Assembly (NCBI GenBank): GCA_030830475.1
Contig: JAURMX010000027.1
Coordinates: forward strand, 1-38,936
Direction of reading: 5' to 3'
Length of the DNA: 38,936 nt
Source of the DNA: Candidatus Nanopelagicales bacterium
Lineage (GTDB): Bacteria > Actinomycetota > Actinomycetes > Nanopelagicales > Nanopelagicaceae
The notes below the pieces were generated by a model that saw only the letters and a list, made by a program, of their open reading frames with translations, searched no databases and was not told where the DNA came from. The position numbers and the translations under genes were made by a program. Below are positions 1 to 38,936 of this stretch, piece by piece; positions within the stretch are counted from its first letter, which is position 1; each line of letters opens with the position of its first letter.

Positions 1-64
1 ATTCGATATCAACGACCGGTCCAATCACGCGTGCTACGCGTCCGGTTGCTGTCTTAGTTGTCAT
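1..64 (-). CDS. atpD: ATP synthase F1 subunit beta, N-terminal fragment
   Basis: Only the first 21 codons are in the window; the gene runs off the left edge. The reading gives [20 protein letters not shown], which is the usual start of the catalytic beta subunit (the RVxxVIGPVVDI beta-barrel strand). The start ATG overlaps the atpG stop in the string ATGATGA, so a second ATG at 67-65 is an alternative start. It is the last atp gene visible and directly follows atpG, as expected. The identification rests on this short N-terminus plus gene order. Confidence 0.88.
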   Translation of the reverse strand, partial: MTTKTATGRVARVIGPVVDIE

Positions 65-978
65 CATTCGCTCCCTGCGCTTGCTGAGGCGAGCGCGTCT
101 GCGCCGCCCACGATTTCACTGATTTCTTGCGTAATTTCGGCTTGACGGGCCGCGTTGGCAAGTCTGGTCAACGATTTAATCAATTCATCAGCATTGTCAG
201 TTGCTGATTTCATCGCACGACGACGGGCTGCATGCTCAGATGCTGCTGATTGCAGTAGCGCGTTGTAAACGCGAGATTCGATATAACGTGGAAGAAGTGC
301 GTTGAGAACTTCTCCCGCATTTGGCTCAAACTCATACATCGGCAATAGACCTGCAGGTGCTGGTCCATCAGATTCAACAACCTCTAATGGCAGCATCCGC
401 TTGTTCATTGCGATCTGAGTAATCATTGACTTGAACTCGGTATAAACAATATGTAGTTCATCTACTCCATCAATATCAACCTGCGCATCTTTGATAAATG
501 CTGCAATCAACTCATCTGAAATAGTTTTTGCATTTGCGTAGGTTGGATTGTCGGAGAAACCGGTCCAGGAGTTTTTGATGGCACGGTTGCGGAACTTGAA
601 GTAGTTCACGGCTTTGCGGCCCACTAGGTAGGTATCAACCTCTAGGCCACGCTGCTTAAGAGTCACAATTAATCCATCGGCCTCTTTTATTGCGCTAGAT
701 GAATATGCGCCAGCCATACCGCGATCTGATGTAATGATCAAAACCGCAGCACGCTTTGGATTTTCCGACTCTGTAGTCAGTGGATGATTGGTATTTGAAA
801 ATGTGGCAACTGCGCTCACCGCACGGGTTAATTCATTCGCGTACGGAGTCGACGCAGAGACTCGTTGTTGCGCCTTGACGATACGCGAAGCGGAGATTAG
901 CTCCATGGCACGCGTGATCTTCTTGGTCGCTTTAACCGAGCGAATGCGTCGACGATAGATGCGGAGTTGGGCGCCCAT
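64..978 (-). CDS. atpG: ATP synthase F1 subunit gamma
   Basis: This is the central rotor stalk of the F1 sector, which couples proton flow to conformational change in the alpha/beta ring. The 304-residue protein starts [20 protein letters not shown] and contains [12 protein letters not shown], the typical N-terminal coiled-coil signature. It ends with the paired C-terminal helix ([20 protein letters not shown]), which inserts into the F1 barrel. The length is normal for actinobacteria. It lies 3 bp after atpA and overlaps atpD, so translation is probably coupled. Confidence 0.97.
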
Positions 979-981
979 GGA

Positions 982-2607
982 TTACTTCTTGTACTTCGTA
1001 ATCTGCTCGGTGCCGTCACTACCTTCAGCTTCAGCAGGTGCTTCATTAACCGCCTTGGCGACCGATGAAACAAACTGAGACTTGAAGGAGTTGATGGCTG
1101 CGGTCATTTTCGCAACAGTGTCATCGCTGAGTTCTTTAGTTTCAGCAATCACATCAAAGATGCCCTTGTGTTCCCGAGCAACATAATCCAAGAACTCAGA
1201 CTCAAAGCGTCGAATATCTTGCACCGCAACGGAATCAAGCTGGCCGGTAGTACCCGCCCAAATTGAAACCACCATGCGCTCTAGTGCAAATGGTGTGTAC
1301 TGAGTTTGCTTTAGCAGCTCTACTAGTCGTGCACCGCGCTCTAGCTGTGCCTTAGATGCAGCATCTAGATCTGAACCGAAAGCAGCGAAGGCTTCAAGTT
1401 CGCGGAACTGTGCCAAATCAAGCCGTAGACGACCTGCGATCTTCTTCATCGCTTTAGTCTGTGCAGATCCACCAACGCGGGAAACCGAGATACCTACGTT
1501 AATGGCAGGACGAACACCTGAATTGAAGAGATCGGTCTCGAGGAAGCACTGTCCATCGGTAATAGAAATTACGTTGGTAGGAATAAAGGCAGAAACGTCA
1601 TTACCTTTTGTTTCGATGATTGGAAGACCGGTCATAGAACCGCCGCCCATTTCATCTGAAAGCTTTGCACAACGCTCTAGCAGGCGTGAGTGTAAATAAA
1701 ACACATCGCCTGGGTATGCCTCACGTCCTGGTGGACGACGTAGCAACAAGGAAACTGAGCGATAAGCCTCGGCCTGCTTGGAAAGATCATCAAAAACGAT
1801 TAGTACATGGCCACCGTTGTACATCCAGTGCTGGCCAATTGCAGAACCGGTGTAAGGAGCTAGGTACTTGAAACCTGCTGGATCAGAGGCTGGAGCAGCA
1901 ACAATAGTTGTGTACTCCATCGCGCCCGCTTCTTCCAAAGCAGCTCTAACAGATGCGATGGTTGAACCTTTTTGTCCAATCGCAACATAAATACATTTAA
2001 CCTGCTTCTTCTTATCGCCACTCTTACAGTTTTCGCGATGGTTAATAATGGTGTCGATTGCAACCGCGGTCTTTCCGGTCTGACGGTCACCGATGATTAG
2101 CTGACGCTGTCCGCGGCCGATTGCGGTCATGGCGTCGATAGCTTTAATACCGGTTGCTAATGGCTCTTTAACTGGTTGACGTTGCACAACTGTTGGTGCC
2201 TGGAGCTCTAGAGCACGAGTTGCCTCTGCCTTGATTTCACCTTTGCCATCAATCGGTCTACCAAGTGGATCAACCACACGACCAAGGAAGCCATCGCCGA
2301 CTGGCACGGAGAGAATTTCACCGGTACGACGAACAGTAGTTCCTTCTTCAATTCCATTGAATTCACCGAGAATAACCACACCAATTTCGCGCACATCAAG
2401 GTTTAGTGCAAGACCTAGTGTTCCATTCTCGAACTTGAGCAGCTCATTTGTCATTGTTGAAGGAAGTCCTTCAACACGAGCAATTCCATCGCCCGCTTCT
2501 ACAACGGTTCCGATTTCATCGCGCGCCGCAACACCTGGATCGTATGACTTAACGAAGTTCGCTAAGGCATCACGAATCTCTTCGGGTCGGATCGTGAGTT
2601 CCGCCAT
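982..2607 (-). CDS. atpA: ATP synthase F1 subunit alpha
   Basis: This is the non-catalytic nucleotide-binding subunit of the F1 hexamer. The 541-residue protein has the Walker A sequence GDRQTGKT at residues 173-180, a Walker B-type strand ([14 protein letters not shown]), the proline-rich [14 protein letters not shown] loop and the arginine-finger segment [10 protein letters not shown] near residue 380. The N-terminal stretch [10 protein letters not shown] is the part that contacts the delta subunit. It lies between atpH (11 bp upstream) and atpG (3 bp downstream) in the usual order. The C-terminal tail is acidic ([13 protein letters not shown]), a common actinobacterial extension. Confidence 0.98.
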
Positions 2608-2618
2608 GATTTCTCTCC

Positions 2619-3458
2619 CTATACTGCGAGCGCTCTGCCCGCGTCGGCCAAACGATTGACGATTGTGGCGTCAATCAATTCATCTGCAAATCGGATGGAT
2701 ACTCCACCCAAAACTGTTGGATCAATCTCCACGTTCAAGCGAACTGGTTGACCGATCTTCTTTGACAATGTTGAAACTAACTTTTCCTTCTGTGCATCTG
2801 TCAGCGCTACAGCTGTGCGGACATTTGCAATGACTCGATCTCTTCTAGCTGCGGTTGCTGCCGCATAGAAAGCGATAGTCCCTTCGATATTTCTACCTCT
2901 TAGACCACCTACCAAGTGGTCCAGAATTTTTGAGGTTGATGCAGCGATCTTTCCGCCAAATATCTTGGCAACCAAATCTCTTTTGCCTTCAACTGAGTAT
3001 TTAGTTGAGTTAAGCGCTTGGCGCAGCTCTCCATCACTCACGACAATGCGAGAAAATGCAAAGAGCTCCTCTTCCAACCGATCCAATTCATTTGCCTGGT
3101 TAGCGGCTGAGGCTTCAGCTTCAACAGCCAACTGCTCAACTACATCTCCGAAATTCGATGGGCTCGACCAACGAAGCGCGGAAAGCTCTGAAACTAGTTT
3201 CAAAGCAGCGGCGGAGATTGATTTTCCAAATAGATCTGAGACCAACTTTGCCTTTGCCTCAGCATCACGGGAGCCATCTGTAATGGCGCGACGCAATGGT
3301 GTTGAGGAGTCAAGGGCAGCAACTACTGCAAATAGATCCTTAGCCAAAACAGAGGAGTCACCGGCTGATAACGACTTAAGTTGGTTATCAAGCGATGCTC
3401 GTGCAGCGGCTAATGATTGACGGCTCGCGCCACCAAGTGCAGCAAGTGCTGTTGTCAT
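2619..3458 (-). CDS. atpH: ATP synthase F1 subunit delta (OSCP-type)
   Basis: Delta joins the F1 head to the peripheral stalk b. The 279-residue protein has the N-terminal helical bundle ([20 protein letters not shown]) and the conserved C-terminal domain ending [20 protein letters not shown], the OSCP/delta signature. It is longer than the roughly 180 residues of many bacteria, but about 270 is normal for actinobacteria with a separate b subunit. It is not fused to a b domain, unlike the b-delta fusion known from Mycobacterium. It lies 2 bp after atpF. Confidence 0.94.
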
Positions 3459-3460
3459 AA

Positions 3461-3991
3461 CTACTTACTCTTCTCCAGATCTGAAAGGAATCGATCAACG
3501 ATTCTTGATTGACGGACCTGGTCATCTAAGGCTTCTCCGACAATCTTGGATGCTAATTCAGTTGCAAGTGCCCCAACCTCATTACGAAGCGAGTTAACCG
3601 CTTGCTGACGCTCTGCCTCAATAGCGGCTTGAGCTGAAGCGGTGATGCGTGCAGCTTCTTCTTGCGCCTTTGCTCTCATCTCTTCGATGATCGCTGCTCC
3701 CTGAACCCGAGCCTCTTCCCGGATGTTCTGTGCTTCACCACGAGCATCTGCGAGTTGAGATTTATATTGGTTCAAGGCAGCTTCAGCTTCTCGTTGCGCG
3801 CGTTCCGCACGCTCCATCCCGCCTTGGATCGCATCGGTACGTTCTGCAAACGCTTTTTCAAAACGTGGCACAACGGCACGGCGCAAGACCATGTAGAGCA
3901 GAGAGAAGGCGATGAAGCCAACGATGATTTCTGCGGTATGCGGGATTAGAGGGTTTAGCTCTTCTCCTGCAGCCAATTCAATCGAACGCAT
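3461..3991 (-). CDS. atpF: ATP synthase Fo subunit b
   Basis: This is the peripheral stalk subunit: one membrane helix (about residues 17-38, HTAEIIVGFIAFSLLYMVL) followed by a long charged, Ala/Glu/Arg-rich helix (AERAQREAEAALNQYKSQLA and onward) that dimerises as a right-handed coiled coil. The 176-residue length is normal. It sits between atpE and atpH. No Shine-Dalgarno sequence is visible ahead of its ATG, which instead lies at the end of an AT-only palindrome; translation may depend on coupling to atpE or on a local transcript start. Confidence 0.95.
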   Translation of the reverse strand: MRSIELAAGEELNPLIPHTAEIIVGFIAFSLLYMVLRRAVVPRFEKAFAERTDAIQGGMERAERAQREAEAALNQYKSQLADARGEAQNIREEARVQGAAIIEEMRAKAQEEAARITASAQAAIEAERQQAVNSLRNEVGALATELASKIVGEALDDQVRQSRIVDRFLSDLEKSK

Positions 3992-4003
3992 AATTTAAAT
4001 TAT
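3990..4003. repeat. 14-bp perfect AT palindrome at the atpF start
   Basis: ATAATTTAAATTAT is its own reverse complement. It covers the first two bases of the atpF start codon and part of the atpE-atpF gap. It contains only A and T. On the minus strand it could act as a -10-like element for a leaderless atpF message, or as an mRNA cleavage site that lets atpE be expressed at a higher level than atpF. Neither is shown by the sequence. Confidence 0.55.
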
Positions 4004-4011
4004 TTGATCGA

Positions 4012-4215
4012 CTAGAGAACGAACGCTAGAACTAGACCGAATAGAGCAAGCGCTTCAGCAAGAGCGAAGCCAAGAAATGCGATTGGCTGTAGAACGCTAC
4101 GTGCTTCTGGCTGGCGAGCAACGCCATTGATGTAAGCGGCGAAGATCAAACCGGTTGCAATACCAGGTCCAATCGCTGCGAGGCCAAAACCGACCAGGTT
4201 GAGTGTGCCTTCCAT
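4012..4215 (-). CDS. atpE: ATP synthase Fo subunit c
   Basis: This is the proteolipid that forms the rotor ring. The 67-residue protein has two membrane helices joined by the polar loop ARQPEARS (residues 33-40). The ion-binding carboxylate is Glu54 in [10 protein letters not shown]. The Gln (helix 1) and Ser (after Glu) ligands typical of sodium-type rings are absent, so this is a proton-type ring. A GGAAAGG ribosome binding site lies ahead of the ATG on the minus strand. It lies 65 bp downstream of atpB. Confidence 0.97.
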
Positions 4216-4280
4216 GTTTCTTACCTTTCCTTCTTTATTTAGCTACACGACAACCGAGCGTTATCGTGAGTAAAGCTGTA

Positions 4281-5075
4281 TTAGTGCTCGTCTGCCAAAG
4301 CTCCTGCTATGTAGAGAGCGGTCAAAAGAGTAAAGATGTAGGCCTGAAGGCACTGCACCATAAACTCAAAAAATGTGAGAGCGATTCCAATTGCAAAGGA
4401 GAATGGGCTAACCAACTTCAATCCAATTACGCCCTGAAGCAGGTGCTCGCCACCCAAAATGAAGACAAGAAGCAGCAAGTGGCCAGCAAACATATTTGCA
4501 AAAAGACGCAGACTCAAAGTCATTGGTCGAACCAAGAAGTAGGTTGCCAATTCAAGTGGTGTAATCAATATGTAAGCCGGCTTTGGAATGCCTGGCAAGA
4601 ACATGATCTCTTTCATGTACTTGAAGAAACCTTGTTTACGAATTCCAACATAATGGAAAATAAAGAAGGTGAAAGCAGCTAGGACATAAGGGAAAGAAAT
4701 GCGGGACATTGTTGGGAATTGAATCAGAGGAACAATGCCGAAGATGTTGTTAACCAAAATAAAGGTAAATAAGGTGAACAAATAAGGAACGAAGCGCATG
4801 AATTCATGGCCGATTACCTCGCGACCCAAATCATTTCTGACAAATCCATAGATGGATTCACCAGCGAATTGAAGTTTGGATGGGACCACTGCAGCTTTTC
4901 GAGAAGAAAGAATAAAAAAGATTGAGATTAAAAGGACTGATAAGAAGACTAAGAGAATTGGCTTGGTTGCAAACTCATTACCTTCAATAAATGGAGGGAG
5001 GTTGAAGTCGCCCGCATCGGGAGGATTAAAGCCCTCTTCCTTGCCAACCTCTGCTGCGTAGCTAACCAGCACCAC
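4281..5075 (-). CDS. atpB: ATP synthase Fo subunit a
   Basis: This membrane stator provides the two proton half-channels next to the c ring. The 264-residue protein has five to six hydrophobic segments. The essential arginine lies in LSLRLFANMFAGH in the fourth major helix, and the last helix (FMVQCLQAYIFTLLTALYI) carries the conserved Gln and aromatic positions. The start used is GTG at 5075 with AAGGAG just upstream; a second GTG at 5072 gives better spacing. It is the first structural Fo gene after the small atpZ/atpI genes. Confidence 0.97.
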   Translation of the reverse strand: MVLVSYAAEVGKEEGFNPPDAGDFNLPPFIEGNEFATKPILLVFLSVLLISIFFILSSRKAAVVPSKLQFAGESIYGFVRNDLGREVIGHEFMRFVPYLFTLFTFILVNNIFGIVPLIQFPTMSRISFPYVLAAFTFFIFHYVGIRKQGFFKYMKEIMFLPGIPKPAYILITPLELATYFLVRPMTLSLRLFANMFAGHLLLLVFILGGEHLLQGVIGLKLVSPFSFAIGIALTFFEFMVQCLQAYIFTLLTALYIAGALADEH

Positions 5076-5082
5076 TCAACTC

Positions 5083-5096
5083 CTTGAAGATTCAAG
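5083..5096. promoter_or_regulatory. CTTGAA-GA-TTCAAG inverted repeat overlapping the atpB ribosome binding site
   Basis: A 6+6 bp perfect inverted repeat with a 2-bp centre lies just upstream of atpB; its last bases form part of the AAGGAG ribosome binding site on the minus strand. The 158-bp gap atpZ-atpB (5076-5233) otherwise shows no clear gene. A protein operator, or base pairing that limits ribosome access, is possible; with a 2-nt loop it is a poor RNA hairpin. No promoter is assigned with confidence. Confidence 0.4.
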
Positions 5097-5233
5097 CATT
5101 ACGGATGATTTTCGCGGGGAAAGACGGCGTAACCCTATTAGGTGGCTGGAAAGATGTGAAATCGAAATCAGAGGGCATGGGTAACCTGGATAACAAAAAA
5201 ACCAGCTCAGATTACGGCCCTAATCCCCAGCCC

Positions 5234-5440
5234 TTACCTCCGGCCGAACCTAAGCCAGATTAGGTAAAGCGCCGAGCCCATGCCCAGTAATAGACCGCCC
5301 AGCAGGAAGTAACCGGTGCCCAACCATTTATCCAAACCCCAGCCAATTCCGCCCCAAATCAATAATCCGGAGAGCATGTAGCCAAAAATGGTCCAGAAGG
5401 CGTTGTCCTCACTTGGCCCTTTAGGGAGATTTTCGCTCAT
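5234..5440 (-). CDS. atpZ: AtpZ/AtpI-family small membrane protein
   Basis: The 68-residue protein has two membrane helices (AFWTIFGYMLSGLLIWGGIG and YFLLGGLLLGMGSALYLIWL) around a short GLDKWLGTG loop. This is the pattern of the AtpZ/F0F1-ATPase-associated family, which helps assemble the c ring or works with AtpI in Mg/Ca handling (family knowledge, function not fully settled). It starts at ATG 5440, 4 bp after the atpI stop, with an AAGGAG site formed by the end of the tandem repeat inside atpI. Confidence 0.82.
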   Translation of the reverse strand: MSENLPKGPSEDNAFWTIFGYMLSGLLIWGGIGWGLDKWLGTGYFLLGGLLLGMGSALYLIWLRFGRR

Positions 5441-5444
5441 ATCT

Positions 5445-5984
5445 TTACTCTCCTTCTCTGTTTCCTTCTCTGTTTCCTTCTCTGTTTCCTTCTCTGTTTA
5501 TTACTTTGCTGTCTTCTTGGGTCTGAATCTTTGAATCGGTTGAGCCCTGATTCGGCAATGGTAGATGTAACTGCAGTTTAAAGAAAGCGCGAGTTTCTCC
5601 GATTAGCCAGCCTGCCGCAATAGTAAGCGCACTTACCCCAAATGCGGTTCTATTTACCTGATCTTCCTGCGTCAACCTAGTCACCGCGATCAAGAATCCA
5701 GCTATTAGGAGCAGCTTTGTGAAATAAGAGAACATGGCCAGCGCCATCGTGGCGATTGGATCTACATTCTTGGTCAGCTTGCCCACATACAAAGAGACAG
5801 AAAAAAAGATAACCACAGTGAAACTCGCTAACAAACTGCCAAAGAATCCATCACTCCCGGTGGCAACGGTGGAGACCAAGATTGAAGCAACTGTCAGCCA
5901 GAGTGCAGGCTGCAATGCGCCATGCCAAAGTTGCGAGTTTGAATCATCGGCAACTAAGTTGGATTTAGATTTTTCTCTTTTCAT
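5445..5984 (-). CDS. atpI: AtpI-like ATP synthase accessory membrane protein
   Basis: The 179-residue protein has four predicted membrane helices: LWLTVASILVSTVATG, GSLLASFTVVIFFSVSLYVG, TMALAMFSYFTKLLLIAGFL and TAFGVSALTIAAGWLIGE. It sits between the WecA-like gene and atpZ/atpB, the position of the AtpI homologue in mycobacteria, where it is thought to assist c-ring assembly. The C-terminal tail is a charged cytosolic stretch ending in a tandem NREG repeat, unlike the family norm. It overlaps the upstream wecA stop by 4 bp (ATGA). Assignment is by position and topology more than by motif. Confidence 0.72.
   Translation of the reverse strand: MKREKSKSNLVADDSNSQLWHGALQPALWLTVASILVSTVATGSDGFFGSLLASFTVVIFFSVSLYVGKLTKNVDPIATMALAMFSYFTKLLLIAGFLIAVTRLTQEDQVNRTAFGVSALTIAAGWLIGETRAFFKLQLHLPLPNQGSTDSKIQTQEDSKVINREGNREGNREGNREGE
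5451..5498 (-). repeat. Four perfect 12-bp tandem repeats at the atpI 3' end
   Basis: The unit on the minus strand is AACAGAGAAGGA, present four times with no mismatch, encoding NREG four times at the AtpI C-terminus. Each copy contains AAGGA, and the last copy followed by G gives the AAGGAG site that serves atpZ. Because the unit is a multiple of three, gain or loss of copies would keep the frame. Perfect identity indicates recent expansion. Confidence 0.95.
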
Positions 5985-7078
5985 CTCACTGCGTTTCGCT
6001 CTCGAAACTTATTAAGCAAACCTTTGTTTATTAGGATTGCCGACAGCAACAGAATTACTCCTACTAAAGCAGCACCCCACAACGGAATAAATGCTGAGAG
6101 CATCGCAGGTAGCGCCAACATTGCAGTTGCTAAATACAAAATGACATTGGTGCGTTGTTGAGAGTTACCCCATGACATCAACTTGTGATGGAGATGTTCT
6201 TTATCGGGCGCAAAGGGAGATTTGCCTCTCCTGACTCGCCGAAGTACCGCTAATCCGAGATCAAGCAAAGGCACCGCTAGAACTGCGAATGGCAAAAGTA
6301 GAGGAAGTGCCGCTGGGCCAATATTCTCCGAGAAAACCGCATTTGCATCGATTTGTCCCATCAAAGTGATGGCCGCTGCAGCCAAAACCAATCCCAAGAA
6401 CATCGAGCCGGAATCCCCCATAAAAATCCGCGCTGGATGGAGGTTGTGCGGCAAAAAGCCGATGCAGCTTCCAATCACTATGGCGGTGACCAAAGATGGT
6501 GCGCCCGCACGGCTGAATCCATTTTCTACCGCTAACAAATAGGAAAAGCCAAAGAATGCTGCAGCAGAGATAGCGACGATTCCCGTAGCCAGCCCATCTA
6601 ATCCATCAACAAAGTTGACCGCGTTGATAATGATTATGACTACTAGAACTGTAAGGAGTTGGCCAATGTTGGTTGGCAAAACAATAATTCCATCTATGGG
6701 CAACCACAGGATTTGAATGCCAAAATACAACAAAATGGCAGCGGCTAATCCTTGTCCCGCTAATTTAGTAACCGCATCCAACTCAAAACGATCATCAAGC
6801 ATTCCGATTAACAGCACGAAAGTGGCCGCTAGGAAAATCCCAAGAAGTTCTCGGCTATATGCCTTACCAACCAACTCTAGATTTTCGACAATCAAAAGGG
6901 TCAACCCCATCGCTAACCACATCGCTACCCCGCCCCATCGGGCTGTAGTTTCGGTGTGAACATCTCGCTCACGCACCTTTGCAACCGCATTTTGTCTCAA
7001 TGCAAAGCTGCGTACGAGCGGAGTTAACATATAAGTTAAAACTGCAGCGATAAAAAGGGTAAGTAAGTACTCGCGCAT
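5981..7078 (-). CDS. wecA: Undecaprenyl-phosphate sugar-1-phosphate transferase (WecA/TagO-like)
   Basis: This polytopic membrane enzyme moves a HexNAc-1-phosphate from a UDP-sugar onto polyprenyl phosphate, starting cell-wall polymer or arabinogalactan-linker synthesis. The 365-residue protein has about ten or eleven membrane helices. MraY/WecA family motifs are present: LIGMLDDRFELD (metal-binding aspartates), NAVNFVDGLDGLATG, FMGDSGSMFLG, and the cytosolic HLHHKL motif that marks the WecA/TagO branch rather than MraY. The gene overlaps glyA by 1 bp and atpI by 4 bp. Mycobacteria carry the same gene ahead of atp genes. Confidence 0.9.
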   Translation of the reverse strand: MREYLLTLFIAAVLTYMLTPLVRSFALRQNAVAKVRERDVHTETTARWGGVAMWLAMGLTLLIVENLELVGKAYSRELLGIFLAATFVLLIGMLDDRFELDAVTKLAGQGLAAAILLYFGIQILWLPIDGIIVLPTNIGQLLTVLVVIIIINAVNFVDGLDGLATGIVAISAAAFFGFSYLLAVENGFSRAGAPSLVTAIVIGSCIGFLPHNLHPARIFMGDSGSMFLGLVLAAAAITLMGQIDANAVFSENIGPAALPLLLPFAVLAVPLLDLGLAVLRRVRRGKSPFAPDKEHLHHKLMSWGNSQQRTNVILYLATAMLALPAMLSAFIPLWGAALVGVILLLSAILINKGLLNKFRERNAVR

Positions 7079-8343
7079 TACCGTGGGTAAACCGGGAACT
7101 TCGCGGTCAAGGCGTAAACCTCTTGGCGAATTGAATTTGCTTTCGCATCATCATCGCCTTCTTTAATTGCGCGTGCAATTAACTTGGCAATTTCTGACAT
7201 CTCTGGCAATCCCATTCCCTGGGTGGTTGTCGCCGGAGTACCAACGCGAATTCCGCTGGTGACCGCAGGGGTTTCCGGATCATATGGAATAGCGTTCTTA
7301 TTTAGCGAGATTCCAGCTTTTCCACATCTCTCATCGGCAACCTTGCCATTTACTCCAGTAGAACGGATATCAATCAAAGCCAAGTGAGTTTCTGTGCCAC
7401 CAGAGACTGCACGCATACCCTCTTTCTCAAGAGCTGCGGCGAGTGCTTTAGCATTTTCAATAACCTTCTTCGCATAACTTTGATACTCAGGTGTAGCGCA
7501 CTCCTTCAGAGCGACCGCTTTTCCAGCCACCGCGCTCATGATTGGACCGCCTTGCATGCCGGGAAACACCGCTTTATCAACCGCTGCAGCGTGCTCGGCT
7601 TTGGAGAGAATCATTCCGCCACGTGGTCCTCGCAAAACTTTATGGGTAGTAAATGAAACAACATCTGCATAAGGAACGGGAGAGGGAATCGCCTTTCCAG
7701 CTACTAAGCCAATGAAGTGAGCAGCATCAACCCACATAATCGCGCCAACCTCATCGCAGATTTCACGGATTCTTTTGAAATCAATCAGGCTGGGATAAGC
7801 GGTAGCGCCAGAACAAATCATCTTTGGTTTGACTCGGAGTGCGGAATCTCTTAATTCATCGTAATCAATTAACTCGTTATCTTTTCGAACCCCGTATGAC
7901 TCAACGTTAAACCACTTACCAGAAAAATTAACTTTTGAACCATGGGTTAAGTGGCCGCCATGTGGCAGTGACATCGCCAAAACAGTATCGCCAGGTTTAG
8001 TAAATGCTTGATACACGGCGATGTTGGCGCTGGCGCCAGAGTGTGGTTGAAGATTTGCGTGTTCCGCGCCAAACAACTCCTTGGCACGAGAAATTCCAAT
8101 TACCTCAACCTTGTCTACCTCTTCACAGCCACCGTAATAACGACGACCGGGATAACCTTCGGCATACTTATTTGAGAGCGTGGAACCAAGTGTTGCCAAA
8201 ACCGCAGGTGAGGTGAAGTTTTCGCTGGCGATTAACTGCAAACTCTTTCGTTGTCTATCCAACTCAGATAAAACAACGGCAGCAATCTCTGGATCTTGTT
8301 TTTGTAATTGGGTGAAATCAGGACCAAAGAAGCTCTCAGACAT
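7078..8343 (-). CDS. glyA: Serine hydroxymethyltransferase
   Basis: This PLP enzyme converts serine and tetrahydrofolate to glycine and methylene-THF. The 421-residue protein shows LIASENFTS near the N-terminus, YAEGYPGRRYYGGCE, and the PLP-lysine segment VVSFTTHKVLRGPRGGMI. Length and motifs are complete. It overlaps the wecA start by 1 bp (TAATG) and starts 10 bp after the Sua5-type gene. Its position between sua5 and wecA is an addition relative to the mycobacterial order. Confidence 0.97.
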   Translation of the reverse strand: MSESFFGPDFTQLQKQDPEIAAVVLSELDRQRKSLQLIASENFTSPAVLATLGSTLSNKYAEGYPGRRYYGGCEEVDKVEVIGISRAKELFGAEHANLQPHSGASANIAVYQAFTKPGDTVLAMSLPHGGHLTHGSKVNFSGKWFNVESYGVRKDNELIDYDELRDSALRVKPKMICSGATAYPSLIDFKRIREICDEVGAIMWVDAAHFIGLVAGKAIPSPVPYADVVSFTTHKVLRGPRGGMILSKAEHAAAVDKAVFPGMQGGPIMSAVAGKAVALKECATPEYQSYAKKVIENAKALAAALEKEGMRAVSGGTETHLALIDIRSTGVNGKVADERCGKAGISLNKNAIPYDPETPAVTSGIRVGTPATTTQGMGLPEMSEIAKLIARAIKEGDDDAKANSIRQEVYALTAKFPVYPR

Positions 8344-8353
8344 GGCTGAAATC

Positions 8354-9007
8354 CTAGGCGGGAACCGCGATGTTTGGGGTTATGGCTCTCAAATCGGCGA
8401 GTGAGATTGCTCCTGCTCTAAGCAAAATCAGACCATCATCTTTTGCTGAGAGCACCGTAGAAGTAGCCCCTTCTGGCAACTCACCAGCATCAAACAGCGC
8501 TGCGTAATCTCCATCTAGAGCGGGGAAAAATGTGGATTTTCTCGGAGCGGGTCGTCCAGAGAGGGCCGCAGCACCGATCGCAAGTGGTCCCGATGCCAAA
8601 GCAACCTCACGCAAAAAATCTGCGGCTGGAACGCGAATAGCGATTTCATCCAAGGTTCTTTCATCTCCCAAATTCCAAACCAATCCCTGCGCGGGCGGAA
8701 GGTTTACCGTTAATAAACCAGGCCAAAACTTTTCGCATACTGCATTTACAGTTTCGCCAAACTCACTAGTGATTCCTTTTACTGTTTTTATATCTCCGAC
8801 TATTACTTGAGCCGCAACACCACGGGCATCCTGGCGCAACAAATGAAGTTTTTTCACCGCCGCGTGATTGAAAGCGTCGGCGACAAAGACATATGCGTGT
8901 TCTAATGGCGCAATTATTAACTTTCCATCTCGTAGTGCAGCAACAGCCCGTTCAATCAACTCCTTATAATCCACTTCGCCATCGAGCAGTGAATATCTCT
9001 CAGCCAT
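8354..9007 (-). CDS. tsaC: L-threonylcarbamoyladenylate synthase (YrdC/Sua5 family)
   Basis: The enzyme makes threonylcarbamoyl-AMP for t6A37 modification of tRNAs reading ANN codons. The 217-residue protein has the YrdC core: YKELIERAVAALRDGKLIIA, HLLRQDARG (in place of the KxR motif), EKFWPGLLTVNLP and IAIRVPAADFLREV. It lacks the extra Sua5 C-terminal domain. The start is taken at ATG 9007 because GAAAGGAG lies at good spacing and the ATG overlaps the prmC stop (TAATG); an upstream in-frame start at 9037 would add 10 residues inside prmC. Confidence 0.88.
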   Translation of the reverse strand: MAERYSLLDGEVDYKELIERAVAALRDGKLIIAPLEHAYVFVADAFNHAAVKKLHLLRQDARGVAAQVIVGDIKTVKGITSEFGETVNAVCEKFWPGLLTVNLPPAQGLVWNLGDERTLDEIAIRVPAADFLREVALASGPLAIGAAALSGRPAPRKSTFFPALDGDYAALFDAGELPEGATSTVLSAKDDGLILLRAGAISLADLRAITPNIAVPA

Positions 9008-9876
9008 TACCGCTCCTTTCTGCGTGCTGTAATCCAACGTGGTCTGTTGTTTAAATCAGTGTAATGAGAAATCTCAGAGTAATCCGCGCTAAGTTTTTGC
9101 TCAAGTGCCGAACTCTGATTCTCGAAATGTTCCATAATTAGCAAACCCCCACCCTTTAACAATCGAGTAGCGGCAGCGATAAATTGAAGTGGGGCCTGCA
9201 TGCCATTCATGGAACCGCCAAATAAAGCCTCATGTGGTTCATTTTGCTTGACGAGATCCGGCAGCACGGTCTCATTCGGAATATAGGGAGGATTGGCTAC
9301 AACAATGTTGCACTTAACGCCTTGTAGTGCATTTGAGACATCATCATGAATAACCCGAACATCAACCTCATGCCGTGAAATGTTCTTCTTTAACCATTCA
9401 ACCGCTGATGCGGATTTCTCCACCGCAACAATATGAACCGGCATTTTGCGCTGTGCCGCTTCATGAGCGATTGAAATCGCTATTGCACCGCTACCCGCAC
9501 CCAAATCTATGATGCTCACATCAGGCACGGAGGATAGATTCGGCGCTGATTGAATCCGTTCTATTTCAACTAGAGCGGCATCAACTAATAACTCTGTCTC
9601 TGGCCGCGGAATCAAAACACCAGGACCGACGGAAAATGTTAAATAACGGAATGGGGCCTCACCTGTTAAGTACTGAGTAGGGGTTCCTGATTTTCTTGCC
9701 TGCACCATCTCTTGAAACAACTCTTGCTGTTCTGTATTCAATATGAACTCTCTGGCATGTAAATCCATACGCGAAGCACCAACAACATGAGCCAACATCA
9801 ACTCGGCATCTACCGTTGGAATATCAAACTCTGATAGCTCTTGCTTTACTTTCTTTAGAATCTCTTTAATGCTCAT
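9007..9876 (-). CDS. prmC: Peptide chain release factor N5-glutamine methyltransferase
   Basis: PrmC methylates the glutamine of the GGQ motif in RF1 and RF2 using S-adenosylmethionine. The 289-residue protein has an N-terminal helical domain, the segment RYLTFSVGPGVLIPRPETE, the SAM site LGAGSGAIA (residues 125-133) and the catalytic NPPY at 195-198. It lies 5 bp after prfA, which encodes its own substrate RF1, and overlaps the Sua5-type gene by 1 bp. Confidence 0.96.
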   Translation of the reverse strand: MSIKEILKKVKQELSEFDIPTVDAELMLAHVVGASRMDLHAREFILNTEQQELFQEMVQARKSGTPTQYLTGEAPFRYLTFSVGPGVLIPRPETELLVDAALVEIERIQSAPNLSSVPDVSIIDLGAGSGAIAISIAHEAAQRKMPVHIVAVEKSASAVEWLKKNISRHEVDVRVIHDDVSNALQGVKCNIVVANPPYIPNETVLPDLVKQNEPHEALFGGSMNGMQAPLQFIAAATRLLKGGGLLIMEHFENQSSALEQKLSADYSEISHYTDLNNRPRWITARRKER

Positions 9877-9881
9877 GAGAT

Positions 9882-10976
9882 TTACGCTTCTGCTGCTGCG
9901 AGCTTCTCTGCTTTGTCCGCCTCAAGCAGAGCATTGATTACATCATCTAACTCACCATTTAGTACCGCATCGAGGTTGTTAGCTTTGAAATTAACTCGGT
10001 GATCACTTAGACGATTTTCTGGAAAGTTGTAGGTTCGGATGCGCTCTGAGCGATCTACGGTGCGCACCTGGCTCTTGCGAGTTGCAGCCGCTTCTGCATC
10101 AGCAGCCTCTTGAGCCGCAGCCAAAAGTCGGGCACGCAAAATACGCAACGCTGACTCTTTATTTTGCAACTGGCTCTTTTCATTCTGACAAGAAACCACA
10201 ATTCCGGTAGGTATATGTGTAATACGCACCGCAGAGTCCGTTGTGTTAACGCTCTGTCCGCCGGGCCCGGATGAGCGATAGACATCGATACGTAACTCAT
10301 TCATATTTATCTGCACATCAATCTCTTCCGCTTCAGGCAACACCAAAACACCGGCAGCGGAGGTGTGAATTCGCCCCTGTGATTCGGTTTCTGGTACTCG
10401 TTGCACACGGTGTACGCCACCTTCAAACTTCAACTTAGAAAACGGGGCTTTTCCTGGCTCGGTACCGCCACGAGCTTTCACCGCAACGGAGATATCTTTA
10501 TATCCACCTAAATCACTTTCGGTGGCATCGATGATTTCAGTTTTCCAACCCTGCTTTTCTGCATAGCGCAGATACATGCGCAGTAAATCGCCAGCAAAGA
10601 GGGCGGATTCATCACCACCTGCCCCAGCCTTGATCTCCAAAATGACATCGCGATCATCATTTGGATCGCGTGGCAAAAGCAGCTCCTCCAATTTTTCTGC
10701 TGCATCTTGCAGGCTAACCTCTAATGCAGGAAGTTCGGCCGCAAATCCCTCATCAACCTCTACTAACTCTTTTGCAGCAGCTAGATCATCCTCTGCCTTT
10801 TTATAGGAACGATAACCGGCAATTACCGGACCGAGTTGGGCATAACGTTTACCTAGTTGGCGAGCTTTACCTTGATCAGCGTGAATAGATGGATCGGCCA
10901 TCGCAGCTTCAAGAGTTTCATACTCTTTAAGAATCTCTGGCATACTCGCAAAGCGATCAGCTTTCTTATCAGTCAT
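9882..10976 (-). CDS. prfA: Peptide chain release factor 1
   Basis: RF1 reads UAA and UAG and triggers peptide release. The 364-residue protein contains the GGQ loop ([18 protein letters not shown]) and the codon-recognition segment [20 protein letters not shown], where the P-x-T motif is PET. The start is set at ATG 10976 because AGGAG lies 8 nt upstream; a TTG at 10994 would place the start before that site and add six residues. The first gene after the rpmE terminator, it shares a transcript with prmC. Confidence 0.97.
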
Positions 10977-11024
10977 CTCATCTACTCCTTTCAATTACCT
11001 TAACTCTAAAAACTCAATAAATAA

Positions 11025-11068
11025 CAAAAGACCGCACCCTCGCCAAATGCGAGAGCAACGGTCTTTGT
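11025..11068 (-). terminator. Intrinsic terminator after rpmE
   Basis: On the minus strand AAAGACCG pairs with CGGTCTTT, with an inner CTCGC/GCGAG stem, followed by TTGTTATTT. It lies between the rpmE stop and the prfA start. The outer arms are flanked by A and T tracts on both sides, so it may work in both directions, but only minus-strand genes are nearby. Confidence 0.8.
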
Positions 11069-11076
11069 TAGGAAAG

Positions 11077-11295
11077 CTACTTCTTGTTTTGTTGCTTCTT
11101 GAAACGCTCTTCGAACTTAGCTACACGTCCGCCAGTATCAAGGATGCGCTGCTTGCCGGTGTAGAACGGATGGCACACGGAGCAAACTTCAACAAATAGT
11201 GAGCCGGATGAAATGGTTGAGCGGGTACTAAAGGTTTCACCGCAACCACAGGTAACTGTGGTCTCCTTATATTCAGGATGAATATCGTTCTTCAT
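11077..11295 (-). CDS. rpmE: 50S ribosomal protein L31, zinc-binding form
   Basis: The 72-residue protein starts [20 protein letters not shown] and has Cys16, Cys18, Cys38 and Cys41, the four-cysteine zinc site of the C+ form of L31. The central HPFYTGKQR is the family signature and the tail is lysine-rich. An AAGGAG ribosome binding site precedes the ATG. It lies between rho and prfA, as in other actinobacteria. In organisms with a second zinc-free L31, the zinc form is exchanged under zinc shortage; no second copy is in this window. Confidence 0.97.
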
Positions 11296-11402
11296 TGTTG
11301 CTCCTTGTGTTGGGCTGGGTCCGAAACCTTCGGTGAACCAGCTCGTAAATAATGAGGGAAGGCTACCTAAGCCACCCCAGTTCGAGCCAATCCGTGCTGG
11401 AT

Positions 11403-13031
11403 TTACTCGCCTTTCGGGGATTGATCGGGTCCAACGGTGGTCTTCTGGACCTGCATCAAGAACTCAACATTGGATTTGGTGCCCTTCATCTTCTCAAGCA
11501 ACAACTCCAATGCTTGCTGAGAATCCAAAGCATGAAGCACGCGACGTAACTTCCAAACAATGTTTAGCTCTTCAGGACCCATCAAAATCTCTTCTTTACG
11601 GGTACCTGATGCATCGACATCAACCGCGGGGAAGATGCGCTTGTCAGCAAACTTACGATCTAGCTTCAACTCCATATTTCCGGTGCCCTTGAACTCTTCA
11701 AAGATAACCTCATCCATCTTTGAACCAGTTTCAACTAGTGCGGTAGCCAGAATTGTTAATGAGCCGCCATCTTCAATGTTACGAGCAGCTCCAAAGAACT
11801 TCTTTGGTGGATACAAAGCTGCTGAATCAACACCACCAGAAAGAATTCGACCTGATGCTGGAGCTGCGATGTTGTAGGCACGGCCCAAACGAGTAATCGA
11901 ATCTAGTAATACAACTACATCATGACCTAATTCGACCAGACGCTTTGCGCGTTCGATGGCTAACTCTGCAACCGTAGTGTGATCATCAGCTGGACGATCA
12001 AAGGTGGAGGCGATTACCTCTCCCTTGACTGAGCGTTGCATGTCGGTAACCTCTTCTGGACGCTCATCAACCAAAACCACCATTAAGTGACACTCAGGGT
12101 TGTTAGTTGTAATTGCATTTGCAATTGATTGCAAAACCATGGTCTTACCGGCCTTAGGTGGCGAAACAATTAGTCCGCGTTGTCCTTTTCCAATCGGTGC
12201 AATTAAATCGATGACACGGGTGGTCAATATGTTGGGCTGTGTTTCTAAACGCAATCTCTCTTGCGGATAAAGCGGAACTAGCTTGGAGAACTCCACGCGA
12301 TCACGGGCGCTCTCTGGTTCCATGCCATTAACAGTTTCGAGACGGACCAAAGCATTGAACTTCTCGCGGCGCTCTCCCTCTCGTGGTTGGCGCACCTGAC
12401 CGGTAATTACATCACCTTTACGTAATCCATAACGTCGTACCTGTTGCAATGAAACATAAACATCATTTGGGCCAGGCAGATAGCCGCCAGTGCGCAAAAA
12501 TGCATAGTTATCAAGAATATCTAGCAAGCCACCGACTGGAAGTAATACATCATCCTCTGAAATCACGATTTCGCGATCACGTCCACCGCGGTCACGATCT
12601 CTGTTCCGATCTCGGCCACCACGGTCGCGATGGCGATCTCTACGCCATTCACGATCATTTCCGCGATCACTTCCACGATCACTACGCTCGGAACGATCGT
12701 TGTCTCTATTGCTTGAACTGTCAGAATCAGATCCGCTGGAGTTTGAATCCTCGTCATCTTCCTCATCAGAATCCTCAGAGTTGTCGCTATTGTCATTGCC
12801 TTGCTTATTGCGGTTGCGACGTTGATTTCTCTCAGCACGGCGCGCTTCTCGCTCCGCCTTCGCTGCTTCTCGGTTAGCGGCTTGCAGATCGGTAATCGCC
12901 TTAACTAAATCAGGCTTCTTTAACTCTGCCGCATTTTCAATTCCAAGATTTGTTGCAATCTTACGTAGCTCTGGGAGAAGTAACGCAGAAAGGTCACCAG
13001 AATCTCGCCGAGCGCTTTTTGTATCTGCCAT
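11403..13031 (-). CDS. rho: Transcription termination factor Rho with disordered insertion
   Basis: Rho is the hexameric RNA helicase that terminates transcription. The 542-residue protein starts with the Rho N-domain ([28 protein letters not shown]). About residues 60-155 form an insertion that is first Asn/Ser/Asp/Glu-rich, then made of Arg/Asp/Gly repeats. The RNA-binding domain follows ([20 protein letters not shown]) and then the ATPase core with Walker [22 protein letters not shown] and the [12 protein letters not shown] segment. High-GC actinobacteria carry similar insertions, which add RNA contacts. It sits after thrB with a 200-bp leader. Confidence 0.97.
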
Positions 13032-13046
13032 TTAGATTTCTTTTCC

Positions 13047-13063
13047 AGACTTTTGAAAAGTCT
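13047..13063 (-). promoter_or_regulatory. 17-bp inverted repeat in the rho leader
   Basis: AGACTTTT-x-AAAAGTCT is a perfect 8+8 bp inverted repeat with a single central base, 15 nt before the rho ATG and directly ahead of the GGAAAAG that may act as the ribosome binding site. The 200-bp thrB-rho gap (13032-13231) shows no ORF or clear promoter otherwise. rho genes are often autoregulated through their leader; this repeat is a candidate operator or pause site. A one-base loop argues against a simple RNA hairpin with all eight pairs. Confidence 0.5.
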
Positions 13064-13231
13064 TAGTGAGGTTAGGGGTAAAGATTTTTTGCTTTTAAGT
13101 ATTTTCAAGATTGTGGGCTCAGTTACCGCCCGACGAGCCTGAAATCTACCAGCAGGGTTGGCCAACTCCAAAATCGAAAAAGTGTGATTGGGGGCGTTTA
13201 AAAGCGGTCAAAACTTGGTTTGAGGCTGGAT

Positions 13232-14179
13232 TTATACGTTGGAGAGCGTGGCGCCGCTAGTAGCAATCTCAATATCCAGCGGTTGGAAATGATCCCCCGC
13301 GCTGCGAACGATGTCATCGTGTTCTGCACTGGTGCCGGCGTGAAGGACCAAAACAGAAGGACCAGCCCCAGAAATCATCGCTGCAACACCTGCGCCTCTC
13401 AATTTATTTACCAGATCGACGGAGCGGGGCATGCCCTCACGTCGGTACTGCTGGTGCAGATGATCCTCGGTTGCTACAAATAACAACTCAGGCCGTACCG
13501 ACAAAGCATGTACTAAAAGAGCGCTGCGACCTGCGTTAATTGAAGCGTCTTTGTGGGGCACTATCTCTGGCAACATCTTGCGGGCTTTGCCAGTTGAAAG
13601 TTGGGTATTGGGCATTAAAACCAAAGCCCGGATACTAGGGTCAACTGAAAATCCTGTCGCGCAACCGGTTGCAACACCTGCACGATCCTCCATCCAGGAA
13701 ATAGTTGCTCCACCTAAAGCTGCGGCTGAAACATTATCGGGATGACCTTCTAAATCAGTTGCTAACGCGATCAAATCATCATCATTCATCAAGCTGTTTC
13801 CAGAGAGAACTAATCCACGAGCTAGTGATAAGCCGCCAACGATTGCTGCTGCTGAGGAACCTAATCCTCGACCGTGTGGGATGGAGTTGAGTGCACGCAA
13901 TGCGATGCCACGTGGTTTGCCTCCCATGAATTCAAATCCGGCCATCATCGCTTTGATGACTAAATGTTTGGCATCCTTCTTAACTTCGTCGGCGCCCTCA
14001 CCGGTTACATCAACATCAAACACCTCATCATCCAAAATCTGCGCAACGTAAATATCTCGCAGCTCCAAAGCTAATCCCAGTGCATCAAAACCAGGTCCTA
14101 GGTTTGCCGCACTTGCCGGCACACTTACCTGCATCGGAGTTGCTTTATAAGTTAAACGATCTTTAAAGCCACGGGCCAT
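13232..14179 (-). CDS. thrB: Homoserine kinase
   Basis: This GHMP-family kinase phosphorylates homoserine on the way to threonine. The 315-residue protein has the substrate-binding N-terminal motif VPASAANLGPGFDALGLAL, the phosphate loop PHGRGLGSSAAAIVGG, and the C-terminal GAGPSVLVL motif. It lies 2 bp after thrC, so hom, thrC and thrB form one unit for threonine synthesis. Length is normal. Confidence 0.97.
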   Translation of the reverse strand: MARGFKDRLTYKATPMQVSVPASAANLGPGFDALGLALELRDIYVAQILDDEVFDVDVTGEGADEVKKDAKHLVIKAMMAGFEFMGGKPRGIALRALNSIPHGRGLGSSAAAIVGGLSLARGLVLSGNSLMNDDDLIALATDLEGHPDNVSAAALGGATISWMEDRAGVATGCATGFSVDPSIRALVLMPNTQLSTGKARKMLPEIVPHKDASINAGRSALLVHALSVRPELLFVATEDHLHQQYRREGMPRSVDLVNKLRGAGVAAMISGAGPSVLVLHAGTSAEHDDIVRSAGDHFQPLDIEIATSGATLSNV

Positions 14180-14181
14180 GT

Positions 14182-15261
14182 TTAAGCCAATCCAATTACT
14201 TCTGCCGCTTTGTCGACATCAACTGGAATTACAGTCGGGCTCGCAGCGCCATCTAATACCCACTGCACATCTTTCAAACCATTTCCAGTAACGGTAATGA
14301 CAATTTTTTTATTCTTCGGCAACCTGCCCTGTGTTTTGTATTTGATCAAACCAGCGATACCAGCAGCGCTAGAAGGTTCAACAAATACACCCTCCTTGGC
14401 CGCTACCAAGCGATATGCGCTCAAGATCTCCTCATCAGAAACCATATCTATTACGCCCTTGGATTCATTACGGGCGGCAACTGCGAAATCCCAGGAAGCT
14501 GGATTGCCAATACGAATCGCGGTTGCAATCGTCTCTGGATTCTTTACTACTTCGCCACGCACAATCGGCGCTGCGCCCTCTGCCTGGAAACCCCACATCT
14601 GTGGCAGAGTCTTTGAGACTCCATCTGCTTTGTACTCTTTATAACCCTTCCAATACGCGGTGATGTTTCCGGCATTTCCTACTGGGAGCGCATGAATATC
14701 TGGCGCAAAGCCAAGTGCATCTACCACCTCAAAGGATGCGGTTTTTTGACCCTCAATACGGAATGGGTTAACAGAATTAACTAATGAAACTGGGTATTTT
14801 TCAGAAAGTTCGCGGGCGAGATCCAAGCAATCATCAAAGTTTCCATCGACCTGCAATAACTTTGAACCATGTGCAATCGCTTGCGCTAACTTACCCATGG
14901 CAATTTTTCCTTGCGGCACCAGGACAACGGGTGTCATACCAGCTTTGGTTGCATAGGCAGCAGCACTGGCAGAGGTATTTCCAGTTGAAGCGCAGATAAC
15001 CGCCTGAGCGCCATTTTCAGCTGCCTTGGAGATTGCCATCGTCATACCGCGATCCTTAAAGGATCCGGTTGGATTAGCGCCTTCAAACTTTAACCAAACC
15101 TCGTTATCTAACATCTCTGAAATCACACACGCATAAATAAGAGGTGTGCCACCTTCGCACAATGAAACGACAGGGGTCTTCTTGCTGACCGGAAGTCTGT
15201 GGCGATACTCCTCAATCACTCCGCGCCACTGATGTGCGCCCTTTTTCTTAAATAGGCTCAC
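14182..15261 (-). CDS. thrC: Threonine synthase
   Basis: This PLP enzyme converts O-phosphohomoserine to threonine. The 359-residue protein carries the PLP lysine in [15 protein letters not shown], the [13 protein letters not shown] loop and the VTGNGLKD motif near the C-terminus. It is the short actinobacterial/plant-like form. The start is GTG 15261, overlapping the hom stop by 4 bp (GTGA) with AAGGAA upstream inside hom. Confidence 0.97.
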
Positions 15262-16556
15262 TTGCCACTTCCTTCAATTCGCAGAACACTCTCGACACTT
15301 TTAACGACATCACTTTGTGTTAGCGCCACAACGGTTTTCTTTAAGGCTTTTTCCGGAGCAGTGTGGGTAGCCACAATTAACTCAGCGCTATCTCCCCGTC
15401 CCGTTTGGCGCACTGTTTCAATAGAAACATTGCTGGAAGCAAATAGTTGTGCAACGGTAGCAAGAACACCTGGTTTATCCGCTACCTCAACCCTTATGAG
15501 ATAACGGGAGTCCACATCATCTATCGGAGCGATTCCTAGATCCGCATAATCTGTTTCGCCATGACCCTCAACACCTCTTGTTTTATTGCGGGCTACCGCA
15601 ATCAAATCACCAAGTATTGCGCTGGCGGTTGGGGCGCCACCTGCTCCCCGACCATAAAACATCAACTCTCCAGCAGATTCCGCCTCAACAAACACCGCGT
15701 TAAAAGCTTTTCGTACTGAGGCAAGCGGGTGCTGACGAGAGACCAATGTTGGATGCACCCGTACTGAAACTCGATTGTCCGCGGTCAACTCCGCAATGGC
15801 TAACAACTTAATTACATGGTTCATGTCGCGTGCTACCGCCACATCACGCGCAGTCAGCTTAGAGATGCCTTCACAGTAAACATCTGAGGATGAAACTCTG
15901 GTGTGAAAGGCTAATCCCGCCAAAATTGCAGCTTTAGCAGCGGCATCATGTCCTTCGATATCCGCTGTGGGATCGGCTTCAGCAAAACCTAATGCTTGAG
16001 CCTCTTTCAAGACATCAGCAAAGGCCGAACCCTCTTCATCCATTTTAGTAAGGATGTAATTGGTAGTTCCATTAACAATTCCCATAACCCGATGTACATG
16101 ATCACCAACAATTGACTCACGCATCGGGCGCAATATTGGAATCGCACCACCAACCGCTGCTTCGTAATAAAGATCTACACCATTCTTATCTGCGGCATCA
16201 AACAGCTCTCCTCCATGCTGCGCAAGTAAAGCTTTGTTAGCGGTAATGATTGATTTGCCATTTTTGATTGCGGTCAAAATCAATTCCCGTGCCGGTTCAA
16301 TTCCACCCATAACTTCAATAACAATCTGAATATTGGGATCGGTTACTACAGAGTTTGCATCTGCGGTCAGGATTTCATTTGGTACGAATTCTCGCTTGGC
16401 ATTTATATTCTTAACCGCCACTTTGCTAAGTTTTAAAGTAGCTCCAGATCGAGCTGCAAAATCCCCCGAGTCCTCCTGCAACAATCGAGCAACATTTGAG
16501 CCGACAACGCCGCAACCCAACATGCCCACGTTCAAGGTGGTAACCGCTGCGTTCAT
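15258..16556 (-). CDS. hom: Homoserine dehydrogenase with C-terminal ACT domain
   Basis: The enzyme reduces aspartate semialdehyde to homoserine. The 432-residue protein has the Rossmann motif [16 protein letters not shown], the NADP-binding domain, the catalytic segment [15 protein letters not shown] with [20 protein letters not shown], and a C-terminal ACT domain ([20 protein letters not shown]), the usual site for threonine feedback. Three start codons lie in a row (TTG 16562, ATG 16559, ATG 16556); the last has the best spacing to AAGGAG. It follows lysA by some 40 bp. Confidence 0.97.
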
Positions 16557-16598
16557 CATCAACTCCTTTTTCCTATATTTGAAACTCTAAAGGTTTTC

Positions 16599-17960
16599 TT
16601 ACTCTGCGATCCTTCGAGGCTTCTCATCCACCTCTAAGGCTAGAAGGTCAGCGTAGCTTTCCCTTCTAATGATGGTTCGTGCCGTTTGATTAAACACTGA
16701 AATCACAGGTGGCCGAACCATATGGTTGTAATTGTTGGCCATGCTGCGGCCATATGCACCGGTAGCCGGGGTTGCCAGAAGATCGCCTGGAACAATATCT
16801 GAAGGCAGTTGCACATCATTAATCACAATATCTCCAGTCTCGCAATGCTTTCCAACCACTCTAGCCATTCTCAATGGTGCCGTACTTATGCGATTTACCA
16901 AATCAATGGAGTACTCCGCGTCATACAAAGCGGTACGTAAGTTGTCGCTCATGCCACCATCTACTGAAACGTACCAACGCTTTGATCCATCCTCCAAGAC
17001 AACCTCCTTGGTTGTCCCCACCTCATAGAGAGTAATCATGGCCGGGCCAACAATCGCTCTTCCCGGTTCAATAGAAATTTTTGGAACCGCCAAATTATTT
17101 TTGCCACACTCCGCAGTTACAGTTTTCGATAATTTTTCCATTATTTGATTGGCATCGCTAGGGTCGTCGCCGTCTACATATGCAATCCCATATCCGCCAC
17201 CCAAATCCAACTCTGGTAGCTCGACACCAAACTGCGCTTTGTACTTCGACAACATCTCAATCAATCTTGCAGCTGAGGTTTCAAATGCATCCGATACAAA
17301 GATCTGCGAACCAATATGGGCGTGAAAACCTTGCAAACTTAAAGAATCATGTTTTGTTGTAGCCAACACCGCATCCCATGCTGCGCCAGATGCAATAGAA
17401 AAACCAAACTTCACATCTTCATGTGCAGTTGAGATTGCCTCATGGGTGTGCGCATCAACTCCCGGGGTTAAACGCAATAGGACTTTTTGTACAACACCCT
17501 TGTTGTGAGCGTTTTTTGCTACCCGCTCGATCTCCTGCAAAGAGTCAACGACGATGGTGCCCACTCGATAATCAATAGCATCGGCAATCTCCTCTTCAGA
17601 TTTGTTATTGCCATGCAGTTCTATGCGCTCGGCCGGAAAATTTGCTGCTTTGGCTACCGCCAACTCTCCTCCGGTACAGACATCTAATCCCAAGCCACTT
17701 TGCTCGACCCAGTGAACAATCTCCTTTGAAATAAAGGCTTTTGCTGCGTAGTACGCGGTTCCAGCGTTGTCGCCAAAGTGTTTGTCTAATGCGCTCTTCC
17801 ATTGCGCGGCTCGCAATTTGAAATCTGCTTCATCCAAAATAAATGCTGGTGTTCCGAATTCGCGCGCTAAGACGGGCAACGAACATCCACCTACAGCGAT
17901 GACACCGAATTCTTCAGTTGTTGTTGAGGGCCAAACTTTTGGATTGAACATATTGGTCAT
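16599..17960 (-). CDS. lysA: Diaminopimelate decarboxylase
   Basis: This PLP enzyme of the alanine racemase fold makes lysine from meso-DAP. The 453-residue protein has the PLP lysine in YYAAKAFISKE, the glycine-rich phosphate site LDLGGGYGIAY, the EPGRAIVGPA segment and VVGKHCETGD with the catalytic cysteine. It lies 2 bp after argS, the classic actinobacterial argS-lysA pair, where in Corynebacterium the pair is transcribed together and responds to lysine and arginine (family knowledge). Confidence 0.97.
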   Translation of the reverse strand: MTNMFNPKVWPSTTTEEFGVIAVGGCSLPVLAREFGTPAFILDEADFKLRAAQWKSALDKHFGDNAGTAYYAAKAFISKEIVHWVEQSGLGLDVCTGGELAVAKAANFPAERIELHGNNKSEEEIADAIDYRVGTIVVDSLQEIERVAKNAHNKGVVQKVLLRLTPGVDAHTHEAISTAHEDVKFGFSIASGAAWDAVLATTKHDSLSLQGFHAHIGSQIFVSDAFETSAARLIEMLSKYKAQFGVELPELDLGGGYGIAYVDGDDPSDANQIMEKLSKTVTAECGKNNLAVPKISIEPGRAIVGPAMITLYEVGTTKEVVLEDGSKRWYVSVDGGMSDNLRTALYDAEYSIDLVNRISTAPLRMARVVGKHCETGDIVINDVQLPSDIVPGDLLATPATGAYGRSMANNYNHMVRPPVISVFNQTARTIIRRESYADLLALEVDEKPRRIAE

Positions 17961-17962
17961 GG

Positions 17963-19639
17963 CTACATCCGCTCCGGTGCGCTAACGCCCAGCATGGATA
18001 GTCCATTGTTGATTACCTGTCTGGTTGCTTCACAAAGAATTACTCTGGTGCGATGGATATCTGAAATTGGCTCGTCACCCATTGGAATAACTCGACAATC
18101 GTTATAAAAACCATGGTAAAGAGTTGCTAACTCTTCAATGTAACGCGCGATGCGATGTGGTTGCCGTAATTCGGCAGCGCTTGCCACCACTCGGGGATAT
18201 TCGGCAAGACCCCCGAGCAACTCACGCTCGCGCTCATGAAGCAAAAGCTCGGCTTTGAAGTCGGCGAGGTTTACCTTCAAGCCTAAATCCTCTGCATTGC
18301 GAAGCACTGCACAAATTCGGGCGTGCGCATACTGCACGTAATAAACCGGATTGTCGTTGGTGCGCTTTTTCAATAAATCAACATCTAGCACCATAGGTGT
18401 ATCAACTGGATAACGAATTAATGTGTAACGAGCTGCATCAACTCCAACTTTTTCTACCAACTCTTCCAAGGTGATTATGGTTCCAGCCCGCTTGGAGAGT
18501 TTGATTTCTTGGCCACTCTCCATAATCTTTACGAGTTGGCCAATCAATACATGAATATTGAACTCCGGATCATCACCAGCGCATGCCGCTGTTGCTTTTA
18601 GCCTTCCTACATATCCATGATGGTCTGCGCCCAGCATATAAATACAGATATCAAAGCCGCGGTTTCTTTTATCTATGTAATAAGCGGTATCCGAAGCAAA
18701 GTAGGAGAGTTCGCCACCAGATTTAACTAATACCCGATCTTTATCATCGCCAAAATCAGTAGTGCGCAACCAGGTGGCACCCTCAGATTCAAATACATGA
18801 CCCTGCGACTTTAAGGTTTGCAATGCTTTGTCTAGAGCCTCACCCGAGTGCAAGGAACGCTCCGAAAACCAAACATCGAAGTGAGTCCCAAAGTTATCAA
18901 GTACATCTTTTTGATGTTGAAGTTGGAGAGCATAACCAGCTTCACGAAATGCGATGATTCCTTCTGTCTCATTTAGGTCTTTGTACTCCGGATGTTGAGC
19001 CAGAATTAATTTGGCTAAATCATCTATGTACTCACCTTGGTAACCATCCTCCGGGCGAGCTTCACCTCGTGCAGCAGCTCGTAATGAAGCACCAAACAAA
19101 TCCAATTGGGTCCCACGATCATTAATGTAAAACTCTCTTACAACCTCCGCACCACCTGCAGCTAAGACACTGCCGAGCGCATCACCAACGGCAGCCCAAC
19201 GGGTGTGACCAAGATGAAGTGGGCCAGTTGGATTTGCGCTAATAAATTCAAGATTTATTTTTTTGCCTGCTAAAACTTTCACCTGACCAAAATTCTGCTT
19301 TTCATTCAGGATTGAGAAAACAATCGCACCTTGACTGGATTTGGCGAGTGTTAAATTAATAAAACCAGGACCAGCAATATCAACGCTTTCGATATTTGAG
19401 TTGTCTCTTAGTCCGGTTGCAATTAATTCAGCAATCTCACGCGGCGTCTTGCCGGATGGTTTGGCCAAAGCTAACGCGATTGAGGTTGCGTAATCTCCAT
19501 GATCACGATTCTTGGGCCGCTCCAAGACGATTTCTTTCACGACCGCAAGTTGGAGTACAGAATCCGGTAGCTCCCCCGCAGAAACCAAATCAGCGACTTG
19601 TTTAGAGAGGCTCTCGCTCAGAGCCAGAAATGGGTCCAT
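17963..19639 (-). CDS. argS: Arginyl-tRNA synthetase
   Basis: This class I synthetase charges tRNA-Arg. The protein has the N-terminal domain with ERPKNRDHGDYATSIALALA, the HIGH-type motif in SANPTGPLHLGHTRWAAVGD, the KMSKR equivalent in IKLSKRAGTIITLEELV, and the C-terminal anticodon-binding DALR domain (YYVQYAHARICAVLRNAE). The start is set at ATG 19639 (558 residues) because it places HGDYA at the usual distance from the N-terminus; GTG 19693 would add 18 residues. Neither has a good ribosome binding site. Confidence 0.95.
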   Translation of the reverse strand: MDPFLALSESLSKQVADLVSAGELPDSVLQLAVVKEIVLERPKNRDHGDYATSIALALAKPSGKTPREIAELIATGLRDNSNIESVDIAGPGFINLTLAKSSQGAIVFSILNEKQNFGQVKVLAGKKINLEFISANPTGPLHLGHTRWAAVGDALGSVLAAGGAEVVREFYINDRGTQLDLFGASLRAAARGEARPEDGYQGEYIDDLAKLILAQHPEYKDLNETEGIIAFREAGYALQLQHQKDVLDNFGTHFDVWFSERSLHSGEALDKALQTLKSQGHVFESEGATWLRTTDFGDDKDRVLVKSGGELSYFASDTAYYIDKRNRGFDICIYMLGADHHGYVGRLKATAACAGDDPEFNIHVLIGQLVKIMESGQEIKLSKRAGTIITLEELVEKVGVDAARYTLIRYPVDTPMVLDVDLLKKRTNDNPVYYVQYAHARICAVLRNAEDLGLKVNLADFKAELLLHERERELLGGLAEYPRVVASAAELRQPHRIARYIEELATLYHGFYNDCRVIPMGDEPISDIHRTRVILCEATRQVINNGLSMLGVSAPERM

Positions 19640-19821
19640 GGCAGCCCGCCCTAAATCAGATGGGCTCACACTTGAGGAGGTATCTGGGGTCACCTAGGCA
19701 AGGCTACCGACCCAAGCCCGCTTCCCGCGCACTCCCCGTTATTCAATTGTTATGAGACGGCTGCCCAAATAATGGGATTTTCTCTTTTCTTAAGATTGGC
19801 TGAAAAGTAGCGTTCGCGGTG

Positions 19822-19843
19822 TTGAACCGCCCTCGCGGCTCAA
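19822..19843 (+). promoter_or_regulatory. 22-bp inverted repeat ahead of the sugar transporter
   Basis: TTGAACCGC and GCGGCTCAA form 9-bp arms with one mismatch around a CCTC centre. A TAAATT at 19852-19857 could be the -10, which would put this repeat over the -35 region, as expected for a repressor site. The CG-containing symmetric form resembles LacI-type operators of sugar genes, but no regulator gene is next to it. The rest of the argS-transporter gap (19640-19888) shows no ORF. Confidence 0.5.
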
Positions 19844-19888
19844 TTACTACCTAAATTCGTTAAACACTTTCGAAAGGTAATTAACTAA

Positions 19889-20962
19889 ATGAAAAAGCGC
19901 CGTCTCGCGATATCTGCACTTGTTGCAGCATTCGCACTTATTCTCACCGGCTGCTCAAACTCATCAGATGAAGGTTCAGCTGATGGTTTTGTTGGTGTAA
20001 TCCTTCCAGATGCTGCTTCGTCAGCTCGTTGGGAAACCGCTGACCGCGGATTCCTTCAAGCTGCATTTGATGCCGCTGGAGTAGAGGCTGACATCCAAAA
20101 TGCAAATGGTGACAAGGAAGCATTCCAGACCATCGCAGATCAAATGTTGACTGCTGGTGCAAAGGTTCTTATCTTGGTAAATCTAGACTCTGATTCAGCA
20201 AAGGCTGTTCAAGACAAAGCAGCCGCACAAGGTGTGCCAACTATTGACTACGACCGTCTAACACTTAACGGTTCGGCTTCTTACTATGTTTCATTTGATA
20301 ACGAAGCAGTAGGAAGATTGCAAGGAGAAGGCATCAAGGCTTGCCTTGATGGTGCCGGAAAGTCAAAGGCACGCATCGTTTATCTAAACGGTTCTCCTAC
20401 CGATAACAACGCCACCTTGTTCAAGGCTGGTTATGACTCAGTTCTTCGTCCAATGATCGATGCCGGTGATTACACACTCGTTGATGATCAGGCTGTTCCA
20501 GATTGGGACAATGTAAAGGGCGGAACAATTTTCGAGCAGCAACTTGCTAAGGCAGGCGGCAAGCTTGATGCGGTCGTTTCCGCTAATGAAGGTCTTGGTC
20601 TTGCAGCTGTAGCTGTATTGAAGAAGAACGGTCTAAACGGAAAGGTTTGCGTATCCGGACAGGATGCAACCGTTGACGGTCTTCGCGCAATTTTGACCGG
20701 CGATCTATCAAACACCGTTTACAAGGCAATCAAGGCAGAGGCAGAGGCTGCAGCAGAGCTTGCTATTGCGCTTCTAAATGGCGAAGAGGCCACAACAGCG
20801 ACTGGCTCCGTAAACAATGGAGTTAGCGATGTTCCTTCAGTTCTTCTTGTACCAGTGTCAATCACTAAGGAGAACGTAAAGGATGTAATTGCAGATGGAT
20901 TCCAGACCCGTGAAGCGGTTTGCGAAGGCATCGAAGATCTCTGCACAGCTAACGGAATTTAA
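19889..20962 (+). CDS. xylF: Sugar ABC transporter substrate-binding lipoprotein (xylose type)
   Basis: The 357-residue protein has a lipoprotein signal (MKKRRLAISALVAAFALILT) with the lipobox LTGC at residues 19-22, then a two-lobe periplasmic-binding fold of the ribose/xylose family. ARWETADRGFLQAAFDAAG, QNANGDKEAFQ, VPTIDYDRL and YYVSFDNEAVGRLQGEG match the pattern of XylF. It is followed by an ATPase and a XylH-like permease. AAAGG precedes the ATG. Codon use is strongly biased, as for a highly expressed gene. Xylose is the best guess for the ligand; other pentoses or hexoses cannot be excluded. Confidence 0.85.
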   Translation: MKKRRLAISALVAAFALILTGCSNSSDEGSADGFVGVILPDAASSARWETADRGFLQAAFDAAGVEADIQNANGDKEAFQTIADQMLTAGAKVLILVNLDSDSAKAVQDKAAAQGVPTIDYDRLTLNGSASYYVSFDNEAVGRLQGEGIKACLDGAGKSKARIVYLNGSPTDNNATLFKAGYDSVLRPMIDAGDYTLVDDQAVPDWDNVKGGTIFEQQLAKAGGKLDAVVSANEGLGLAAVAVLKKNGLNGKVCVSGQDATVDGLRAILTGDLSNTVYKAIKAEAEAAAELAIALLNGEEATTATGSVNNGVSDVPSVLLVPVSITKENVKDVIADGFQTREAVCEGIEDLCTANGI

Positions 20963-21006
20963 TTCCCTAGCCAAACAGAGCTCCAAGACAGATTAAAGGA
21001 AGTAAT

Positions 21007-21040
21007 GCTCAGCCCGAGAGGTCAATCCCTCGGGCTGAGC
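21007..21040 (+). terminator. Perfect 12-bp hairpin between binding-protein and ATPase genes
   Basis: GCTCAGCCCGAG pairs exactly with CTCGGGCTGAGC over a 10-nt loop, 45 bp after the xylF-like stop. No T tract follows, so it is less likely a full terminator than a stem that stabilises the upstream mRNA and reduces readthrough. Such stems often allow more binding protein than membrane subunits to be made. Confidence 0.7.
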
Positions 21041-21129
21041 CCTTAATCTCAAGACAGCTAAAGTTTTCAAAAATATCAAAATACTTTTTGTGGTTTTAGT
21101 TCTTAAAGTTCTAGTAGAGAGGAAGTGCG

Positions 21130-21888
21130 ATGGCAGACCCGATCCTCTCCCTCCGCAAAGTAAATAAATCATTTGGTCCCGTTCACGTTCTAAAGGATGT
21201 TAATTTCAACGCCTATGCGGGTCAGGTAACCGCCTTGGTTGGTGATAATGGAGCTGGTAAGAGCACTCTAATTAAATGTATTGCTGGAATCTACACTCCG
21301 GAGTCTGGCGAATTTGTCTTTGAAGGTAAACCAGTTCAGATTAGTGGTCCACGTGATGCCACCGAACTCGGAATTGAAATTGTTTATCAAGACTTAGCGC
21401 TCTGCGACAATTTAGACATCGTCCACAACATGTTTCTCGGCCGTGAAGAGAAAAGTGGAATTACTTTAAATGAATCATCAATGGAGTCTCTTGCCAAGAA
21501 AACTCTAGATGGATTAAGTGTTAGAACCGTTAAATCAATCCGACAAAAAGTTGCCTCTTTAAGTGGTGGTCAACGTCAAACCGTAGCTATTGCTCGCGCC
21601 GTACTGTGGAATAGCAAAGTTGTTATTCTCGATGAACCAACAGCCGCACTCGGCGTGGCTCAAACCGAACAAGTACTGAAGCTGGTCAAACAATTAGCGG
21701 ACAACGGCTTGGCGGTAATAGTTATTAGCCATAACTTAAATGATGTGTTCCAAGTGGCTGACAATATCGCTGCGATGTATCTAGGGAGTATGGCTGCGCA
21801 GATTGATAAGAACTCTGTTTCACAAAATGATGTCGTTCGTTTGATTACAACAGGTAGCTCAGAAAGCATGTCAGGGGGCAAAAAGTGA
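21130..21888 (+). CDS. xylG: Sugar ABC transporter ATPase, single domain
   Basis: The 252-residue protein has Walker A GDNGAGKST, a Q-loop in YQDLALCDNL, the signature LSGGQRQTVAIARAV, Walker B VVILDEPTAALG and the switch histidine in VISHNLNDV. It has one nucleotide-binding domain, whereas XylG/RbsA of E. coli has two in tandem, so it should act as a homodimer. GAGAGGAAG precedes the ATG. It overlaps the permease start by 4 bp. Confidence 0.9.
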   Translation: MADPILSLRKVNKSFGPVHVLKDVNFNAYAGQVTALVGDNGAGKSTLIKCIAGIYTPESGEFVFEGKPVQISGPRDATELGIEIVYQDLALCDNLDIVHNMFLGREEKSGITLNESSMESLAKKTLDGLSVRTVKSIRQKVASLSGGQRQTVAIARAVLWNSKVVILDEPTAALGVAQTEQVLKLVKQLADNGLAVIVISHNLNDVFQVADNIAAMYLGSMAAQIDKNSVSQNDVVRLITTGSSESMSGGKK

Positions 21889-23096
21889 GCGAGCAAATCA
21901 CCTTAGAAAAATCCCTGAGTGATTGGTGGAGCCGGGTAAAGGCGGGTCAGGTCGGGGCACTACCTGCGATTTTAGGTTTATTGGTGCTGTGCATTGTCTT
22001 TGGCTCAATGAGCTCGGTATTCCTAACCTCGGGCAATTTTGCCAATCTTTTAACCCAAGCGGCTGCCGTGACTGTGATCGCAATGGGATTGATCTTTGTC
22101 CTGCTTTCGGGAGAGATTGATCTATCTGCTGGATATGCAGCAGGTGTTTGTGGCGCAATCTTGGTAGTAATGATTACCGAAATGGATTACGCATGGTACA
22201 TAGCATTTCCAGTTAGCGTTTTATCTGGTGTTTTTTTAGGTGGCTTCATCGGTTATCTCGTTGCCCAATTAAAAATCCCTTCCTTCGTGGTGACTTTGGC
22301 TACCTTCTTGGCTTTCCAAGGTCTTCTACTCTTGATTATCGGTGAAGGCGGAACCATAAGAATTGAGGATCCGGTAATCCTCTCCATTCAAAACAAAAAT
22401 CTAACTGTTGTTAACAGCTGGTTGTTTTTTACTCTGGCTGCTGGCGCATATTTACTTACCGGTTTCTGGAAGTTTTACAAGAGACGTCGGGCAGGATTGA
22501 TTGACAACCTTTTCAAGTTCTGGCTACTCAAAGCTCTAGTTGTGGTTCTAATTGGAGCATTCGCAACTTCCACACTTACAGTCGAGCGCAGTAATAATCC
22601 AGATCTAGTCAGCTTGCGCGGAATTCCTTATGTAGTTCCGGTAATTCTGTTCTTACTGGTGGGTGCCACATTTGTGTTGACCAGAACCTCTTATGGCTTA
22701 CATATTTATGCAGTTGGCGGAAACGCCGAAGCCGCACGTCGCGCCGGTATCAATGTGAAGTTGGTGCGTATTACCGCCTTCATGATCTGCTCTGGTTTTG
22801 CAGCTGTCGCTGGAATGATTTTTGTTTCAAGGGCTAACTCAATCTCGCCCACAACTGGTGGTAGCTCCACCTTGCTTTACGCGGTTGGTGCTGCTGTTAT
22901 CGGTGGAACCAGCCTTTTTGGTGGTAAAGGAAAAGTAAGCGATGCCATTCTTGGTGGTTTGGTGGTTGCTGTAATTGACAACGGCATGGCCCTTTTGGGT
23001 TATCCAGCCGGAATCAAATTTATGGTCACCGGTGCTGTGTTGCTGATATCGGCGACCATCGATGCGGTATCGAGGCGCGGGGCGGTATCTAACTGA
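21885..23096 (+). CDS. xylH: Sugar ABC transporter permease (XylH-like)
   Basis: The 403-residue membrane protein belongs to the BPD_transp_2 family (ribose/xylose permeases). GLIFVLLSGEIDLSAGYAAG, IPSFVVTLATFLAFQGLLLL, GLHIYAVGGNAEAARRAGINVK (in two parts) and VIGGTSLFGGKGKVSDAILG are family hallmarks, and the length is near the 393 residues of E. coli XylH. A charged loop (KFYKRRRAGLIDNLF) separates two halves. It starts at GTG 21885 overlapping the ATPase stop (GTGA). Confidence 0.9.
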   Translation: MSEQITLEKSLSDWWSRVKAGQVGALPAILGLLVLCIVFGSMSSVFLTSGNFANLLTQAAAVTVIAMGLIFVLLSGEIDLSAGYAAGVCGAILVVMITEMDYAWYIAFPVSVLSGVFLGGFIGYLVAQLKIPSFVVTLATFLAFQGLLLLIIGEGGTIRIEDPVILSIQNKNLTVVNSWLFFTLAAGAYLLTGFWKFYKRRRAGLIDNLFKFWLLKALVVVLIGAFATSTLTVERSNNPDLVSLRGIPYVVPVILFLLVGATFVLTRTSYGLHIYAVGGNAEAARRAGINVKLVRITAFMICSGFAAVAGMIFVSRANSISPTTGGSSTLLYAVGAAVIGGTSLFGGKGKVSDAILGGLVVAVIDNGMALLGYPAGIKFMVTGAVLLISATIDAVSRRGAVSN

Positions 23097-23163
23097 TCGG
23101 AATGGATTATTGCTTGGATTTTTTTATCCAGGGTTTTGCAGGTATTCTTCCCATCCATCTCTT

Positions 23164-23245
23164 GCGGGAGTGGTGAAATGGCAGACACGCAGGTCTTAGG
23201 AACCTGTGCTTCGGCGTGTGGGTTCAAGTCCCACCTCCCGCACCA
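23164..23245 (+). tRNA. tRNA-Leu (anticodon UAG)
   Basis: The acceptor stem GCGGGAG pairs with CTCCCGC, the anticodon stem CAGGT/ACCTG frames the loop CTTAGGA with anticodon TAG, a long class II variable arm (TGCTTCGGCGTG) follows, and the T arm is GTGGG-TTCAAGT-CCCAC. CCA is encoded (23243-23245). A GCTTTTTTC tract just after it probably ends transcription. It reads CUA and, by wobble, other CUN codons. Confidence 0.97.
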
Positions 23246-23330
23246 GCTTTTTTCTATCCGGTTTTTGAATTCGATTAATCTATAACTGAAATCTCACGGT
23301 ATGTTCATAGAAATTTGATGTAACCCCACA

Positions 23331-23336
23331 TAGATT
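23331..23336 (+). promoter_or_regulatory. Candidate -10 for a leaderless gdhA message
   Basis: TAGATT ends exactly 6 nt before the gdhA ATG (spacer TAACAC), and no Shine-Dalgarno sequence is visible. Transcription would then start at the A of ATG. No good -35 is seen. Confidence 0.5.
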
Positions 23337-23342
23337 TAACAC

Positions 23343-24614
23343 ATGACAACGAGGTCTTCCGATTCCGCTGTGCCCAATTTGGAATCTCCACTTACCACCG
23401 CGCTCTCGCAATTAAGAAGAGCAATCGAGCAGTTAAATCTCTCGGAGAATGATTGGAATACCCTCTCTACCCCGCGTCGGGTATTGGAGGTTGCAGTTCC
23501 CTTGCGTCGCGATGATGGCAGAGTTGAAATGTATAAGGGCTATCGGGTCCAGTACTCAACAACTCGGGGCCCAGCAAAAGGTGGCGTTAGATTTCATCAA
23601 GATATTGATTTAGATGAAACCGTTGCTTTGGCGATGTTAATGACCTGGAAATGCGCCTTAACCAACCTGCCTTATGGCGGCGCAAAAGGTGGCGTCGCAG
23701 TAAACCCTAACTCCCTCTCCATCGCCGAGAATGAAAGATTAACTCGCAGATATACCTCTGAGATTTTGCCAATCATCGGACCCGAGAGAGATATTCCAGC
23801 CCCTGATGTTGGTACTGATGAACGCAACATGGCATGGATGATGGATACCTACTCAGTGAATGCGGGCTTTTCCGTTCCTGGAGTTGTTACTGGTAAACCA
23901 ATTGTTTTAGGGGGATCTTTAGGTCGCACCTCTGCAACCGGTGACGGTGTAGCTATTGCGGTTCGTGAAGCGCTCAAACTAAAAGGGATTCACCCAGAGG
24001 ATGCCACAGTTGCGATCCAAGGTTTTGGAAAGGTTGGATTCTGGGCAGCGGTTGCCTTAGAAAATATGGGGTTGAAGGTAACTGCGGTAAGTGATGTAAA
24101 CGGCGGCGTAACTGGATTCAAGAAATTGTCTGACCTACAAAGATTTACTCAAGATAATGGCACCATTGTTGGCGCTCCAGGCACTGAATCAATTACAAAT
24201 ACCGAGTTACTTCATCTGCCCGTAGATGTTTTGGTTCCTGCGGCTTTGGCTGATGCAATTACTGAATCAACCGCATCTGGAATCAAAGCCAAGATCGTTG
24301 TCGAAGGTGCCAACGCTCCAACCACTCCCGGTGGCGATGCGATTATGAATGACAAAGGAATACTTGTTGTTCCCGATATCTTGGCAAACTCGGGTGGAGT
24401 CATCGTTTCTTACTTTGAATGGGTTCAGGACAAGCAAAATTATTTTTGGAGCGCTGATGAAGTCAAAGAGAATTTGAACTCCATTTTGATGCGTGCGATT
24501 AATGAGGTAGCTGAGCACTCGGCTGAAAATCGGGTCACTTGGCGTGAAGCGGCCAACATGATAGGAGTTAATCGGGTGGCACAGGCCCACCGGCTACGCG
24601 GCCTTTATCCATGA
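23343..24614 (+). CDS. gdhA: Glutamate dehydrogenase (Glu/Leu/Phe/Val dehydrogenase family)
   Basis: The enzyme interconverts glutamate and 2-oxoglutarate plus ammonium. The 423-residue protein has RVQYSTTRGPAKGGVRFH, the catalytic-lysine segment LPYGGAKGGVAVNP, the Asp-containing PAPDVGTDERNMAWMMD, and the Rossmann motif GFGKVG. The family form is the hexameric 410-430 residue type. Coenzyme preference cannot be read with certainty. It stands alone between a tRNA and an unrelated gene, with no ribosome binding site and a likely leaderless transcript. Confidence 0.95.
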   Translation: MTTRSSDSAVPNLESPLTTALSQLRRAIEQLNLSENDWNTLSTPRRVLEVAVPLRRDDGRVEMYKGYRVQYSTTRGPAKGGVRFHQDIDLDETVALAMLMTWKCALTNLPYGGAKGGVAVNPNSLSIAENERLTRRYTSEILPIIGPERDIPAPDVGTDERNMAWMMDTYSVNAGFSVPGVVTGKPIVLGGSLGRTSATGDGVAIAVREALKLKGIHPEDATVAIQGFGKVGFWAAVALENMGLKVTAVSDVNGGVTGFKKLSDLQRFTQDNGTIVGAPGTESITNTELLHLPVDVLVPAALADAITESTASGIKAKIVVEGANAPTTPGGDAIMNDKGILVVPDILANSGGVIVSYFEWVQDKQNYFWSADEVKENLNSILMRAINEVAEHSAENRVTWREAANMIGVNRVAQAHRLRGLYP

Positions 24615-24615
24615 T

Positions 24616-24649
24616 CTAGCGGCCTCAGCATGGAGTCGGGGCCACCTAG
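24616..24649 (+). terminator. Possible hairpin after gdhA
   Basis: CTAG and GGCCTC pair with GGGGCC and CTAG across an internal loop, starting 2 bp after the gdhA stop. There is no T tract, so termination is uncertain; it may be an mRNA end-protecting stem. Confidence 0.3.
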
Positions 24650-24685
24650 AGCCATTCACCCCATTTTCAACTCCCGCTTAATCAT

Positions 24686-24750
24686 GGGAAGATTCCCGTC
24701 CATTCTCGTGCTGCCCGTTGGTGCGGTTGGGCGAAGCAGTTAGGAACTGC
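24686..24750 (+). promoter_or_regulatory. Two inverted repeats in the leader of the coiled-coil gene
   Basis: GGGAA-GA-TTCCC (24686-24697) and GCAGTT-AGG-AACTGC (24736-24750) are both perfect. The second could fold as a small RNA hairpin 32 nt before the GTG start. The first looks more like a protein site. No promoter hexamers are clear in the 24615-24781 gap. Confidence 0.35.
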
Positions 24751-24781
24751 CGAATCAAGAGAGTTGATGAGGAGCTAGAAC

Positions 24782-25666
24782 GTGGCCGATAAGAAGTTTC
24801 TATCTTGGGTTGGTTTCAAGGGCGAAGAAGAAGCCGATAAACCAAATCTTGCTGCCGGCTCAGCAGCGCTGGATCGAATCCGTGAACTGGAATCTCAGTT
24901 AAATGATCTGCGCTCTCGACGTGACATCACCTCTTTATCCAAAGAAGAGTTTGAAATCCTGGCAACTGAAACAGCGATGTCAATCATTCGCACCGCGCAA
25001 CAACGTGAAGCGAAAGCCAACTCAAACGCCGAACGCCTTTTGTCAGAGAGTAAGAAGCAGGCAACCAGTGCAATTGAAATTGCGGAGGCAAAAGCTAAAT
25101 CCACTTTGGCTCAGGCGGAATCACGCGGCCGTAAGTATTTAGAGGCGGCAGAAAATGATGCAGCCGATATTGTTTCCAAGGCTGAATCTGAGGCTGAGGA
25201 TCTACTTAACTCGAAGAAGCGCGAAGGCTCTCAAATTACCTCAAATGCAAAGAGAGAAGCTGAGCGTCTTGTCATGTCAGCCACCACTGAGGTTTCGGAG
25301 TATCGGAGCTGGCTGGCCGGTGTTATCTCTGAGGCCGAGCGGCTTTATCGGATTCAAACCCAATCTTTAGATGCTGCTGAAAACGCCATCTCACAATCAC
25401 GAGCTCGCTTAGAGTCGGCCTTCAATAGATTGGCGGAGTTACAAAAGCAGGTGGTTGGCGCTATCGCTGCAGATGGAACACCTACTGGTGATGCCAAGTT
25501 AGCCGCACGTGTTGCACAGGCCCAACAAAATGCAGCTGAACAAAACCACAACAAGAGCGCTACGACAAAACCATCTGGTGCCAAGAGCTCTGCCAAAAAG
25601 GTTTCCAAAAACACCTCAAAAAAAGCTAAAAGTAAAGCTAAGAAAACAACTGCGAAATCTCGGTGA
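24782..25666 (+). CDS. Coiled-coil protein with histone-H1-like lysine tail
   Basis: The function is not known. The 294-residue protein has a short N-terminal patch (MADKKFLSWVGFKGEEEADK), a coiled-coil segment (residues 27-48), a long Ala/Glu/Lys/Ser-rich helical region (54-225) resembling DivIVA- or ATP-synthase-b-like stalks, an Ala/Gln-rich linker, and a tail (257-294) of Lys/Ala/Ser/Thr like histone H1 C-termini. No membrane helix or signal peptide is seen, and the DivIVA N-terminal motif is absent. The start is GTG 24782, preceded by GAGGAG. It overlaps the acyltransferase start by 1 bp (TGATG), so the two are translationally coupled, hinting at a role at the cell envelope. Confidence 0.75.
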   Translation: MADKKFLSWVGFKGEEEADKPNLAAGSAALDRIRELESQLNDLRSRRDITSLSKEEFEILATETAMSIIRTAQQREAKANSNAERLLSESKKQATSAIEIAEAKAKSTLAQAESRGRKYLEAAENDAADIVSKAESEAEDLLNSKKREGSQITSNAKREAERLVMSATTEVSEYRSWLAGVISEAERLYRIQTQSLDAAENAISQSRARLESAFNRLAELQKQVVGAIAADGTPTGDAKLAARVAQAQQNAAEQNHNKSATTKPSGAKSSAKKVSKNTSKKAKSKAKKTTAKSR

Positions 25667-27417
25667 TGTCTAGCCCCACAAACCGCTACATCCACTCGGT
25701 AGATGGATTACGAGCGGTTGCGGTAATTGCAGTTCTGCTTTATCACCTTGGTATCGATTGGATTCCGGGTGGCTTTCTTGGGGTTGATTTATTCTTTGTC
25801 ATCTCTGGTTATGTGATTACTGGATTGATTCTGGAATCAATCGCCCGCTCTGGAACTTTGGATCTAAGAGCCTTTTACCTCAGCCGCGTCCGGCGTTTGC
25901 TTCCAGCGCTGATTGCCATGTTGGTTTTCACAACTCTGTATATCGGCGTATATGCGCCCGAAACAGTGCGCCGTTTCATCTCAGATATTCCATATGCATT
26001 GAGCGGAACCATGAACTGGGCGCTTGTGGCTCGGCAGCAGGATTACTTTGAAAGCATCGGCCGACCACCTTTGTTACAACACACTTGGTCACTAGCTGTT
26101 GAGGCGCAGTTCTATTTAATTTGGCCCTTGGTGTTGCTCTTTATTCTGCGTTACTTTGGCAAGAAAAATATTTCAATTGCAGCTCTAGCTATTGCATTGG
26201 CATCAGGAATAGCGCTGTTTGCTTATTCAATTCGAATTGATACCCAAGAATCAGCAATTAGCCATGTTTACTTTGGAACTGATACTCACTCAATTGGTTT
26301 ATTTTTAGGATCTGCCTTAGCTGTTAGCTGGAAACCCCAAAACTTAACTAGGGAGATCTCCAAGCGCGCGCAGGACTTCGTTGACCTGATTGGCGTATTT
26401 GGTTTTCTCGGCCTGCTCGCAACCTTTCTATTTATCAACGAGAGTGATCCCACTCTGTATCGAATCGCATTTCCCCTAGCCGCTATATTTGGTTGCTTTA
26501 CCTTAATTTCGGTGGTTCATCCCGCATCACGATTTGCCCCTCTTTTAAGCAGCAGAGTGTTGATTTGGATCGGCGAACGTTCCTATGGCATTTATATCTG
26601 GCACTGGATCGTTTTTCAGCTTACTCGACCATCGATAGATTTGGTGGGCGATGATTGGGCCCTTTACGCCCTTCGGGTTCTAATTGTTTTTGCCTTGGCT
26701 GATATCTCTCTGCGCTATATCGAGATTCCGGTGCGCCGTGGTTACTTTGAGCTTTGGTTCCGCGGCATGAAGTACCGGACTAAATCCGTACGGTTACGTC
26801 AGAAGCTCTTCGCTTCCTGCGCCGTAATTGTCACACTTTTTTCCACCACTCTCGTATCAGTTAATGCCATGAATCGAGCTGATGAGATCATTGCCGCTGA
26901 GAAGGCTGCGGTCGCCACTGAGGATGACGTTGATCAAGTAGTAACTGATGCTGACACTCCAGGGCTTTGGGTTACCGGTGATTCGGTGATACTCGGCATT
27001 CGCAACGTTTTAGCTAAGTATGAGCGGATTGAATTAATTAATGCCCGAGTTGGAAGGCAAATAAGTGAGTTAATTGAGGTGGCACAAACCGATCAACAAT
27101 TTGTCGCTGACTCGCCTGTTGTTTTGAATCTTGGTAACAACAACCGCTTAGTTGAATCAGATGTCATATCAATGATGGAGGTTGTGCGAAATCAGCCCAA
27201 GATTATTGTGGTGAACACCGCGGTGCCGCGGAGTTGGAAGGATGAAAACAATCAGATTATTAGCTCAGTGGTGGCCCGATATCCCAATACAATCTTGGTG
27301 GACTGGGATCGCATCTCTGAAAATTACCCTGAGTACTTTGCCAGCGATGGTGTTCATCTAAATCCTCCTGGGGTCAACGCTTATGTTGCAGCGATTCGCG
27401 AAGTTTTAAATAAATAA
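25666..27417 (+). CDS. Membrane acyltransferase 3 fused to SGNH domain (OatA-like)
   Basis: The 583-residue protein has an N-terminal acyltransferase-3 domain with about ten or eleven membrane helices: YIHSVDGLRAVAVIAVLLYH with the conserved His, GVDLFFVISGYVITGLIL, and YLSRVRRLLPALIA. A C-terminal extracytoplasmic SGNH domain follows, with GDS near 438-440, LGNN and the Asp/His pair in DGVHLNPPG near 561-564. This layout moves acyl (often acetyl) groups across the membrane onto wall polymers, as OatA does for peptidoglycan. ATG 25666 overlaps the upstream stop; GTG 25663 is an alternative. The acceptor is unknown. Confidence 0.88.
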   Translation: MSSPTNRYIHSVDGLRAVAVIAVLLYHLGIDWIPGGFLGVDLFFVISGYVITGLILESIARSGTLDLRAFYLSRVRRLLPALIAMLVFTTLYIGVYAPETVRRFISDIPYALSGTMNWALVARQQDYFESIGRPPLLQHTWSLAVEAQFYLIWPLVLLFILRYFGKKNISIAALAIALASGIALFAYSIRIDTQESAISHVYFGTDTHSIGLFLGSALAVSWKPQNLTREISKRAQDFVDLIGVFGFLGLLATFLFINESDPTLYRIAFPLAAIFGCFTLISVVHPASRFAPLLSSRVLIWIGERSYGIYIWHWIVFQLTRPSIDLVGDDWALYALRVLIVFALADISLRYIEIPVRRGYFELWFRGMKYRTKSVRLRQKLFASCAVIVTLFSTTLVSVNAMNRADEIIAAEKAAVATEDDVDQVVTDADTPGLWVTGDSVILGIRNVLAKYERIELINARVGRQISELIEVAQTDQQFVADSPVVLNLGNNNRLVESDVISMMEVVRNQPKIIVVNTAVPRSWKDENNQIISSVVARYPNTILVDWDRISENYPEYFASDGVHLNPPGVNAYVAAIREVLNK

Positions 27418-27447
27418 AAAACCGCCCCGATATACGAGACGGTTTTT
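27417..27447. terminator. Bidirectional intrinsic terminator
   Basis: AAAAACCG and CGGTTTTT form the stem, with A and T tracts on both sides, so it can end transcripts from the acyltransferase gene (plus) and the H1-like gene (minus). It lies between two convergent genes. Confidence 0.85.
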
Positions 27448-27475
27448 CAATGTAATTAAAGGTGCAAATTAAATA

Positions 27476-28297
27476 TTATTGAAACTTACCCTTTAAAGAG
27501 AACTTCTTAGCATCAACTTTGGTGCCATCGGAGTAGACCGACTGAAGTAGGAACTGAGTTCCACCCTCATCACCGACCTTAGCAATTTCGTAGGAGAGTT
27601 GATCCGCTGCAACCGTGGTTACTTCAGTGAAATCAACCGCGTTGTAGGAAACTGAGATTACATATCCGGTGAGACCTTCTGTTGCATCTGGAGCCTTCCA
27701 GCGCAGAGTTACGCCTTCGCTGCCATTAGCAATTGCTACGAAGCTTTGTGGAGCTTCATATGCAGAAAGCGCTGGCTCTTCACTTGCGCTTTCAGATGGT
27801 TCCGCGGTTGGCTCCTCAGAAACAGACTCAGATGCGGTTGGAGTTGGTGTAGCACCTTCATCATCAGAGGAGTTGGTCAATGCAAAAATCGCGAGTAGAA
27901 CTACGCCAGCAATTACCAAGAACAAAACATTGCTAGAACTTTTCTTTGCTGGTGCAGCTGGTGCCGCTGTTTTTGCAGGAGCTGGTGTGCTGGTTACTGC
28001 AGCGGTGCTGCGAGATGGAACCGGTGGAATAACAATCTTTGCAGCATCAACTTTTGCGCTCGCACTTTTCTTTGCTGCAACTTTCTTGATTGCTGGCTTC
28101 TTGGTTGCTGACTTCTTGGTTGCTGGCTTCTTGGCTGCGGCTTTCTTAATCGGACGCTTTGCCGATTTCTTTACAGCTTTCTTGGCGGTTTTCTTAACCG
28201 CTTTCTTGCCCGATTTGTTAGCCACTTTTTTGGCCGGGCGCTTTGCAGCCGCCTTTTTAACTGGGCGCTTTGCAGAAGCTTTCTTCTTTGCTGCCAC
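27476..28297 (-). CDS. H1-like tail, one membrane helix and FN3-like domain protein
   Basis: The function is not known. The 273-residue protein has a Lys/Ala/Pro-rich N-terminal tail (residues 1-87, repeated KKAxAKRPxKK units like bacterial histone H1-like proteins), a Pro/Ala/Thr linker, one membrane helix at 123-141 (VLFLVIAGVVLLAIFAL), an acidic Ser/Glu/Pro linker (142-178) and a C-terminal fibronectin-III-like domain (about 182-273, with VTLRWKAP and GYVISVSYN). By the positive-inside rule the tail is cytosolic and the FN3 domain is outside. The start is GTG 28297 with strong GAAGGAG. It could tether DNA, RNA or acidic partners to the envelope, but this is inference. Confidence 0.8.
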   Translation of the reverse strand: MAAKKKASAKRPVKKAAAKRPAKKVANKSGKKAVKKTAKKAVKKSAKRPIKKAAAKKPATKKSATKKPAIKKVAAKKSASAKVDAAKIVIPPVPSRSTAAVTSTPAPAKTAAPAAPAKKSSSNVLFLVIAGVVLLAIFALTNSSDDEGATPTPTASESVSEEPTAEPSESASEEPALSAYEAPQSFVAIANGSEGVTLRWKAPDATEGLTGYVISVSYNAVDFTEVTTVAADQLSYEIAKVGDEGGTQFLLQSVYSDGTKVDAKKFSLKGKFQ

Positions 28298-28392
28298 AAC
28301 TACTCCTTCGACGTAATTTCGCTGCTTTGCTTAAGAGTGCAAGGCAGATTCAATGGCATAAGCCTACCTGCGCTATTTAAAAGTAGATGCCT

Positions 28393-28995
28393 TTAAAGGC
28401 CAATGAAGGGCTGGATTTTCGGGGCGATTTCACGCAACGCCTTGCCGCGATGACTGATCTCATCCTTCTGCTGTGGCGTCATCTGCGCAGTGGTTATCGT
28501 AAATCCTTCTGGTTGGAATATTGGGTCATAACCAAAGCCAAACTCACCCTCAGGCGTGAAGCGAACAACTCCAGACAGCTCTCCCCTAACGGTGAGATTT
28601 CTGCCATCTGGCATTGCAACCGCGATAACGCAGACAAATTGAGCGCCGCGTTGTTCAACCGGGACATCCTGCAACTCAATAAGTACCTTCTCTATATTTG
28701 CAGCATCATCGCCATGTCTGCCGGCCCAGCGCGCAGAAAATACCCCTGGTGCTCCATTTAAGGCATCGATTGCGATTCCACTGTCATCTGCCAGTGCTGG
28801 AAAGCCGGTCAAAGTGGCGATGGTATGGGCTTTTAGCAAGGCGTTCTCTTCAAAGGTGGCGCCGGTCTCTTCGACATCTGCTAAATCAAACTCAGATACA
28901 GAGCGAAGGCGCAGGTTTGGCGCATGTTCAAATAGCAATCTCTGTAACTCAGCAATTTTGCCTTGATTGCGGGTAGCAACAACTAATTCGTTCAT
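28393..28995 (-). CDS. rdgB: XTP/dITP diphosphatase (RdgB/HAM1)
   Basis: This housecleaning enzyme hydrolyses dITP and XTP to keep deaminated purines out of DNA. The 200-residue protein starts with VVATRNQGKIAELQRLL, and has TFEENALLKAH, LADDSGIAIDALNGAPGVFSAR (in adjoining parts), the GFGYDPIFQPEG motif and the C-terminal SHRGKAL. It lies 21 bp after rph; the rdgB-rph-murI order is common in actinobacteria. A 12-bp palindrome (GCCTTTAAAGGC, 28389-28400) covers its stop codon. Confidence 0.96.
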   Translation of the reverse strand: MNELVVATRNQGKIAELQRLLFEHAPNLRLRSVSEFDLADVEETGATFEENALLKAHTIATLTGFPALADDSGIAIDALNGAPGVFSARWAGRHGDDAANIEKVLIELQDVPVEQRGAQFVCVIAVAMPDGRNLTVRGELSGVVRFTPEGEFGFGYDPIFQPEGFTITTAQMTPQQKDEISHRGKALREIAPKIQPFIGL

Positions 28996-29016
28996 CGTAA
29001 TAATCTCAAAGAGGAG

Positions 29017-29790
29017 TTAACGGGCTAATGCGGATTTTTGCAGTTCGGCAAGCTGCAGACATCCCTTAGAACCTAAATCAAGGAGTTGATTAAGAAGCTC
29101 TCTATCAAAAGGTTTTCCTTCAGCTGTTCCCTGCACCTCAACAAATTTTCCGTCACCAGTACAGACAATATTCATATCGGTTTCGGCGGTTACATCCTCT
29201 TCATAGCAAAGATCAAGCATCGGGGTGCCATCAATGATTCCAACACTAACTGCGGCAACCGAATCTGAAAGCGGCGATTTTCCAGTGATATGTCCCTGCT
29301 TCATAGCCCAAGAGATTGCATCACTTAAAGCAACATAGGCGCCGGTTATTGCGGCGGTGCGGGTTCCACCATCGGCCTGCAAAACATCGCAATCTAAAAC
29401 GATGGTGTTTTCACCCAAAGCCTTCATATCAACGATGGAGCGCAAAGAGCGTCCAATTAGACGAGAGATTTCCTGGGTACGTCCGCCCAACTTTCCTTTC
29501 ACACTTTCGCGATCAGAGCGGGTGTGCGTGGCGCGCGGCAACATTGAGTACTCCGATGTAACCCAACCTTTTCCAGAACCGACCAACCATCTTGGAACTC
29601 CTGGAGTAAACGAAGCAACACATAAAACCCGGGTATTTCCAAAGGAAACTAGTACTGACCCCTCAGCCTGATTCAGCCAGCCTCGTTCAAAATTGATTTG
29701 TCTTAAATGGGTTGCGCTCCTGCCATCGATGCGGCCAGATGAGTTGCTGCCGGTGGAATTTAGAGATGTTGAGTTATCGCTGGCTGACAC
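29017..29790 (-). CDS. rph: Ribonuclease PH
   Basis: This phosphate-dependent 3' exonuclease trims tRNA precursors. The 257-residue protein has an N-terminal Ser/Asn-rich extension of about 20 residues, then [47 protein letters not shown] and the phosphate-site segment [17 protein letters not shown], followed by [19 protein letters not shown]. The start is GTG 29790. It lies between murI and rdgB. Confidence 0.97.
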
Positions 29791-29835
29791 TGGCGCTCTC
29801 TTTCACTTGAGAAATAGAAATCAAAAAAGTAATGC

Positions 29836-30726
29836 TCAAAGTTTACCTTTAACAAAGTTGACCTCAGGACCCAGGAATCTTCTAGCTAAATTAGCAAAGT
29901 TCTCCGGATCTCCACTTGAGATAAATTGATGTGTGGCTGGTGTGGATTGGGTACGTAACAAATTGTTTTGTACTAAAACTCGGTACAGATCTTTAGCTGT
30001 CTCCTCAGCGCTTGAAACTAGAGTGACCTCATTGCCCATCACATATGAGATGACACCAGTTAGCAATGGATAATGGGTGCAACCTAAAACCAAGGTATCT
30101 ATATCTGCTTTCTTCAGTGGTTGAAAATATTGCTCTGCGGCTGCCGTAACCGAAGCTCCAGATGTCTCTCCTCGCTCGACAAAGTTAACAAAATCCGGAC
30201 AGGCCACTGTTGTTAAATCTAATTGAGGGGCTGCTGCAAAGGCATCGTTGTAAGCCTGCGAATCAATGGTGGTTTGTGTTCCGATCACACCGATCTTGCC
30301 GCTCTTGGTCGCAGAAACTGCGCGACGTACCGCTGGTTGAATAACCTCAATAACCGGTATCGAATACCGCTCACGAGCATCACGAAGCATTGCAGCGCTC
30401 GCGGTGTTGCAGGCGATAACAATCGCTTTTACTCCAGCATTGACCAGGGAGTCCATAATCTCTAAAGCAAAGGAGCGCACCTCAGCTAAAGGGCGCGGGC
30501 CATAAGGTCCACGGGCGGTATCACCAAAGTAGATGGTGGATTCATTTGGTAGCTGATCAATAATCGCTCGAGCTACGGTCAGCCCACCTAGTCCAGAATC
30601 AAATATGCCTATTGGTTGGTCGGCTTGATTGGCCTGATTTGAGGGTGATACTGAGCTCGAGGACACGGGTTGAAGTGTAAAGCCCCGCAAAACTGTGGCC
30701 TGGCTCATTAAAACTTCAGATTTCAT
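29836..30726 (-). CDS. murI: Glutamate racemase
   Basis: MurI makes D-glutamate for peptidoglycan. The 296-residue protein has [18 protein letters not shown], the first catalytic Cys in [13 protein letters not shown], and the second in [11 protein letters not shown], so both are present. The start chosen gives about 37 residues (Ser/Gln-rich) before the fold, longer than usual; a Met at 30708 (residue 7) does not remove it. It is divergent from the actinorhodopsin gene. Confidence 0.94.
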
Positions 30727-30772
30727 TGTCCGATTTGCCCCGAAAAGTCATAGAAAAAAGAAAGATTTCTTA

Positions 30773-30790
30773 GGAAATGCCGTGATTTCC
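30773..30790. promoter_or_regulatory. Inverted repeat between murI and actinorhodopsin
   Basis: GGAAAT and ATTTCC are perfect 6-bp arms with a 6-bp centre (GCCGTG), 47 bp ahead of murI. A further ATTTC lies at 30765-30769. It could be an operator for either divergent gene. A TTGACC at 30835-30840 with a poor TACGGA -10 seventeen bases on is the best, still weak, promoter guess for the rhodopsin. Confidence 0.35.
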
Positions 30791-30878
30791 GCTTGAACAA
30801 CTCATGAGTAGGTAGGACTCTTTACCCAATTGCGTTGACCGAGGCTTCATATGGGCCTACGGAAGATGTGATCGCTTA

Positions 30879-30921
30879 GCCCTAACTGGGCCGAGCAAGT
30901 CAGGCTCGATTAAACCCGAGC
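30879..30921 (+). promoter_or_regulatory. Structured leader with competing stems ahead of actinorhodopsin
   Basis: GCCC (30879-30882) pairs with GGGC (30888-30891). CGAGC (30892-30896) can pair with GCTCG (30904-30908), which can instead pair with CGAGC (30917-30921), so the two hairpins exclude each other. TAGCCC occurs at 30877 and again at 30930 just before the GGAGG site, so GGGC could also mask that region. No known riboswitch class is recognised. Confidence 0.4.
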
Positions 30922-30937
30922 GAACCTAATAGCCCAC

Positions 30938-30942
30938 GGAGG
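30938..30942 (+). promoter_or_regulatory. Ribosome binding site fixing a TTG start
   Basis: GGAGG lies 5 nt before TTG 30948, which supports TTG as the rhodopsin start since no ATG lies nearby in frame. An ATT at 30945 is too close to the site. Confidence 0.75.
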
Positions 30943-30947
30943 CCATT

Positions 30948-31727
30948 TTGCTTCAATTAACAGCAACCCAGTGGAGCGTTGTTTACAACATCCTTTCATT
31001 CGGACTTGTATCAATGCTTGCTACAACTGTTTACACCCTAGTTTCACAGCACCGCGTTCTTCCTAAGTATCGCAACGCGCTTGTGCTTTCCTCAATGGTT
31101 ACCTTTATCGCTGGTTACCACTACCTACGTATTTTTGATTCATTCAAAGATGCAACCGCAGAGGGCACATTCAATGTTGCCCATGATGTTAATGCCAGCT
31201 CAATGGCATTCAACGAGGGTTACCGCTACGTAGACTGGATTCTTACAGTTCCATTGCTTCTTGTTGAGGTAATTGCAGTTCTTGCTCTCGCTAAGGAAGC
31301 ATCCAAGTCAATGATCATGCGTCTTGTTCCTGCATCAGCAGCAATGATCGCACTTGGCTATCCTGGAGAGACCTCTTCAGATCAGGGTGAGAAGATTATG
31401 TGGGGCGTTCTCTCCACAATTCCATTCCTATACATTCTTTACGTACTATTCGTAGAGCTTGGTAAGTCACTTGATCGTCAGCCAGAAGGTGTTGCAGCAA
31501 CCATCGGTCGCCTACGTCTTCTACTTATCGCATCATGGGGCGTTTACCCAATCTCCTACCTACTTCCAATCATCGATGCAGATGGAGCAGCAAGCTCTGG
31601 AGCATTCGTTGGACGTCAAGTTGGTTACACCATCGCTGACGTAGTTGCGAAGTGCGTATGGGGTCTAACAATTCTAAAGATCGCTCGCATGAAGTCCATT
31701 GCAGAAGGCATGAAGGACGATCACTAA
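30948..31727 (+). CDS. Actinorhodopsin, light-driven proton pump
   Basis: The 259-residue protein is a seven-helix microbial rhodopsin. Helix C carries Asp96, Thr100 and Glu107 in YRYVDWILTVPLLLVE, the D-T-E pattern of proton pumps of the proteorhodopsin/xanthorhodopsin group. Lys235 in DVVAKCVWG binds retinal, and His58 (GYHYLRIF) matches the proteorhodopsin His75. Leu104 at the tuning position suggests green absorption. IALGYPGE and STIPFLYILYVLFVELGKSL are typical of actinorhodopsins. TTG start with GGAGG. Codon use is strongly biased, as for a highly expressed gene. No retinal or carotenoid gene is nearby. Confidence 0.95.
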   Translation: MLQLTATQWSVVYNILSFGLVSMLATTVYTLVSQHRVLPKYRNALVLSSMVTFIAGYHYLRIFDSFKDATAEGTFNVAHDVNASSMAFNEGYRYVDWILTVPLLLVEVIAVLALAKEASKSMIMRLVPASAAMIALGYPGETSSDQGEKIMWGVLSTIPFLYILYVLFVELGKSLDRQPEGVAATIGRLRLLLIASWGVYPISYLLPIIDADGAASSGAFVGRQVGYTIADVVAKCVWGLTILKIARMKSIAEGMKDDH

Positions 31728-31754
31728 GAACAATAAGCAAAAGTAGTAGTAAGG

Positions 31755-31783
31755 CAGGGCTCGGGAAACCGGGCCCTGTTTTT
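31755..31783 (+). terminator. Strong intrinsic terminator after actinorhodopsin
   Basis: CAGGGCTCGG pairs with CCGGGCCCTG (one G-U pair) around a GAAA tetraloop, followed by TTTTT. It lies 27 bp after the stop. Confidence 0.92.
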
Positions 31784-31804
31784 ATCTGTATTGTTTTACT
31801 TGTA

Positions 31805-32443
31805 TTACTGGCCTTCCAAAGCCTCTAGTAATGATTGTTGCAGCCAACCAATCCAGGAGTAAACGGCGTAGACCGCCTTCATTGGATCACTTTCGAGCAT
31901 TAACTCGTATTTCTTATGAACATCGGCATCTTGCATCTTTTCGCTGACCGCCCCTTCAACATGGGGCGTGCCCTTGTCTGAGCCGATTCCAAGACGAACC
32001 GCCAATGCCAACCGCAAATCATTTAGCCCGCCGAGCCAAGCGAGTGAGTCACTCATCGGTACGGTGATTTGAATTGAACCTTTGTCTAACGGAGTGTCTC
32101 CATTCCAATCTTCATCTTGTGGCAAAAGCGCTTCATAAATCAATATCGCATGGGCTTTTTTCTTTTCCCGTAAACCATGCTCTGTATAGCGGCGAAACTC
32201 CCCCGCGGCCTGCTCATCCTCGTATGCGTTAGGTAGCAACCTTCTCAATACTGGATCCTCCGGTGGAGCTTCCGAATTGGAGATTCCGACTAAATGCAAA
32301 AGTGGATCTACTTGATGGGATTGTCCATCACCATCGGCCAATAACTCAAGAAGCTGTTCAGTTAAATTTATTAATACATGAGCCTCTTGAGAGGTAAAGG
32401 TTATTGAAAAATCCCCATTATCGAGCGGGTGGAATGATGACAT
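31805..32443 (-). CDS. DUF2017 family protein
   Basis: The 212-residue protein belongs, by pattern and position next to clpS, to the actinobacterial DUF2017 family, whose function is not established. Visible features are FTSQEAHVLINLTEQLLELL, RRLLPNAYEDEQAAGEFRRY, LAWLGGLNDLRLALAVRLGI and the C-terminal YAVYSWIGWLQQSLLEAL. It is acidic and soluble. The start is taken at ATG 32443; TTG 32464 would add 7 residues. The same clpS-DUF2017 pair occurs in mycobacteria, so a role with ClpS in proteolysis is possible. Confidence 0.8.
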   Translation of the reverse strand: MSSFHPLDNGDFSITFTSQEAHVLINLTEQLLELLADGDGQSHQVDPLLHLVGISNSEAPPEDPVLRRLLPNAYEDEQAAGEFRRYTEHGLREKKKAHAILIYEALLPQDEDWNGDTPLDKGSIQITVPMSDSLAWLGGLNDLRLALAVRLGIGSDKGTPHVEGAVSEKMQDADVHKKYELMLESDPMKAVYAVYSWIGWLQQSLLEALEGQ

Positions 32444-32470
32444 TTGATTTAACCTACAACTCAATCTTCT

Positions 32471-32761
32471 TCACGGCTCAATCTCTCTTTGCACGGTGGC
32501 CCACAATCCATATTCATGGAGTCTTTGCACATCCCGCTCCATCTCTTCTCGAGTTCCGGAGGTAACTACCGCTTTGCCTTCATTGTGAACCTTCAACATC
32601 AACTCAGTTGCACGTTCCTTTGAGTAGCCAAACAAAACCATGAAGACATGGGTTACATAACTCATTAGATTTACTGGGTCATCCCAAACCACACATACCC
32701 AAGGTCGATCTGCGCGAAGATCTGTCTCAATTTCGGACTCAGTAATTGTGCCAAGTGCCAC
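32471..32761 (-). CDS. clpS: ATP-dependent Clp protease adaptor ClpS
   Basis: ClpS delivers N-degron substrates to the Clp ATPase. The 96-residue protein has the flexible N-terminal tail, the core [20 protein letters not shown] with the D-D-P-x-N motif of the N-degron pocket, [20 protein letters not shown] and the C-terminal strand with GLWATVQRE. The start is GTG 32761. It lies 27 bp ahead of DUF2017 and after DUF3039 on the same strand. Confidence 0.95.
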
Positions 32762-32816
32762 TCTTACTAAACCTCACATTTGTTATTAATCATCTTAGTA
32801 ATCATTAAAGTGAAAA

Positions 32817-33179
32817 TCATTCTGGAGAGTTGAGATTGCCGCCGTTGTCGCTGCCGCCGTTGTCATCTGGGCCTTTGCGTAAGCCGGCATGAATCTCTTT
32901 GCAGGTGGGACAGATAGGAAACTTCTTTGGATCTCGGGAAGGCACCCATCGTTTGCCACAAAGCGCGGTAACTGGCTTGCCCGAAACCGCTGATTCGACG
33001 ATTTTGTCCTTCTTTACATAGTGCGAAAATCTTTCATGATCGCCAGATTCAAGATCCTCTTGATGGCGGGTATCCAATTGCTCATCAATCAGGGTGTCGG
33101 TTTGTCCAATACTCTCTGGTCCCAAGCCGCCCTTACCGCGGGAAAACAACCCCATTTTCCAGTTTGGCGCTTCCTTCAT
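32817..33179 (-). CDS. DUF3039 family protein, probable zinc ribbon
   Basis: The 120-residue protein has the DUF3039 core GDHERFSHYVKKDKIVESAV followed by ALCGKRWVPSRDPKKF and ICPTCKEIH. Cys74, Cys90 and Cys93, with His48, His53 or His97, could hold a zinc ion. The tail is Gly/Asn/Asp-rich. The family is mainly actinobacterial and its function is unknown. No Shine-Dalgarno sequence precedes ATG 33179, but TATTAT lies 6 nt upstream, so the message is probably leaderless. A Met at residue 9 is an alternative start. Confidence 0.8.
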   Translation of the reverse strand: MKEAPNWKMGLFSRGKGGLGPESIGQTDTLIDEQLDTRHQEDLESGDHERFSHYVKKDKIVESAVSGKPVTALCGKRWVPSRDPKKFPICPTCKEIHAGLRKGPDDNGGSDNGGNLNSPE

Positions 33180-33185
33180 AGCCGC

Positions 33186-33191
33186 ATAATA
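33186..33191 (-). promoter_or_regulatory. Candidate -10 for a leaderless DUF3039 message
   Basis: TATTAT on the minus strand ends 6 nt before ATG 33179 (spacer GCGGCT). It is the closest match to the TATAAT consensus among the candidates in this window. Confidence 0.6.
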
Positions 33192-33224
33192 AAGGTAAAT
33201 TCTCAGAGAAATCTGAACGCGACG

Positions 33225-33230
33225 TAGGAT
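33225..33230 (+). promoter_or_regulatory. Candidate -10 for a leaderless argF message
   Basis: TAGGAT ends 6 nt before ATG 33237 (spacer AAGCAG). The AGGA inside it could also serve as a weak ribosome binding site, so the two readings compete. It lies in a 57-bp divergent region shared with DUF3039. Confidence 0.45.
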
Positions 33231-33236
33231 AAGCAG

Positions 33237-34172
33237 ATGAAGGATCTATTAAAGACGGAGCATCTATCGCGGGCCGATGTCGAGCTACTGTTTGAGACCG
33301 CTGCCCGGTTTGCTAAAGATCCAACATCGGCCGCAGAAACCTTGGCTCACAAGAGCGTCGCGGTTTATATGTCAAAGCCCTCAACCCGCACCCGGTTGGC
33401 GACTGAAACCGCGGTCGCACATCTTGGTGGCACTCCGATTTTTCTACGCAGCGATGAGTTGCAAATTGGTCGTGGCGAAACCATCGCTGATACCGCAAAG
33501 GTTATTAGTCAATTTTGTAGCGCGCTTTTGATTCGCACCTATGCGCAATCTGAGGTTGATGAGCTTGGTGCTAATGCGAGTATTCCAGTAATTAACGGTT
33601 TAACTGATTACGACCATCCAACTCAAGCTTTAGCGGACTGGATTACGATAAGAGAGAAATTTGGAAAAGATATCTCGGGACGTAAATTTGTTTATTTAGG
33701 TGATGGAAACAATGTCACCACAGCTTGGTTGATGATGGGCGCGATTATGGGTGCGCATGTCGTTGCCGCTACCCCATCCGGCAAATGGGCTCCGGATACA
33801 AAGGTTGTTGAGACCGCCAAGAAGATCGCGCAAGCAAATGGTGGAGCTGTAGAGGTTACCCATGATCCGATAGCTGCTGCGAAAGATGCTGCGGTTTTGT
33901 ATACCGATGTTTGGATGTCTATGGGCGATCCCGAAAGTGAGCGAAAAGAAAAGGAGATTGCGCTAGCGCCCTTTAAAATTACTGAAAAATTAATGGCTAC
34001 AGCCGCCTCTGACAGCATCTTTATGCACTGTCTGCCAGCGCACAGGGGCGAAGAGGTAGAGGCCGCGGTAATCGATGGACCGCGCTCTGTAATTTGGCGA
34101 GAGGCCTTCCATCGCCGCACCACAATCCAGTCCATAATCTTTCATCTGGTTCGCGGCGAATTGAAAGGCTAG
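33237..34172 (+). CDS. argF: Ornithine carbamoyltransferase
   Basis: The enzyme makes citrulline from ornithine and carbamoyl phosphate in arginine synthesis. The 311-residue protein has the carbamoyl-phosphate loop MSKPSTRTR, IGRGETIADTAKVIS, NGLTDYDHPTQALAD, the ornithine-binding DVWMSMG, and the catalytic HCLPAHRGEEV. These distinguish it from aspartate carbamoyltransferase. It stands apart from other arg genes (argS is 13 kb away), and is followed by the transhydrogenase genes after 9 bp. Confidence 0.94.
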   Translation: MKDLLKTEHLSRADVELLFETAARFAKDPTSAAETLAHKSVAVYMSKPSTRTRLATETAVAHLGGTPIFLRSDELQIGRGETIADTAKVISQFCSALLIRTYAQSEVDELGANASIPVINGLTDYDHPTQALADWITIREKFGKDISGRKFVYLGDGNNVTTAWLMMGAIMGAHVVAATPSGKWAPDTKVVETAKKIAQANGGAVEVTHDPIAAAKDAAVLYTDVWMSMGDPESERKEKEIALAPFKITEKLMATAASDSIFMHCLPAHRGEEVEAAVIDGPRSVIWREAFHRRTTIQSIIFHLVRGELKG

Positions 34173-34175
34173 GCT
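34170..34175 (+). promoter_or_regulatory. Candidate -10 ahead of pntA, overlapping the argF stop
   Basis: TAGGCT contains the argF stop codon and ends 6 nt before ATG 34182 (spacer TTCCAA). It fits TANNNT only. pntA may instead be read through from argF with weak ribosome binding. Confidence 0.3.
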
Positions 34176-34181
34176 TTCCAA

Positions 34182-35297
34182 ATGCGCGTTGTCGTTCCAG
34201 CTGAGGTAAAAAGCGGCGAAAAACGCGTGGCATTACTGCCAGACATTATTTCTAAATTAACTAGAGCCGGCCTTGAGGTTGTTATTCAATCAGGTGCAGG
34301 GCTCAGTGCTGGCGCAGCAGATCAGGCTTACACAAGCGCTGGGGCTAGTGTTTGTGATGTCGGCCAGATCGCTGGTGAGTTGAAAAATGCTGATGTAATT
34401 CTTTCGGTACAACCACTAAGTGCTGATGTTGCCGCCACTTTAAAATCTGGCGCGATCACAATCTCATTTTTGTCGCCGTCAAACGCGCAGGACTCAATAA
34501 ATGCTTTTGCTAAGGCCGGAGTCACTTCATTTTCTTTAGAGGCGGTGCCCCGAATTTCTCGTGCCCAATCCATGGATGCGCTTACCTCACAAGCTTTGTG
34601 CGCTGGATACCGCGCCGCATTGGTAGCAGCTGATTTATCACCGCGGTTTTTCCCATTGTTAATGACAGCAGCAGGAACTGTTACACCGGCAAATGTTTTG
34701 GTGTTAGGTGCCGGAGTCGCTGGCTTGCAGGCGATCGCAACCGCACGTCGACTTGGTGCAGTCGTTTCGGCTTACGATGTCAGGCCATCATCTGCTGATG
34801 AAGTTAAATCAATGGGTGCAAGTTTTATTGAGTTAGAACTGGAAGCATTAGAGGGCGCCGGCGGTTATGCCCGCGAGATGACTGAGGAACGGGCCGCAAA
34901 ACAACGGGAGCTGTTAAAGCCTTACATAACTAAATCCCATGTCTTAATTACTACCGCTGCAGTGCCTGGTCGACCAGCTCCGCGCCTTGTTACTAAAGAA
35001 ATGTATGAGTCAATGGCAGAGGGCTCGGTAATTGTTGATTTAGCCGCGGAGAGTGGTGGCAATGTAGAGGGCTCTAAGGCTGGCGAGATTGTTACAACCT
35101 CAAATGGCATAAAGATCTGGGGTGGCAAAGATGTTCCGAGCCAACTTCCCTTCCATGCTTCATATTTGTACTCCCGAAATGTTGTGAACTTGCTTTTGCT
35201 AATGAGTAAAGAGGGTGTGGTTGTTCCCGATTTTGCAGATGAGATTATCGATGCGGCCGCTTTGACCCATGGTGGCGTAGTTCGGAAGGGTGCATAG
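34182..35297 (+). CDS. pntA: NAD(P) transhydrogenase subunit alpha 1 (domain I)
   Basis: This is the NAD(H)-binding soluble part of proton-translocating transhydrogenase, which drives NADPH formation by proton inflow. The 371-residue protein starts MRVVVPAEVKSGEKRVALLP, has RISRAQSMDALTSQ, the Rossmann motif VLGAGVAGLQAIATARRLGA and the mobile-loop region near GGYAREMTEE, then VIVDLAAESGGN. It lacks the membrane domain, which is encoded separately by the next gene, as in Rhodospirillum and many actinobacteria. Confidence 0.94.
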   Translation: MRVVVPAEVKSGEKRVALLPDIISKLTRAGLEVVIQSGAGLSAGAADQAYTSAGASVCDVGQIAGELKNADVILSVQPLSADVAATLKSGAITISFLSPSNAQDSINAFAKAGVTSFSLEAVPRISRAQSMDALTSQALCAGYRAALVAADLSPRFFPLLMTAAGTVTPANVLVLGAGVAGLQAIATARRLGAVVSAYDVRPSSADEVKSMGASFIELELEALEGAGGYAREMTEERAAKQRELLKPYITKSHVLITTAAVPGRPAPRLVTKEMYESMAEGSVIVDLAAESGGNVEGSKAGEIVTTSNGIKIWGGKDVPSQLPFHASYLYSRNVVNLLLLMSKEGVVVPDFADEIIDAAALTHGGVVRKGA

Positions 35298-35305
35298 GTA
35301 AAAAT

Positions 35306-35620
35306 ATGGATTTAATCGCGATTATTACCATCTTTGTGCTCGCGGTATTTGTTGGGTTTGAGGTCGTATCAAAGGTTTCCTCGACCTTGCACACCCCTTT
35401 GATGAGTGGAGCAAATGCGATTCATGGTGTGATTTTGGTTGGTGCGATTATCGTTGCTGATCACAGCGAAACTAATTTGGAGTTAGGTTTATCGGTTGTA
35501 GCAATTGTGCTGGCAACTATCAATATGGTGGGTGGCTTTGTTGTAACAGATCGCATGCTGGAGATGTTTAAGGGTAAATCTGGGGGCCGAGCTAATCAGA
35601 ACTCTGGTGATAAGAAATGA
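35306..35620 (+). CDS. pntAB: NAD(P) transhydrogenase subunit alpha 2 (membrane part)
   Basis: The 104-residue protein has three to four membrane helices: LIAIITIFVLAVFVGFEVVS, NAIHGVILVGAIIVADH and LSVVAIVLATINMVGGFVVT. The SGANAIHGVILVGA and INMVGGFVVTDRMLEMF stretches are the family signature of the alpha-subunit membrane domain. AGGTAAAAAT precedes ATG. It overlaps pntB by 4 bp (ATGA), in the standard three-gene layout. Confidence 0.95.
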   Translation: MDLIAIITIFVLAVFVGFEVVSKVSSTLHTPLMSGANAIHGVILVGAIIVADHSETNLELGLSVVAIVLATINMVGGFVVTDRMLEMFKGKSGGRANQNSGDKK

Positions 35621-37008
35621 ACCGCACCATTTACGATCTAATTGGCTTGAGCGCGGGAGTTATGTTTATTCTGGCGCTAAAGGGACTTTCGCACCCACGC
35701 ACAGCTCGACGCGGAAATATTTTGGGTGCAATTGGCGCAACTGTTGCAACGGTCGCGGTTTTCTTTTACGCCTCAGAAGGTAATGAACTGCCTTTAAATA
35801 ACTTGGGTTGGATTTTGAGCGCTATTGCCTTTGGTGTTTTGGTCGGTGTGCCAGCAGCGCGCAAAGTTCAGATGACCGCTATGCCTCAGCTCGTTGCGCT
35901 ATTTAATGGTGTTGGCGGTGGTGCAGCCGCACTTGTTGCAATCGTTGAATACTTGAAATTAGGTGATTCCGCATCTACCGGAGTGGTTATTGCCACTGTA
36001 TTTACCGTTCTTGTGGGCTGTGTTTCATTCTCCGGTTCCATAATTACATTTTTGAAGTTACAGGAGTTGATGACTACTCGCCCGGTGGTCTTCCCTGGAG
36101 GACGATTTATTATCGCTGCAACCTTGCTTGGAACCGTGGCAAGCGCAGTTTGGGTAGTAATCGAATTAGGAACTACCCCGTTATTAATTTTGGCGGCACT
36201 CTCTTTGCTATTTGGCGTTTTATTTGTACTGCCGGTTGGTGGAGCGGATGTTCCAATTGTTATCTCGCTTTTAAACGCATTTACCGGCTTAACAGTGGCT
36301 GCCGGTGGCTATGTACTGGATGCCACCTTGTTGATCATTGCCGGAACTTTGGTGGGAGCGTCTGGCACCATTTTGACCCGCTTGATGGCAGAGGCCATGG
36401 GGCGCTCGCTATTTGGCACATTATTCGGAGCATTTACCGCAAAGCCCCAAGAAGCTGGCGCGGCTTCTGAAACTAGACCGGTTAAATCGGGAACCCCTGA
36501 TGATGTTGCGATTTTGTTGAACTATGCCCGTCGCGTTGTAATCGTGCCAGGTTTTGGATTAGCGGTGGCGCAAGCCCAACATACTGTTCGCGAGCTAGCT
36601 GATTTGTTAACGGAAAAGGGTGTAGATGTTGCATATGGTATTCATCCGGTTGCTGGGCGTATGCCAGGGCATATGAATGTTTTATTGGCAGAGGCGAATG
36701 TTCCCTATGAGCAACTTTCAGAGATGGATGAGGTTAATCCAACCTTTCCGCAAACAGATGTGGCTTTGATTATTGGTGCAAATGATGTTGTGAATCCTGC
36801 AGCCAAGACCACTCCGGGATGTCCCATTTACGGAATGCCGATTTTGGATGTTGCGCAGGCGGGAAACGTAATTTTCTTAAAGCGATCTATGCGCCCAGGT
36901 TTTGCCGGTATTGAAAATGAACTGTTATTTGATCCAAAGACAACCTTGCTGTTTGGCGATGCAAAGGCTTCTTTGACAAAGGTAGTTGGAGCCCTGAAAG
37001 CACTTTAA
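35617..37008 (+). CDS. pntB: NAD(P) transhydrogenase subunit beta
   Basis: The 463-residue protein has an N-terminal membrane domain with about nine helices (proton channel, for example MPQLVALFNGVGGGAAALVA and FSGSIITFLKLQELM) and a C-terminal NADP(H)-binding domain III with VVIVPGFGLAVAQAQHTVRE, GIHPVAGRMPGHMNVLLAEA, NPTFPQTDVALIIGANDVVN and the final YGMPILDVAQAGNVIFLKRS. All parts are complete. It closes the argF-pnt group. Confidence 0.97.
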   Translation: MNRTIYDLIGLSAGVMFILALKGLSHPRTARRGNILGAIGATVATVAVFFYASEGNELPLNNLGWILSAIAFGVLVGVPAARKVQMTAMPQLVALFNGVGGGAAALVAIVEYLKLGDSASTGVVIATVFTVLVGCVSFSGSIITFLKLQELMTTRPVVFPGGRFIIAATLLGTVASAVWVVIELGTTPLLILAALSLLFGVLFVLPVGGADVPIVISLLNAFTGLTVAAGGYVLDATLLIIAGTLVGASGTILTRLMAEAMGRSLFGTLFGAFTAKPQEAGAASETRPVKSGTPDDVAILLNYARRVVIVPGFGLAVAQAQHTVRELADLLTEKGVDVAYGIHPVAGRMPGHMNVLLAEANVPYEQLSEMDEVNPTFPQTDVALIIGANDVVNPAAKTTPGCPIYGMPILDVAQAGNVIFLKRSMRPGFAGIENELLFDPKTTLLFGDAKASLTKVVGALKAL

Positions 37009-37081
37009 TTCTTTTCCACAGTATTCCGGATTCAACTTATTTAGCCTTAATTTTGTCAGTGCAACATTCCAGAATTCTCCT

Positions 37082-38557
37082 ATGCGAGTTTCCCTGGAAA
37101 AACCAGTTGAAGAGCAGTTAATTGAGCTGGTGAATCAACCTGGCGGCTATGAACCACTGGGTCACTTGATTGGAATCAATCCAGAGAAGCTCACCTCTGC
37201 AGGCAAAATCGATTACTTAGCCGCTTTGGAAAAGCAAAACTCCTGGTTAACCTCACTTATACAGCGAGCGACTTTAGCTATAGCCGGATCTGAGCCTTCG
37301 GAGAGTCAAGATCTTTGGGAAGGTGTAGATGAATCTGAGCGAGAAGATGTGGCTACGGCTTTGCGACTATCTGCAAGTACTGCGCAAACCCGCATCGATG
37401 TTGCCCGAGTGCTGACTAATCATCTTCCAGCCACCTGTGAAGCACTTGCAAATGGTGACATCTCCCCCGGTCATGCAACATTGATTGCACGCGAAAGCTC
37501 CGAAGCCATTAAACGCGGTATTTCCACTGAAGATTTATTGCGGATTGAGAACAAGGCTCTCTCTCATGCTGAGTTCCATACCCCTGCACAGGTAGGTCGC
37601 AAGCTACGTTCACTATTTGCGCATGCCACTACCGAAAGTTTTGAGGAGCAGGTTATGGCGGCCCGTGATACGCGCTCTGTTCGAATGTATCCCGAAGGTG
37701 ATGGCATGGCCACACTCATTGCCTTATTGCCCATTGAGGATGCCCAGACCGTAATGCTTTCCATAAATTCGTTGATTGCCATGAGAGATTCAAAGAATTG
37801 TGCTCTCAAATCCAGTACTGGTTTTGCCAATGCCAAGGATGCAGACACCACTGAAAATTCCGACAAAGAGATGGTTGGCAATGGCAATCCCGACAATCAG
37901 GTGTTTGGCCAAAGAAGTTCCGACATTGGAGTATTTGGCAAGGGAACTTCAATTAAAGATTATGCTAAACCCCAATCTCAGGACAATCGCAACATTGATA
38001 TGAAGCGTGCGGATGCGTTAACTGAGATTTGTGGCGATTTGTTGGCCCGAATTTCTGATGAATATCAACCACATCGACGTCCAGTTTCAATAAACATCAC
38101 CATGGATCTACCAACCGCTCTTGGTCTCGCTGATAATCCAGCAGAACTGGCTGGCTATGGTCCAATTCCTGCCTCGATCGCGCGTCATCTATCTAGCGAT
38201 GCCAAATGGCGAAAGTTTGTTACCGATCCCGGCACCGGAAACCTACTTAGTTTTGGAAGAGAGAGTTATGTTCCGCCCCAACCTTTGGTGGATTTTTTAA
38301 CGGCGCGTGATCGAACCTGCAGATTCCCCGGCTGTAGTCAGCCAGCAAGGGTTTCAGACATTGACCATGCCATCCCCTGGGAAGAGGGTGGGGAAACATC
38401 TCCCGAAAATCTTGGTTTGCTTTGCCGTCGTCATCACCGTATGAAAACTCATGATGGCTGGAAACTAGAGAGCTTTGTTGATGGCTCCTGCAAATGGAGC
38501 TCACCTGCCGGCAAAGAGTTCTTTGTTCCAGCTCGCCCTATTAATGAGTCTGCTTAA
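37082..38557 (+). CDS. DUF222 domain and HNH endonuclease protein
   Basis: The 491-residue protein has an N-terminal helical DUF222 region (about residues 1-240) and a C-terminal HNH nuclease motif: DRTCRFPGCSQPARVSDIDH, IPWEEGGETSPENLGLLCRR and HHRMKTHDGW, with two Cys pairs likely to bind zinc. The family (related to the mycobacterial 13E12-type repeat proteins) is widespread and multicopy in actinobacteria; its role is unsettled. The linker holds three 10-residue repeats. No ribosome binding site is clear ahead of ATG 37082. It is convergent with tmRNA, ending 24 bp from its 3' end. Confidence 0.88.
   Translation: MRVSLEKPVEEQLIELVNQPGGYEPLGHLIGINPEKLTSAGKIDYLAALEKQNSWLTSLIQRATLAIAGSEPSESQDLWEGVDESEREDVATALRLSASTAQTRIDVARVLTNHLPATCEALANGDISPGHATLIARESSEAIKRGISTEDLLRIENKALSHAEFHTPAQVGRKLRSLFAHATTESFEEQVMAARDTRSVRMYPEGDGMATLIALLPIEDAQTVMLSINSLIAMRDSKNCALKSSTGFANAKDADTTENSDKEMVGNGNPDNQVFGQRSSDIGVFGKGTSIKDYAKPQSQDNRNIDMKRADALTEICGDLLARISDEYQPHRRPVSINITMDLPTALGLADNPAELAGYGPIPASIARHLSSDAKWRKFVTDPGTGNLLSFGRESYVPPQPLVDFLTARDRTCRFPGCSQPARVSDIDHAIPWEEGGETSPENLGLLCRRHHRMKTHDGWKLESFVDGSCKWSSPAGKEFFVPARPINESA
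37861..37950 (+). repeat. Three degenerate 30-bp tandem repeats in the HNH gene linker
   Basis: Each unit starts CGACA and has TTGGC near base 15, ending in ATCC or TTC. In protein they read DKEMVGNGNP, DNQVFGQRSS and DIGVFGKGTS, sharing D-x-x-x-V/F-G. They fall between DUF222 and the HNH domain. There are no spacers, so this is not a CRISPR array. Confidence 0.8.
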
Positions 38558-38581
38558 GAGTTAAGCATCTAGAACTGCTAA

Positions 38582-38936
38582 TGGTGGAGGTGCCGGGAAT
38601 CGAACCCGGGTCCTTCGACACTGATTCAGGGCTTCTACGGGCGTAGTGTGCTAATCGCTTTCTCAGTCCCGGTTCTCACGCACACAAGTAACCGACGAAC
38701 TCAGTTGTGTTAGATGTCCTTTCCGACAGTCACAACGCTATCGGTCAGTAAGCTCTCTATCGACGTTGGATCCTGAGGCGAGAGCAAGCTCAGGGCAACG
38801 GATTACAGCGCTCGCTTAGGCAGCGAGATCGTAATCAGACGAAGTTTTATCTGCGTCTGTTTATATGCACGGGTTTGTGTGGTTAACGAGATCATCCCGG
38901 CTTCCTCGGCCCGCTTCCCCTGGCTCAACAATCGAA
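38582..38936 (-). ncRNA. ssrA: Transfer-messenger RNA, 5' end outside the window
   Basis: The 3' end reads CCGGG-TTCGATT-CCCGG-CACCTCC-A-CCA on the minus strand, an alanine-tRNA-like T arm and acceptor with encoded CCA. The mRNA-like part (38854-38816) encodes ADKTSSDYDLAA and a TAA stop, preceded by ATAAACAGAC. Pseudoknot-like stems occupy 38600-38815. At the right edge the sequence TTCGATTGTTGAGCCAGGGG matches the region about 15 nt after the usual 5' end, so only the acceptor 5' strand and D-like arm start are missing. It rescues stalled ribosomes and tags the nascent chain for Clp-type proteases. Confidence 0.95.

Follow-up and report, generated by a model that had tools for sequence, protein, structure and literature searches.

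Why should a gene for a helical protein with a histone-like tail lie directly in front of a gene for a wall-modifying enzyme? The question was raised by a stretch of 38,936 nucleotides (the window), which is contig C15 in a Nanopelagicaceae (acI) genome of 1.22 Mb and 90.7% completeness. Its best matches among named records were Candidatus Nanopelagicaceae and Actinomycetota MAGs, with a top protein identity of 93%. The original prediction described an Ala/Glu-rich helical protein (here called CC) ending in a Lys/Ser/Ala/Thr tail of nucleic-acid-binding type and overlapping an OatA-like acyltransferase by one base. All of these features were confirmed, and the two genes are linked as it proposed, but it missed a third conserved gene and the family-wide absence of DivIVA. 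The features are listed in Table 1.

Table 1. Position of the three genes, their parts and the regions examined for divIVA. Coordinates refer to the window except in the last three lines, where they refer to the contigs named.
Feature	Position	Strand	Basis or remark
CC gene	24782..25666	+	GTG start, 294 aa; no family at cut-off; single copy in genome
CC N-terminal motif, residues 1-14, F-L-[SN]-W-V-G-F-K-G-E-E type	24782..24823	+	
CC near-invariant block, residues 46-66, RRDITSLSKEEFEILATETAM	24917..24979	+	Invariant columns, alignment A1
CC long helix, residues 54-227 (174 residues)	24941..25462	+	AlphaFold2, periodicity
CC Lys/Ser/Ala/Thr tail, residues 253-294	25538..25663	+	Charge, composition, low pLDDT
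OatA-like acyltransferase	25666..27417	+	AT3 and SGNH domains
Third gene	27476..28297	-	H1-like tail, one TM helix, Ser/Glu/Pro linker, fn3-like domain
Third-gene Lys/Ala/Pro H1-like tail, residues 1-82 (about 90 residues)	28052..28297	-	
Third-gene predicted transmembrane helix, residues 122-141	27875..27934	-	
Third-gene fn3-like domain, residues 181-273	27479..27757	-	
ylmG-ileS slot region, L174	8316-13853		
ylmG-ileS slot region, L175	4551-8062		
ylmG-ileS slot region, L176	4550-8041		

A Shine-Dalgarno-like GGAG sits just 5' of the CC start. No Pfam, NCBIfam or PHROGs model matched CC over its curated cut-off, and the PHROGs scan for phage origin found nothing for CC or for the third gene. 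Against solved structures the sole match was the ATP synthase b subunit (E 0.086). The body of the protein is Ala/Glu-rich. Its AlphaFold2 model, built from 42 sequences as a single chain only, comprises a helix at residues 23-45, a loop and then the single long helix, with both ends disordered; pLDDT was above 95 over most of the long helix and pTM was 0.32. The hydrophobic periodicity of the window protein peaked near 3.64 residues, which is hendecad-like. Counts for CC refer to the best 80 of 181 relatives found in genome contigs, or to 81 proteins when the window protein is added. Among these 81 the best of four trial periods was 3.6 in 80 and 3.667 in one. The motif W-[VIM]-G-[FY] is present in 80/81 proteins, the lone exception (L050) being truncated at a contig start, and W9, G11 and F12 are invariant in alignment A1. 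In the model, the near-invariant block consists of a loop (residues 46-53) and the onset of the long helix at residue 54. Mean consensus shares were 0.86 (residues 1-14), 0.87-0.88 (residues 30-80) and 0.82 (residues 171-224).

From residue 225 to residue 294 charge is conserved and sequence is not (consensus share 0.36). The tail is net positive in all 81 proteins (+7 to +17), and none of them is without it. Over the final 35 positions, the 80 orthologues contain 29% Lys, 19% Ala, 12% Ser and 7% Arg. Repeats of the AKK/PAKK type are present in the tails of many orthologues; [AP]KK is missing from the last 40 residues in 17 of the 80. H1-like tails recur in Nanopelagicaceae genomes, and the CC tail may be a habit of the lineage. 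A DksA/TraR-like protein encoded beside ileS also has a long Lys/Ala/Pro-rich N-terminal tail (L175, 3726-4577, minus strand; L176, 3376-4305, minus strand). With Lys-rich tails elsewhere in the lineage, the CC tail alone is no proof of DNA binding. Among the literature matches listed, there was no acI lineage paper on lysine-rich or histone-like proteins.

The second gene encodes an AT3 membrane domain at residues 9-345 (PF01757, E 1.6e-30, 106.7 bits against a cut-off of 31) followed from about residue 434 by an SGNH domain, which is expected to be located outside the membrane. The latter matched 6VJP with E 1.2e-16 and 6WN9 also at about 1e-16; the structure records say just 'Acetyltransferase', and we take both to be OatA of S. 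aureus. The window protein was aligned with 70 of the 80 orthologues, and D13, R16, H27, G438-D439-S440 and D561 are invariant in all 71 sequences, while H564 is kept in 70 with one gap. Following the AT3 and SGNH families, we presume these to include the catalytic residues. The enzyme thus has in common with OatA the AT3 plus SGNH architecture as well as the catalytic residues. The NCBIfam model for mycobacterial SucT matched at 83.4 bits, far under its cut-off of 1275. At one locus (L054) the acyltransferase is broken into three frames downstream of an intact CC gene, which is probably an assembly error or a pseudogene.

The third gene lies between the acyltransferase gene and Ham1 and is convergent to the former, and is therefore outside the transcript of CC and the acyltransferase. 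It was found in all 71 loci that reach past the acyltransferase; the other 9 of the 80 end there. Its start is apparently cut by a contig end in 4 of the 71 (L069, L075, L080 and L082), and L103 contains Ns. Where the N-terminus is intact, positions 1-60 contain 16-28 Lys and no more than one acidic residue. A single hydrophobic helix follows, and this tail is even more histone-like than that of CC. In the structural model the tail is disordered, a helix covers residues 122-141 and a beta-sandwich covers residues 181-273 with pLDDT > 90. Foldseek returned 199 matches at E 0.001 or better, and the 50 listed were mainly fn3 domains. The Pfam fn3 match was weak (E 0.0059, under the cut-off).

The original prediction drew joint function from translational coupling. 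The CC stop codon TGA (25664-25666) overlaps the acyltransferase ATG at base 25666, and with a start at the GTG of 25663 the overlap would instead be 4 bases. The window has 28 codirectional pairs of genes, of which 6 overlap and 13 overlap or lie within 10 bases. The distance between the two genes in the 80 loci was -4 in 10, -1 in 16, +5 to +7 in 40 and +16 to +88 in 14. Because overlaps are ordinary in the window and this one is not strictly conserved, the overlap itself is weak evidence of linkage. What supports the linkage is that the two genes are conserved as neighbours and are present together. In 80/80 loci (the best 80 of 181 relatives) the acyltransferase is the next gene downstream of CC, on the same strand.

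Joint presence was counted in one set of 201 Nanopelagicaceae genomes, many of which are incomplete MAGs. CC was found in 178, and 174 had an acyltransferase orthologue at E 1e-50 or better. Both genes were present in 174 genomes, neither in 23, CC alone in 4 (G036, G111, G148 and G173) and the enzyme alone in none. Presence and absence were thus concordant in 197/201 (Fisher p 1.8e-26, kinship ignored). The third gene, at E 1e-17 or better, was found in 172/201, six weaker fn3 matches (E 1e-5 to 1e-9) being scored absent. All three genes were present in 170 genomes and none in 22. The partial sets were CC with the enzyme in 4 (G037, G140, G164 and G174), CC with the third gene in 1 (G148), CC only in 3 and the third gene only in 1 (G189). 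In G036, which belongs to genus g10, a CC match of E 9e-46 stands without an acyltransferase orthologue; contamination or a contig edge may explain it.

Absences were also inspected. In 15 of the 23 genomes without the pair, the CC profile gave no match up to E 10 in a search without a positive control of its own; the same profile matched 94/345 genomes in a separate search of the class. The acyltransferase query found in those 15 either nothing or distant AT3 relatives at E 2e-42 or worse. Five genomes without the pair (G009, G005, G012, G020 and G047) have an intact Ham1-Rph-MurI locus with no module gene beside Ham1. In G021, also counted as lacking the pair, a Lys-rich ORF lies beside Ham1 and then the contig ends, so this absence is an assembly edge. 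Linkage of CC, the acyltransferase and the third gene as a family-restricted three-gene module is well supported.

One paper, in the part available, calls DivIVA essential to the polar growth of Actinomycetota (PMC12585849). PF05103 (DivIVA) was found in 0/121 Nanopelagicaceae genomes. In a set of 148 genomes of the class it was found in 129; 11 of the 148 are family members, all without it, which leaves 129/137 outside the family. In the control genome G201 the gene order is sepF, ylmG, divIVA, ileS, and further ORFs separate the first two. By our reading of the ORFs as ylmG and ileS, the two genes abut in G001 and G009 and are separated by two unrelated genes in the genome of the window. The DivIVA motif was present in the control and in none of five ylmG-ileS regions of the family. 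Nanopelagicaceae appear to have lost DivIVA. It is also missing in genera without the module (G002, G005 and G009), and the module is therefore not a simple DivIVA substitute. No paper joining Nanopelagicales with DivIVA was found. Among the matches listed, DivIVA was absent from the Planktophila and genome-streamlining papers, and no title on DivIVA loss in Actinobacteria or Actinomycetota concerned the Nanopelagicaceae lineage. SteA and SteB are reported absent from Nanopelagicales in the available part of the SteAB paper.

We propose that the three genes form a lineage-specific module connecting a wall acyltransferase with the nucleoid and with the inner surface of the envelope, and give this reading a probability of roughly 0.4. 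It best accounts for the adjacency in 80/80 loci, the co-occurrence, the basic tails in 81/81 proteins, the conserved catalytic residues and the missing DivIVA, and it has precedents. Several points weigh against it: Lys-rich tails also occur outside the module, module-free genera lack DivIVA too, 17 of 80 CC tails have no [AP]KK near their end, the helical moment of the N-terminal motif is low, and the third gene lies in a separate transcript. CC would serve as a coiled-coil strut in the cytoplasm and is probably oligomeric; if straight, its 174-residue helix would measure about 26 nm at 0.15 nm per residue. The conserved W-V-G-F motif may dock on a partner or on the membrane, and the basic, disordered tail would bind DNA, the option we favour, or else anionic lipid. 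Outside the membrane, a wall polymer would be O-acylated by the OatA-like enzyme. The third protein, with a putative topology that places its H1-like tail in the cytoplasm and fn3 outside, could link chromosome and wall through the membrane. Such a module may set the position or timing of wall acylation, and of septal or polar growth, with respect to the chromosome.

Three precedents make each of these steps plausible by analogy. HbhA of Mycobacterium tuberculosis has, in the portion of the source available (PMC10665949), a hydrophobic N-terminal part, a coiled coil and an AKKA tail that binds DNA. Like CC, it combines an N-proximal hydrophobic stretch, a coiled coil and a C-terminal Lys-rich tail. 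Judged from the same portion (PMC10665949), the CC helix is longer (174 residues against 81 in the HbhA coil) and its tail has fewer AKKA-type repeats. The Pfam, NCBIfam and PHROGs scans gave no HbhA family match for CC, and CC, unlike HbhA, is linked to an acyltransferase. Rv3852 of M. tuberculosis is a membrane-anchored nucleoid-associated protein (NAP) with KAAK/PAAK repeats that binds Wag31 and, in the available account, affects the polar place of Wag31 and nascent peptidoglycan (PMC8233713). In that account Rv3852 and Wag31, like the proposed module, pair a membrane-anchored H1-like protein of Lys/Ala/Pro repeats with a coiled-coil scaffold acting on envelope growth (PMC8233713). The TM helix of Rv3852 is C-terminal as the source describes it, while that of the third protein is central with fn3 after it. 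CC is no Wag31 homologue, and the module, unlike Rv3852-Wag31, includes a wall acyltransferase. OatA of L. plantarum was found at mid-cell, and its control of septation is ascribed, in the part of the paper at hand, to the transmembrane domain without need of catalysis (PMC3482227).

The proposed module would couple protein types known separately in mycobacteria, namely a coil with a Lys tail and a membrane-anchored Lys tail, with a wall acyltransferase. The three genes are also concrete candidates for how cells that are very small and abundant position their division and wall growth in the absence of DivIVA. That Nanopelagicaceae, having apparently lost DivIVA, use the module as a physical chromosome-membrane-wall link positioning wall modification is a further step, which we hold to be rather unlikely. 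If true, it would be a novel form of coupling between nucleoid and envelope, in a bacterial group that is among the most abundant in fresh water.

The basic tail fits an anionic membrane equally well. CC could accordingly be a scaffold of the cytoskeleton or the membrane, its tail binding anionic phospholipid and not DNA, with the enzyme as its client and the third protein as an independent wall anchor. The client would be a membrane enzyme, in keeping with this, and a tail that keeps its charge and not its sequence (0.36 against 0.82-0.88 elsewhere in CC) also favours it. However, AKK/PAKK-type repeats, of the sort to which the available portion of the HbhA source ascribes DNA binding, occur in many CC tails, and the neighbouring third gene has a stronger H1-like tail. 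We regard lipid binding of this kind as possible and on balance doubtful.

The genes might also be merely operon-like neighbours in a streamlined genome with no common task, CC being an HbhA-like NAP and the enzyme only wall-modifying. Short gaps and overlaps are common in the window, as counted above, and the flanking Ham1-Rph-MurI block is also syntenic without an obvious link. Inertial synteny does not suffice, however, where three genes come and go as a block while their flanks stay. In addition, the glutamate dehydrogenase gene upstream adjoins CC only within the near genus. We consider a neighbourhood without a shared task unlikely, and the functional module remains the preferred reading.

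The original prediction also offered a DivIVA-like scaffold as a model for CC. The DivIVA-like domain, shared by DivIVA, GpsB, FilP and Scy, is described in the available part of PMC9858780 as having the motif GYDxxEVD in a loop before a dimerising helix. This motif was found in 0/81 CC proteins, and neither CC nor its genome gave a PF05103 match. When the N-terminal region of CC was compared by hhalign with 10 DivIVA and 6 FilP/Scy-like sequences, the probabilities were 0.2-5.4%. Full-length CC scored 93.3% with FilP/Scy against 91.1% for the reversed control, and 51.2% with DivIVA against 36.4% reversed. In the class search, matches to CC outside the family covered part of the coil alone and none reached the N-terminal motif. 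That CC is a diverged member of the DivIVA/FilP/Scy family, now without the N-terminal motif and filling the role of the missing DivIVA, is very improbable. In its favour are weak matches, one to Scy (E 4e-5) and others to extended coils from further Actinomycetes (best E 6.4e-10), an order of short helix, loop and long helix that recalls the DivIVA-like domain, and the absence of DivIVA from the family. Against it, the motif is missing throughout, the N-terminal probabilities are low, the full-length scores are nearly reached by the reversed controls, and genera without the module lack DivIVA as well.

CC was thus rejected as a member of the DivIVA family on motif and profile tests, and the model stands as an analogy only. 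Like the scaffolds DivIVA, FilP, Scy and SepIVA, as far as they are described in the available parts of PMC9858780 and PMC11571769, CC is a long coil with hendecad-type periodicity and likely an envelope scaffold; it differs from them in having neither the DivIVA-like motif nor convincing profile similarity. The resemblance is at most one of style. The CC loop RRDIT[SG]LSKEEFE was considered as a counterpart of RGYDxxEVD and was dropped, its topology being alike and its profile support none.

A SepF-like membrane-targeting helix at the CC N-terminus was likewise considered, W-V-G-F resembling the Y-L-G-L start of SepF from the same genomes. The helical hydrophobic moment was 0.14-0.15 in two CC proteins and 0.35 in a third, and 0.36 and 0.54 in two SepF starts. 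As the moment of the motif is low (0.15), an amphipathic membrane helix is not favoured; the resemblance is kept as a lead. Elsewhere in the window, the ORF at 30948-31727 resembles a microbial rhodopsin, presumably of the actinorhodopsin type, judging from the look of the sequence.

Follow-up and report, generated by a model that had tools for sequence, protein, structure and literature searches.

What could a small protein do that joins a histone H1-like basic tail to a membrane helix and a putatively outward FN3 domain? The question is raised by a 273-aa protein encoded in the window, i.e., the whole stretch of 38,936 nucleotides that was analysed. Our preferred reading, drawn by analogy with known proteins, is that it would tether nucleic acid to the envelope through tail, helix and FN3, and we would give this about an even chance. 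The gene, its parts and its surroundings are as follows.

27476..28297, minus strand: whole gene, 273 aa, with a GTG start at 28297-28295 and a TAA stop at 27478-27476.
28303..28306, minus strand: GGAG ribosome-binding site, 5 bases 5' of the GTG, as read from the sequence.
28061..28297, minus strand: Lys/Ala/Pro/Arg tail, residues 1-79, predicted from composition, AlphaFold2 and relatives to be disordered and cytoplasmic.
28016..28036, minus strand: IVIPPVP motif, residues 88-94, between tail and helix, with a loose version in 89 of 139 relatives.
27875..27931, minus strand: single transmembrane helix, residues 123-141, predicted from hydropathy and AlphaFold2.
27764..27874, minus strand: acidic Ser/Glu/Pro/Thr linker, residues 142-178, defined by composition and predicted to lie outside.
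27479..27763, minus strand: predicted FN3 domain, residues 179-273, from AlphaFold2, structural matches and phmmer.
27415..27449, minus strand: intrinsic-terminator-like hairpin between the 273-aa gene and the convergent acyltransferase gene, fitting by position; the number of such hairpins found is no higher than in shuffles.
28393..30726, minus strand: conserved same-strand upstream neighbours rdgB (28393-28995), rph (29017-29790) and murI (29836-30726), from locus comparison.
25663-27417, plus strand: conserved convergent neighbour, a membrane acyltransferase (PF01757), from locus comparison.
24782-25666, plus strand: conserved convergent neighbour, a coiled-coil protein with a K-rich C-tail, from locus comparison.

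The coordinates 27476-28297 given in the first-pass annotation proved correct on translation, and the strand, which had been left unstated, is minus. A plus-strand reading of the same interval was rejected because of in-frame stops, and an ORF of 215 aa that overlaps the tail on the opposite strand (27669-28316) was discarded since conservation tracks the minus strand. The gene occurs in one copy in the 1.22-Mb draft genome that holds the window. A promoter scan found nothing.

Judged by its modelled fold, the C-terminal domain is a divergent FN3. With 42 sequences of its own family as input, AlphaFold2 returned a seven-stranded domain at residues 181-273 (pLDDT 94-97), and the top structural matches obtained with Foldseek and VIA-align are all FN3 domains (Z 11.7-13.1). 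The best of these is the FN3 of Clostridium perfringens GH84C/NagJ (2w1n; Z 13.1, rmsd 1.9 over 91 residues, 24% identity), which phmmer also matches at E 1.1e-5. The structure prediction that had been proposed for the C-terminal part returns the FN3-like fold that was claimed for it. The Pfam fn3 model (PF00041) alone stays under its cut-off, the window protein scoring 17.2 of the 25 bits required for gathering (E 0.0059) and 9 of 42 family members matching at E <= 0.01. An alignment of 63 members shows four invariant positions in the FN3 (P, W, D, G), most of the sequences terminate in F-(G/S)-L-P-G or a near variant, and identity of the domain to that of other genera is about 35-40%. As a separate observation, a 16,932-codon open frame with many FN3-like repeats was seen in another genome (G028, contig C57).

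The 19-residue hydropathy maximum begins at residue 124, and the helix predicted by AlphaFold2 spans residues 123-141, the same numbers as in the first-pass annotation; a hydrophobic helix is present in all 139 full-length relatives. The linker C-terminal to the helix contains 10 acidic and no basic residues, which agrees with the acidic Ser/Glu/Pro linker described earlier, and it is unstructured in the AlphaFold2 model. Across the 139 relatives, net charge ranges from +24 to +61 (mean +38) before the helix and averages -7 after it. Under the positive-inside rule, such strong charge asymmetry argues for an N-terminus inside and a C-terminus outside. The predicted topology, with a cytoplasmic tail and an outward FN3 as had been suggested, is thus supported by the distribution of charge.

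A count over the 273-aa protein gave 36 K/R and a single D/E in residues 1-87, so that the Lys/Ala/Pro tail of about 87 residues ahead of residue 88 stands as first described, and AlphaFold2 assigned no structure to residues 1-120. Among the 139 relatives, the tail has a mean of 83 aa and varies in length from 49 to 122 residues, whereas its K/R fraction remains steady at 42% (sd 2%, range 34-48%) with D/E at <=2%, indicating that composition is kept and positions are not. The IVIPPVP motif that follows could be a docking site. Models of H1-like proteins match many of the tails: Pfam HC2 histone H1-like (PF07382) is found at E <= 0.01 in 27 of 42 family members (best E 2.4e-14), and NCBIfam NF038053 H1-like in 26 of 42. 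These matches follow composition, as a valine-tRNA ligase model also matches the tails in 13 of 42, and the 273-aa protein of the window itself gave no match to HC2 in the Pfam search. Further K-rich tails in the genome were sought by a PF07382 search. A DksA/TraR-like zinc-finger protein of the same genome (recognised by eye; L171, 1510-2370, contig C25 of G000) has a long N-terminal K/A/P tail of its own.

Tail, helix, linker and FN3 follow one another in this order in every one of the 139 full-length relatives (126 of them distinct), which is far beyond chance. A whole-protein search gave matches in 37 of 60 relatives, including a few weak ones to proteins that do not belong to the family. 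With a model built on the FN3 part, 188 of the 201 genomes of the order gave a match, as did 105 of the 108 near-complete ones. The true figure is a little lower, since a handful of weak matches in genera g6 and g10 fall within FN3 proteins of another kind. The named records are acI actinobacteria, an abundant freshwater group, e.g., Ca. Planktophila and Ca. Nanopelagicus. In a class sample of 297 genomes, no family member was found outside the order; other FN3 matches in the class (best E 2.8e-8) were rejected as relatives, as they are partial and lie within frames of 455-1179 aa. The survey of Actinobacteria that had been recommended thus finds the family near-universal in one order and absent elsewhere in the class sample. 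Some early-branching genera of the order are without the gene: in g6, g10 and g13, other genes occupy the slot after rdgB, and these three genera are among the early branches in a tree of rph and rdgB. In one further genome (G134) the gene is present and the contig stops within the tail. The distribution is compatible with the gene having been gained once, after the early branches had split off, in a tree whose deep nodes are weak (support 29-67). The acI genome literature that could be searched names no such protein. Family-model searches support the view that no curated family spans the whole part order, in line with the earlier remark that no named family with this arrangement was recognised. 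Two observations concern the records themselves. The gene and its neighbours occur twice in one genome (G005, contigs C3 and C5; loci L079 and L080), probably a strain or assembly duplicate. Several acI-type freshwater genomes (L104, L115, L117, L121 and others) are filed as Bifidobacterium breve, Streptomyces griseus, beta proteobacterium etc.

These parts suggest how the protein might work. It would cross the membrane once, the N-terminus lying in the cytoplasm and the C-terminus on the outer side. H1-like tails bind nucleic acid without sequence preference, and the disordered tail would do likewise, most likely with the chromosome; we infer this predicted binding from its composition and from the precedent of Rv3852. 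The helix would anchor the protein in the membrane, the acidic linker would hold the outer domain away from the membrane, and the FN3 would grip either part of the wall or a partner protein on the outer side. In these very small cells, the nucleoid surface would thereby be tethered to the envelope. Both the outer ligand of the FN3 and the tethering role are putative. If the reading is true, nucleoid positioning relative to the envelope would become testable with one small protein.

The ligand of the tail is the point at which several readings diverge. K-rich tails may equally bind RNA, ribosomes, polyphosphate or anionic lipid, which counts against the tether, and DNA, RNA and anionic lipid are indistinguishable as ligands by sequence. 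If the tail bound RNA or ribosomes, the protein would keep translation, not the chromosome, near the membrane. K/A/P-rich tails are established from H1-like proteins to bind any nucleic acid, and the sequence carries no preference for DNA. The protein has, however, no RNA-binding domain, and Rv3852, the closest studied protein, was examined as a DNA binder (PMC8233713, PMC4433263); we regard the RNA reading as unlikely. A tail without any specific partner, i.e., a Lys-rich repeat that grows by slippage and is tolerated, would account for the strong variation in length and for the other K-tails of the same genome, in the DksA/TraR-like protein and the coiled-coil protein. It appears very improbable, since the tail is found in all full-length relatives with the K/R fraction held within its narrow range and acidic residues near zero, in genomes that are small and streamlined. 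Equally remote is the reading in which the helix serves as an internal signal and its cleavage releases the FN3, the tail being merely topogenic. A loose [AVSTG]-x-A is present near the helix end in 84 of 139 relatives, but the motif is not conserved, the n-region of 120 residues far exceeds that of ordinary signals, and the charge is strictly kept. A secreted protein with a cleaved signal was rejected because the helix starts only at residue 123 and no A-x-A follows it in the window protein.

The surroundings of the gene raise another possibility. The order murI-rph-rdgB-[gene], facing the acyltransferase and coiled-coil genes, is fixed wherever a locus extends far enough to show it. The tail could be an electrostatic anchor to the inner face of the membrane or part of a polar scaffold, acting with the coiled-coil neighbour (24782-25666) in envelope growth after the loss of DivIVA. 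The coiled-coil protein, whose matches to known coiled-coil models, Scy included, are all weak, combines a conserved N-terminal aromatic patch (FLxWVGF) with its own K-rich C-tail, and its gene adjoins the 273-aa gene at every locus of sufficient length. It was not found in genera without the 273-aa gene, bar one match in G150, a 110-aa frame with 86% identity that is likely contamination. Moreover, a search of 26 genomes sampled from the order gave no DivIVA match above the Pfam cut-off, whereas such a match is present in each of three other genomes in the class, and Rv3852 interacts with the DivIVA homologue Wag31 (PMC8233713). Against this, the two genes are linked, so their joint occurrence may go back to a single acquisition of the whole block and lends little weight to a common function; two positive tails would not bind one another; and DivIVA is missing also in genera without the coiled-coil gene, where a DivIVA in its place was sought and not found. 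On balance, we consider the scaffold improbable. The nucleic acid-to-envelope tether can also be extended in this direction: a nucleoid-to-wall linker in one polypeptide, whose tail coats the chromosome surface and whose FN3 grips the wall, might have a central part in positioning the chromosome in acI, with the K-tailed coiled-coil scaffold replacing the missing DivIVA. This extension is doubtful. Several further features of the window were recorded. The acyltransferase (25663-27417) has C-terminal SGNH-like GDSV and DGVH motifs (by eye), a layout familiar from OatA-type enzymes. The window also holds a rhodopsin gene and, at 38582-38936 on the minus strand, a tmRNA (Rfam) truncated by the window end, for which the ARAGORN call (38006-38675) is displaced.

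Among known systems, GH84C/NagJ (2w1n) has an FN3 of the same fold as residues 179-273; there it belongs to a secreted enzyme built of several domains, whereas here it is the sole such domain and ends a membrane anchor. Proteins of the Hc2 (PF07382) and NF038053 type, which resemble the tails in K/A/P-rich composition as the matches above indicate, are soluble DNA binders without a membrane helix or FN3; the 273-aa protein, with its helix at residues 123-141, does not have this soluble layout. In the heparin-binding hemagglutinin HBHA, a coiled coil is followed by a K-rich tail at the C-terminus and there is no FN3, a layout closer to that of the neighbouring coiled-coil gene than to the 273-aa protein. 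HBHA (Rv0475) is a mycobacterial protein with PAKK repeats that has been reported to bind DNA and to be nucleoid-associated (PMC4433263, PMC10665949).

The closest likeness is to Rv3852 of M. tuberculosis (annotated H-NS, NF050153), a membrane-anchored nucleoid-associated protein with Lys/Ala/Pro repeats, reported DNA binding and one helix after the basic part (PMC8233713, PMC4433263). Rv3852 is held at the membrane by its helix while bound to DNA, and the nucleoid becomes condensed once the helix is lost (PMC8233713). Whether its binding to DNA matters physiologically has been called uncertain, and deleting Rv3852 failed to mimic the drug's phenotype (PMC4433263). The arrangement shared with Rv3852, a K/A/P-rich part followed by one membrane helix, is found in 139 of 139 relatives. 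Membership in the Rv3852 family was nevertheless rejected, since the curated cut-off of NF050153 (100 bits) was reached in none of seven genomes of the order, where the best score was 24.6 bits and the matches were mostly other K-rich proteins; Rv3852 is retained as a functional analogue. The two differ in that the helix of Rv3852 is C-terminal, leaving no outer linker or FN3, and in that Rv3852 is confined to a few mycobacteria. If the analogy holds, the family described here would be a second, far more widespread case of membrane-anchored nucleoid proteins of this kind, and the 273-aa protein would work like Rv3852, with an outer domain in addition.
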